Of a DNA stretch of 64,000 bases, positions 1-64,000 are shown in pieces. The stretch's first letter is position 1. Each line of letters begins with the position of its first letter. The position numbers and the translations under genes were made by a program. The notes below the pieces were generated by a model. The model was not told the origin of the DNA and searched no databases. It worked only from the letters and a program-made list of their open reading frames with translations. Source of the DNA: Antedon mediterranea (Eukaryota > Echinodermata > Crinoidea > Comatulida > Antedonidae); the NCBI RefSeq assembly GCF_964355755.1, contig NC_092676.1, positions 19,016,288-19,080,287 of the forward strand. Direction: 5' to 3'.

Positions 1-618
1 ATTCTTGTGTTATAAGTTCTTTGCTAGATTCTTGTGTTATAAGTTCTTTGCTAGATTCTTGTGTTATAAGTTCTTTGCTAGATTCTTGTGTTATAAGTTC
101 TTTGCTAGATTCTTGTGTTATAAGTTCTTTGCTAGATTCTTGTGTTATAAGTTCTTTGCTAGATTCTTGTGTTATAAGTTCTTTGCTAGATTCTTGTGTT
201 ATAAGTTCTTTGCTAGATTCTTGTGTTATAAGTTCTTTGCTAGATTCTTGTGTTATAAGTTCTTTGCTAGATTCTTGTGTTATAAGTTCTTTGCTAGATT
301 CTTGTGTTATAAGTTCTTTGCTAGATTCTTGTGTTATAAGTTCTTTGCTAGATTCTTGTGTTATAAGTTCTTTGCTAGATTCTTGTGTTATAAGTTCTTT
401 GCTAGATTCTTGTGTTATAAGTTCTTTGCTAGATTCTTGTGTTATAAGTTCTTTGCTAGATTCTTGTGTTATAAGTTCTTTGCTAGATTCTTGTGTTATA
501 AGTTCTTTGCTAGATTCTTGTGTTATAAGTTCTTTGCTAGATTCTTGTGTTATAAGTTCTTTGCTAGATTCTTGTGTTATAAGTTCTTTGCTAGATTCTT
601 GTGTTATAAGTTCTTTGC
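1..618. repeat. 27-bp tandem satellite, about 23 copies
   Basis: The unit ATTCTTGTGTTATAAGTTCT plus TTGCTAG (27 bp) repeats head to tail from the first base to about 618, with no differences that I could see between copies. The left end is cut by the window edge, so the array may be longer. Because 27 is divisible by 3, two forward frames stay open and look like 9-residue repeat proteins. I regard these as artefacts: there is no plausible start or splice context, and the frames simply run on into a SINE. Confidence 0.95.
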
Positions 619-654
619 CGTGTCCCAAAGGAGGTTCTACTGTACGTACTGTAC

Positions 655-977
655 GTGGGCGTGTGGCGCAGTGTGTTGGACGTTGGACTACCGATCGTCA
701 GACCTAGGTTCGAATCCAACTCTCGCCGCATTGCTTGTATCCGTAGGCAAGATACTTTACTTACGTTGCCTCTCTCCACCCAGGTGTATAAATGGGTACC
801 CAGTTAGATCTAGACACAACTGCGCTGGTTACCGGCTGCATTATGGGAGTATGTTTCCATACGTGTTTGATCCCAAAAAATACTGGGGTAATAATGCTTG
901 TAAAGCGCCTTTGAGCATGATTACTCATGAAAAGGGCGCTATATAAATCTGGTATTATTATTATTATTATTATTACT
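655..977 (+). mobile_element. tRNA-derived SINE
   Basis: The head is tRNA-like: an A-box-like GGCGCAGTGTGTTGG near 666-680 and a perfect B box GGTTCGAATCC at 707-717. A non-tRNA body of about 220 bp follows. The 3' end has the GCGCTATATAAAT-type tail common in invertebrate SINEs and then an ATT microsatellite (about 953-975). It is not a functional tRNA, since no complete cloverleaf could be drawn. Target-site duplications were not recognised. Confidence 0.75.
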
Positions 978-3001
978 GTATTATTTACCTCCGCCAAGGA
1001 GGTATATGTAATCGATCGCGTGGGTTTGTTTGTTACTTGGCCAAATTGAAAATTGGCCAAGTATGTTGATCTGTTTGGTTTGTGTGTTTGTTTGTTTGTC
1101 ATCACTCTAGCGCTCACAGTTTTGATTCGAATGACTCCAATTTACTACCATACATGTCACCTGGTGCAGGGACGACACTGCCCAATTTTGGTTAAAATCT
1201 GGACCACGGTCCCAATTCTGGAGCACTTAAAAATTATTTTCAGACCTGCTAGTCTTAAAAGATAGGACAGAATTATCAAAAGCCGGTATGCAGTCTTAAA
1301 TTAACAAGTAAACTAAACTTGCATTTTCTCGAGAACTACTTCTCCCAAAAACTTCATTTTTGTACAAGAGGCAAGAGTTATAATTTGTGATTTCTAATTT
1401 TAAAACATAAGTTGATTTAAAGACCCCTTCCCTGCAATTTTGGACGTTTTTTGGAAAATAATACCTATATATCACTTTAAAAACATTAAACCATGTCATT
1501 TCTTGTCTTAAATGTACGTTTTATGGTAAATTATGATAAAAAGTGAGAAACAATGCACTACCTAAGTAGCTCGCGGCGATCGACCTCTCGTGGACGGTCT
1601 TAGGCCTAGCCTAGCTAGGCTTAGTTTTGTAGGCCTAGCTGGTAAACATCGGTAACGTACGAACATCGTACGCGAGCTATATACCTAGCCTGACGTTGTA
1701 TAGTTGCTGCATTAATTGTCTTTCTATTTTTGCCAGACTCCGTTGATACAAATTGGGGAAAACCCGGTATTTTCTCTGAAAAGTTAGGAGTCTTCCATTT
1801 GTTTTGGCCTCACGATCGATCGAAAAGTGGGCGAATTACAGGTGAAAAACAAAAATATCAATCCGCGCGCAATGCATTTTGGGATTTATAGCGGGCTGCT
1901 ATAATTATTAGAATCGACTTATTTTTCACATTTTTAACAGTTTAAAGACGAAAAAAGTTATCGCAATAGGACCATATAGTATTATTTTTACATTAAATAT
2001 AGTTTGTGATCTTAAATTAGATCTAAAAAACGTAGGGAATGGGGCTTTAATATACAGGTTTTTTGATGCGAATAGTTTAAAAAACCTAATTCTTTTCAAA
2101 TTCACCCGTGTGTTTTTCGCGTTGCTGTTGTATTGTTAGTCGAGTGAAGCTATTGTTAGTTGAACATAACCTTTACACCAAACTCGTACAGTATACACAT
2201 GATTGTAGTGAAATTAGCCTAAATCACACAGCATAAGACACACACTTTTGGTGAAAATTGGATCAATGTCAGGAGGCCAATTTTGATTTGGCCAAGTATC
2301 GCGCTATGCGCGAAGGCTAGTTTGTCTGTTTGTTTGTTAGCAGGATTACTCAAAAAGTAATTACAAGATCTTTAACAAAATGAATATACGGATAGATATG
2401 TGGTCAAGGACCATTCCATTAAATGTTGGGACCATTTGGGACCATGGTCCCAATTCTGGACCACTTTTTTAGTATACTATTTAGACCTGCTAGTGTTAAA
2501 AGATAGGACAGAATTTTCCAAAAGCCGGCGAGCAGTCTTACAGTAACAAATAAACTAAAATTGCATTTTCTCGAGAACTACTTGTCCAAAAAACTTCATT
2601 TTTGTACAAGAGGCAAGAGTTATAAATTGTGATTTGTAAATTCAAAACATAATTTGATTTAATGTGCACGTTTTTTGATGCGAGTAGTTTAAAAAACCTA
2701 TTTCTTTTCAAATTCACTTGTTTGATTTTCGCGTTGCTGTTCTATTGTTAGTCAACTGAAGCTATTGTTAATTGAAAGGCTTGTTACATAACCATTACAC
2801 CAAACTCGCATACACATGCTTGTAGTGAAATTAGCCAGACACACACAAATATATATATATTTCTTTTTTACCGGAGAAATCTTATGTAGGAGAATTTTAC
2901 AGTAGGCGGAGGTATGCACTCTCGGAGTGTCTTTCTAGTTTCTATATGTACCAACTCCTCATTTAAATTGATGATATAAATTGATCCTGTTTATGTTTTA
3001 G
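978..3001. repeat. Degraded interspersed repeats in importin intron
   Basis: No exon is recognised here. A segment at about 1241-1420 recurs at about 2485-2660 (shared CTCGAGAACTACTT and GTACAAGAGGCAAGAGTTAT). A second segment at about 2080-2240 recurs at about 2680-2850 (shared CGCGTTGCTGT and GTAGTGAAATTAGCC). Short heads containing TTGGCCAAG hairpins occur at about 1035-1065 and 2278-2300; a related head lies at about 39490. ACCTCC-GCCA-AGGAGGT at 986-1002 is a small perfect hairpin. This looks like nested, unnamed transposon debris inside, or upstream of, the importin intron. Confidence 0.6.
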
Positions 3002-5467
3002 ATCGTATAAGTGTAGAAAACGAAGATAGCGATGATGAAGACGAGGATGATGATGAGTTTGACGAGGTCTTGGAGTCAGATGAAGATGAAATAGATGAAG
3101 ACGGTGCAGAGTACATGGAAAAATTAGAAAAATCGGTAAGTATAATTGTCATGTTAAAACACTGTCTACACTACGAAACTAGTTTGGCAAAAATTTTTGA
3201 TGTGCCCAAATATGGGAGTAATATCATGTCCATATATGGGCACACATCACATTTTGTTGTCACATTCAGTTTGATAGTGTAGACAGAGCTTAATGTATTG
3301 TTTGTTTAGAGTCCTGCTAAGCTGATTTTCAACTAGACGAATTTCTTCGCGCGTATCCATCGTTTCGCAAAGAAAAAAATGTTGCTACCCTTTCCACTAC
3401 AAAGAGCAAATAGCTGTGATTTTCAGGTTCATCGCGTGTCTGTTGAGCTTTTTGATTAGCATCATTGCTAATGAACGTGTTAGAATCAGAATCCCTGTAT
3501 TATTTTATCAAGTGGCTATAATGACCATGACCCAACTTTGACCCATATACTTTTTATGTACTCTAATAATAATATATTTCACTTAATCACTACAAAATTG
3601 TGAAATAAAAGATTTTTTGCAGGCACTAAAAATATTTCACAGTCATAAATTTGTATCGAAATTTGCTGCACTAGTTATTATATGTGTATATTTGACAATA
3701 TTTTGTTGCTACTGTGAAAATGTGCCCATATATGGACATGATGTCATATCACTACCATATTTGGGCACATCACACTTTTTTTTGTCAAAATATTTTGAAA
3801 GTGTAGACAGAGCTTAAGAAACGCAACATTTGTTGTCATTTATCATTATAGCTGGAAGGTAAACCAGAAATTGATGAAGATGAGGCCTACGAAGAGACAG
3901 CCTTGGAAGGCTATAACACCACACTAGATGACGAAGAGACGACGGTTGATGAATATGAACAATTTAAGCAAGTCATGCAAAGTAAGGATATAAAGGCACT
4001 CTCTCTCTCTCGATTCCACTCTCCTTGGTTTGACCGCCATGAGTTAGTAGCATTGGGATGCTGTACAGTAGTTTATCAGACCTAGACAATTGTTTCAATT
4101 TGTGACTGTCACAGGCCTACCGTCCTGAAAAAAAAGCTCACAAATATTAATTTATAAAATTTAAAAATACATTTTTGACACCAAATAACTTTAAATAAAT
4201 TTAAATGTTATTACACCATATAATAGCTTATTACATTTTTACCTGAAAGTGAATGTTGTCAAAATCTTAACAATTTTGAGATATGTTTTGTACCTAATAG
4301 TAGATTCATTAAATACTACAATGTGATAAATATTTAAATAGATTATAATAAATGTTACCGACAAAAGGCTTCCTACATTCTAGTAGTTTTATGTGATTAA
4401 GTTAGTGTATATTGTTTTGTAAACATGACCAGTGCCAATTTTGCCATTTTTCCCCTAACTGTATTAATGAACATTAAATCCCTTTTTTAGATTTACAGGT
4501 TCGTGATCCAGAATGGTATAATGCTCTTACGAATGCCCTCACAGAAGAACACCGCAATGATCTACAACAAGTTATCCTCTACTCAGATCAACGCAAACTT
4601 GCATTAGGTAACAAACAAATATGATCCTCTATTATGGGTTTGTTAAGCTCTGTCTATACTATCAAAACAAAAAAAATGTGATATGCACAAATATGGTAGT
4701 GATATGATGTTATCATGGTCATATATGGGCACATCACATTTGAAGATTTATAGTGTAGCAGAGTTTATAAACTATTAGTATAGCAATCAAAGGGCAATTA
4801 CTGAAAATATGACAATGCTGTGGGTATCAGTGGCTGGATTTCAATGGAGAAATAAGATAACCAAAATAAAAACGACTAAGTAAAACAGCCAGAAAGAAAT
4901 TTTTCAGACCTTTTGGGTAACACTAACCCTTCCTTGGTGTAATTTGTATAGCAGTTTAATAATGTTAATATATTTGTATAGTATGTTTCACAAACAATGT
5001 TGTCTCAATGTGCTTAGTGAAGTAGGGGAAAAATAACTGAATATCCAAGACAACAGAACAGAAAAAAACCATCACCATACTGTTCCACCAAGACAAGCCG
5101 GCTATTTAGTCTCAAGTGTCGTAATGATCTAACTATCTTGCCTAACAAACAATGCAAAGAATAAAATGTATATGGGAAAAGGACTTTGAGGACTATTTTT
5201 ATCAATTGTACCCTGACAATGGTATACAAATTGAAAAACAAACACTAGGCCTAGTGATATGCTATACTAAAATGTGATGTGATGTTGTTAAGGGGGTTGT
5301 ATGAAAGTCACAGTTCCCCACTTAGGCTGGACACTTATTTGAGAGCGTATATTAAGTACAAACATTTTTTGTGTTTATTTGCAGAATCTAAAAGAATCGA
5401 ACGAAGTGGAGGATACAAATTCGATAGCACAGCAATTCCAACATCATTTCATTTTGGCAACAGCTAA
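3002..5467 (+). CDS. IPO7: Importin-7/8 (importin-beta family), C-terminal exons
   Basis: This is the 3' end of a karyopherin-beta gene whose product carries cargo (ribosomal proteins, SMADs, ERK in the known family) through nuclear pores. Four exons are seen: 3002-3135, 3852-3981, 4491-4607 and 5385-5467, joined in frame by GT-AG introns with phases 0, 1 and 1. The first encodes a strongly acidic stretch (DSDDEDEDDDEF, then LESDEDEIDEDGAEYMEKLE). The next gives ALEGYNTTLDDEE and VDEYEQFK, then DPEWYNALTNAL. The last gives GGYKFDSTAIPTSFHFG and a TAA stop at 5465. This order (acidic loop, DEYQ-like, WY-ALT, GGYKF tail) is that of the C-terminus of IPO7 and IPO8. Many invertebrates have a single IPO7/8 gene, so which vertebrate paralogue it matches is not decidable. 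The upstream exons lie left of the window. The introns carry MITEs. Confidence 0.93.
3154..3292. mobile_element. MITE family A copy
   Basis: Palindromic element with ends of the form CTGTCTACACTAtcAAAC and GTTTGATAGTGTAGACAGAG. The core carries two facing copies of GTGCCCAAATATGG / CCATATATGGGCAC. It starts 18 bp downstream of the importin exon donor. Confidence 0.85.
3717..3816. mobile_element. MITE family A copy (left end lost)
   Basis: Core GTGCCCATATATGGACATGA, facing CCATATTTGGGCACATCACA and the right end GTGTAGACAGAGCTTA are present. The left terminal repeat is missing. Confidence 0.75.
4643..4768. mobile_element. MITE family A copy
   Basis: Left end TTAAGCTCTGTCTATACTAT, palindromic core with ATATATGGGCACATCACA, and a diverged right end (TAGTGTAGCAGAG). 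It lies in the last importin intron. Confidence 0.8.
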
Positions 5468-5614
5468 ATGCTCCTTCCCTCCACGGTATATTCATTTTCT
5501 TCATAAAATAGTAGTTTAATGAATTATAGTAGAGGATGAGGAATTTTATTTGATGCGTAACTATTATGCAACTAGAGACGTGTCTGTCCAAAAAGATGTA
5601 ATGGACCGTGTCAG

Positions 5615-5806
5615 TTGAATTCTACTGCAGTTACTGCAGCAACTACTTGCTTTTTAAATCCTGTTTGTGTGATAATTAAGATACCTTTTTTTTGGACGAA
5701 CATACACATTTTATTGCAGTGGCTATCACCAAAAAACTTGTACATTGAAACAAAATTGTACATTACTGCAGTAAAAATGTAGTTACTGCAGTAACTGAAG
5801 TAGAAT
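5615..5806. mobile_element. Foldback MITE family D
   Basis: Inverted ends of about 20 bp (ATTCTACTGCAGTTACTGCAG at the left; CTGCAGTAACTGAAGTAGAAT at the right, one mismatch) flank about 150 bp of non-coding DNA. A partial relative with TTCTACTGTAGTTACTGCAG lies near 11588. Confidence 0.7.
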
Positions 5807-7750
5807 AATTTTGACATAATTCCTAAATTATTCTCACATTTCGCAGTCTGATTGTAAGTTAGCTAAATTCTGTTGCATTGTGGGAGACACGACGAGTGAA
5901 CTGTTAATAGACGCTACATGTAAGGGTAATAAAGTAACCATTTTACATTGGAGTTTCGTAAGACATGACAACTAAAATTGAAATATTTTTCACTTGTTGT
6001 ATGTGTGTTAAAGGCATCTGAATTGTAAAATCTGACAATACTATTATGTCTGTTGGGTAATTTTTCTAGACCTCTAAACAAATATGTATGTTTTTAACCG
6101 AATCATTACGACCAAGTTCTGAAATATTTAATTAGTTATAAATAATAAGCTAAAGATAAGCTATTGAGGTGAGATAAATTGGTAAAAAAGATTTTATAAT
6201 ACAGTAACCTATTGATTAAATTGTGTGTCTGATTTAAGGAGGTGTTTTGACTTCTTAAACAGTCCTGAATTATACCATCATCTGCCGTTATAACCATATT
6301 GTAAATATGTTTTTACATGAAGGTAGAGTTCATGTATAAAACTGGAATTGCTTCCTTGTAATACCAGCATTTATTTTATTTCTTTTAAATTTCCATTTCA
6401 TATCCGTATGCTTGTTGCAGTGGCACTGTAGCTTGGTTGTTTGTATCCTTGCTTATGATTCTTAAAAGTTCTAGTTCGATCTCATGCTCAGTCCATATGT
6501 TTTTTCATAGCAAATACCTAGCCAATGAAAAACAATTGTGTACTGTATTTCTTTTCTTTCTTGATATAACGTTGTGGTTAGTATGTTGCGATATAGAAAA
6601 AAAGGTGAATACCTGGTTTAACTAGGTCGTTCATGATAATTTAGTAGAAAAGCAAATAAACTAAAAAAAAACAAACATAATGAATAAATTGATAGCAAAT
6701 TCAAAGTAATTATTAGGATTTTCAGATGAAATTTTAAAATTCAAAATGTAACTGTAGGCTAAAAGCTATCGTAAGCTAAAAAATAACTATATTTTGGTCC
6801 TCAAGAATAAGCCCACCTCGAACTTGACTAAATTTTAACACTTGATTCTCTGAACTGTATCTGTTCAGTATCATATGTATGCACAATATATTATACATTG
6901 TACCTATGATACTCGTGTCACATGTGATACTGACTGTACAAATTATACACATGGTACCGAGAATCAGCTTAATTCTCAAGTCAGTTACTTTTGTGACTAT
7001 TAAATCCAGATGAATTAATATTAATTGTCATTTTTCATTTATTAATAATATTTTATAGTTCAAGATGTTTTCTTGTAGCGATTGTGGTGTTGAACTTCCG
7101 CCGATTTTATTTTTTAGATGAAATTTATGATCTGTATAGCTCATAATTGTTCCGGCCTAGTTTTATCATTTAATAGTACTGTAGTAACAATCAAATTCAT
7201 AATTTACTGCAGATCTTTAACTTTTATTGAAGCCATGGTCATGTTTTAGTGTAGGTGTATTTGGTTTGATGAGTTTTGGTTTCATATTGGAAACAGTTAT
7301 ATATGAAAACTTGTCACATGATGACTTGCCTATGGTTTAATTTGGTTATCCAAACATGCATATAGGCCTAGTTAATATTGTTTATACATGTTTTTTATTG
7401 TCAATTTGGTCATGTGAATACATTTAGAGCTACGGCTAGTAATAATGAAATATTAACTCCATTACTCCAATATGAATTGTAAATTCATAGGAATCATAAT
7501 GTTAAATACTTAATACCTTCACGGTGATAAAGATATAATTTTTCATTTACAAGGTGTATTAGATCTTAAATTATGTATAAATCATCAAGTTCTACCAAAA
7601 ATAAAAATGCTCTTCTTATTTATAAAATAATATACTAAGTTCAGAGACAAAACTCTAGTCTTGATCCGATTCATACAAAAAACGTATTTTTAATCAAATT
7701 TCCAAAAATGTACACCATGCCCTTAAAGTTATCCCCTGTGGTCACATCCC

Positions 7751-7885
7751 TTAAGCTCTGTTTACGCCATCAAACTGTATGTGACCATATATGGACATGA
7801 TAATACACGCGTCGACATATCACTACCATATTTGGGCACATCACACTTTTTGTCAAAATAGTTTTATAGTGTAGACAGAGCTTAT
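7751..7885. mobile_element. MITE family A copy
   Basis: Ends TTAAGCTCTG and GTGTAGACAGAGCTTA with the palindromic ATATATGG / CCATATTTGGGCACATCACA core. The centre carries an extra CACGCGTCGAC. Confidence 0.8.
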
Positions 7886-8239
7886 CAGTGATGTAAATGT
7901 TTACTCCTTACCATAGCATGTTGATTATTGATTTTAAACCCCTACCTCATTTTCATTCCGAACTGAAGTATGGGCAGCGTTGAGTGCCATACAATAGATT
8001 ATTTACTCAAGAATGCAGACAAATTTGTAATTGACTGATTTCCAAAGAAAGTGCTTAAAAATTGTGATATGAATTCTTGCTTTGTAAATGTTTGCTAATA
8101 GATTTCAAGCATATAAATTATTTTACTTGTTTATTTTGAATAAATTGATACTCATTTTTACAGCGGCTACATATTCTTTTTAAAAAAGTACGAAAAAGGA
8201 GCAAAGTTCATTTGTCTCATTGCCATCCCTAATGCAGTA

Positions 8240-8385
8240 GGGCCCGTCCTTTGGGAGACCCCTATTGGGCGGACACTTGTCCCGTGAAACGAACGAGGGG
8301 GCAATACTACAGCAAACCTCTATTAAGGGGACACTTTTTAGGTCCTGAAAGTGTCAATTTGAATTTGAGGGGTGTTTTACTGTAT
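8240..8385. repeat. GGGGACAC/GTGTCCCC repeat family copy
   Basis: Contains CTCTATTAAGGGGACACTTT and later AAAGTGTC, followed by GTGTTTTACTGTAT. Relatives in this window lie at about 36270-36350, 40160-40290, 43330-43480, 47105-47470, 59460-59510 and 59770-59870. This is an unnamed interspersed family built on facing GGGGACAC and GTGTCCCC boxes. Confidence 0.6.
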
Positions 8386-8746
8386 ATTCTAATAATTGTT
8401 TTAATGTCAGCGAAATTTCTACCTTTGGAAAATGTATTTGCTCCTAAAATAAGACTGAAATTTAATTTCGATTAACGTCATAACAATAGGATATGACATA
8501 ATCACTAAATTTAAATTTTCTAATATCATATTTAATAATGTTGTTTAATTGTTGGTGTTCAGTTCAGGTTCCTTATGTGTTGAAATACTAGTGTAATTAT
8601 AATTTATTAATGTATCAAAAATATTATTATTTTTAAACGTCTGTATAGTCTCCCATTTCTAGAAACATTATGTTAAAGCAAAACTAAATATAAGTTTGAC
8701 TAATTGTCTAGTTTTCGACATCTCGTAGAGATACGTTCACGCGTTG

Positions 8747-8914
8747 AAGCTTGGTTCTTAATTTGATGCAAGGCAAGGACGTATTAAGAGCAACGAAAGT
8801 AAGTTGACCAATCACGGCGCGGTTTATCATCCAAACCGTCGCTTGTGATTGGTCAACTCACTTACGTTGTGCCTACGTTGTTACATTGCTTCCACTTGGG
8901 AACCAAGCTGCATT
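8747..8914. mobile_element. MITE family B copy
   Basis: Outer ends GAAGCTTGGTTC and GGGAACCAAGC face each other. Inner facing boxes are TTGACCAATCACGG and CGCTTGTGATTGGTCAAC. Confidence 0.85.
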
Positions 8915-9396
8915 CACACGTCATCACTACTTCATGTTAAACAATGGAAAATCATAACAAATTGAACGTATTCCGTTTCAAGTGTGAATATAGCTTTAAA
9001 GTTGTGTCTTTTAGGTGTTTTCTGACAAAATATGACGTATTGTTGTTTACCTGAAATGTAGTTTTAAGATTACGTAATTCCCAACTTCGTATAAAATGCG
9101 TGCAAGCGGCCAATTAATTATACGTTTTGTTATTTGATAGAAATCATTGTACAACAAATCGTGCCATGAATTAATAAACTTTCACAATATATCTATGAAG
9201 ATTTATTGATTGGTTTTATTGCTTTTTGTTGGCCTTCGAGAACAAATATTGGTTGTTAGACTAAACCTCCATATTATTGAACATAAAAGACAACGCTATC
9301 AATTTAAAATGTTACCTAATTTTTAATATTAAAGACATTTCACAAAACTTCTATAATTCCTCCTGTCAACAAATATAAACTATTATATTACATTAA

Positions 9397-9520
9397 AAAG
9401 CCTGTTTTCTACCAACAAATAATAGATTCATTGCCAATTTAACGTTTTTTAGCTCTGATTGAATTATTGCGATGTTTTTTAAAACTCGCTCCATTTTGCC
9501 TAGTGGAAAACAGGCTTTAA
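9397..9520. mobile_element. Foldback MITE family C
   Basis: Ends AAAGCCTGTTTTCTACCA and AGTGGAAAACAGGCTTT are inverted copies around about 90 bp. A partial relative ending TCTAGTGGAAAACAGGCTTT lies at about 24666-24685. Confidence 0.75.
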
Positions 9521-9589
9521 GCATAGAAATTTAGTATATAAAATGATCGCAATTATAAACAGTGGTGACGTAATGCATGTAAACAATAA

Positions 9590-9705
9590 CGCATTGTTTT
9601 ACGCCATTGGTCTACTTGTATTCAAACTCTCACTTGTCATTGGTCAACACGCTTGCGTTGCGTTTACGTCCTTTTGCGTTCTGTCTCCAGTGGGAACCAA
9701 GCTTT
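9590..9705. mobile_element. MITE family B, right half
   Basis: Runs CTTGTCATTGGTCAAC, GCTTGCGTTGCG, then AGTGGGAACCAAGC. The left outer end is absent. It abuts a second copy. Confidence 0.75.
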
Positions 9706-9857
9706 AAAGGATAGTATAGGAAGCAAGGACGTAGGCACAGCGCATTTTAAGCGAGTTGACCAATGACAAGCGACAGTTTGAATAATCGATCGCTTGTGAT
9801 TGGTCAAATCATTTGCGCTGATCTTACGCCCTTTCGTTCTAGTGGGAACCAAGCATT
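9706..9857. mobile_element. MITE family B copy
   Basis: Facing GAGTTGACCAATGACAAGCG and CGCTTGTGATTGGTCAAA around a short loop, ending CTAGTGGGAACCAAGC. The left terminus is diverged. Confidence 0.8.
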
Positions 9858-10245
9858 TACCAGTAAATTGACGGTAGTATAAAAGTTTGTCACAAATATA
9901 AAAACCAACAATCTTAATGACCGTGGGATATTCACGCGAGATGAATGATATTATTTACACTTTATTTTGTGTTTATATTTCAAGATGACATTTTAGTGTA
10001 TTGAATAATGACTATTATGTAAACACCTAAATAAATTATTGTCATTATGTTTGGACGATTTTCGGTCACATGGCGTGTAATAGTACGCACTATTAAACGA
10101 TCGTTTAATAGTACTTTTTGTCGTGTACGCAAAAACAAATCTGTTCGCGTTTGAAAAATATTTTTTTTATACTATTGCTTTTGAAATGCAACAGCACCAC
10201 CTATTCATTATTTGTATACTAACATGTTGATTTTCAATAGTGTAA

Positions 10246-13200
10246 TCATGGGTTTTCTTCGTCTTGCCTCACAGTAGATTCTAGCTGGCACGTACCCGTA
10301 ACCTTGTTTATCATTCACACCTAAAAAGCAAAAGAACAGTTAGTAACTTGGCAAGCATACAATATTGTACAGTGAAAACACATAACATTAATAACAGCAG
10401 CTCTTGAACTGTAGTATCATATTATCAAACCTAACCATCTTTTGTTTTAATTCGTCCTTAATAATAACAACCCTAACTGAAAAAATAGTTACATAGCTAC
10501 CCTACAGCGTGGTTCCCACTACAACGCAACGCAACAACGTATTGACGCAAAGTGATGATTGCGTAATCAGAATGCCGACGACGCAACAGTGCTGCAAACA
10601 TCGCTTGATTTCACGCAGGCGGGGGCAAACAATATTATTGGAAGGGCATTTTCGTACGTTGTGTAGATTGCGTTACGCTGCGTCGCTAGTGGGAACCACG
10701 CTTACGCGAACATTGCAGTGAAAACACATTGGTAAAATACCATCAATAACCGTTGTAAAATAATACTAACGTTTGATTGAAGTATATTTTCCTTTTCTTT
10801 GCCATTATCATTCTCAGAACAGCATTTCTTGTCTCCACAGTCGTCATCTTTGCATCCTATTGCACAAGTTTTGTTGGCCTCATCCGTTGAACTTGAATAA
10901 CCCTTTTAAAAATAGAAAAAAGAAGAAAATAGAAGTAGTACGAATAGGCCTATTAGAACATAGTACGGATACAAGAACATAAAACAAAATATTACGAATA
11001 CAAGAACATAGTGCGAATAAAAGAAAGTAGTACGAATACAAGAACATAGTGCGAATAAAAGAAAATAGTACGAATACAAGAACATAGTGCGAATAAAAGA
11101 AAATAGTGCGAATAAAAGAAAATAGTACGAATACAAGAACATAGTACGGATAAAAGAAAATAGTACGAATACAATAAATTTTAAATGATGTATTTCATTT
11201 GTATTTTAACCAAATTAAACTCGATTTTTGTATTTTTATGTGAATTTGTAACTTTGAACAAACTAAAATAATTTCAAACCATGTACTATATTTTACCAAA
11301 TTAAATGAATGAAAGTGAACATAAATGGAAGTACTGTAATTATAATAGGCCCTGCTACTGTACCTTAACTATAAATTCCGGTTGGATAGTATACGAATGT
11401 ATTCCATTTTGATGAAATATTCGACGCAGTATTTCTGCTATTCGCATGTATTCCTTCACATTATCGTCGAGTGATAAGTGCACGGACGCCATGAGGACGT
11501 CCCCTGATAGCTGCCACACATGAAACTCGTGCAGATTTTCGGTTGGAATCTACGAAATTGAATTAGAAATAGAGATATCAACATTTTTCTACTGTAGTTA
11601 CTGCAGTAATTACATGTTGTTTTCTTTTTAACTTATTTATGCAATATCTAATGTTCACTGTGAATGCCTCATAAACGTTGACATTGAACAAACTAAAAGT
11701 CAGCATTACTGTAATGTAATAGACAGGAAATATAAATATGATTTAATATAAATAATGTTCAGGTTGATAGTATTAATATAATTATGATATATGTGTTAAC
11801 AATGTAAATAATATTAAAGAGGATACAAAAGCAAAATATTACAAAGGAAGAAAAGGTAGAAGATGTATAAAAAAGCATGACATTGAATTAATAAAGGTGG
11901 TGGTTTAAAAAAAAAGTATACGCCCTTACAGTAAAATCACTTACTACTGTACTGTAACAAATACAATTTAGTAGGCCTAATAACCATCAGTCATTATTAT
12001 TGACAAAATTGGTCAGATGTCCTACTTTGACATAATTATTATAATTATGTCATAAGACAAACATCTGGTCAGCTCCCTGACGCAAAACGAAGGAGTCAGT
12101 GGCTATAGTATCATAATCAAAAGTTATTTTATGGAGTATAAAATACACGCCATTAAAAGTTATGATGCCATTTATCTACTACCACTCCATATAAAGCTGT
12201 CTAAATACACACTATCAAATTAGTTTGACAAAAACGGGTATGATGTGCCCAAATATAAAAGTGATATGACGTCATCGTGTCCATATATGGGCACATCACA
12301 TAAAGTTTGATAGTGTGGACAGAACTTTAGCAAGAACTGCCTTGATTGGTGCCTACCTCTTGTTCTATCCTGTTTCGTAACTCTTCAAAGTTAACACTTA
12401 CAGGGATCGATAAAAGCAATATCAAGCTAGCTTCTTTCACTAAGTAACAAAAATAACTACCAGTAAATCAAACCAGTGATGCAAATTAGCATGTACATAA
12501 AACACTTATTTTGTTCTTATTAGTTTGATAGAATTTTACTTACGTAGAGGATAGCATGTAAAACAAATAATAAAAACAACGACAATGCTAATACAAGGGT
12601 CGATGTAGACTGTCCAGGGAGCGTCGATAAAATGGATGGACAGAGCACTGGCAATGACGACAACTGATGCAAGGGCATCGCCCATAATATGAAGGAATAC
12701 ACCCTTCATATTCATCTGTTCATTAGAAGCTGAAAAGATACCAAGATATCACGTATTTGTCGTCGTCGCTTCGTCGTAGTTCAGTAGTGTGTGTCGGGTT
12801 GGGGATAGCGAGCTTTTGTTTCGGGACTGTCGGCAGACGTATGAGGAGACGGTAATTTAAAGATTGGTTCCCAGTAGGACGCAAGACGCAAAGATGTAAC
12901 AGCAACACAAGGATCAGACGAGACGGTAATTTAAAGCTTGGTTCCCACTACTACGCATGACGCAAAGACGTAATAGCAACACGAGGATCGGAGGAAACGG
13001 GAATTTAAAGCTAGATATCCACATATGAGACGTTTCTTGTCCACCTCAGCAATCGAGTCCTCTATTATCACAGTCAGCATGGTGGTCACATCAACAATCA
13101 TCATCAACATCATCATCATCAACATCATCATCATCAACATCGTCATCATCATCGTCGATCATCATCATCACCGTCATCATCAACACCATCATCACCATCA

Positions 13201-16200
13201 TCATCATCATCAACATCGTCATCATCATCATCATCATCATCATCATTACCATCATCACCATCATCATCATCACCACAATCACCATGACCCTCCATCATTA
13301 ATCTGCATTTGTGACATGGTGATCCATGATCCATTCATAAAATTCACTTACTAGTAATGGGTAAATTTTCATTCGTTATGAGATGAGACTTCTCCGATGG
13401 GTGTTGCTTAATATCAATGTCCCTATTACTGTGACTATGTCCAGACGCATGGCTATCTCCATGTCCAGACCCATGGCTGTGTCCATGTCCAGACCCATGA
13501 CTATGTCCATGTCCTGTGAAAGAATGTAAATTATCAATTGCCAGACCAAATATCAGTTGTCTTGCTTAAATATTGTAAACTTAATCAAAATAATACTTTT
13601 TATACTGTGATCTACTCTTTGTCGGAATAAATGAAAATATGGTGTTTTTCATTGAACTTAGACCAACTCGGACAGCGTCGTACTGCAAAGCCCAACGATC
13701 GAAACGTCTTGACTCATCGGTGCTGTCTGAGAAACGACACGAGTCGTCTTGCGATAGCGTCGGGCGTAGTTTTTAGGTCGTCACGAGAATTGAACTTTAC
13801 ATTTTCTCCAGATGAGACGACACGTCGGGCCAAGTCACACGACGCTACCTCGAGTTGGTCTTTAAGTGTGAGTCTTGAAGTTGGTACAATGAGTAGCAAA
13901 ATCCCATTATTATTCTATTCAGTATAATTCCAGAATGAAAAAAAAACTAACTTGGGAACACTATTTATTTAAGGTCCCCTTTGAGGAAACACTTAAATCC
14001 CAAAGAATGGTATCCCCCTTTTAAAAAAGATTTATTCATATTATACCGTACCGTGACCATTAAACATAAATAGTCCAATTATATTGATTAGCAGCCCTAC
14101 GGATCCGACACATGCTACCAGCACCGGATCGCTAACTTCTTCAACGTTAAAAATTCTCTGCAACGCTTCGATCAGAATATTGAAACACAATCCAAGAAGA
14201 AAGACGGCATTGACAAGTGCACCTAACACTTCAGACCTCACCCAACCAAACGTATTTTTATCTGTTTTTTTCCTTGATGACATCTAAACGTAATAAACAT
14301 TGACATGAGATTAATGATTATGACGTTTGCTACACACATAAATGTCCTGTTTCGAAGGGAGCTGCTTTGTTAAATAATAATAACTCGTCTAATGAGTCGA
14401 ACGACGCCGTCTTCCGTTCCCTGAATCGGAACAAGTATGAATCTGCTTTAAGATAGGCATAAGGCCTACATTCACGGTACGGAACGACTTTATTTTTCCT
14501 GACGTGTTTTATTTTTCCGCAGACTACCAGACCTCAAATTTCACTCGGAAACCCGTTAACAGTTACTGTAGGCCCCTAATAATATATTCATAATCCATAT
14601 TGATAAGATTTGCATGTAATATAAAATAAGGCTATTCTTTCCTGGTGTTTCAACAAGAGTATTGATAGTATTACATTATGTTCAGTTTACCTTTATTGCC
14701 ACAAACGCTACCACCAGCGCCACAACATCCGAAAGCATGTGGAAAGAGTCAGCAATGAGAGCTATAGAACTTGTATAATATCCTACTGTAATCTCAATGG
14801 TAAAACTAGATTTGAACTCGTCACTACGGACGAGTTAGGTTATCCGCATCGCAAAACCCACGCGCATGACACCTAAGTTAGAATATTGCGCGCAGAAAAA
14901 CGATTATGCCATTGAAAAAATGTTAGTGAGCCCTCTATTGTGTGTCGCGTCTAAGTGTGTACGGTATACACTATATACTGTATACGTACTACATAAATAG
15001 GTGAAAATAAGTGACCAAAGTTATTGACGCATTTGAACATGATGACGTCATCAAAATTTTAAAAATGGTGAATCATGCGAAAGATAATTGATTGATCTAG
15101 ACAATATAAAAAAATTGAGTGAAATGGAATATGGATAAGTGGAGATGCGCTCTGTTAAATTTGACGAGCAAAGACGAAAGAGAAAAAAATCCTATATTTT
15201 ATATTCGGGTGGCCATACGATGATGTCACAATGTCCGGTTAGCCATATCAATGCATGATTAAAGAAAAACAACTCATCTACTTCCAGAATATGTAATTTT
15301 AAAAAAGTTCACCACGTAGTTTAGAATTTATGACTGTTTAAAAAAAGGTCTAATTTTGACGATTTTTTGAAGTTTTTCATCAAAAACACGCGCAAATTAT
15401 CCAATTCTACGTGCTTGTGTGACGTGATTTTAAGTCGAAATTGATTGAAAATTCATAAATTTACTAGAAAAGGCTGAAAAAACAAAAATCAAGCAAAAAA
15501 AAGATGTTTTTGCGCTACGTGCGCACGCGCGCGTAAAAAAATTGCGCACGTGTGGGAATTTTTGAAATGCTCAAAATGACATGAAACGCATAGAAAGTTG
15601 ATTAGAAATTGATTTTTCGCATTTTGAAATTTCAAACGCGCGTGCGCGCGTAACTTTTTGTGAAACATGCCATTTTTAATCCATAGAAAGTTTGCGCATG
15701 ATCTCACTTAAATTTTCACAAAGTTTCAATACAAAACAACTTTTAGTTTTTATTCTATGATCAATCATTGAAATTCATGAAATCGCGCGTAACTTACGCT
15801 GCGCAACTCCAAAATCGTCCAAAAGCTTGGCTGCACATCTACAGCTATAGGTCAATCTTATGACAAAGTTATACAATCTTATGTTGGCCACAAGATAGAG
15901 ATGTGCTGCGAACAAAATTCGGGGAAAGAAAGAAGAATAACATAGAAAAAAAAAAAAAAAAAACTAGATTTGAACTCGTCACTACGGACGAGTTAGGTTA
16001 TCCGCAGCGCAAAAGCCACGTGCACGTCATACGTTAGAATATTGCGCGCAGAAAAACGATTATTCCATTGAAAAAATGTTAGTGCGCTGATCATTTTACG
16101 TCACGTCTAAGTATATACGGTATACACTATATACTGTATACGTACTACATACAGTGCAGAATAGGTGAATATAAGTGACCAAAGTTATTGACGCTTTTGG

Positions 16201-17289
16201 ACATGATGACGTCATCACAATTTTAAAAACGGTATATCATGCGAAAGATAATGGATTGACCTAGACAAAATAAAAAAATTGAGTGAAATGGAATACGGAT
16301 AAGTGGAGATGCGCTCTATTAAATTTGACGAGCTATGACGAAAGAGAAAAAAATCCTGTATTTTATATTCGGGTGGCCATACGATGACGTCACAATGTCC
16401 TGTTAGCCATATCAATGCATGATTCGAGAAAGGTAACTCATCTACTTCCAGAATATGTATTTAAAAATAAGTTCACCACGTAGTTTAGAATTTATGACTG
16501 TTTAAAAAAAGGTCTAAATTTGACGATTTTTTGAAGTTTTTCATCAAAATCACGCGCAAATTATCCAATTCTACGTGCTCGTGTGACGTGATTTTAAGTC
16601 GAAATTGATTGAAAATTTATAAATTTACTAGAAAAGGCTGAAAAAACAAAAATCAAGCAAAAAAAAAATGTTTTTGCGCTACGTGCGCACGCGCGCGTAA
16701 AAAAATTGCACACGCGTGGGAATTTTTGAAATGCTCAAAATGACATGAAACGCGTAGAAAGTTGATTAGAAATTGATTTTTCGCAATTTGAAATTTTAAA
16801 CGCGCGTGCGCGCGTAACTTTCTGTGAAACATGCCATTTTTAATCCATAGAAAGTTTGCGCATAATATGACTTAAATTTTCACAAGGTTTCAATACAAAA
16901 TGACTTTTAGTTTTTATTCTATGATCAATCATTGAAATTCATGAAATTGCGCGTAACTTACGCTGCGCAACTCCAAAATCGTCCAAAAGCTTGGCTGCAC
17001 ATCTACAGCTATAGGTCAACCTTATGACAAAGTTATACAATCTTATGTTGGCCACAAGATAGAGATGTGCTGCGAACAAAATTCGGGGAAAGAAAGAAGA
17101 ATAACATAGAAAAAAAAAAAAAAAAAAAAAAAAGATCCTGACAATAACAAGAGGTTATCCGCCAAGTGCGGATAACCAAAAAAAAAAAAAGATCCTGACA
17201 ATAACAAGGGGTTATCCGCCAAGTGCGGATAACCAATAAATGAAACACAACGTCATCATACACAAGATTCGGCATATTTTTCCATCCAT
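10246..17289 (-). CDS. SLC30A1: ZnT1-like zinc transporter (SLC30/CDF family)
   Basis: A cation-diffusion-facilitator transporter that exports zinc across membranes. Exons (minus, 5' to 3'): 17289-17234, 14805-14691, 14283-14052, 13513-13352, 12729-12544, 12439-12357, 11549-11364, 10902-10771 and a tentative last exon 10302-10246. They total 1209 nt, giving 402 residues with every phase consistent. Visible motifs: MDGKICRILCMMTLCFIY (TM1), DSFHMLSD (TM2, with zinc-site H41 and D45), KNTFGWVRSEVLGALVNAVF, a His-rich loop of HGHSHGSGHG type (about 135-155), NMKGVFLHIMGDAL (TM5, with H202 and D206), HEFHVWQLSGD, NGIHSYTIQPEF, and a Cys-rich tail (CAIGC, CGDKKCC). Histidine in both HxxxD sites favours ZnT1 over the ZnT10 type, which has Asn in TM2. 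Exon 1 and exon 2 are separated by a repetitive element. The last exon is weakly supported: without it, exon 8 reads on to another stop about 70 nt further. Confidence 0.9.
10505..10706. mobile_element. MITE family B variant with different interior
   Basis: Ends GCGTGGTTCCCACTAC and CTAGTGGGAACCACGC are good inverted repeats. The centre lacks the CCAATCACAAGCG boxes and instead carries unrelated DNA of about 130 bp. Confidence 0.7.
10935..11172. repeat. Minisatellite in ZnT intron
   Basis: Imperfect tandem copies built from AAGAACATAGTgCGAATA and AAGAAAATAGTACGAATAC, alternating at roughly 18-20 bp. It lies in the intron before ZnT exon 8. Open frames across it on the minus strand are repeat artefacts. 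Confidence 0.8.
12191..12330. mobile_element. MITE family A copy
   Basis: Facing TACACACTATCAAATTAG and AAAGTTTGATAGTGTGGACA ends with the palindromic GTGCCCAAATATAA / CCATATATGGGCACATCACA core. It ends about 27 bp before ZnT exon 6. Confidence 0.8.
12866..13016. mobile_element. Two tandem left ends of MITE family B
   Basis: TTAAAGATTGGTTCCCAGTA at about 12857 and TTAAAGCTTGGTTCCCACTA at about 12932 are each followed by ACGCAaGACGCAAAGAcGTAA and GACGGTAATTTAAAG-like DNA. They form a direct repeat of about 77 bp, and no right ends are present. Confidence 0.6.
13090..13290. repeat. CAT/CAC trinucleotide array in ZnT intron
   Basis: About 200 bp of near-pure CATCAT, CAACAT, CGTCAT and CACCAT triplets. 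All long reading frames across it (poly-His, poly-Met or poly-Asp) follow from the repeat and are not genes. Confidence 0.9.
14806..17236 (-). mobile_element. Composite repeat acting as candidate element-derived intron
   Basis: The whole intron between ZnT exons 1 and 2 is repetitive. On the plus strand it has: a unit of about 1.15 kb (14806-about 15940); a poly(A) run; a second, highly similar copy of the unit (from CTAGATTTGAACTCG at about 15963); poly(A) again; then two copies (about 17135-17180 and 17191-17234) of a segment starting GATCCTGACAATAACAAG and ending in a perfect 10-bp stem hairpin (GGTTATCCGC, loop CAAGT, GCGGATAACC). Each long unit starts with another perfect hairpin (AACTCGTC, loop ACTACG, GACGAGTT). 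Read on the minus strand, the element begins GGTTATCC and ends AAATCTAG, so GT and AG lie at its very ends. Flanking DNA is AAAA on one side and AATAAA on the other. Confidence 0.8.
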
Positions 17290-18380
17290 TGTATAAAAGT
17301 ATCACAATTGTATTCTAGGATAAAATAACGTCGATATTTCTCACTCTTATCAGTCCTAATAATGTGAATCCTCAGTACAAAAAAACAAAAATATATGATC
17401 CTGTATTTTATCTACTTCAAAGATCGCCGTTTTTATATCAGTCTTATAACACGTGTGCAAAACTTAATATTATAAGTTTTGCACACGTACTAATCAGCGA
17501 ACGCTACAGGTCTACTACAATATACACAATATGGTCTCGATGACTGATTTCGAAGTGTGTAGAGTGACTGTGCGTAAAGATAACCTGCAATCTTGAAAGT
17601 CAATCACTGTACGTTTGTACTAACATTTTATAACTATCATCATTGTAACAGTAATCGTTAATTATAGTATAGTATTAATTAGGTAGGTAGGTCGACCAAT
17701 AGCTGTTTCAATAACAATATATTTTTATTTGTTTTTGCTTGATTCATGCATTTGAATTGATTCACTTTAGGCAGCTTATATAAACGGTTTAAAATGGAAA
17801 AATAGTAGTTAGGCGTATGTGCATAACAGAAGAAAAAAAAATACACGATCTTCTTTTCTTCAAAACAAATGAATTGCCTACAGTCTATCTTTGTCTTTCT
17901 TTTTTTTAAATCAAAACCTTTAGCCTATGGTTTTTTTATCTATCTATTTTCCCCCATATCTTTTCGGTAAATTTCGAGTCTTCAGCTCTTTATATGAACA
18001 ATGGAAAGTCTTATAGAGCTATAAAATTATGACGTCAGCTAAAATAAGCCACAAACCACACGTCAGGCAGTAATTGCGCTGTGTTCTTGAGCGCGTATCG
18101 ATGGTTTCCAAGAGCTGTCAATATAGTGTGGTTCCATTGGTTAGTTTCGTGCGTACAATAGAACGTCGCACCTATTGTTATGTTACGTCATAAAATATTC
18201 GAATATATCTAACGAACATTCCAAATTTGAAGTGAGAATTGTAAATTCTTTCAATCGGTGAACAGTGATTTTAAATTGCTCTTCATTAAAACGAAATAAA
18301 ACGCTTTTACTGTACAAATTCAGTTTGGAAATACTATACATCTATTTCTTATTAAATTTGCTACATTTACATCGTCTGCT
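17290..18380. promoter_or_regulatory. Divergent intergenic region between ZnT and cyclin genes
   Basis: About 1.1 kb between two divergent start codons, so both promoters should lie here. Sequence hints are a perfect CRE-like TGACGTCA at 18030-18037 and an inverted CCAAT (ATTGG) at about 18136-18140, both upstream of the cyclin start. A 15-bp-arm palindrome (CGTGTGCAAAACTTA facing TAAGTTTTGCACACG) lies at 17452-17488. No TATA box is clearly placed. Promoter function is inference. Confidence 0.4.
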
Positions 18381-19808
18381 ATGGCAAAGTTGATATTTAA
18401 AAGAAGATTTAATGCTTCTTTGGATGTAGCCCGGAATACGGTGAGACCAAATGAGTATCCCGCCGCTAAGTACGCTAGGTTCCTCCACCAAGTGGGGAAT
18501 AAAAGGGCAAGAAACAGGGGGTGTCCCTATGTCAGAAAGAATGCTATTGCTAAGTCAACTTGTAAGTTACAAGAATTAGATAGGCCTACACTTAAAAAAT
18601 CAGAAAAAAAATCAGCTAATAATATCAATAATTATTATGATTTAAATCAAGACGTTAACTGTATTATTAATAGGCCTACACCATGTGAAGACCAAATAGT
18701 TTCTCCAAATACAAACTTAGTTACACCTATCATAATAAGTAGTAGGCCTAGGCCTAGTACTAGCAGTAGTAGTGCCGGTAGCATTATGCCTGGTAGTAGT
18801 AACAGTAGTAGTGCCGGTAGTAGCCCTATGCCTGCTAGTAGTAGCAGTAGTAGTGGCACCTTAACTAGTAGTAGTAGTACTAGTAGTAGTAGTAGTAGCA
18901 GTAGCAGAAGCAGCAGCAGCAGTAGTAGTAGTAATAGTAGTAACAACAGTGATTGTAGTAGTAGCAGCAGTAGGCCTAGTAGTAGTAATGACAGTGATAT
19001 GTCAATTAGTAGCAACAGTTGTGGTAGCATAGGAGAACATTCTAGTAGTAGGCCTAATAGCAGCACTGTTGTAGTAGTAGGCAATGGTGATGTTTTGTTT
19101 CATTTCTCAGGTAGTGATAACAATTCTAACGATAATATTTCAAATGAAAACTATGAGCTTGAATCTAACAAAGAATATTTTAATTCATTAATTGATCGTG
19201 AAAAAATATCTGAAAATCCATGGGCACAATTTGAATCACCATCAGTCAAAGATCATATGGTAGATTTTTTATGTAATATTCGATCTGAACTCATTCGTTA
19301 TGAATACATAATCGATTATGATATAGTTCATCGCAGCCTTACAATTTTAGAAAATGTACTAAACTGTTATAATACAGCATTTAAACTTGGAGATCTGGAG
19401 GAATTGGCAATTGCATCATTTTGCCTGGCATTGAAATGTGCTGAACGATACCAATCTAAACACATCATTCCTTATGCATGTGATCGCCTTCAGAATCTTG
19501 GCTACTTTAATCCTAAAAAAATAGCACAAATAGAATTCAAAATATTACAAATAGTAAACTTTAATATCAATAGTGTCACGTGTCTTGATTTTGTTCATAT
19601 TTATTGTGATATTGCTATCAGTAAAGCTACAACCAACAATAACAAACGAAGAATAGAAAGAGTGAGACACGAATCTGTAGAATATTTGATTATGAATAAA
19701 ATATCTCTTACAACAGTAAAGCCATCCGCAATAGCATACTTAGTAATTAACGCCATTGTGGAGAAACTAGAAATAAGTAGAGAACTATTTTTTTTGGGAG
19801 AATATTGA
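18381..19808 (+). CDS. Intronless cyclin-box protein with serine-rich tract
   Basis: Single-exon 475-residue protein. Start context is CTGCTATGG. Residues about 125-230 are a low-complexity Ser/Asn tract encoded by AGT/AGC runs. From about 270 a divergent cyclin fold follows: NPWAQFE, VKDHMVDFLCNIRSEL (the MRxxLxDWL position of mitotic cyclins), ALKCAERY (the ASKYEE position, Lys and Glu kept) and IEFKILQIVNFNINSVT (the MExxILxxLxF position). A shortened cyclin C-terminal fold then ends at LFFLGEY. Cyclins bind and activate CDKs. The charged helix-1 and helix-3 contact positions are partly kept, so CDK binding is plausible but unproven. The closest type is A/B-like. Absence of introns suggests a retrogene or a lineage-specific copy. 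It could be an oocyte or embryonic cyclin, but nothing here shows that. Confidence 0.75.
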   Translation: MAKLIFKRRFNASLDVARNTVRPNEYPAAKYARFLHQVGNKRARNRGCPYVRKNAIAKSTCKLQELDRPTLKKSEKKSANNINNYYDLNQDVNCIINRPTPCEDQIVSPNTNLVTPIIISSRPRPSTSSSSAGSIMPGSSNSSSAGSSPMPASSSSSSGTLTSSSSTSSSSSSSSRSSSSSSSSNSSNNSDCSSSSSRPSSSNDSDMSISSNSCGSIGEHSSSRPNSSTVVVVGNGDVLFHFSGSDNNSNDNISNENYELESNKEYFNSLIDREKISENPWAQFESPSVKDHMVDFLCNIRSELIRYEYIIDYDIVHRSLTILENVLNCYNTAFKLGDLEELAIASFCLALKCAERYQSKHIIPYACDRLQNLGYFNPKKIAQIEFKILQIVNFNINSVTCLDFVHIYCDIAISKATTNNNKRRIERVRHESVEYLIMNKISLTTVKPSAIAYLVINAIVEKLEISRELFFLGEY

Positions 19809-20954
19809 AGATAGGTGTTAAAATAAGTTTAAGACAGATTAAACATAAGTTTAAGACAACACAATATACGTTAAGACAAAATAAGGTGCTTAAGATAAAG
19901 TTGTATAATATACTAAATATTGTTTGCTAAGACGTAAATTAATGAGAACCAATTTATATAAAATGTAGATGGATTAAAATGTAGAAATAAGAATTTTTAA
20001 ATTATTTCAATATTTAAAAAATGTTTTTACTTAAATAAAAAGATGTTAATATAAAAAAATATTATTATCATAAAAGAATACGGAATGATAAATGATAATA
20101 ATCAGAATATGCCTAGTGAATGTAAATAGATTATAATGATAATAATGATTAAAATAAGATAGTTGTTAAAGTAATATTTCTTTCTCAGTTAATTTAAGTT
20201 GTTGAGCAATACAAAAAATGGAATAGTTAAGATAATGTAAAAATAGGTTAGTAAGAAATACAAATTAAAATCATTAAAATAGATTATCATTGTAGTGTTA
20301 ATAATAAGTAATTTTTAACAATTTTTCTTTGGTTAAGTTATTGAGCTTTAGTAGTAAGAGGAACAAAAAAAGAACAAAAAAAAAAAACATCCCAGTCTGA
20401 AGTCGGAGATGCTACCTCATCGTGGTAGACTGGTGTCAACATCATTGGTGAAACATGGTACCAGTGATGGCTAACAGCATCACGCATTTTTGCCGAAAAG
20501 CGATGTGATTTCATCTACTATAATAGTAGGCCACAGAATGAATGGTTTTTTAGTATTTTCGTAACTTTTCGTTTTTGTAATTACCTGTATTTTGTATTAA
20601 AAAAAACCGGTATACATTACTAAAACCAGAGAAATCTTCCCTGGTACAACGAAGAAACCACTAGTGGTACCTATTAGAAAGCCTACTTTACCTCAAACAG
20701 TATATGATGATCCTTATTTATTTGAATGTTAACTTTTGTAACTACTGTGACGACACACGTTAAAAACACATTAAAGATAATCTTAATTATGAAAACTAAT
20801 TAATAAATCTGATCTGAAACTGATTTAAATTGCATATAATAATATTGCAGTTCAAATTTGATTTTTCTTTTGTAATGATGTTGAGAATAGACATAATGTC
20901 AATTATTGTCTAAATTATAACGTCTATAGGCTAACCGCGTTTGACCGACTATTA
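19809..20954. other. Convergent 3' region of cyclin and sulfotransferase genes
   Basis: Very AT-rich DNA with several AATAAA-like signals (for example near 20034), probably 3' UTR of the cyclin gene. A GC-richer, structured block follows an A-run at 20376-20387 and is listed separately. No further coding exon was seen. Confidence 0.5.
20388..20525. other. Structured block ending in oligo(A)/oligo(T)
   Basis: Three potential stems lie close together: CCAGTCT (20392-20398) with AGACTGG (20427-20433); an inner CTACC with GGTAG; and CATCATTGGT (20440-20449) with ACCAGTGATG (20460-20469) closing a 10-base loop. Read on the minus strand, the block is followed by a run of about 12 T, as a Pol III transcript would be. 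No known RNA family was recognised. It could equally be the end of a retroposon. Confidence 0.35.
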
Positions 20955-21851
20955 TCATTGCTTTTCTGCACGCAGGCGAAGCGCGTACATTTTCTCATAA
21001 TACGGCATAGATGCGTCAACACATACTTTTACATCTTCTGGTAGATCGGCTCGATCTGCTGCAGGAGAAGATTTGTAAAAATTCTGACTTGCAAAAGCGT
21101 CAGCAAAATAACCACATAACTGGTTGCCTTGCATAAAAATTTCAGAAAACTTCCAATTCTTCACCACACCATCTCCCGCATTCCAACTCAACAGTTCGTC
21201 TTTATACTGAATACCTGTGTGTTTGCAAAACTGTTTTAAGATAAACTCAGGGTTTTCTAAAAGATCATCGGAATCTATGATCATTGGGTTAGGCTCGATT
21301 CCAGTTTTTACAAGATGCTCGTAGAGTTGGACACTTTCCCCGAAAAAATAATTTTCTGGAAGCATATTATTTCCTTTGCTTTCCAACGAAAATTCAGTAG
21401 AATGTACCTTTCCCAATTTGTCCAATACTTTTTTCCAAGATGTAAACACTTTTATAGGATTTCGAATCAAGAATGCATGACGGTAGCCTTCTGGCAACAT
21501 ATGTAGCTTCCATGCGATACCGTATGCCATATCTTTGACAAATACAACTTTCTTGCCTTGATATTCGGCCTCCAGAAGATTCTCTTTTGTAAACTTGTAT
21601 GTCGCCTTGTTTGTATCCCAACCAGCGTCAAATCCCAAGTCAACCTTAGTTGTTTTAGCTATAATTTTTTCTTCGTTTTCTGCGAAACTTTCTAATGGCT
21701 GCTTCATCTCTGGTCCAAAGATGTACGCGGACACGTATGGTTCATTTATGATTTGCACGTCATCAAGGTTACTCATGCATTTTTCAAATGCAGTTGACAC
21801 CGTACGAGGAATGCACCAAAGAATAACACGAACTTGCTTGTTATCAGCCAT
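20955..21851 (-). CDS. P-loop sulfotransferase-like protein
   Basis: A 298-residue protein of the cytosolic sulfotransferase-like P-loop family, of the kind often named branched-chain-aminotransferase-like in databases. Near the N-terminus, IPRTVSTAFEKCM fits the PAPS 5'-phosphosulfate loop (PRTxST). At about 140, FLIRNPIKVFTSW fits the 3'-phosphate-binding RNP/RDP segment. DSDDLLENPEFILKQFCKHTG and NWK further on are also typical. I start it at MADNKQ (21851) because TATGTTACAG just upstream on the minus strand looks like a splice acceptor for a 5' UTR intron; an upstream in-frame Met would add 32 residues. There is no signal peptide from that start, so it is probably cytosolic. The substrate is unknown. 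A decayed partial copy lies upstream at 22453-22545. Confidence 0.85.
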   Translation of the reverse strand: MADNKQVRVILWCIPRTVSTAFEKCMSNLDDVQIINEPYVSAYIFGPEMKQPLESFAENEEKIIAKTTKVDLGFDAGWDTNKATYKFTKENLLEAEYQGKKVVFVKDMAYGIAWKLHMLPEGYRHAFLIRNPIKVFTSWKKVLDKLGKVHSTEFSLESKGNNMLPENYFFGESVQLYEHLVKTGIEPNPMIIDSDDLLENPEFILKQFCKHTGIQYKDELLSWNAGDGVVKNWKFSEIFMQGNQLCGYFADAFASQNFYKSSPAADRADLPEDVKVCVDASMPYYEKMYALRLRAEKQ

Positions 21852-22284
21852 GTTGTATCTGTAACATACAATGAAACACAGTAGTACTAGCAGGCCTAAT
21901 CGTTTGGTGGTGTCGAAATCCTTGCGTAAGAAAAATAATAATATCATAGTAAATAAAACAATTATATTACCTGTATTCTGTGCTCAATTATTAAGTATCT
22001 TGAATAAAAGTTAGAAATTAGAATAGGGCTATAGGCCTACAACTTCCCGGCTACTCACCTATATTTTTTATTGGGATATTGGCTTAATACCAGATAAAAG
22101 TAAGTAAATCAACAAAGTCAAACACACACACACACACACCCGAATGAACTTAAGACTTAATAGATACGCAATCAGCCAATTAGGTATACCAATATCCAAT
22201 GTGATGATAAAATAACAGATAACATCCATGATTTTTTTAATGATAATTTTTATTTGAATCTTCACTTTTTAAACTACACGATAA

Positions 22285-22545
22285 CACGATAAAAACAGGA
22301 ATTCAACCAATTAAAGATAATCTTAATAATAATTCAATTTATTTATCATGCTTTTAATTACATACAATTACACAAACATTATTACTTTTGTACGACATAA
22401 TGTCTACCATAATGTAGGCCTATTATAATGTCTAGTCAAACAAGACTAATATTGCTTTTCTGGAAGCAGAAAATACACGTAGGCTTACAGACGTGTATAC
22501 GGCATTGATGCGCCAGCAGATGTTCTTGCAGATGGCATGGTGGGT
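22285..22545 (-). pseudogene. Decayed partial duplicate of sulfotransferase 3' end
   Basis: On the plus strand, ATTGCTTTTCTG at about 22453, then GGCATtGATGCGcCA and the following bases, align with 20958-21050, the last codons of the neighbouring gene (ASMPY and the terminal EKQ remain readable). Flanking 3' UTR also matches: AAAGATAATCTTAAT near 22313 and GACATAATGTC near 22394 correspond to 20773 and 20890. The copy has an in-frame stop and frame shifts, and lacks the N-terminal domain. It is a dead tandem duplicate. Confidence 0.7.
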
Positions 22546-22984
22546 TTTAAGTGGAAGATTGAAACATTGAATTATTCGTATTTGTTCTTTATTATTTTAT
22601 AGGTCTACGGTAAAATGTGTTTTTCCGATTGATAGGTCTTTCGGTGAAAGTATACACATTCTTAATTATCTTAAAATGTTAAAAACCTTTTTCTATTAAA
22701 GTAAAGTTGAGAATGTCTCGGAAGTTTTTTTGTTTTTAGAAGAAACGCATGATATCATGGTTCTTCCATGGCATTACTCTGTCAGAGCCATACAAAAATA
22801 TGGCTCTGTACTCTGTTTATATATAGCGCCCTCTATTACATACTTCTTCTTGTTGTTGTTGCGCGGTTTCTTTAAAACTTTTCAGACGACACGCGCGACT
22901 ATAAACTCTATCCTCACACACCAACACCACGCACTCATTCTAACAACATTTTTAGGTGTATAAATAAATATTCTGCTTCTTTAA

Positions 22985-23500
22985 TAAGGTAAGCGTAGCT
23001 AAGCCTAGGTTAGACCAAACTAGCCTAGCCTACTTGCGAACAACACCAATAATGTAATTCAACAACGAAACTGTAGGCCTACTAGGCTAGGCTAGCCTAG
23101 CCTACTAGCTAGGCCTAGTAGGCTAGGCTAGCCCTAGCTAGCCTACTAGAGTAGTAGGGCCAGGCCTACTACTAGCCTAGGCCTAGCCTAGCTAGACTAC
23201 TAGGCTAGAGGATAGCCTAGCTAGCCTCCTACGCTTGGCCTCTACCAACGAACCATTCCATCCATTATTATAAAGGCCAGAGGAGTGGGCTCCAGCGCTA
23301 GGCCTAGCCTAGCTAGCCTATATAGCTAGGTAGGCTAGACTATTTTATTGGGCTACTCTACGACGGTAGGCCTACTACTACTAGTAGGCCAGCAGGGGGC
23401 CTATGGTTACTACTGTACTAGTAGGCCTAGGTAAGGTTACTTTTTTTACTACTAGGCCTATAGGGCTAGGGCCTAGCTAGGCTAGCTCGAAGGCTAAACA
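22985..23500. repeat. CTAG/GGCC palindrome-rich block
   Basis: About 500 bp composed mostly of permutations of TAGGCCTA, GCTAGCCTAG and CTAGGCTAG without a fixed period. The same short word TAGGCCTA is scattered through the whole window. Its density peaks here, right upstream of the HORMAD gene. Confidence 0.75.
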
Positions 23501-23582
23501 AATCTGCTTCTTTTTCAGAAATATTTTGGTAACAACTTACTCAAGCCATACTGTGTGTGGGTTGTGTGAATCTCTCTCTAGA

Positions 23583-26500
23583 ATGGCAGTTGCAACAGCA
23601 TTAAAATCAGAAACAAAAGTTGGTGAGGTAAGAACAACATTTACGTCATACTGTTCGTCATCAGTGTTACTTTTTGTGTCTTCCACCACCTGTGGAAGTT
23701 TATATATTGCCAACCTACCATACCAAATAATAACTCTTTAAATGAATAAAAATATTAATTCACATTTAAAAAGCTATCAAGAAATTAAGTGCTGGAAATA
23801 GTTGTAACTATTCCAAGGTTGAAAACATGATTAAACTAGTTATTTTTACATGCAAAAACATACAAAAAACAATACATTTTTAAAATATGTAAAAACAGTA
23901 AAAAGTAACTGAGTAGGCCCACTCACTACCCCTATAACTTTAAAAAGAATGTTACATTATTATAATTCATTAGTATAGTATGACCTAAAGTGGATCTTAT
24001 GACATTATCTTATTAATCAATTTTACCATATCTATTTTTAGTGGTCAACAATATTCCCATGCAAGCAGGTTAATGAAACGCAGTCAGCTTTGTTTGTCAA
24101 GAAGCTGTTAGCAGTAGCTGTTTCTAACATTACTTACCTGAGAGCAATATTTCCAGAAAGCGCTTACGGAGATCGACGCTTGGAAGGTAAGAATGTCTGA
24201 ATGAATGCAGTCAGAAAAAAAAATTGCAAATGGCTTCCTACTTCTAAAGCTCGGTCTACACTATCAAACTTTATGTGACAAAAACATTTTTTTTCAAACT
24301 AGTGTACTGTAGACAGAGCTTTAGAGTTTTATCAGATAATCGATATTGTTTTTACAACTCTTGTAACATGACTGATTTTGCCCTAACTGAATGCAGAATG
24401 TTTCACTAAGCAAATGTATTCAAAAGCATCCGCTTAATTATACACAGGTGTATTCATATTTCCATAGTTCAAATACGCCAAATTCTAGTCCCTTGAGTTT
24501 TTTGCTGCAGTAAAAATAGTAACTTTCTACACAACAAATCCAGGCTCATGAGCAGTCATGTGAATCAAACAGCTCAGCAGATGAAAATCACAGCTATTTA
24601 GTCTTGGAACATGAAAATGGTAGCATGATTTTTTCTCTGCATTAGATTTACACGACTAAATTCTTCTAGTGGAAAACAGGCTTTATGTTTCAATTACAGG
24701 TTTTAAATCATAACTGAATCTTCTGCATTAACCAAATTCATTTGTATTTTAAAATCTGCAATTTTTGCTGATATTTTGACAACATTTTTGAATAAAGCAT
24801 TTCTTGATAGAATTATTATCTTTGTTTTATAAGTACTACACATAAAAGAGAAAAATTCTATAGATATTCACTATTTTACTGTACAGTATTTATAGAATTA
24901 AATAGTTAGAAGTCTTTATGTATTTCAATGAGGTATATTAAATATAGAGTGAGTTTGTTTGATCAAATTAGCATGTTGTAAATAAATAATTATGTTCTAT
25001 TGCAGATATCAGCTTGAAAGTACTACGGGATGAAAGTTCATGCCCTGGAGCTTGCCAGGTCATTAAATGGGTCAAAGGTTGCTTTGATGCCCTGGACAAG
25101 AAATATGTAAGTTTTCTTTAATAGAACTTCAGTCTAAGTCATTAATGCAATTACAGTCCCAAATAGATTTTTACTCTTAAGTCTGTCTACACTTTATGCA
25201 ACAAAACATGTGTTGTGCCCATATTATGGACATGATGATGTCATATTACTACCATATTTGGGCATATTACTACCATATTCGGGCATATTACTACCATATT
25301 TGGGCATATTACTACCATATTTGGGCATATTACTACCATATTTGGGCATATTACTACCATATTTGGGCACATCACCCTTTTTTGTTGAAATATTTTGAAA
25401 ATGTACAAAGAGTATTATAAATGCTCAGTATTACTATTATTATTTACAATATGAATGAACATTTCCTTTATTTTAAGCTCATTGGTTCGCAAGTAATTTG
25501 ACCAATCACAAGCGATGGATTATTTGAATTGTTGCTTGTCATTGGTCAACTCGGGTCACTTGTGATTACGTCCTAGTGGGAACCAAGCTTTAGGTGATTC
25601 CAGCAATTTGTTTTATTCCCGATTCCAGCAATTTGTTTTATTCCCATGATTTTAATCACATTTTCGCATTATATTAATTTATATTATATTTTCTTTCTCT
25701 TAGCTGAAAACAATAGTCATTGGGGTAAGTAAACAAATCATTTTGTTACCAACAAAGACTTCATTACAAGAACAAACCAATTGAAAAATCTTTAAAATAC
25801 ATTCGAAGGAATTTTATATTCAGATTTGTTGAACAGTATAATATATTTATAAAATATAATAATAATAAATAATAATATGATTACCAATTTTGTGTTTTAT
25901 TTTTTTCCCCCAGATTTATGTTGATCCAAAGCATCCTGAAGTAAGTGAATTTTAATGTGAAAATAAAATATGATTTATACATATATCTTATGTTTACATT
26001 TTAGCAATGATAGATGCATTAAATTCAAGAAAATCCCCCAGTATTTTTTTTGTAATGACTTTATGTGGTAACGGGAACTAGAGTGGGCGTTGAGGGCAGG
26101 TGGTTGAAACACGAGGTTGAGAAAGAAAGTAGACAATAAAGTGTTGATTCATAAGACTGTGTTTTCTTGCTCTTATTTAAATTGTGTGGATACTACAATT
26201 GGCGACGAGGATGAACTATAATATAGTGAGTAAACCACACCCATTTCTGGAATCTCCAGGCACGCCCGTTGTTCAGTGGAAAACATGGAAAATAATATTT
26301 CAAAATTACTTGTCGGCTGCTGAATTGGAGGGAGCGTCGGCGGGCCGCCGCAAAGCTATCCTGATAGCGTCGTTAGGTACTGAAGCTCAACGGATTTATT
26401 ACACTGTTTTGAACAGTAGGGCTACTTCGGCTGCCATACCAGGTGCACAGCAGGCAGCAGATGATGATAATGATGAATTTACAAGAGCATTACAATTACT

Positions 26501-29500
26501 TGGTGACTATTTTGAACCTAAAATTAACGTGGTAGCGGAGAGGTACAAGTTTCGTAGCCGATCTCATGAACCAGGTGAGAACGTTCAAACGTTTGTTTTA
26601 GCTCTTAAACACTTAGCAAGTACGTGCCAGTTTGCTGGGTTGCATGACGACATGATCCGTGATCAGATTGTAGAAAAAACAAACTCTACAAGAGTACGTG
26701 AAAGATTATTAATGGAGAAAGACTTGACCTTGACCAAAGCTATTCAGATTGCAGAGAGGGTCGAAGCAGCTGAGAAGGAACGGAAAGCGATAGAGGGGAT
26801 AGCGGTAAAGATTCCCGATGAACTCAATGCAGTACCAATGCCAGTGTGTGCACAAACACAGGTGAACAAAAGGAGCTACCGTAACAATGGTCCTAATGGG
26901 GAAGGAAAAAGACGATGTTTTCGATGCGGGTCACAACGCCACCAGGCAAATTCTGATGAATGTCCAGCAAGGAGTCGAGTATGCCGTCAGTGTTCCAGAG
27001 TAGGCCACTTTCAGCGCATGTGTCGGGAAGTTGGTAATGCAAATGTTATGCAGTGTTTCGATGGAGAAGCTAATGGTGAGTGCATGAGGAAGACAAATGT
27101 TTCAGTGACTATTCGTGTGAATAATGTGAACCTACCTTTTGTTGTTGATACAGCGTCAGATGTATCCCTGTTAAGTATGAAACTGTTTCAAAGACATTTT
27201 GTGCAGGAAGCACTGTACCCAAGTGGAGTTAATTTGTTAACTTATACAAGACAAACAATTAAAATTGTTGGGGAATTTAATGCATTGGTTAAGTACAAGT
27301 CAAAAATGGCTACAGCAAAGTTTTTAGTAGTAGACCAAGGGTGTTCTATTTTGGGAAAAGATTTAATTCAAAGGCTAGCGTTAACAATTGATGGGTCAAC
27401 TATGTCATGTTTGACAATGAAAGTTGAGAACTGTGAGGGTGAGGATACCAATATGGGTTGGGTAAAAAATAAGTTTCCCCATCTATTTGGTTCTGATCTG
27501 GGACACATTAAAGGTTTTGAGCATACAGTTAAGGTTAATTCCCAAGTGCCACCTGTGCAGCAAGCACTGAGAAGACTGCCTCTGGCAGTTCGGGACAAAG
27601 TTACTAATGAGTTGAATAGGTTGGAGAAGGAAGGAGTTATTGAAAGGGTTAAGGGGGCAACCGATTGGGTGTCTCCATTAGTAGTTGTTTGGAAGAAAAA
27701 TGGTGGAATACGACTTTGTGTGGATTTGAGAAAAGTAAATGAATCCATAGTAATTGAAAAACACCCTTTACCAAAAATTGATGAATTATTAGATACCATG
27801 TCAGGTGCTAAATTGTTTAGCAAATTAGATTTGAAGTCTGCATATCACCAGTTAAATTTACATGAAAATAGTAGAGACCTTACAACGTTTGTATCCCACA
27901 AGGGTTTGTATAGATTTAAAAAGGTGTGCTTTGGGTTGGCTTCTGCTCCTACCGCATTTCAAAAATTAATGTCAATAATACTGCAAGGAATTCCCAATAT
28001 TGGGTACTTTATTGATGATATTTTTGTTTTTGGCAAGACTAAATCAGACCATGATACAGCTCTAAGGGCAGTACTCAATAGGCTTCAAGAGTATGGAATG
28101 CGCCTCAATGACAAGTGTGAGTTTGGAGTGACTAGCGTTAAAATTTTGGGCCATGTATTAGATTCAGAGGGGCTTCACCCAAACCCAGAATTAGTTAAAG
28201 CAATAAAATGCGCTCCGGTTCCAGAAAATAAAGAGCAGGTGAAATCCTTTCTGGGCTTAGCCGGATACTATTCCAAATTTATAAAGAATTATGCAACCCT
28301 TGTACAGCCACTAAGGGATATTCAATTAGGGGAGGAATTTGACTGGAGTAAAAGGGCCAGTGGGGCATTTGCATTGATTAAGCAGAGCATTGTGACATGT
28401 CCAGCCCTTGCCCTGTTTGACCCAGAAAGGGAAGTAATTGTGACGACAGATGGGTCGGGGTATGGAATAGGGGCGGTTCTCACCCAGCTAATCGAAGGGA
28501 AGGAAGTAACCATAGCTTTCACATCAAGAAAGTTAACATGTGCAGAAAGAAAATATTCCACAGGCGAACGTGAAGCCTTAGCATGTGTGTACTCAATTGA
28601 GAAATTTCATACGTACCTATGGGGTAGACATTTTATACTACGAACCGATCACAAAGCACTGACAACACTGTTAGCATCCAGTGGGAATGGCCACAGACCT
28701 ATGCGTATAGCTAGATGGGGTGCAAGGCTGCTAAATTATAACTACACCGTTGAATACAAACCAGGCTCTGATAATGTTGTGGCAGATGGATTATCTCGTC
28801 TGCCATTGGAATATGAAGGGGGGTCCTCGGAACAGAACAATGACATTGCTGCGGTATGTTTAGTAGAGATAGAAGAAGAGTGTTGTATAACCCTAGGACA
28901 ATTTAAGGCTGAGGTAGATAAAGATGAAACCCAACAGAAAGTGATTAAATACATAGAGTCTGGTTGGCCAGAAAGTAAAGATATGTTGGATAGCAACATA
29001 CTGCCATATTATAAAGTACGGGAGGAATTAATAGTATTAGAAAATAGAGTTTACAGAGGTGATAGGGTGGTGGTACCAGACTCCCTAACAGTTCATTTAA
29101 TTTACAAGGCACATGAGGCTCACCAAGGGATAATGAGAACTAAGAAAAGATTAAGGCAATTGTATTGGTGGCCAAGAATGGATACCCAGGTAGAAAATAT
29201 AATTAAACATTGCATTGTGTGTATAGAACATGATAAAACGATAAAGATTTCAAAAGCTCCAATGACACCCATAGAATACCCATCAATGCCCTGGGAAAAG
29301 TTGGGACTAGATATAGTGGGTCCCTGCGACTTACTACCAAGCCAGTGCAGATTTGCCATTACTTTAATTGATTACCATTCTAAGTGGCCAGAGGTATGTT
29401 TTGTACCAAAAGTTACCACACAAGTCGTAATAGATTTTCTGTCGAGGGTATTTGCTCGGGAGGGCTACCCATTAGAATTGATAACTGATCATGGAGTTCA

Positions 29501-32500
29501 GTTTGTTAGTTACGAAATGAAACAATTTCTGAAACAAAGGGATATTAGGCATTTGCATTCTGCTATTTATCACCCACAGAGTAATGGGGCAGTAGAAAGA
29601 TTTAACAAAGTGTTAAAACAAACAATACAAACTGCATCATTAGAAGGGAAAGAAGTTAAACAATATGTACAGTCATTTTTATTTGTATATAGAAACACTC
29701 CACACTCAACAACAGAGGTGGAACCAGCACTGCTGTTACATGGACGAAAATTAAGAAACCAGTTAGATATTAAAGGATTGACACCGCCATCAGATGTGGT
29801 GGTTGATAAAACTAAACTTAAAGAACTAGTAAGGGTTAAACAAGAGAAACAAAAGAAATATTTTGATAATCATAACAGTGTAAAATTACCTGTTGTACAG
29901 GAAGGAATGCATGTAAAGGTAAAGAAAACTGGATATGTACATAAGGGTAGTAGTTCATTTATGGGGCCATTTCGAGTAGTTAAGAAGGTGGGAAATGCGA
30001 CTTTTGTGTTGAGTAATAGAAAAACATATAATATTGAAAGGCTGGCTATTGTAAGCCCTGATTGTAAGAAATGGGCGACGCCATTGAATAAGGTATTGAT
30101 AGATGATTTTGAAAATGAACAACCAGAACATGTAAATGTAGATAGATTCATACAAAGAGATGTAGACCAAGTTCCGTATAGAACTAGGTCAGGTAGAGTA
30201 GTAAGGAATCCTAGTAGGTACGTTGAAGAATGTAATTTGTTACAAGGGGGAGATTGTGGTAACGGGAACTAGAGTGGGCGTTGAGGGCAGGTGGTTGAAA
30301 CACGAGGTTGAGAAAGAAAGTAGACAATAAAGTGTTGATTCATAAGACTGTGTTTTCTTGCTCTTATTTAAATTGTGTGGATACTACACTTTAAGATCTG
30401 AGAAGTTGTTGGTCATTCCTGAGGATCTAGATAAATTTCCTAACCTCATCCTCAACCATGTTGGGCCAAGTTATGATTATGATATGTTTTACTCACTGTT
30501 CATTCTACTCATCCTAATTCTATTTCAGACTGTAATCGAATCTTACACATTTAAATTTAGTTACAATGAACATGGACCAAACATGAACATATTCAGGCAA
30601 GTAACTGTATCCTAAAATCTATTCGCAACAACAAATGTGAAAAGAAATGTTGAAATATCCAAATGTGTGTTGCTTGAAAAAGCTAGTATTGTCTGATCTC
30701 ATACAGTTAGGCCTGCTTGGCTACTGTACTCTTAATAATCACTGTCAGCAGTCCCTTTTAAAAACTTCAGCTTCAAGTCAATTCTCAGTTTTGTAACATG
30801 ACATATGTATTGTTTTGTAGCTAGGTCTGCTTAGAATTAACTTCCTCAAACAAAATGTTACTCACACGTGTTACTGTCAATGTCTTTGTAATAATAATAA
30901 TAATGGCTTATATACAGTGCCTCCTAATGCAAATGTTTCTGAGCACTTTATCCAATAAAGACTGAAGGTAATTCAGGTATACCATTATTATTGCTCTGTT
31001 CTAATGTACTGTAAACTCCCAAAAGAGAGCTCGTCAAAAACAGAACTCACATGATCTTGACAACAGCTGACTCTGAGTAAACTAAGAGGACCAAATTAGT
31101 TTCTAAAAAGTAGTTCTTAAAGCTCTGTCTACACTATCAAACTTTATGTGACAAAAAAAGCCGATATATGGACACGATGTCATATAGCCATATTTGGCAT
31201 ATCACTACCACACTTTTTTGTCACTAGTTTGATAGTGTACACAGAGCTTTACAAAATTCTGATTCTGAGAAACCAATGTTGCAATATCCAAATGTGTATT
31301 GCTTGAAAAAGCTTGTAGTGTCTAATCTCATGAAGTTAGGCCTGCTTGGCCAACCGTACTCTTACATAATCACTGTTTCTTAATGTTGCGTAAGACATTT
31401 AATTTTAACCAACATACAAGTAAGTCTTTTCTGTGTTTATTCAGGAATAACAAGAAGTTAACAGGAGCTGCAACTGAGTTGGAGACTAAGAAAGCCACCA
31501 TTAGACTCCTGAGGACTATCATTGTGTTGACGCAATCCCTCTCATCTCTACCTGAAGATGTTATGATGACTATGAAACTATTTTATTATGATGAGGGTAA
31601 GATTTAATATTGCCTAAGGGCCCGATCATACTTTAGAATTTACATTTAAAATGATCGCGTGTGGCTTCCCCTGGGTAAAAAAAGAAAGAAAACAGCTGTT
31701 CCAAAAACCTACCTCAGTTGCTGGATTTTTCAATACACCTAAAACCACTAGCCGATTGACCACAAGATAAGGAGCAATTTGACCTTACGTTGGTAAAAAG
31801 ATGAATAAAATACGACCTTGCTGGGTAAATTTTGTTGAGTTTACATATGTAAACTTTTGTCATCCGAACTGGTCCACTGACTAGTCCCAAGAATAATTAC
31901 ATGTGTAATTGAGTTTAAGAGCCTAAGAGTGTTGGGTAAATCTTGTTGAGTCCGAACGGTTCTTCTGATTAGTCTCAAGTTTCAAACTTTTATCTTTAAA
32001 CTGGTATTATATTCATTTTTTATTTCTTTATTGTTAAATTAATTTATTAACTTTATTTATATTTATTCTTTTCTAAATTTAAATTTGTAAAGGCAATCCC
32101 GTCACAAGATTCTTTTTGGGATTTACCTTCGTACATTTTCTTGTATTATCAGTCGCCATTTTGTTTTTGTTACTATTTGTCTTCTGGACGTGAATAAATG
32201 TGAATTGAATTGAATATGAAGAAAAAAAGAGTAATTTAGGTGACACATGTAATTAAGTTTACAGTCCGAACACAACCTTAATCTGAATTTGATATCATAC
32301 ATATATCATTATTATACACTTTGTTACTATACTTGAATGAGTGATAATAATATCGTTTAGTTACCCCATGTGAATACCAGCCTCCAGGTTTTCAAGCAGG
32401 AGATGCTGATACCTTTAAGTTTGAAGAAGAACCAATGAATATCTGTGTTGGGGACGTCTCAACGGTAATTTGCTTTTTATTTTTATTTTACTAATGGGAC

Positions 32501-35500
32501 TAAGTGTAACAATTTTGTAAAGGTGGTGAATAATATTTTTTCTTTCTTGAAAGGTTTCAACATTATTAAACAACATAATGACTGAATTACTTTTTTTGTT
32601 ATCTTTGTCATACACTAGTTTGAGAAAAACAGTGTGATGTGCCCAAATATGGTAGTGTTATGACATCATCAAGTTCATATATGGGCACATCACATTTGTT
32701 TGTCACATAAAGTTTGATGACAGAGCTCATACTCTTACTGTATATAAGTAAAAATGTAGGTAATAGTTTTTAATTTATGCAAATTATCCAAATTATTGAT
32801 GCTTATTACAGGTGTCTACAAGTGTCACACAATATGCTATGTTAATTTTTATTTGAACCAGGTTGGAAATGATATTGTTCTTTTTGCATATGTTTATGTT
32901 ATATTCCATCAATCAATGATTACTCATTTTAATATTATTTAATTAGTGTTTTTTCTTCCCAAACATTCGTTCTCTGGCGGTCCTTTGAATAAACAAGCCT
33001 TTTCATACGTAAGTATTTCACAATTCCTCAAACGTTTCTTAAACAAATAAATATTTAACTTGATTGTGTGACAGCTTTCCATTTTCATTGGATTTTATTA
33101 CCCTAATATTCAGAATATCAATCAATCGTTCGATTTATATAGCGCCATTCCAACATTCATTGCTCATGGCGCTGTAACATTAAGACTTAATTTATAATTT
33201 TAAATCTCTGTCCACATTATCAAACTAGTTTGACAAAAAATTGTAACGTGCCTAAATATGTTGGTGATATGCCTAAATATGGTAGTGATGACATCATCAT
33301 GTCCATATATGGGCACGTCACATTTTTTTGTCACATAAATTTAATAGTGTAGACAGCTGAGCTTATAAAAAAAAATGTATTACTATTATTGCACAATAAA
33401 CACTTAGTACACCTATGAATTTTAGGGTGAAAATGCGTATAAAGACAGATGGAAAACAATTTGAGATGAAAGAAGAAGAAGAAAACGTTAGCCAAGCGGA
33501 AGTATCAGAAGATAAAGCAGAACAGCAAGTTGATGATGAAGCTATGGATGTAGAGGTTAGTGTATCATTCACATGTGCACGTGGTCATATCACTATCATA
33601 TTTGGGCACGTATAACACTTTTTTTTGTCAAACTAGTTTGGTAGTGTAGACAGAGCTTTAAGCTCTGTACCTTTCCTCCTCTATTGATATAGAGGCTAGT
33701 AAATAATGCTAATAATAATATTGTTCTCAATAACTTGGTACTTTTAATTGTAAACTTATTTAAAGTTACAAACACTATGTGTGTATTAAATTTAATCTTT
33801 CGATATAGAAAAATTTGACAGGTTTGGACACGGTTTACCTTCAGAATGACAAACAATCAATTTTTACTAAGAAATATATCACAAGCCCATACACTGTAAA
33901 TACATTACTAATGAATAACCTAATGAATATGTACAGTATTACCTAAATGGCCATAATGACACATATTCACTATGCACAGGTTGTGCAGGTAGGCATAATG
34001 AACCTGTTCCAAGGAACATAGTATTCCTTTTTAAATAACGCACTATGTTCATAGTATAAAATGTGTTATTATTAATTATACTCTAGGGTGAAATAAATGG
34101 AACAAAACCAACAGAAGTGGAGTGCCCTATTGAAGGGGATGAAGTGCCTGTTAAAAGCCCATGTGTACCAAGTAGGTGTTGTGATGCTCTTAATAGATCA
34201 AATGAGCTTACTAAATTTTGTATGGGGTAAACTAAAAAAAAAGATGTTGCTCTCAGAGAATTCCAGTGTAGAAGTTAAGTAGTTGATTAAGAAATAATTG
34301 GATTTGTAGCCAAGCATCATAACCACCAAGCCACAACTCCACTCAAAATAGTCTAATTATTTGTTAACCATCTTCATTGAGATCAGGCTGTCTTTGATTG
34401 TTTAGGCAATATGCATTCTCTTGAGTGAGAGAGACCATGAGCAATCTATGTGCTTCATATAATTATATAAGCTTATCTAATGGGTACCATATATTTGTAG
34501 ATAAAGCCAAAGATGTTGCATTCTCACCTGGTTCTGTTACTGACGATGTTTACGAAACTGCCGACGAAGAATACCTTGTAAAATGCCCCTGTGAAAATAA
34601 TGAGGTTGGTTGCATTTCTATATAATTATAATTCATCCTTTTTACCATAGTAATGCACTTCATATAGTAGATAATTAAATCAAATAATAATTTACTATAA
34701 AAACAATTTATGATTGATAAATTTACTAATTTAAAGATGTTTGTCTGTCCCCCAAAAACATGAACAATTAAGGAAATCAGACTTTTAATAGATTATTTTG
34801 TAGTTTTAATAAAGTTAATCACAAAAAAATGTTTTCACTTATAAAATAACATAATAAATAGCCCATTTTGTGCTTCAACTTGACAGTTTTTTCAGGTAAC
34901 TTAATTTTGTTTAGGATCCAATTTTTGGTCAAAGTGGGTAACTATGTGACATTAAAAGGGCATTTTCAGGAAAAATTGTAATTATTTTTCTGGGGAACAA
35001 TACATATTTAAGTCATATTTATACTTTATAGAAAACAAATTATAAAATAGTATATACTATGATCTTCAAACAATAATTTATATAATCTAAAAATAAAAAG
35101 TTTTTTTATATATTTTTATTACTTGCTGATTCAACATTTGAAATAGAGCTTGCAAAATTGGCAATATCTGTATTTTATTAATCAAATGATATCCTGTTTA
35201 ATTATATAAGGAAAAAAAGGGTTGGTTGGTATAAATTTATATTTTGAATGTCCTATTGTTGGCCTAAACCCAACAATATAATTATTTTAGTATCCAAAAA
35301 ATCAAAGCATGTGAGCTTCAGTTTATTTGGCATATCTCTTTATTGTCAAAATGTAAAATAATAATAATTACATTGCTCAACTTATTTGACAAAAAGACCA
35401 TATAGAAAGCTTTCGCTTGTCTGGATTTGGCCTTATAAATGAAATATAAAGTAATTATTTAACAGACGCTATATAAATGAATATAGCATATAAATAAATT

Positions 35501-38500
35501 CAAATATTAATAATTAAAACACATAAAATAAACAATATATAAAATCAGATGATGCAATAGAAATGATGAATAGTAAAAATAACCTAAGAACAATATTTAA
35601 ATAGTAAATAATGAATGGTCAAGATGACATGTGTTTCCTTTGAATAATATAGCCAATGGTCAATTCAGAGAATGGTCAATTTATCTATCTATGTGAACAC
35701 ATTGCAACAGCCTATGTCTAGTCTTAAAATTTTTGGGGCAGAATGCCATAGACAATTTGATACTTCTCAATGTATTATTATATGTTCGTTTTGTATATCG
35801 CTCATAATATTTTAAAATCATAATTTAAATTGACTGTTGTTCTAAGTGAATAAAGGTGTTTGTGGGGTGGGGTGTATGATAAGGTAATTTTGTTGTCAAT
35901 TTCTATACGCCTACTACGTTATTGTCAAGTGCAGTCATCTTTATAGATATTGGACCTGAGGCTGTCCCATGGGTTTCAGAACACACTTACAGATTTGAAA
36001 AAAAAATGAAATGGTTGGTTTTGCATTTTCTGTGGTTAAAAAAGACTGAAAATGAAGGAAATATATATCATAAAACTGATTTTGACACATCAACAAAAAA
36101 CATTATAACTAACTCTATATCTTTGGAATGACTAATGATATACTATTATTATGAATTTGTTTGTGTATTTTGACCATAGGCCTACTTTACCTAGTAAAAC
36201 ACCTCATTGGACCTTTCAGAGGACACAAATTTGTTCTTAAAATGAATGAGGGACTATACATTTTTTAACATCATAGCCAACCCTATTTAGGAGACACCTC
36301 TAAAGGGACACTTTGTAGAGCCCAAAGGTGTCCCTCTCCCCTATAAGGGCTATACTATTTACCATTTATCAAATAAAATGTTAAACCTATTGTACTTGCT
36401 TTTAGCGCTATACAATTGTATATTTCTCAATGTTCACATTAATGAATACCATAGTAGTATTTGAATTGAAAGCAACAGGAAGCTATATGTAACAGGATTG
36501 CTCTCACTGGGATATCAGAATGTTACATTTTAATGAAATTAAGCATAGAAAGTTGACAAAATGTCACAAAATGTTGGACTTTTAGGTGGCTTGTCTTGTT
36601 ATATTAAATTTACAGATTAATATGACATTGGGTTGTTTTAAAAAAGAAGAAATAAATTGTGATATGTCTGCTAATGTACCTATTGAACATTTGAATGGTT
36701 ATAATGTCATTTAAATTTAATTCAATTAGGCTGCTTTAATGTAGTTTAATCTGTATCATTGTGTAGGTGTTTCATACGTTCTTTTGCGTGTAGTATAGTT
36801 TTATTATACTCGACAAAACGCCAGTATTTTACTTATTGTTGGTTTTGATTTTTTAAGTTATACTTTTTTTTTATCTCATGTTGGCAAAAGACTGTGCATA
36901 TAGTCCATGGGATTTAGCTAAAAAATGACCCTTTTCTCACACAAATTGCAAGAAAAGGTTTTTTTGATGAAATGTGTTCTTTAGACCCTACTGAACATAT
37001 CTATCAACGTTAGGACATTTTTCGACAACGGGAAGTAGCCTAATTTGCATAATTAAAAATGGCCGCCATTTTTGATAACGTACTCTGTATCTTGAAAACC
37101 GCTAGTCACAGATACTTAATTATGGTGTCAAAATCGTTAGAATATATGTTTTTATATTTACTTTATTGAAAAAGTTTGTCCAAAAATGAATGGAAGTGCT
37201 ATTTCTAACATTATTGACCTTTGACCTTGAATTCTCATATCTCAGCAACCACTAATCGGAGATATACAAATTAGGGCTTAAATTGTTCAGAAACTACACA
37301 TTTATATCCAGTCTAATGGCATGTTTTTGCAAAAAATGGCGGATTCTAACATTATTGACCTTTGACCTTGATTTATCATATCTTAGCAACCACTAATCTG
37401 AGAGACACACAATATGGCTCAAACTGTTCAAAAACTACATATTTATATTTAGTCTAATGGCATGTTTTTGCAAAAAATGGCCGATTCTAACATTATTGAC
37501 CTTTGAACTTTGCACTACATAAAATCGCATAACTTTGAAAATATTGTACATATGAAATTATTTTTAGTGTCAAATTATTCAGAACATACATGTTTCTATA
37601 GAGTCCAATGACACATTATGTCCAATAATGGCCTATTGTATGGTTATTAACATTTGAACTATATTTGAAAAGCCTTTAAACCCGGAATCTTCTTCATGTG
37701 GACATCCATTAGAACATGTGATTTGGCACTCTAAAATGTAAGAGTTGCAATGTTGACTTATTATGTTTAGTTTAAAGTAGGCCATGGTACACTAAATTTA
37801 TAAGCATAAACTATTGCATTCATCCATAAACTGCCTACAAGTTTACACGTTTGTTTATTTTATTTCTTATCGTTTTCGCAGCTGAAGCTGAATTACAATA
37901 TATTTATATTAAAAGCATTAAAATTGATGGTTAAAAAATGGTAAAAATTAAACCACATAGAAACATGGTACATACACAATACATTCACGTAAAAAAAGTA
38001 CAAAAACAAGTAATAAAAGGTTAAAAACTATACACGACTAGTAGTCGTACTGTATATGGTTATTGAAATAAATAAATAAATTCCATAAGAAACTGAGGTT
38101 TTTACTGTATACGGCGAAAATATTGCAAGTGGTGGTCAGCCTAATTATGAGTCTCGATAGCCAATTAATTAAACTAAACTAAATATGTTGCATTAATATC
38201 GATCTTTTAAAATTCCAGTTGTCAACAATGCGTCTATTAGTAGAAAATGCCTTCTTAATAAGACTATGTTTCAACCTAAAAGAATGCCCTCAAGAGTGAT
38301 GCTATCCTTAGCAAAATATAAACTAAATAATCTTTAGAAATTTGTTTTTTTAATATGCCATTTAATGGCAATTTAATTTGATCAAAATATAAATTACTAA
38401 CTTGAAAAAAACGTTAATAAACCTGCAAAATGGCATGGCCTATTTAAAGTATGTACAATGTAACAATATATCATAAAAAAATCATTGGACTCTATAGAAA

Positions 38501-41500
38501 CATGTATGTTCTGAATAATTTGAAACTAAAAATAATTTCATATATACAATATTTTCAAAGTTATGCGATTTTATGTAGTGCAAAGTTCAAAGGTCAATAA
38601 TGTTAGAATCGGCAATTTTTTGCAAAAACATGCCATTAGACTAAATATAAATGTGTAGTTTCTAAACAGTTTGAGCCATATTGTGTGTCTCTCAGATTAG
38701 TGGTTGCTAAGATATGATAAATCAAGGTCAAAGGTCAATAATGTTAGAATCCGCCATTTTTTGCAAAAACATGCCATTAGACTGGATATAAATGTGTAGT
38801 TTCTGAACAATTTAAGCCCTAATTTGTATATCTCCGATTAGTGGTTGCTAAGATATGATAAATCAAGGTCAAAGGTCAATAATGTTAGAATCCGCCATTT
38901 TTTGCAAAAACATGCCATTAGACTGGATATAAATGTGTAGTTTCTGAACAATTTAAGCCCTAATTTGTATATCTCCGATTAGTGGTTGCTGAGATATGAT
39001 AAATCAAGGTCAAAGGTCAATAATGTTAGAAATAGCACTTCCATTCATTTTTGGACAAACTTTGTCATTAAAGTGAATATAAAAACATATGTTCTAATGA
39101 TTTTGACACCATAATTAAGTATCTGTGACTAGCGGTTTCCAAGATACAGAGTACGTTATTAAAAATGGCGGCCATTTTTAATTATGCAAATTAGGCTACT
39201 TCCTGTTGTCGAAAAATGTCCTAACGTTGATAAATGTGTTCAGTGGGGTCTAAAGAACACATTTCATCAAAAAAACCTTTTCTTGCAATTTGTGTGAGTT
39301 AAAAGTCTAAATCCCATGGACTAATATTGAAAAGAAAATTAAAATTTTGAGGGCAGTAAAAAAGCTTATCAAAATTGTTGAATTATCTGTACTTTCAATA
39401 TGGATTGAAATATTATATTTAAATATTATATTTTTTTATTTCAACTTTGAAGGCTATTTATTTAATGTAGTGTTCACCATTTCATTGTTACTTGGCAAAA
39501 CAACATTTTGCCAAGTTTGGTACTGATTTGTTTGTTTGTTAGTATGATAGATAGATACAATTTTTAAGTTATCATTATGAATTTTTTGGTGTAAATAGGT
39601 GTAGAGTTACAGAACAATCATGCCTATTGAAATTCAAGAAAATCGGTTCATCAGATATAATAACTTCACAAAATAAAAAAAATGTGTATTCTTTTAAGAT
39701 TGGCCGAAATATAAAAAATCGCTCAATTTCATGTAGTTTTCACCAGTCCATTGTTTTTGTTTATTTAGGATGATGGGCTAATGATTCAATGTGAATCATG
39801 TAAGTATTGGCAGCATGCTGTTTGCTTTGCTGTCATCAGTGAAGATCAGGCCCCTGAAAAGCACCTCTGCAATCTCTGTGTTGATGTATGTTATTTTTCT
39901 TTATAATTAAAAACAAAGTATTTATTTTTTGTACTCAAATACCAGCTCTAATTATTTTCATAAAGATTTAATTTTGTGGTATACCAACAAAGGGTAATCT
40001 GATCAAATCAAAAGAAAAAAAATGCTTTTTAATAAAAATGAAGTTAGAATGTATTGGAAAATTATTGAATACTGAACAGTATACACAATTTACAGATTAT
40101 TTTAATGAAATCTTGCATACATTTAGTGTTATAATATTTAAAGACTTTCACAAAATAATTTAAATTCAGTAGTACCTTGGGGACCCAGCCCATTAATAGG
40201 GGTTAGTCCTTGTGCATATATTTCCCCCACAAACATTTTATGGGAAGGTGTCCCCTTAACGGCAATGTCTCCTGGAACAGGATATCCGAAAATAGGGCTT
40301 CTTCTGTATCGAAAGAACAAAGTACACTATTCCCAAAGATTAGAGGATCGTCTCCCTGTGTGTTGATCTCATGGTAGGTGGGTCCATGGAGGGCCTAATT
40401 CGAATTTCCTTACTTTCCAGGTGAAGCTTGAGGACAAATATTAATACCTTTAACTAATCTATTTTAAATGTTGCATAATAAGTTGTTGTACCTATTTAGA
40501 CTAATGATCCAGAGAGCATGAAGCTCTGTGACTCATTCCTGATTGGTCTAAGTCCTGTATTGATCCAGTCAACATGCTTGTGGCGGAGGACACTGCTTTC
40601 GGTTTCGGAGATAAGCCGTATACACGCCCCTAATCTAGCAAAGAAACTGTGCGTTGAAATCACAGTTGCTCAAGGCTTGATAAACCGCCTTGAAAAAGAA
40701 GGATACTGCAAAACTACCGAGAAGGGTAAAAGGTTTGTAACAATCATATATCACTTAAAAAAAATTGTACTTTTCTCCAAATGTTGTTATTACTTTTCTA
40801 GAACTATTTATTTATTTATTTTTATTTATTTAGGTTTAAAAACACATACAAAACAGCAGCCATTGGCTGATAACGTTTGTTTACAATCAATATACATATA
40901 TAATTAAAAGTAAAAGAGGCACAATTACAAACAGCATAGAAAAATAACTATATATTATAAAACACAAAATACAATATTATTCGTTCATAAAATTGAGCAC
41001 GTCATTATTATTATTATTATTTAAGATTATTATTAATATATACATTATTAAAATTATTATAATAAAAGGTCGAAACGGCATCTAGAAAGTGAGAAATAAT
41101 CATGGAAATCAAACCTATATCAGTTAGCATTAATGAACTTAACAATCGTAGGTATGGCAGACCTTTGGTATCGTTCAGTTCCTATATGTTCCTGTACATT
41201 AATTAATGTTATATAACACCTAAATAAATGCCTGTCATTAGATTGGACAATTGTTGGTCATATGGCGTGCAGTAGTACATATTATATAACACCTATATAA
41301 ATTCCTGTCATTTGATTGGACGAATGTGGGTCACATGGCGTGCAATAGTACGCACTATTCAACGATCGTTAAATAGTACTTTTTGAAACATTTTTGTTTG
41401 TTATTTAGATGTTATATAAAACAAATAATGAATGTTTTGTATTCGTGTAATGGTACAAATAATGGCACTTGGTGAATGATGAAAGGTTATATCAACTCGG

Positions 41501-44500
41501 CTTTGCCTCGTTGATATAACCTTTCATCATTCACCTCGTGCCATTATTTGTACCATTGCACTCATAAACATTCATTATTTGTATACTATTTAACAATGTG
41601 TAATTTTACTTTTTTCATAAAATTATCTTACCATTGCACTCATAATCATTCATTATTTTTGTATGATAATTGGGGTAAATTGCAAGCTCAGTGATGCCCT
41701 AGGCTGATAAATAAAACAACAACCTGTAGAGTGCGCCACTACAAATGCTCTATTCCACTGTCTAAATCTGAGTGCCATATTTTTACATGGTCTAGCCTAT
41801 GCATTTGATTCAAGATGGAAGTGGTGGATAAATTGAATAAAAGTTTACTTTCAATGTTTTTTTGATAAAATTCATAATAGAATTTGCTGTAATCTCGTTG
41901 TTGATATATCTATGGTTTATTTTCCTACAGGCTTGGAAAAGTAATAAACAAACAAAAAGTGAAAGAAGAAGGATTCAAGAAGTACTTTTCTAGAGGGCAA
42001 TCAGTAAACCATGATGTACCAGAAGAGACTACATCACTTACTAACCAACAAGACAATAGCCAGGTACGCATAGTATTAATATTTAAAAATAAATTATTTT
42101 ATTATTTTATGAGGTGCCCTATACCACAAAAAGTCTCATAGTGCTGAAAGGTAAAGGTATTTATATTTGTCCTCAAGCTTAACTGGAAACTGAGGAAATT
42201 CGGATTAGGCCCTCCACGTACCCACGGCAGACAGCAGTGCAGGGCCTACCAGATCAGCACACCGGGAGACAATCCCCTACTCTTTTCGAATAGTGTACCA
42301 AGTTCTTTAACGTGCACTGTTAAGTACACGGGACCAACGGCTTTACATCCGATCCGAAGGATGATCGGGCAATGAGAGTAAAGCATCTTGCCTAAGGATG
42401 CAATTAGTATGGTACAGATAACCTCGAATCCATGCCTATCACATGCTAGTCCGATATTACCATTACACCATCACTCTCCAGCACCCGCCGCAATTTCTAA
42501 ACGGTCTCCCATCCAGAACGCAACCGGGCCCAACGTTGCTTAACTTCGGTGATCTGACGAGAACCGGTTTTTTCAATGCAGTATGGCCGTATCCACACTA
42601 TCAAACGTTACGTGACAAAAAAAAGTGTGATGTGCCCATATGGACATGATGATGTCATATCACTACCATATTTGGTGTCAAAATAGTTTGATAGTGTAGT
42701 CTCAATGTTGATGGATGATGCTTGTTTTAAGTAATTATGTAACCTTTTAGGTCAAGGTAATTGGTTATACTAATAAGCAATAACATTACTATTACATTAC
42801 TAGGTTGAACAGTTGACACAAAAAACAGAAGAAATTGCGATTACAGAAAAAAGCCAAACTGAGAAATTGTCACAAACCCGCAGCCAAAGGTCAAAGAATA
42901 AAAAGGTAAAGATACATTATTTTTGAAATTAATAGTTAAAACTTTAAATAGTAAATAGTTTAAATTGTTCAGCAATACAATAAATTCATTCAACATTATT
43001 TTTTTATTCACTTTTTATTCAAATCTTTTGATAGTCAGCAGCATTTTTCACGCAACTACCAGTCTAATTGTTGTTGATAGCCGAGTGGTTAGGACACTTG
43101 ACTGTCATACAGATAGACCCGGGTTCAATTCCCGACAACTCCCAGTCCACTCAGCTGTAAATGAGTACCTGGTTGAAAATACTAGGGAGATAAAAGGCGG
43201 CGTGGAAAGGAACTGGCCACCCTACCACACAATGTCGAGGCTTAGTACAATGAGCTCCTAACAGCTCATTCCCCTACGTTCAGAGAACACGGGACTCACC
43301 TTTACCTTACCAGTCTAATGGTATACAGTAGAACTCTCCATTCAAGGGACACAAGCCCTGTTAAAGGAGAAATGAACAAGGGGAAATATATGTTGTAGCA
43401 CTGATCCAGAGTTAACCTCCTTAGAGAGGGACACTTTGTTGAGTCCCAAAGGTGTCCCTTTATAGGGGTTCTACTGTGCATAAAAATCAGATACTGAAAT
43501 GTATTATTGATAGAACCTCCTCTTTTTTTTAGGCACCTTGTAGCCCAACAATGTCCAGTGGCAGAAGAAAGCGTGCTTACAAAGTTGCAGTGTCTGTAGA
43601 TAATGTAAGTAAATAAAATAAGTATGTATTAATACCAGAAAATAGACGGTAAGTATTCATATTGATAGTGATGCCACAAAACAAAGTGACACACTAAACC
43701 ATGTAGTGATTTGATGTATTCTATAATAAAAATGCGATTAGAGGTAGGAGGTTCATAAAACACGTAATTTTAGCATCAAGATATTTTCGTTTTGATTTTT
43801 AATTTATACGTCTGTACAGCTAAATAAAATTAAATGGTGTAGCATAAAATACAATACAGGTAGTATAATAAGGCTAAACATTAAGTTGACAAATCCATGT
43901 CGTAATTAGCGCAGCATCTGTATTCATGTTAGTTCCACTACATAGCATCAACAACGATTGTCATTTATCATGGTCAGCGTTTCTTGCAGTATCACTTTGT
44001 TGGCATTGACTGTGCATATGCTGTTTTTGGAGATTCGTTATTCGGCGTTAATAACGGATCAATGCTATCAACTTCAAAACTGTAATAGTGTTTATTCTAG
44101 CTATTGTTGTCATGTGCAGATTGTTTTTTGTAGAGACACTATATAAATGATTTTTGTAAGGTCACACATCGATGTTAATAACAATAATAAATAACAAAAA
44201 TAAATGATTTCTTACATTTTTTTTCCGAAACTGTGCTTGAACACAATGCCAGTGGTGTCTTAACAGATACATAACATATCATTAATCTAGCTTTTTCTGC
44301 GGTACGGTTTTAGAGCAGATGTCCAATTTTGTGGAGATGCTAATAAATTAGTTTTTCTATTTTTTGTCACCGTCAATAACTATACTATCAACATTTTCAA
44401 TCATACCTATATTCTTGTTGTGCAGTTTCTGAGCATATTTGTGGAGATACTAACATAAATAATTTTTTGTAGCTTTTGTCCAACGTCGTTGTCGAAGTTT

Positions 44501-44643
44501 CACGACTATAAAGTGTGTGATAATTTTATTTTTTTTAGAAACAAAACAAATTTGAAATATCTGATAGTCAGGATGTAGAACCAATGAATTCTGGTAGGAA
44601 ACGAAGAAAGGCAAGTATTGCCAGAAAATCTGTTGCATTTTGA
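23583..44643 (+). CDS. HORMAD1: Meiotic HORMA-domain protein with PHD finger and winged helix
   Basis: A chromosome-axis protein of meiotic prophase (Hop1/HORMAD family). Exons: 23583-23627, 24042-24186, 25006-25106, 25704-25724, 25914-25940, 30529-30596, 31445-31596, 32361-32464, 32998-33008, 33426-33555, 34087-34171, 34501-34604, 39769-39885, 40500-40732, 41931-42063, 42804-42905, 43533-43604, 44539-44643. They sum to 1755 nt and give an open frame of 584 residues. Residues about 20-235 are the HORMA domain ([74 protein letters not shown]). An acidic linker follows. The PHD finger spans 325-368, with ligands C325, C327, C339, C342, H347, C350, C365 and C368 and the motif [16 protein letters not shown]. 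Residues about 380-448 look like a winged helix. Two basic repeats (SGRRKRAYK at 535-543; SGRKRRKAS at 568-576) end the protein. Intron 6 appears to be GC-AG. Confidence 0.9.
24246..24325. mobile_element. Short MITE family A copy
   Basis: TAAAGCTCGGTCTACACTAT facing GTAGACAGAGCTTTA, with only the terminal arms left and the GTGCCC core deleted. It lies in HORMAD intron 2. Confidence 0.75.
25168..25415. mobile_element. MITE family A copy with internal tandem expansion
   Basis: The right core box ATTACTACCATATTTGGGCAT is repeated six times in tandem at about 25244-25365 (19-bp period, one copy with CATATTCGGG), where other family members have it once. Left box GTTGTGCCCATATTATGG and a diverged right end are present. 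Confidence 0.8.
25478..25593. mobile_element. MITE family B copy
   Basis: TTTGACCAATCACAAGCG faces GCTTGTCATTGGTCAAC, ending CTAGTGGGAACCAAGCTTTA. The left terminus is shortened to TAAGCTCATTGGTTC. Confidence 0.8.
26064..26197 (+). repeat. 5' LTR
   Basis: 134 bp from TGTGGTAACG to GGATACTACA, containing AATAAA at 26135-26140. Identical to the 3' LTR by eye. Confidence 0.93.
26211..30272 (+). CDS. Gag-Pol polyprotein of Ty3/Gypsy retrotransposon
   Basis: One uninterrupted frame of 1353 residues from ATG 26211. This start overlaps the primer-binding site, and the frame shows no gag/pol frameshift. Domains in order: Gag; a C-x2-C zinc knuckle pair at about 235-275; an aspartic protease at about 310 with D-T-A in place of the usual D-T/S-G; reverse transcriptase with catalytic FIDD at about 600; RNase H (TDGSG) at about 744; and integrase with an HHCC zinc finger from about 967 and a catalytic D, D, 35, E arrangement at about 1033-1127. 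A basic chromodomain-like tail was not clearly seen. The stop codon lies inside the 3' LTR (starts 30255). The protein would copy and integrate the element. All domains appear unbroken, so the copy could be active. Confidence 0.93.
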   Translation: MNYNIVSKPHPFLESPGTPVVQWKTWKIIFQNYLSAAELEGASAGRRKAILIASLGTEAQRIYYTVLNSRATSAAIPGAQQAADDDNDEFTRALQLLGDYFEPKINVVAERYKFRSRSHEPGENVQTFVLALKHLASTCQFAGLHDDMIRDQIVEKTNSTRVRERLLMEKDLTLTKAIQIAERVEAAEKERKAIEGIAVKIPDELNAVPMPVCAQTQVNKRSYRNNGPNGEGKRRCFRCGSQRHQANSDECPARSRVCRQCSRVGHFQRMCREVGNANVMQCFDGEANGECMRKTNVSVTIRVNNVNLPFVVDTASDVSLLSMKLFQRHFVQEALYPSGVNLLTYTRQTIKIVGEFNALVKYKSKMATAKFLVVDQGCSILGKDLIQRLALTIDGSTMSCLTMKVENCEGEDTNMGWVKNKFPHLFGSDLGHIKGFEHTVKVNSQVPPVQQALRRLPLAVRDKVTNELNRLEKEGVIERVKGATDWVSPLVVVWKKNGGIRLCVDLRKVNESIVIEKHPLPKIDELLDTMSGAKLFSKLDLKSAYHQLNLHENSRDLTTFVSHKGLYRFKKVCFGLASAPTAFQKLMSIILQGIPNIGYFIDDIFVFGKTKSDHDTALRAVLNRLQEYGMRLNDKCEFGVTSVKILGHVLDSEGLHPNPELVKAIKCAPVPENKEQVKSFLGLAGYYSKFIKNYATLVQPLRDIQLGEEFDWSKRASGAFALIKQSIVTCPALALFDPEREVIVTTDGSGYGIGAVLTQLIEGKEVTIAFTSRKLTCAERKYSTGEREALACVYSIEKFHTYLWGRHFILRTDHKALTTLLASSGNGHRPMRIARWGARLLNYNYTVEYKPGSDNVVADGLSRLPLEYEGGSSEQNNDIAAVCLVEIEEECCITLGQFKAEVDKDETQQKVIKYIESGWPESKDMLDSNILPYYKVREELIVLENRVYRGDRVVVPDSLTVHLIYKAHEAHQGIMRTKKRLRQLYWWPRMDTQVENIIKHCIVCIEHDKTIKISKAPMTPIEYPSMPWEKLGLDIVGPCDLLPSQCRFAITLIDYHSKWPEVCFVPKVTTQVVIDFLSRVFAREGYPLELITDHGVQFVSYEMKQFLKQRDIRHLHSAIYHPQSNGAVERFNKVLKQTIQTASLEGKEVKQYVQSFLFVYRNTPHSTTEVEPALLLHGRKLRNQLDIKGLTPPSDVVVDKTKLKELVRVKQEKQKKYFDNHNSVKLPVVQEGMHVKVKKTGYVHKGSSSFMGPFRVVKKVGNATFVLSNRKTYNIERLAIVSPDCKKWATPLNKVLIDDFENEQPEHVNVDRFIQRDVDQVPYRTRSGRVVRNPSRYVEECNLLQGGDCGNGN
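30255..30388 (+). repeat. 3' LTR
   Basis: 134 bp, matching the 5' LTR base for base by eye. The first 18 bp also encode the end of the polyprotein. Confidence 0.93.
30597..31444. other. HORMAD intron 6 (GC-AG)
   Basis: Donor AG|GCAAGT at 30597, acceptor ATTCAG at 31444. Two segments in it, about 30640-30730 and about 31270-31375, are direct repeats (both with GTGTTGCTTGAAAAAGCT-like DNA and TTAGGCCTGCTTGGC). An ATA/ATT run with a SINE-like reversed tail is at about 30893-30975. Confidence 0.6.
31117..31250. mobile_element. MITE family A copy
   Basis: TTAAAGCTCTGTCTACACTA facing GTTTGATAGTGTACACAGAG, with the core ATATATGGACACGATGTCAT shortened. Confidence 0.8.
31990..32220 (+). mobile_element. 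Probable LINE 3' end fragment
   Basis: A block ending GAATAAATGTGAATTGAATTGAA, which resembles the short-word 3' tails of CR1/L2-like retrotransposons. No coding part is present. It lies in HORMAD intron 7. The assignment is tentative. Confidence 0.35.
32608..32730. mobile_element. MITE family A copy
   Basis: TACACTAGTTTGAGAAAAAC at the left, the GTGATGTGCCCAAATATGG / TATATGGGCACATCACA core, and AAGTTTGATGACAGAGCT at the right. Confidence 0.75.
33202..33364. mobile_element. MITE family A copy
   Basis: CTCTGTCCACATTATCAAAC to TTTAATAGTGTAGACAG, with one core box duplicated (ATATGTTGGTGATATGCCTA then AATATGGTAGTGATGACATC). It lies between the microexon and HORMAD exon 10. Confidence 0.75.
33560..33660. 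mobile_element. MITE family A copy, right part
   Basis: Starts only a few bases after the donor of HORMAD exon 10. It carries ATATCACTATCATATTTGGG and ends GTAGTGTAGACAGAGCTTTA. Confidence 0.7.
34740..34995. repeat. AATAAAGTTAATCAC interspersed repeat family
   Basis: Shares the order TTTTGTAGTTTTAATAAAGT, CACTTATAAAA, TTTTTCAGGTAA and TGTGACAT with blocks at about 50430-50690, 52790-53215 and 56735-56975. An unnamed repeat found four times in the window. Confidence 0.65.
36895..39325. mobile_element. Large foldback (TU/FB-like) transposon
   Basis: Two inverted arms of roughly 700-850 bp: the left from ATAGTCCATGGGATTTA (about 36900) to about 37625, the right from about 38485 to TAAATCCCATGGACTA (ends about 39325). 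Each arm contains tandem subrepeats of about 142 bp beginning TAACATTATTGACCTTTGA (two full and one partial in the left arm, three on the right as the complement). A middle of about 850 bp (37630-38480) is unique and AT-rich with no transposase frame. Long inverted arms with internal tandem repeats are the hallmark of foldback elements, such as Drosophila FB and sea urchin TU. Confidence 0.88.
40140..40300. repeat. GGGGACAC/GTGTCCCC family copy
   Basis: Contains CCCATTAATAGGGGTTAG, GAAGGTGTCCCCTTAACGGC and TGTCTCCTGGAACAGG. It lies immediately before a truncated SINE. Confidence 0.5.
40322..40454 (+). mobile_element. 5'-truncated 5S-type SINE
   Basis: Matches the 3' part of the minus-strand SINE at 42148-42590: GTCTCCCTGTGTGTTGATCT, GGAGGGCCTAATTCGAATTT and AAGCTTGAGGACAAATATTA at the tail. 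The 5S head is missing, which fits incomplete reverse transcription. Confidence 0.75.
41222..41400. repeat. Interspersed repeat with ACGATCGTT palindrome
   Basis: Two tandem partial copies of a segment (CACCTAAATAAATgCCTGTC, TGGCGTGCAGTAGTAC). The second continues to ACTATTCAACGATCGTTAAA. The same sequence lies at 10026-10130. Confidence 0.6.
41443..41572. mobile_element. Perfect palindromic MITE
   Basis: Arms from TGGTACAAATAATGGCAC through GGTGAATGATGAAAGGTTAT and ATCAAC, facing GTTGATATAACCTTTCATCA, TTCACC and GTGCCATTATTTGTACCA. The loop is CTCGGCTTTGCCTC. The arms pair almost without mismatch, so it can form a hairpin of about 55 bp. It lies in HORMAD intron 14. Confidence 0.85.
42148..42590 (-). 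mobile_element. 5S rRNA-derived SINE (SINE3 type)
   Basis: Read on the minus strand, it starts with a 5S rRNA-like head (42590-42478: ACGGCCATAC, GGTTCTCGTC, GATCACCGAAGTTAAGCAAC, GGATGGGAGACCG) that contains the 5S internal promoter boxes. A body of about 330 bp follows, then a tail of AAGCTTGAGGACAAATATAA and AATACCTTTACC. 5S-headed SINEs are known from fishes and other deuterostomes; this is clearly that class. The head abuts a family A MITE with no gap, and no target duplication was evident. Confidence 0.9.
42592..42702. mobile_element. MITE family A copy
   Basis: TCCACACTATCAAACGTTAC to AGTTTGATAGTGTAGTCTC, with the core reduced on the right (CCATATTTGG directly joined to TGTCAAAATAG). 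Its left end touches the 5S SINE. Confidence 0.75.
43069..43307 (+). mobile_element. Full-length tRNA-derived SINE with target duplication
   Basis: The tRNA-like head at 43070-43139 has a complete 7-bp acceptor stem (GTTGTTG with CGACAAC), A box TAGCCGAGTGGTT and B box GGGTTCAATTCCC. A body of about 170 bp ends ACTCACCTTTACCT. It is flanked by a perfect 12-bp duplication TACCAGTCTAAT (43057-43068 and 43308-43319). The short, clean duplication and preserved promoter mark a fairly young insertion into HORMAD intron 16. Confidence 0.88.
43330..43480. repeat. GGGGACAC/GTGTCCCC family copy
   Basis: GTAGAACTCTCCATTCAAGG at the left, AGAGGGACACTTTG and AAAGGTGTCCCTTTATAGGG then TTCTACTGT at the right. 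The GTAGAAC...TTCTAC ends are inverted, suggesting a foldback element. Confidence 0.55.
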
Positions 44644-46324
44644 TACTTCTATTTCAAGTTACAGTATTAACTTATTGACTGTATAATTAATAATGTTCAC
44701 TTGTCTTTAATGACAGTATATATGATGTTATTGTTAATATTTAATAATTTAAAATATATTGTTAATATTTAAAAAAATAAATATTTATAAGATTGGTTTT
44801 TTAAAGCACTTAAATTAAAGAATATATAATATAATATTTAATAATATATAAACAATATTTTGGTTGGGATTTGTCCTAAGTACTATATTGCATTTCCCCT
44901 AATTTTTTGTTTTTCATAATTTTTTATTTTGTTTTATATATTTTGATATAATACTGTAGTATTATGTAAAACTATTTTAATTGTTTTACTATCTATTGGA
45001 CACAGTAGTATTATAGTGAGGCTGTTTCTCCAAACATATAACATATCCTCTGCATAGTAAATATACAAATTAATTGGTATATATTCTTCTACAAATACAC
45101 AAAAAAAACTATACTTCTGTGCAGTTATTAATTTAAAAATGTACCAAAAAACCACCAATGTGTAATACGAATAAGTATGACAAAAAACATCCCAGTTTAC
45201 CTCCTCTATGCAGTGTGAAGGCTAAGCCAAATAAGTATGACTTTAAAAATATACCCAAAACACCCATACACTATGCCTCCTCTATGCAGTGTGAAGGCTA
45301 ATCCAAATCGACTTTAAAAATATACCAAAAATACCCCTGCACTACCTCCTTCTGTGTCAAGTAAATATACAATTCAAGATGCAAATAATTTAATCTTTGA
45401 AGTTTAGTTCACCATTAATTCATCTAGGATATTTACTGAATTTAGTAGGCCTACCAAATAATTCAATGATACTGAAATTAATTCTAATTTTGGAATAGAT
45501 AGAACTTTAAAAATAAAAAAGCAAAACATAAGAATACACAATGACGTGTAGCATTGTTTACAATCAGTTCTGAACAGCAGACAGATGTTGGAATACTGTC
45601 CCCATGTATATTAAAATCTAATGCTAGTTGTCACACTGGCGATCACCATTTCCTGTGTGCTATACACCTGTTTTACAAATTTATATTATATTGTTGCTGG
45701 TGGCTATTTTTATTACAGCATGTTATCTAAAAAGTCTGTTTTACTTTGATGTTTTATTGGAAAATGTAATGATGTTATATTAAATGTATTACATTGTTTA
45801 CATAATAGTATATGGTATAATATAAGTTATACCATATTCACAATGGGAATTTAAAATATTGTATTATATCATTTTTTTTACATTTTTTACATTAGTTTGA
45901 TTGTTTTGTTTTTTGGGGTAAATAATTGTTATGTTTTTAAAGCTGTAAGGTAATAGTTAATAATAATTTGTATTCAACATGACAATTTAAAAATATTGGC
46001 AGCACTAGTGGGTTTATTAAATATTTTTTTCATCTCTTTTTTTTTTTTATTGTTCATTTTATTTTGTACATATAGATAATGTTTATGATATATTTCCCTG
46101 GTTGTTCTCTATTATTTCTTATTATTCATTCCAATTTTAAGAAAAACAAAACAAATCTTACTTTCGAATTAGTTAGTTTTAACATGTGATTGTTAATTGA
46201 AAGTATTTCGTCAATTATTTTGAAAAGAAATTTGAATTAATTATGAGACCTTGATTTGTATAAATTATAAATTATAACATTTTTTTATGTATGAACCTGA
46301 TAGCGTATTTCAGTATAAATGAAC

Positions 46325-46448
46325 CGCTGTCTACTTTATCAAACTAGTGTGTAATGTGCCAAATATTACGATAGTGATATGACTTCATCATGTCCAAATA
46401 TAGGCACATCACATTTTTTGTCACATAAGGTTTGATAGTTTAGACACT
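46325..46448. mobile_element. MITE family A copy
   Basis: CTGTCTACTTTATCAAACTA to AGGTTTGATAGTTTAGACA, with a palindromic GTGCCAAATATTACGATAGT / ATATAGGCACATCACA core. Confidence 0.8.
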
Positions 46449-46669
46449 GTTGTCTTGAAAAAAATAGACTTACTATTGGTGTTGGCCAACCTAAATTTCT
46501 TCAACCGTAGCAATTTTAAGGCCTATTCTAATTCACCCTAAAGCACCATTATAAAAGTGCCTAGTATACTATAGTTCCAATATAAAAGAAACACATACCA
46601 AACTACATCTTAAAACATTTCAATTTAAATAATTCGCTTTTATTTTCAAGGTTAGCTTTTTATTAAGCT

Positions 46670-46800
46670 CTGTCTACACTATCAAACTCGTTTGACAAAA
46701 AAAGTGTGATGTGCCCAAGTATACCCAAATATGGTAGTAGTATGACATCATCATGTCCATATATGAGCACATTACATTTTGATAGTGTAGTCAGTGCTTT
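46670..46800. mobile_element. MITE family A copy
   Basis: TAAGCTCTGTCTACACTATC to TTTTGATAGTGTAGTCAGTG, core GTGATGTGCCCAAGTATACC / CATATATGAGCACATTACA. Confidence 0.8.
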
Positions 46801-47104
46801 AAAACTGGAAACATCAAAGTAATATATAATTATTTGTTTTGTCAAGAGAACACAGTTTAATTTACATTGATTAATTAACCAATGATACATGGTGACATGT
46901 ACGATATTTAACTCTAATTTGTATGTTTCCTAAACAGGGTCACAACAGGAAACATACAGATAGCTATCAATGCTGTGATAGTAGTAGTTTATACAAATGT
47001 AGTACTTTTTCTAAACCACTTCCTAAATCTTAGTAGGCCTTTGCACACAGATTTACAATTTAGTTTGTTTATATTCACAGAAAAATATTTGCTGTGTACA
47101 TTAC

Positions 47105-47475
47105 AGTAGAACTCCTATTAAGAGGACACCTTCGGGAGTCAACAAAGTGTTCCTTAATAGAAGTGTCCCCTGAATAGGGCTCGCCCGTTGTGTTAAAAAA
47201 TATTTCCCCTAATTCTTTTTAAGGGAAAGTGTCTCCTTAATAGGGGCGTCCTCTGGGAAGCTGTTTTTTTTTGTTTAAATAGAGGTTTGCTATAGTGTTA
47301 AAACATATTTCCTCAAATTTTTTTAAGGGAAAGTGTCCCCTTAAAAGGGGTGTCCCCTGGAAAGCTGTTTTTTTGTTTAATAGAGATTTGCCTTAGTGTT
47401 AAAACATATTTCCACTAATTCTTTTCAAGAAAAAGTGTCGATTGTTAGTGGGGGTGACCCCTGAATAAATGTATC
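47105..47475. repeat. Tandem array of GGGGACAC/GTGTCCCC family
   Basis: Three head-to-tail copies of about 115 bp, each with TGTTAAAAcATATTTCCcCT, AATTCTTTTaAGGGAAAGTG and TCcCCTTAATAGGGGTGTCC, followed by TAGAGGTTTGC. The left flank is GTAGAACTCCTATTAAGAGG. This is the only place in the window where the family is tandemly amplified. Confidence 0.7.
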
Positions 47476-48969
47476 CCAAAGGAGGCAGGGGCTCTGGCCT
47501 AGCAAACATTTAGGTACAGTGAGTCTTCTATGCCCTTTAGTTTCAATTTAAAATACATACTTTAAAATAATGATTAAATAGGCCTATCTTGATAACAATA
47601 TAAAAGTAAAAGTATTAATATTAATTGATTAAACAGTAGCGTCGTTATATAATACATTTATAACTTGATTATTTGATGACAATATGAATAAAATATTATT
47701 TATTATTTTGATTCATACTTCGGTATATAAAGTGGTTAAAGTTTAAAAAACTTGCCACCAAAAGGCCAAAACGTGCAATAATAGTATTTTGTATTCATTT
47801 TAACATCTTGTTATCTGATATCTTTTTAATTACTGTTTTCCTCAAAATTTCTATTTCATATCAATGGTATCAGATAAAAAAAAATCATGAAACTCAGAAT
47901 ATTCAATGTCAAATTACAGAAGACATTTTTACTGTCAAATATTGTTTGGTTTTTTAAATAAAAAGTAAACTAAAAAAATATATATGAAAAAGTTGATTTG
48001 AAAAAAAAAATCCAGAATGTTTATTGTATAATGTAAAACCAAAATCATATACATTAAATAATATTCTCTTTTAAAATACAAAACCCTTTAAAAATATAAA
48101 CAATGAACTAAAAATTAAACTAAAAAAATATATATGAAAAATTTTATTTGAAAAAAAAATCCAGAATGGTTATTGTATAATGTTCCAAAATCATATACAT
48201 TAAATAATATTTCCCATTAAGACACAAACCCCCTTTAAAGATATAAACAATGAAATTATATAAACATATGACTTAATGTCAACAACGCTGCATAATTTAT
48301 TAAATTTAATATAATTTGCAGAGAAATGCATACAAAACTACTACTATCACAGCATTGATATTCAAGATTTTTTGTTTAAATAATAATAATAATAATAATA
48401 ATGGTTAGTTTGACATATATGTCATCGTTTATTAATACTAAAAATAACACAATTATTGTGTCACTTATTTCCTATGTATTTTTAGGACTTGTAGCTGAAC
48501 AGTACAAACGTGCACTTTGCCAAATGCTATTATTTTGTTTTCAATGCTTTATAGGCATTTAGTTTTATTTTAATAATTTTATATTTATTTAGTTTTATTT
48601 TAAGATTCCATTATATTATATATATTATAGTGATTTATACAGCGCTTTTGACCAAATCGCTGTACAAAAAATAGAATTAAGTTTTAATTTATTTATTTTG
48701 GAAATTCCGATTATTTCTATTTTAGGCCTATTAGATGTATAACTTATAAATGTATTGCAACATTTTAGATCATATTGTTATATTAATATTTATTTTACTG
48801 TGCAATTTTTCAAAAAAAATTTTTAAATTGTGTGTGAGTTTTTAATATGTTATAATGGGTTGGCAAAGATGTTTTAAAACAGTTGATTGTTGATATTGTT
48901 AATGTCCATAAAGTTGTTCTTATTGTATACATTGTGTTTAGGAATGACTGTTTTTTTTTAACTGTAGGC

Positions 48970-49385
48970 CTAGCTAGAGGTCGTCATCATCATCACCACT
49001 ATCGTCGTCATCCTCATCATCATTATCGTCATCATCATTAACATATTCATAATCTTCTTCATCATCGTCATCACCATCGTCATCATCATCGTCATCATAA
49101 TCATCGTCGTCGATCATTATAACCATCATCGTCTTCGTCATCACCATCGTCATCAGCGTCATCATCATCATCCCAATCATCGTCATCATCATCATGGCTA
49201 TCGTCATCACAATCACCATCGTCATCGTTATCATAATCGTCATCATCATCGCTATCATCGTCATCATCATCGTTATCATCGTCATCATCATCGCTATCAT
49301 CATCATCGTCATCATCATCGCTATCATCGTCATCATCATCGTCATCGTCGTCATCACCATCGTCATCATCATCGTCATCTGTTGT
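48970..49385. repeat. CATCGTCAT trinucleotide array
   Basis: About 415 bp of CAT, CGT and ACC triplets with a drifting 6- to 15-bp pattern. Long frames in all phases (poly-Asp, poly-Met, poly-Ile) are repeat artefacts. A shorter array of the same kind is at 13090-13290. Confidence 0.9.
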
Positions 49386-49464
49386 CACAATCGTTTCCAT
49401 AAGATTTTTAACAATGTTATTACAATTTTTTTAAACATAAGTGGGGATGACTGTGATATGGGTA

Positions 49465-49660
49465 TTTTTAGTCGCGTGCAACGCGACTCTACAGCTCACT
49501 ATGTCGGTCGGTCGGTCGGTAAACACAGTAACTTGCACGCGACTGCAGCCATGTATATGACCTTGATTCAAGACGGAATGGTTTCCAAACCGCCATTTGA
49601 CCTTCTTGGCAGCAAACTACAGATCTTTATTATTGCCGCAGTACCAGTGTAATTACTATA
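49465..49660. repeat. Hairpin-headed interspersed repeat
   Basis: Begins with AGTCGCGTGCAACGCGACT (a perfect hairpin at about 49470-49488), then CTACAGCTCACTATGTCGGT and (CGGT)n. A body reading ATGACCTTGATTCAAGACGG follows. It is present once in this window and its family is not identified. Confidence 0.45.
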
Positions 49661-51484
49661 TCATCATTATGCCCCTTACATCAGTATCCCCACCCCACTC
49701 TGATGATGATGATGAAATAGCCTGATATTTATGTCATGATATTTATGTTACTCCTCAAACCTATATAACTATCCAACAGTGTATCACTGTGAGTGACAGT
49801 CTGTGCAAATACATTTGCAAGTGGAATAATTAACAATATTTAGCGCCAGCATCCGTCCGGTTGTTCTGTGCCTCATCATCAAGGCCACATCATAATACAT
49901 TAGATAATTTGGCACGATATTACTCATGAACTTTCAACAACAAATGCATGATAGAAAGCTGAATTAAAACAAAATAGCATATAAATGACTAAAATGTAAA
50001 TGGCGTCACAGGAACACAGCATAACATGGAACTACATAACAAGGAATGACAACATAATATATATACGTTAAATATTAAAATTAAAACAGTATAGTATATA
50101 AATGACTAACATAAACTGTTTTATGTTTTAGGTCGTCACAGGAATTTTAACTGCAGCAATATTGTGACTGATTTAAATTGGTGATTTTATTTTTTTTAGT
50201 TTAATTACTTATTCTGATGATCAGCCCAATCATATCATTTTCATTACAATAATTTCGCCAGTGTTTTTTTTTCTGACCTTTTACCGATTCATTAATGATG
50301 TACAGGATCGAGCAAATACATAATTTCCCCACACGCCCTTTTATTCGTTCTCTTCCTGAGTTAGAAACAAGGATTCTTTAAAACATTATGGTGAGTTTTC
50401 ATTCACTATGGGTTAAGATGTATTGTCCCAAAATACATGAAAAATGACGATTAAAAAAAAGACTTTAAATACCGTAGGCCATTTCGCAGTTGAATAAAGT
50501 TAATCACTTCCGTAGAAAAAAAACTTTAAATAAAACAATTTTCACTTATAAAAAGACAAAATAAACGGTTAAATTCAACCAAAACCCATTGACTTCCAGC
50601 GTTAAATTACAGTTTTTCAGGTAAATATTTTTTTTTTCCAATTTTTGATCAAAATTAAACTATGATATGATTAAAATGATACTCAACAAAAACATATAAA
50701 CAAATTATTTTTTTCAAGGGATCAATTATTTTTAATACTATTTTTTTTTAAAAGAAATACGGTACTAAGTTTAAAAATATTTTCCAGGAATCATATCAAT
50801 CGAAACAATTCTGTATATTATTTACTTTTAAATATAGATTTTCATGAAATTATTTCCAACCCAAATAAATATAATTCCCCCAGGCGCGATCTCTTTCTCG
50901 CACGTCAACCATACCAACATTCGTATCATGATTTCTCATTAAAAGCAGCACAAACCATCAACTTTGAACACCAAATGTTTTTTATTCATTTAAATATTTT
51001 GAAGTTTTGCCTATGGCCATGATTTAGGCCTACAACTGTCTGTCTCGATGTTGAAAATAACAGTAGTTATGACGGCGTGAAACGGATGAAAACCTTGAAC
51101 AAAATCAACAAACTCGCGCCACAAAAATCGACACCGCAGGCTAGCTGTCCAACCTCTGTAGTTTGCACCAATCAGCACGCAGCAAGTTCGCACAAATGAG
51201 TTACAACACAAATGGAATCATTGTTCGTGAAGTTATCTCGCACTATCGTGTTCAGGTTCGAACGTTTAGATAACTTTAAATTCGTACTTGTGTCTGAAAT
51301 TCGCCACAGTACAGTTATTCTGATCGTACTGGTGGTTGTAAACTTTTGTTCGTTGCGGAGTTTGTATAACCATCTCATTAAACATTGATTGATTCAAAAC
51401 TGTGTTCATTTATTGATGTCCTTTTCAGCTGTGATCCTCTGACAGACGTACTGATACATGTATTAAATTTATTATCCGGCAGCC

Positions 51485-54400
51485 ATGTTAAGACTACTTC
51501 TATGTTTCTGTTTTCTTGGACTTGTAGTTGCTCAACGTCCCCTGAGACCCACAGGTAAGCAACCGTTTTTTTGTTATATATAACCAAAGGATAATAGAAC
51601 AAAATAATAGTTTGTAACTTTCTACTTCATTTAAAATTCAGATTACCTATCTGTAAATAGGCTCATGGGATAATTGTCGAGGTGAAATCACCTTGGTATG
51701 GACATTTTAGATTTTCTCCCGATATTAAATACTTGGTTAATTTACTACTAAAGTATTGGTGGTTTTGACCATGCCAAGTCAATATAGACTTATTCCTGCA
51801 TACAGCAACTGGTATGATGTGCAAAGCTCTGTCTACACTATAAAACTGAGTAGTTTGACAAAAACTTGTGATGCGCCAAAATATGGTAGTGATATTCTCA
51901 AATATGGTAGTGATATGACATCATCATGTCCATATATATGGGCACATCACATTTGTTGTCACATGAAATTTGATAGTGTAGACAGAGCTTTAATGAAGTC
52001 GACGTATGTATATTTGTATATACCGTATCAATGGTATTAAAAACGTTCGGTTTACAAAGTTACAAAGACCTAATATAATCGTGATTGCTGTTTACGTCAC
52101 ATGATAGAGTAAAATGTGGATGTCAAGATTAAAAGATAAAAATGTCCCACTAGTTATAATTAAGTTGTAGAGACGGGCGTAGATATCGTATTGAGTCCCA
52201 TTACACCCCTGTTGCCTAGCTATCGTAAAAATGTCACGTTCATCGCATATCGATAATATAAATACAAAAAAACATCGTGTATATGAGGATATTTGTATTT
52301 TGATTCGTTGGTTTCTTGTACGATACATTACAGAATCAATTAATTATTCATTAATTAGCAAAAACAAATTTCAGTATGAAAAAAATCGGCAGTATAAAAA
52401 AAGTGTAATCATAGACAAACGCTTATAATACATCGGTGGGGGTGTGGCCTCACCATCTGAGCACCATAAAAAATATATAGATGCGCTGCTATTTTCGAGA
52501 AGGTAGGAGGAGTGGGGTCCAATTACCATTATGCATCAGGGTGGGTCGTCGTCGTTTTAAAACAAACTCGAATAAAAAACATGGCCTGACAATAATAAGT
52601 GAATTAGTACATTACAGGTGAATTTACTGTTGGATATGACATATCAAGCGTTTGAAATTTCAATTTTGAATCTTCATGTCTGATCGAATTAAATGTGAAT
52701 TCAGCCTTTAGACGACGGGTGGACAATATTATGTATTGAAGAGTTGAAGGTCATGTGCTTAGCTTCTTGCAAGTTAAAAATGTATTGTCTCTCAAAACAA
52801 AAAATTGGAATAAGCCATTTTGTAGTTTTAATAACAGGGCCGTAGCCAGCATGAGGCAGACGAGGCGCTCGTCTCGTCTGAAATTTTCAATTTTCCCCAC
52901 CCACCCTAACTCCCCAGCACACACAGATCGTCATGTTTTATAAAAAATTATATTTAAAGCATCTTTGCCTTGTCTTTTTTTACCTCTCGCTACGGCCTTG
53001 AGAAACGTTTGCCAAAGTAAAAAATGAACGAAAATATTGATTCCGAAAAAATACCAAAAACAATTTTAACCAGAACCCATTGACTTCCATAAATAATCTT
53101 CCGGGTTTTTTTTTGCTTAAAATTCCGTTTTATCTGGCAACATTTTCGTCATCCAATTTGTATTTAAAGGTAATAAACTTATTATATGTGACATTAAAAT
53201 GGCCTATACATAGTAAAAGCCAAAAGCATCTGAAAATAAGAATATTAGACAATTATTATTGAATATTTTTAGATTAAAAATTCGTCAATATAGGCCTATT
53301 GCTAATCTATTGCTAAGCTTCTAGAATTAAACAATCGGACTGGAGCCAGAATTGAGTCTATGATCATCATTGAAGTCACGCATGTTAACAGTGTCATTAC
53401 CAAATAGTTAAATCCCTCGTGATGCTTAAAGTAACAGAATAATAGTTTAGCTCAATTTAGTATGATCTGCGACCAAATATCCATATATAAGAATGTAATA
53501 TTTAATCAATTAAAATTTCAAAATTACCGAAACAGCTCAGTAGCATCGCTATAACACCATTCTTACATTTGGAAGTTCTGCCAAGGACCTTTTGACGTCA
53601 CTGGCTATGGGTGCCCGTCGATGGATGATTGAAATTGATCAATCGGATGCGTTGCCTATAATATTATTTTAACACACAACAAAAATTGGCATGTCAATCC
53701 AGACAATGGTAAACTAGACGTTGTCCATTAGGTTATTAGGTTCCAATCATTGTGACGTCCTGGTCACTTTCGAAAATAATCTGTAATTAGTTTTACAAAT
53801 TGTGTGAACGCATGCCTAACATCACGATAGGCCTATAGTTAGCCCACGGAGATATTATACACCTTCATGCTAGACGCACACTGCCGTAGGTCAATATTCG
53901 TCAGTTTAGCTGCGCTCTCTTTAAAAACATACCAACCTGCCATGTATAATTAAAATAATCAAATTTATATTGAAACCACGTTAAGATATATTACTAATAA
54001 TATTAGCGACTAATAATAATGAAAGCTTTTGTTATGGCATGCAATATTATGAATATTAATTATATCAAATATGCTTTAAATCCACTGGTCTAAAAATTAG
54101 CGGGAGTATCGTCAATTCTCTATTACTTTCAAATTTAACGAAAACATGGCAAAGAAATGGGATATGTAAAATACGCTGGTGCCTCGGGCCATCGCAGCAG
54201 GACAGTTTAGTAGTACTGTATAAACTACATGAAGTTCAATAATGGTCGAATGACCAGTTTAAATAGGCAATCCATTGAATAGTGTAATAGAATATTATAA
54301 GTTTAAGCGTCAGTTTGAAGTCATTAGATGCATGTAGACATAATTCGCAATGAACTTAAATTGAACTTTAAAAAAAAACTTAAAATTACAAGGTAAAGTT

Positions 54401-57400
54401 AGCACAATATACATTATCGCTATTAGTATATTAAATTGAAATTATAATTGTAATTTTTCAAACGAAGTTATTAGGGTGTCATATTATTTTAAATCAACTA
54501 TGTGGAATGGTTTTGTTTTTTTACAAACGTTTCGGATGAAGTGCATTTAACACACACTATTTTTTAATCAATCAAAATTAATTTATTCCATAAAACTAAT
54601 GTACAAAGATGTCATCAAAAGGTTATGGAAAAGGAAACTCAAAATAAGCAAAGCCTTTAAGCCGAGACGCTTAAAATACAATAAGGTAATAAGAAGTTAT
54701 ATCAATAACAACAAAAACAAGAATAAATTACATTAAAAAATGATAAATAGTGAAATAAGTTTGAAATTGAGATAAGTTGACCAATTTATTAATCCAACTG
54801 TATAGTTACACAACTCACATGCACAACACTTAAATAATATTAGGACAACACAGTGTAATTTTCTTATAAGCATTAAAAGAAAACATTAAATTGTAGGCCC
54901 AATGCTACTAGTGACCCCTACCTCAATTGCAATTACCCCATCCCATGTGACACCCTTGAAAGAACGGAAGGAATAATTAATAGAGCAATATTGTGTTTTC
55001 GCGGAAATAGTGTGATCATGGTCGCGCTGGTCTTGTCATGGTTGAAATGTCTTTTAGTTGCTTCTTTTTTCAGCATCAGAGGCAATCAGTTTCGTGTATT
55101 GCGAAAGGAAATTAACGTTGACTCTGTTCTGGTGATTTTTACTTGAAGATTTAATTGACTGGAATTATTGCAGAAAACATGATGGGAGCCGGCAAGATCC
55201 ACTGCATGAACTCTGTTAAGCTTCGTGTAGGGACTTTTCATACAAATGATCCATAAAAGATCCTAAGATAACAAAAAAAAAAGAAAAGCAGAGGAATCAT
55301 TTACACCAATCCGTTCTCCAGCATGTTGAAGCTCGCCGGAACAGTATTCACAGGAGCTCGAGTGAAAAAGGCATCTGTATATACTATCCTATCAAAATAA
55401 GAAGAAAAAAGATGTTAAGACAATTTTGTTAAATATCGATGGATGTTGCCTCTTTAATACATTCTCGCGCATACCCTACATTTGGATTTAACAGTATTTT
55501 TCTATTCCCACCCCCCCCCCCCCCCACCCAATGATTTTACGTCTCATCCGACTATTTAATACAATTTGAACATTAAGCCGCGTGTTTTACTGACTGGTCG
55601 CGTTTTACATTTGTAATTGGTACATTGGTACGTGATACTATCACAATAAATACAGTAATATTGCCTGGTGTGTTTTTGTGAACCTTTGTAAATCAGATAT
55701 TATGCTTCAATTGAAAGAAAGAAATGAGATGTTGAGGTCAAAATAGTACACCACCAGTATCGAAATAATCAAATGTACATAAAAAGAGTATGTGAAAAAT
55801 ATAAACGGCATATTATCAATATAATCTTCAGCAATAATTAGTATACCGTGACCTACCTCAAACATGGTCAAATAATAATGTCATTGACTCCAACGTAAAC
55901 CAATAAGCTTATAGATATCAGCCATATCTATCACTAAGCCAACACAAGTTGCATACCAGTTAATCAATTGATTAGCATGATATTATTCAATGATGTAATT
56001 TCGATGCTTTTAACAGACTGGGTTATCATGCAATATAACAAAAAATTGAATAAAAAATCATTAGATAATGGTAAGAAATTGTTGGGGCAAATATTCAGGC
56101 TGCGATAAATGTTTAAATCACACACAAAATATACACCGTGTAGTTTCAAAATTAGTTGATTGAACTGCGCATCATAGTGCAGTAGAATTGTTTGTGGGGG
56201 AGGGGGCGGGGTGTCACTCTCATTAGTTGATTGAACTGCGCATCATAGTGCAGTAGAATTTTTTGTGGGGGAGGGGCGGGGTGTCACTCTCAATATGGGG
56301 GACGCTTTTTCATGATAAACGAGAGGAAATATATGAAATAGCCAACCCCTCTTAATAGATTTCTTGTCAACATCAAGCTAGCTATAGTGATAGGCCTACT
56401 GAAAATTTAAGTTTTTGTCTTTTTGGTGGTAGACTTATTTGATCGGAATTGTAAGAATATCAAGTTTTAGTGCATTAATGTGGTTTTTTTTATGAAGACG
56501 AATAGTGTTTCGTGTATCTTGTATAATAAATAAATAATTGACGTTTTTAGCATTTTCACAATAGGAAAGTTTAGTAATAAGAACACCAGAGTAGTGTATA
56601 TTATCATAACCCGGTTCTCACAACAGTGGTCTGCATTTACGTGGTTATATGGACATGCAACCTGAATAATTAGATTACACATGAGCATCTTCTTCGGCGA
56701 TACAGGTGTTCCTCTCACGAAGGTGATTTCCAAAATCCCATATTTTGTAGTTTTAATAAAGTTATTCACTTCTGTAGAAAAAAAAACCCAAGGAAAATAA
56801 TTATTTCACTTATAAAAAGTCAAAGAAAGGGTTAATTATAACCAAAAACTCATTGTCTGACAGACAATTTAAATATTTTTTTGCTTTAAATTACGTTTTT
56901 TCAGGTAAATATTTCATTTTTTCGATCCAGTTTTCGGTCAAAGTGAATAACTATTATGTGACATCAAATGACATATTCAACAAACATTTTTTAGGTGGAC
57001 AATATATCCTTAAGAAAATGGATGCTAAAGGAGGAGTACATAGGCTTGCTATACCTTCAATATTTATTTACGTTCTTGTATGTTTTACAATCAAATTCAT
57101 GTTTGACATATAGGCCTACAATGATGACAAAATCATTTACACCGTCACTGTGGCACGTGGTTACCAGGTAATGAATTACATGAAATATTAGGCAACATTA
57201 ACTCGTGTATTAAGTATTAATGTTATAAGTAACTAAGCTCAGTATGTGGAATGAAAAAGATATGTAGGCCTACACTAACTGTTTTAAAAGTTGGCACCGT
57301 AGGCGACCTGAGTATATAGGCGTATCATGACCATTATTATCTCCCTGGACGCAATATGATATTGTAGGCTATATAACTTCTATTTTATATCAGGTCATAC

Positions 57401-60059
57401 TCTATACAACCAAACCACTACATTTTTGTAAGAACACGTTTATAACACATTTAAAATACAGTAATTTGGAGGTATGTATATGTATATGCAATGGATATTT
57501 ATATTAAATTTCATTCAAGAAACATTTCTTTCAATTTACAAATAAATTATGAGATTAAAACTTTTAAAAGAAAGAAGTGTCTATAAAAAAATGCTAATAA
57601 ATTTCTTTAAGTTATGAAAGTGGCAAAGTCCCAAAAAGTAAAATCAAATGGTAAAACCAATTGAAACTTGTGTAGGGAAGGCCATAAGTAAAGTTAATAT
57701 ATTTCTAATAGCGTGGTTCCCACTAGCGACGCAACGCAATGACGTAACGCAACGCAAGTGAATTGACCAATCACAAGCGATGGCTTATTCGCTTGTGATT
57801 GCTAACTGTCTATAACTTCGCTTGTCATTGGTTAAAACGCTTGCGTTGCGTTTACGTCCTTGCGTTACGTTCTAGTGGGAACCAAGCTTTAACAAGCAAG
57901 ACACACAAACAGAACACACGACGAAAACAACAATTTACATATTAAATACCATAATATAAATGCGTCTTAAATCAAATTATATAATACATAATAAATATCG
58001 TATATTTTATATCCCTACATTTTTTAATAGACCCCCTGTAGCAATTTTATCAATTATGTAAATATTTTATTTAGAAAGCGATCACTTATTTCTTGGTGAA
58101 AGTAAAGATTGGTTCTCACAACGCAACGCAAGGGCGTAAGCCGCAACGCAAGCGAACAATAAAATCAGCAATGGATTATTCGAACACGTCGCTTGCTTGC
58201 GCATTGTGTCCTTACGTACGTTGCGTCCTGGTGGGAAGAACTAAACTGAACCCGTGTTGCAACGTATTCATCACCAATTTATTTTCTCTGTTGCTTTACA
58301 GCATGTATGAAGGAGTATATGAAACAGAACAACTGCACGAAGAAGTGGAGACCCGTATGTGCGAGCAATTCAGCAAGTTATAGAAACAAGTGCGAAATGG
58401 AGGCGTACCGAAATTGCGAATCAAGATTTATATACCAAATGCACGACGGAACTTGTGGAATTGGTACGAACTAGTATCTTAGTATGATATGGTATAAATA
58501 ACTCGAAATCTATATAATAATGTAAATTCGCCTGGGGTGGTTGAAAGAGGAATGGAGTAGTAGGAAGGGCTATGTATGTCTGTTAGAAACATCAGCAACC
58601 GAAATTGATTTTGTTTTCATGAATTTTAATCCACATAATTACATTGGCCTACTTTATAAATATGCCGATTCCATCTTTTCAGCACCTTTTAAATGCATGA
58701 AAACTTGCTGACAACTGATATTCTTACAATTTGTAAAACTAGGTGAAATATTAACAAACAGGTTAAATAGTTCATGTCCTACTTTAGTTTACGGTATCAA
58801 AAACAAAGGATTTGTATTTAAAGTTAAAGGAATGTTCGGTGCATTCTAAGCGTACCCGGATCTACGTACCCTTAGGCTTGCATTGTAGGCAAATATGTCA
58901 TCCTCATGTTTTCTGCGGTACCGCAATAAACTGTGCTATCTGTGGTGAAGCACAGTGGTCAACAATTACAATAATCTAAAAATGTACAATTTGACGTCAC
59001 GTTTTATATAATACAGTATTGTATTGCTTTTCATTTGTAGGTCAGCAGACATCATGCAAATCTGGTAGTTCGTGGTATAAGTATAGCGAGGTGGCAATAG
59101 GAAAATGCGGACAACCCTGGTATGTATATCATATCTTAAGAAATATACATTTATGGTTCATAACTTCTTTTAAAAAGTTTCTTTTCGATCATCATTCGTT
59201 TAACTTGGAATGAACAACTGTATCCTGTTTGGTATACAGTATTTCTATATATATTTTTTGCGGTACCTAATTTTATGGAATAAAATTGATTTTGATGAAA
59301 TATCTCATTATTTTTTTATATAGTTTTTGTGCAGGTGGTAAAAAACGATGGGCTTGTGTATACTGCTGTAAGTATCATTAATAATGTGTTCTTTTAACCT
59401 GTTCCATAAAAACATATTCCGTCAACCTTCAGATATATCATTATTAGTATTGAACCCACTCCTATGGGACATTCCTATTTAGGGGGCACTCCCATTAAGG
59501 GGATATTTAGCAAACGAAGAGCATACATGCCCAGGGGGCTTATTTTTGAAAAGAAGTCCATCTCAAAAAAAAGCCCCCTGTACGTCTATGGTTTGCAAAA
59601 GTAATCTAGAAAAGAAGCCCACTTGGCTTTTTTTTAAAGATAAGCTGCGTTTGAATGTCAATTTAGGTAATGGAAATGTGCATGTGCATGTAAATGTGTT
59701 TATCTTTATAATATCAGTATATTAATTGACTTCAAATCCTAAATTATCTCAACAGTCTAAATATCTTACAGTCAACCCCCTATTCAGGAGACACTCCTAC
59801 TCAGAGGCCATCCCTATTAAGAGGACACTTTGTTGGGTCTCGAAGGTATAACATGGATGCTACTGTATTAAACGTTTTAACTTGTTCTTTGACAGATAAC
59901 GAAGGTTTTGATGAATGTGTTACAGACGATTGCGGAGAGGTGCCGCCATTTTGTCCATACGGCAGGATGCGTAATAGTAAAGGTTGTCTAACGTGCGAGT
60001 GTTTACCAAACTATAGTTTTTTTCTACGCACATTTTACTGGCACATGTATACAAAATAA
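51485..60059 (+). CDS. Secreted Kazal, VWC-like and antistasin domain protein
   Basis: Five exons (51485-51554, 58302-58463, 59041-59119, 59324-59367, 59896-60059) join in frame to 519 nt, giving 172 residues. Residues 1-16 are a signal peptide (MLRLLLCFCFLGLVVA). Residues 25-75 are a Kazal-type domain of the SPARC/follistatin-like kind with six cysteines (C25, C35, C43, C54, C62, C75; C-x7-C-x10-C kept). Exons 3-4 encode a short Cys-rich segment, CKSGSSWYKYSEVAIGKCGQ then CFCAGG and WACVYC, VWC-like. Exon 5 holds an antistasin-like motif, CPYGRMRNSKGCLTCEC. Both Kazal and antistasin domains are serine protease inhibitors in known families, so an extracellular inhibitor is likely. The targets are unknown. 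Exon borders in the VWC-like part are least certain. The stop TAA overlaps an AATAAA. Confidence 0.82.
51822..51992. mobile_element. MITE family A copy
   Basis: AAGCTCTGTCTACACTATAA to TTTGATAGTGTAGACAGAGC. One core box is tandemly doubled (CAAAATATGGTAGTGATATT, CTCAAATATGGTAGTGATAT). Confidence 0.85.
56151..56289. repeat. 70-bp direct duplication
   Basis: Two adjacent near-identical copies starting TTAGTTGATTGAACTGCGCA and ending GGGGCGGGGTGTCACTCTC. They differ by one G/T change and one G in the G-run. Confidence 0.85.
57711..57895. mobile_element. MITE family B copy, complete
   Basis: Best-preserved member: AGCGTGGTTCCCACTAGCGA and ACGCAACGCAAGTGAATTGA at the left, CGCTTGCGTTGCGTTTACGT and CTAGTGGGAACCAAGCTTTA at the right. 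The inner boxes are CCAATCACAAGCG and CGCTTGTCATTGG. Confidence 0.9.
58107..58243. mobile_element. MITE family B variant
   Basis: AAAGATTGGTTCTCACAACG to GTTGCGTCCTGGTGGGAAGA. The central CCAATCAC boxes are largely lost. It ends about 60 bp before the Kazal-encoding exon. Confidence 0.65.
58464..59895. other. Introns 2-4 of the Kazal gene
   Basis: Introns 58464-59040, 59120-59323 and 59368-59895 surround the two small VWC-like exons. The last carries two GGGGACAC-family fragments (about 59460-59510 and 59770-59870) and an interrupted inverted repeat around GGGGGCTTATTTTTGAAAAG / AAAAAAAGCCCCCTG at about 59535-59580. Nothing else was noted. Confidence 0.5.
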
Positions 60060-60278
60060 AGAATGAAAAACTCAATGCCCTTACTATGCTTATCATGTGC
60101 AGCTCTTAAAATAAAAATTTAGAATGGCGTAAAAAATGAATGGATCGTCGTCGTAGTCATAGTATCTATGCAATTATTACGATACGCCGTAGTTACGTTG
60201 GCCAATAATACTATTTTTATGACACAGTACAGTTACCGCAAAATTACCGCACCTAAATACACAGTGAAGTGTGTTTTA

Positions 60279-60422
60279 AGCTTGGTTCCCACTAGGACGC
60301 AACGCAAGGACGTAACGCGACGCATATTAATTTGACCAATCACAAGCGATGGATCATTTGAAGAGTAGTCGTTTGTGATTGGTCGACTTGCTTGCGTTGC
60401 GTCTTAGTGGGAAAAAACCTTT
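60279..60422. mobile_element. MITE family B copy
   Basis: AAGCTTGGTTCCCACTAGGA to GCGTTGCGTCTTAGTGGGAA, with inner TTTGACCAATCACAAGCG facing CGTTTGTGATTGGTCGAC. Confidence 0.88.
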
Positions 60423-61177
60423 ATAATGTAAACATTATGTTATTATAAGTTGCGTGGACATAATATTTAAAGTTAAAAAGTCAAAAAGCGAAATCATACG
60501 TGCTGAGGTAAAGTTATATTTAATTATCCATATAGAAATAAATGTACTTTTTTCTTCACGTATCATCAGCAAACTGTAACTCTTAAGTATCTAATTGTAA
60601 AAATACTTCTAAGTGTAACTTATCATATGATTGGTTGATACAGTATCACGTGCTGTACATTATTAGGTGTTTAATTACACATTCAGGTGGTAAATTGCAT
60701 ATTCAGTTATGTTAAGAAAATGTACTGTTTCTCGTTTAAAAACCAACGTGTAGTGTGCGTCAATTATAACGGCTCTAATACCAGGCAAGCTCAGATTCCC
60801 GCCGAGAGCCTAGTGCCTTCGACATTTACAGTAAGTGTGTTATGAGATAAATACATGTTTATGAGTGGAATCGATAGAGTATTTGCATTCGTTAAAGTTG
60901 TACGTTTATTAAACTCGGTCCTGCCTTGAAAAAAAAAGACCACCAGCAGCTCACTTTTCTCCATGACAATATTTTCTATCTTTTTGTATAATGTACTTCT
61001 GTGTATGTATTGGATTTTGTAGCTAATAAAATATGTATAGAATATGCTGCAGTTTAAAGTAGAAATTACAACATAAAAAGTAGGTTGTTACGTAAAATTA
61101 TAATATTCTTCCTTGTTTATCGATGTTTGTGTATTATAGATTTAGCAATGACGGTGGAGTAGGTACACATTATTCTT

Positions 61178-61875
61178 AGCCTACCGTATGTCAGAGTATT
61201 GGATTGATAGTAGATTCCTTACCGTATGTCAGAGTATTGGATTGATAGTAGATTCCCTACCGTATGTCAGAGTATTGGATTGATAGTAGATTCCCTACCG
61301 TATGTCAGAGTATTGGATTGATAGTAGATTCCCTACCGTATGTCAGAGTATTGGATTGATAGTAGATTCCCTACCGTATGTCAGAGTATTGGTTGATAGT
61401 AGATTCCCTAACGTATGTCAGGGTATTGGATTGATAGTAGATTCCCTACCGTATGTCAGAGTATTGGATTGATAGTAGATTCCCTACCGTATGTCAGAGT
61501 ATTGGATTGATAGTAGATTCCCTACCGTATTTCAGAGTATTGGTTGATAGTAGATTCCCTACCGTATGTCAGAGTATTGGTTGATAGTAGATTCCCTACC
61601 GTATGTCAGAGTATTGGATTGATAGTAGATTCCCTACCGTATGTCAGAGTATTGGATTGATAGTAGATTCCCTACCGTGTGTCAGAGTATTGGATTGATA
61701 GTAGATTCCCTAACGTATGTCAGAGTATTGGATTGATAGTAGATTCCCTAACGTATGTCAGAGTATTGGTTGATATTAGATTCCCTACCGTATGTCAGAG
61801 TATTGGTTGATAGTAGATTCCCTACCGTATGTCAGAGTATTGGATTGATAGTAGATTCCCTAACGTATGTCAGAT
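61178..61875. repeat. 38/36-bp minisatellite, about 18 copies
   Basis: The unit CCCTACCGTATGTCAGAGTA plus TTGGATTGATAGTAGATT (38 bp) is repeated. A 36-bp variant (TTGGTTGATAG, missing AT) occurs in about five copies. CTAACG for CTACCG also recurs, so variants have spread within the array. Confidence 0.92.
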
Positions 61876-62472
61876 CAACTGCCCACATCCAAAAGCCAAG
61901 CTCAACAACGTTGATATAGGCCTACTTATAAAAAAATGTTTATAATGTAAATAAACGAATTATACCAATCGTTGTGTAAACCCCAACCATTCTTACCAAA
62001 CGGTCTCAGATTTGTAGTGGACCGTAGTAAATAATAAGCTTTTAATATTGTATATAATTGTGCGCATGCTCTTTTATAAATACTCTCTCAAGTGATCAAA
62101 GTTTATTATTATTTGAACAGTATTATAAACATAAAAAAAAAGATGTTGTTGTTGTACTTGATATGATTGATGGGAACTCGGAGGGCGTGGAGAAGAGTAG
62201 ATGGGAATGATAATATGATGTGATGAATAATGACGACCTATTCGTTTTATATTGTACGAGACATATAGACATGTATAACAATACGAATGAATATGCCATA
62301 TATGGATTTACTTTAATCTCTTTCTTTTTTATTATTCTTACAATTTATAACTTATTTATCGTACGAGTGATTATAAAATGTCAATTCCAAACAAACAGAA
62401 CCGTAAACTGGTGACGATATAGAGGGCGTACAGTTGAATAATCCATGCGCATCGAAACTGCGCATAGTATAC

Positions 62473-62485
62473 GCTACCATGCAAC
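62473..62485 (+). promoter_or_regulatory. Candidate RFX X-box
   Basis: GCTACC-A-TGCAAC fits the X-box pattern GYNRCC, a 0-3 base spacer, RGNAAC with one mismatch (T for R). It lies about 1.4 kb upstream of the ropporin-like start. It also lies about 120 bp before TATAC|GTAAGT (62603), a possible donor of a non-coding first exon. RFX factors drive ciliary genes. Function here is inference. Confidence 0.3.
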
Positions 62486-63892
62486 CATCGAAAACAACAG
62501 TCTGACTGAGTTTTTGTTATCAACTGCAGTGTTTACTCTTTTTTATGAAGTAAAATAACGTATTTCAGACATAGACATTTGTTTTTTAACACATATATTA
62601 TACGTAAGTAAAATTAATTTTCTAATAGTAGTTTTTAACTTGTATTTGCTTGCTAAAGTCTAGGCCGCTCGGTCAGGCGAATAAAGAGAGACGAGCTAGG
62701 GTCTTAGGGAGCATATAGGCCTAGCTAGGCCTATGCTAGGGGTGGGAGCACTTTTTATTAGGAAAGAAGCTTAGGGGGCTAGCGAGAAAAGCACAGTGTG
62801 AAGAAAGTGGAAGGATCGATAAGATATTGATTATATTGATAATTGATTGCAAGCTTGGTTGATTTTCCTAATTTACTACAGTATATAGAAATATAGGCCT
62901 ATCCAATCATACATTTACACGTTGGTAGATTTATGATTAATAATAATTATATTAATATTAATAAATAATGAACTTGAAAAATTGAGTTTACTTTATTAAA
63001 TTTATTTATTTTGATAAATAATTTACTGTATATATTCGGGCGCCTTTATTCGAGAAACGTGTTTATTCATATGCATGCATTAATTAATACGATATTTGAA
63101 CACATTTTTTTAAATTTTGACGTAAAGAATACTTTTTACACTTTTTTTAAAACATATATTTATTTAATCAAATTGCTGTAAGCCCTACTACTACATACAG
63201 CCAAAATTTCTTTGAATTTTTTAATACAAATTGTATGTTTATTCTTATCTTTAATATATTTTTTTTATGTTCTATTTTTTTTTTCTTTCGCTGTATACTT
63301 TTTACACTTTTTGTTGACATACAGTAGGCCTAGGCCTAATCTATTTAAATAAAATTGCTGTAGTTCACTCTACATCCAAAATTTCTTTGTATTTTTATGA
63401 AGAATTTTTTTCGTATCTTATAAAATCCAGGCCAACTGATAGAGGTTGTAGCCTATATTTATTACTGTATATATTATTATTAGGTCTACCTGTATTTTCT
63501 TTTTGCTGAGTGTTGGTTTAAGACCAAGGCTATATCTATCTTATCTACTCCTGCAAACAATATTAATACAACACTATCTACAGTATATATATATGAAAGT
63601 GTAATAGGCCTATACAGTCAAGGAGAAAGTAGTTTAATTCCTCAATGTAAACAGATAGTAAGTAAATATGTAAAGCTTGGTTCACACTACTACAGTAGGA
63701 CATAACACAAGAACAATACTGTAAAATACAATACATGAATCACTTTTATTCTTGCCAATAACACTTCTTTATTTAAGTTCTTGTTTAAACTCAGTTATAT
63801 TTCATAAAACATTTTACATTACAGGAACTTCTTAGTTAAAGACATACATGACTTCTAATCTAAATCATATTTGATTTTTTTTCTTTAAAAGA

Positions 63893-64000
63893 ATGCCTGC
63901 CGTTGGAGATGATACGCCAATGTACTGCTCTCAACAGATCAACATTCCACCAGAACTACCAGATATCTTAAAACAATTCACAAAAGCTGCAATCCGAACA
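63893..64000 (+). CDS. ROPN1L: Ropporin-1-like protein, first coding exon (partial)
   Basis: 36 codons from ATG 63893 to the window end. The segment DTPMYCSQQINIPPELPDIL followed by KQFTKAAIRT is the strongly conserved N-terminus of ropporin/ROPN1L, where the RIIa-like dimerisation-docking domain begins. The known family binds AKAPs and radial-spoke proteins in sperm flagella and cilia. The start is preceded by TTTCTTTAAAAG, which could be an acceptor closing a 5' UTR intron. The rest of the gene is beyond the window. Confidence 0.9.
   Translation, partial: MPAVGDDTPMYCSQQINIPPELPDILKQFTKAAIRT

Follow-up and report, generated by a model that had tools for sequence, protein, structure and literature searches.

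A non-autonomous Helentron with GT and AG near its ends lies in the first coding exon and probably breaks an SLC30A1-like gene of the crinoid Antedon mediterranea

The stretch of Antedon mediterranea DNA that we analyzed (64,000 nucleotides; here, the window) holds on its minus strand a gene that is, by protein homology, SLC30A1-like (ZnT1-like): its cation efflux domain matched human SLC30A1 with an E value of 4.5e-41, and it also matched P0001 and P0002. The original first coding exon now lies in two parts. The 5' part (17237..17289, minus strand as for all features below) begins with the ATG at 17289, reads MDGKICRILCMMTLCFIY, and comprises 53 bp, i.e., codons 1 to 17 and two bases of codon 18, as aligned to P0002 and human SLC30A1. 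The 3' part (14691..14805; FTIEITVGYY...VAIK) ends at a true donor, GTAAAC, located at the same codon as the donor of a paralog. It is followed by SLC30A1-like exons at 14052..14283 (MSSRKKTDKNTFGW...FNGHG), 13352..13513 (His-rich loop), 12544..12729 (QMNMKGVFLH...), 12357..12439, and 11364..11549 (C-terminal domain) and by a final coding stretch matching P0001 (10768..10902; GYSSSTDEANKTC...ILQSNV), where no P0001 stop codon was found. All of the coding stretches 3' of the interruption are open and equal P0001 letter for letter from Met 41.

Excising exactly 14806-17236 restores the first coding exon in frame and rejoins the host bases A|T exactly. The joined protein aligns to residues 10-137 of human SLC30A1 with just one gap, of one residue, which falls near MSSRK and away from the joint, and to P0002 from the crinoid Anneissia japonica without any gap over the joint, which bears out the initial annotation in its view that the two exon parts are contiguous in the ZnT1 order. 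On the same contig sits an apparently intact SLC30A1-like paralog, which holds codons 1-61 within one uninterrupted exon and shares the downstream donor of the window gene; there was thus no old intron at the insertion site. An ordinary intron at this codon, named beforehand as a sign against intron birth, was not found in the paralog.

The DNA between the two exon parts is, as initially annotated, wholly one composite repeat, made of two 1.16-kb units and two 57-bp hairpin units. It is a complete element (14806..17236) that reads TTGGTTATCC ... AAATCTAG, with a host A before it and a T after it. Its 5' terminus (17210..17236) consists of TT and a palindromic subterminal inverted repeat, GGTTATCCGC-ACTTG-GCGGATAACC (z -5.83), in which GGTTATCCGC starts 2 nt from the 5' end. 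The two 57-bp repeats (17121..17234), each composed of the 5' hairpin, a short spacer, and a T-run, are 98% identical. The inner 1.16-kb unit (B; 15964..17109) has a 3' inverted repeat, a stem-loop, and a terminal CTAG of its own, and is identical at 1092 of 1166 aligned positions to the 3' terminal unit (A; 14806..15945), which belongs to a young subfamily. The 3' subterminal inverted repeat (GCGGATAACC; 14838..14847) lies 32 nt from the 3' end, and the 3' stem-loop (AACTCGTC-CGTAGT-GACGAGTT; 14815..14836; z -3.10, with 2 of 200 shuffles equally stable) lies 9 nt from it.

On the sense strand, the intervening sequence runs GGTTATCC...AAATCTAG, and the initial annotation placed a GT and an AG at its very ends. 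The AG is indeed terminal. The GT is merely near the other end, since the TT preceding GG is the element's own, array units joining as CTAG|TTGG, which sets the ends at 17236 and 14806. For the same reason, the short target duplication that had been proposed from the flanking A-runs becomes unnecessary and is abandoned. A LINE or SINE, to which these A-runs might have pointed, is ruled out by the Helentron ends. The element is a non-autonomous Helentron (HINE), judged by its TT terminus, its palindromic repeat in subterminal position, its 3' stem-loop, its CTAG end, its insertion at A|T or T|T, and its lack of target duplication.

The likeness extends to features described for HINE and DINE-1-like Helentrons in PMC4067079, namely, palindromic subterminal inverted repeats that begin 2 nt inside the element on the 5' side, a 3' stem-loop (here 9 nt from the end), terminal Ts, a T-rich target, a T-run after the 5' repeat, and internal tandem repeats. 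Unlike the elements described there, it ends in CTAG, as canonical Helitrons do, its tandem unit is a nearly complete 1.16-kb element, and the present copy lies in a coding exon. In the mite HINE families of the same account, the 3' stem-loop lies 8-35 nt from the end and the subterminal repeat measures 12-15 bp at 38-60 nt from the 3' end, compared with 10 bp at 32 nt here. With Cg_HINE of Crassostrea gigas, as presented in PMC7492417, the element shares a left subterminal repeat accompanied by a complementary and a simple repeat, tandem units in mid-element, a right subterminal repeat with a palindrome, and satellite-like arrays; it differs in that its units, of ~1.15-1.22 kb, retain their own 3' ends, so that the arrays resemble head-to-tail concatemers. 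The Helitron2 elements of PMC5148889, whose terminal inverted repeats are asymmetric, are similar in having a 5'-terminal repeat with a partner 20-40 bp inside the 3' end and hairpins at both ends, but they start with TCAG or TGCCT and end with ATTTT or CTCCTGT, unlike the element, whose candidate partner moreover has an endonuclease domain, a Helentron hallmark. Canonical Helitron1 elements start with TC, end in CTRR with a hairpin, insert at A|T, and lack inverted repeats. The CTAG end, the hairpin, and the A|T target agree with this pattern, whereas the TTGG 5' end and the inverted repeats place the element outside that class.

A 26-base query for the 3' end of the family, with up to 2 mismatches, found 907 genomic matches, whereas its reversed control found 0, which excludes chance; individual positions of the matches refer to contig 1. 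A scan of viral contigs found no such 3' end. In all eight insertions for which both ends were read (the window copy and seven others), TT precedes GG and T follows CTAG, the host target being A|T in six and T|T in two; T also follows CTAG at 12/12 host-flanked 3' ends. These eight were chosen by an exact 5' hairpin and an exact 26-base 3' end, so that those letters are equal by construction and independent evidence comes only from the TT, from the T after CTAG, and from the positions at which similarity ceases. Loci without clean boundaries were left out, both the arrays and nested copies at L009-L014 and those at L018, L021, L024-L026, and L031-L046, where the 3' end leads into a further unit or a repeat related to it, while L017, L020, L023, and L029 have a host 3' flank with the 5' end absent from the stretch. 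Other copies thus share the ends of the window copy; mismatched ends elsewhere were to have counted against the initial annotation. In a crude open-frame test, 0/7 of the other fully read insertions, from a family with 907 3' ends, were recognised in a coding exon; applied to the window copy, this test chose a wrong-strand frame, and it placed L016, which we read as an intronic copy, above its shuffles (120 versus 90 aa).

The family is abundant in the genome of A. mediterranea and seems to have been recently active. A tree built from 32 units groups unit A, which has a private branch of 0.0092, with units from six other loci rather than with B. The differences between A and B are moreover unevenly distributed (p 0.003), and both observations indicate that the dimer predates the insertion. 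Dating the insertion from the 6% difference between A and B is ruled out by these same two observations.

A candidate for an autonomous partner is found at one locus, where an open frame that spans 3,109 aa and matches OTU, Helitron_like_N, PIF1, and Exo_endo_phos lies antisense between 3' ends of the element's family. The nearest 1.1 kb to this frame is 80-81% identical to the unit and ends in CTAG|T; the frame and the adjoining 3' end would belong to one element. A frame with OTU, Rep-like, PIF1, and endonuclease domains, whose adjoining DNA shares the family 3' end, resembles the autonomous Helentrons described in PMC4067079, where a frame antisense to the 3'-end orientation is likewise reported for one D. 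ananassae Helentron. Together, the anatomy of the element and the head-to-tail arrays suggest that it may transpose by rolling circle.

Translation from the true ATG enters the element and terminates after 25 codons, and translation leaving the element into exon 2 meets its first in-frame start at Met 41. It is at this internal methionine in exon 2 that P0001, the database protein of the window gene (a cluster of 1 member), begins, leaving exon 1 unused. A start at Met 41 loses TM1 and His43 (human numbering), the latter of which we take to be a zinc ligand. No second protein of the window gene appeared among the best 120 of 2,757 and the best 120 of 568 rows of two protein searches, which may merely reflect that the database holds no transcripts from A. 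mediterranea, since P0001 and P0107 form one-member clusters. The matches listed for query P0107 include weak hits on contigs 1 and 11 but no second copy nearly identical to the window gene.

The initial annotation proposed the element as a candidate introner, born as an intron by insertion if it is spliced. On this view, a Helentron would act as an introner through the donor TTG|GTTATC and the acceptor AAATCTAG|T, which would place an extra Cys after Tyr18. In favor of this possibility, GT and AG lie in or at the family ends, and their removal keeps the frame open and adds the one Cys that had been foreseen, although three element bases (TTG) and not one are left behind. Since the next host base is T, no stop codon arises at the joint, and since TTG|GT ... 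AG|T ends leave exactly three bases, any sense-strand exonic insertion of the family would be frame-neutral. A branch-like motif, CTAAC, lies 29 nt upstream of the terminal AG, the downstream exons are open, and exon 1 is conserved, with 12/18 residues identical to Anneissia. However, the donor scores 1.3 bits versus 1.8-9.5 for 12 real donors (left-one-out) and has T at +3, where all 12 have A or G; the acceptor scores -16.0 versus -10.9 to 12.5 for 12 real acceptors, with 7 pyrimidines in its tract versus 11-15. Both sites, already called weak in the initial annotation, thus fall below every true site of the 12 introns from two paralogous genes on which the scores are built, the weakest true donor (1.8 bits) being close to the element's. 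Across the window, 30% of GTs reach or exceed the score of the element's donor, so that the donor alone is ordinary for a non-splice GT, and 92% of the AGs equal or exceed the acceptor. Two further AGs intervene between the CTAAC motif and the element end, of which the first would give seven extra residues in frame and the second a frameshift, and exon 1 is ignored by P0001. Of the alternative splice pairs in exon 1, the element, and exon 2 whose sites both at least match the weakest true ones, none carries the reading frame of the ATG on into exon 2. We thus consider splicing of the element as a new intron unlikely.

Less likely still is an N-terminally shortened protein, expressed from Met 41 from within or downstream of the element. 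It would account for the start of P0001 (MLSDVVALVV) at the first in-frame Met beyond the element's last stop codon, but a gene predictor could derive the same model from a broken gene, and a protein lacking both TM1 and the His-x3-Asp histidine would be unlikely to transport. The idea that the element merely filled or replaced an ancestral intron at this codon is hardly credible: no supporting point was found, neither a host base nor a host splice site separates the exon from the element, excision brings back the exact reading frame, and replacement of an old intron is ruled out by the paralog, which lacks one here. What we favor, with a probability of roughly 0.86, is a recent gene-breaking Helentron insertion next to an apparently intact paralog. 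The initial annotation had offered such a disrupting insertion as its alternative, and it fits better than the intron; a mobile element with exact ends inside a former single coding exon, with GT near one end and AG at the other, stands, while the spliced intron is unsupported.

Under the gene-breaking reading, a dimeric HINE would have been mobilised by the rolling-circle machinery of the genome's autonomous Helentrons and would have inserted, without target duplication, at A|T in the first coding exon of the SLC30A1-like gene, breaking that exon in this haplotype with probable loss of function. The insertion is probably young and perhaps heterozygous, and may be tolerated because of the paralog. 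Given ~1% divergence, open downstream frames are unsurprising even for a dead gene. A working spliced gene would likewise keep these coding stretches open, and the frame-neutral spacing of GT and AG and the position of the CTAAC motif also sit less easily with a broken gene.

The locus shows at base resolution how a Helentron has naturally inserted into a coding exon, for which the paralog supplies the unbroken control, and it poses a precise question: can a rolling-circle element be spliced when a GT and an AG are fixed close to its ends? Should the answer be no, the insertion would simply be one that breaks a gene, and it would caution that a repeat-filled gap with GT/AG ends is not by itself an introner. 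That the family is pre-adapted to splicing and the ZnT1-like copy a Helentron-born introner in an echinoderm seems to us improbable; no report of such a case was recognised in the literature searched, and the word "helitron" occurs 0 times in the main text of PMC9860276. Unlike the introners presented there, whose family median lengths are 30-654 nt, the element has 2.4 kb, weak sites, and no second exonic copy recognised among the seven other insertions read. What it shares with them is that a non-autonomous transposon occupies a coding exon and bears candidate splice sites close to its termini, and extra codons after splicing have precedent among them (PMC9860276).

The top database match of the minus-strand window gene is an SLC30A1-like protein of Antedon mediterranea, P0001, whose 344 residues are reproduced letter for letter (344/344) by the window coding stretches from Met 41 onward. 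The start codon ATG lies at 17289, and exon 2 (14805-14691) is followed by coding stretches at 14283-14052, 13513-13352, 12729-12544, 12439-12357, 11549-11364, and 10902-10768, the last one matched to P0001. The six introns separating these stretches are ordinary GT-AG introns; coding stretches were followed to 10768 without reaching the P0001 stop codon. P0001 leaves exon 1 unused, its first residue being the Met of MLSDVVALVV, encoded in exon 2. The joined product of exons 1 and 2 reads MDGKICRILCMMTLCFIY-FTIEITVGYY and can be aligned both to human SLC30A1 and to P0002 from the crinoid Anneissia japonica with no gap where the exons meet, which bears out the initial annotation in placing the two exons next to each other in ZnT1 order. 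In the SLC30A1-like paralog P0107, encoded on the same contig, residues 1 to 61 form a single uninterrupted stretch, and the donor after residue 61 falls at the same codon as the exon 2 donor of the window gene. An ordinary, old intron at the insertion codon, a possibility that the annotation had considered, was therefore rejected.

The DNA between the exons (14806-17236) proved to be, as first described, entirely one composite repeat. Read along the sense strand, it comprises a pair of 57-bp hairpin units and a pair of 1.16-kb units; the latter are 94% identical, and each has an inverted repeat, a stem-loop, and CTAG at its end. Eight insertions with both ends readable, selected by exact hairpin and exact 3' end (the window copy, L015, L016, L019, L022, L027, L028, and L030), all have a TT preceding the GG and a T following CTAG, in flanks that otherwise differ; six are single units of 1,204 to 1,224 bp. 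Since junctions between array units read CTAG|TTGG, the TT is part of the element, leaving no basis for the very short target duplication proposed from the flanking A-runs. The host target site is A|T in six insertions and T|T in two, and T adjoins the 3' end in 12 of 12 host-flanked 3' ends. Excision of 14806-17236 brings a host A against a host T and exactly restores the reading frame. The 26-base 3' end of the family, with at most two mismatches, occurs 907 times in the genome (reversed control, 0).

This anatomy is that of the HINE (nonautonomous Helentron)/Helentron elements described in PMC4067079, and also of oyster Cg_HINE (PMC7492417), with minor deviations in how long the repeats are and how they are spaced. 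Ends, anatomy, and paralog together establish that a Helentron-type element sits in a coding exon. Helitron_like_N matches number 87 in the genome, 39 of them within open frames no shorter than 2,800 aa and of similar length (2,826 to 3,181 aa), which, with domains scanned in one frame, suggests recently active autonomous Helentrons. That frame (3,109 aa; C1:11513307-11522636) carries OTU, Helitron_like_N, PIF1, and Exo_endo_phos matches in the 2,378 of 3,109 residues scanned and lies antisense between insert-family 3' ends at 11509089 and 11526753. The 1.1 kb adjoining the former is 80 to 81% identical to the unit and terminates in CTAG|T; from the frame and the 3' side, we infer that this 3' end and the open frame belong to a single element.

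The initial annotation had proposed that the insert is a candidate introner. Hypothetical GT-AG removal (TTG|GTTATC ... AAATCTAG|T) would indeed add one Cys and no stop, keeping the frame open as claimed, but would leave three element bases rather than one. Against a profile of 12 introns from the window gene and its paralog (donors compared with one left out), the element donor (1.3 bits) falls below all true donors (1.8 to 9.5) and its acceptor (-16.0) below all true acceptors (-10.9 to 12.5), with 7 pyrimidines against 11 to 15; 30% of the window's GTs equal or exceed the donor score, and 92% of its AGs that of the acceptor. A scan with this profile found no frame-keeping splice pair with both sites at least matching the weakest true ones, and two protein searches yielded no second protein of the window gene among the matches listed (best 120 of 2,757 and best 120 of 568). 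Both sites scoring under every true one, and P0001 skipping exon 1, speak against a spliced new intron; judged from sequence, intron birth from the insert is unsupported, and cheap to test. Most likely, the insert disrupted this gene copy, with an apparently intact paralog alongside. A literature search found no paper combining Antedon with helitron, which does not prove such work absent from print.

In a tree of 32 family units, the 3' terminal unit (A) belongs to a young subfamily whose nine units come from seven loci, the window locus among them (fork support, 91/84), and the inner unit (B) falls outside it, so the dimer transposed as one unit; dating the insertion by the 6% A/B difference was rejected on the same grounds. 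The private branch of unit A (0.0092) puts the age of the insertion at no more than about 1% divergence, and some of its private changes may predate the insertion.

Elsewhere in the genome, insert-family 3' ends repeat on contig 1 (14.175-14.194 Mb and 22.98-23.12 Mb) in steps mostly of about 1.15 to 1.3 kb, as satellite-like head-to-tail arrays of transposon units. At L016 (G000:C5:28298200-28305400), a family copy lies antisense about 20 to 25 nt upstream of the apparent acceptor of an exon that, read by eye, we take to be sushi-like. Within the window, a 1,363-aa open frame at 26181-30272 (plus strand) that matches reverse transcriptase, RNase H, and integrase is a retrotransposon polyprotein, presumably Ty3/Gypsy-like from its domain order, and a 342-aa open frame at 20955-21983 (minus strand) has a sulfotransferase match. 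Tandem arrays comprise a perfect 27-bp array (1-618), a 38-bp array with 96% matches (61180-61874), and 141-bp repeats at 37203-37510 and 38583-39031, whose consensus units, by eye, appear to be mutual reverse complements.
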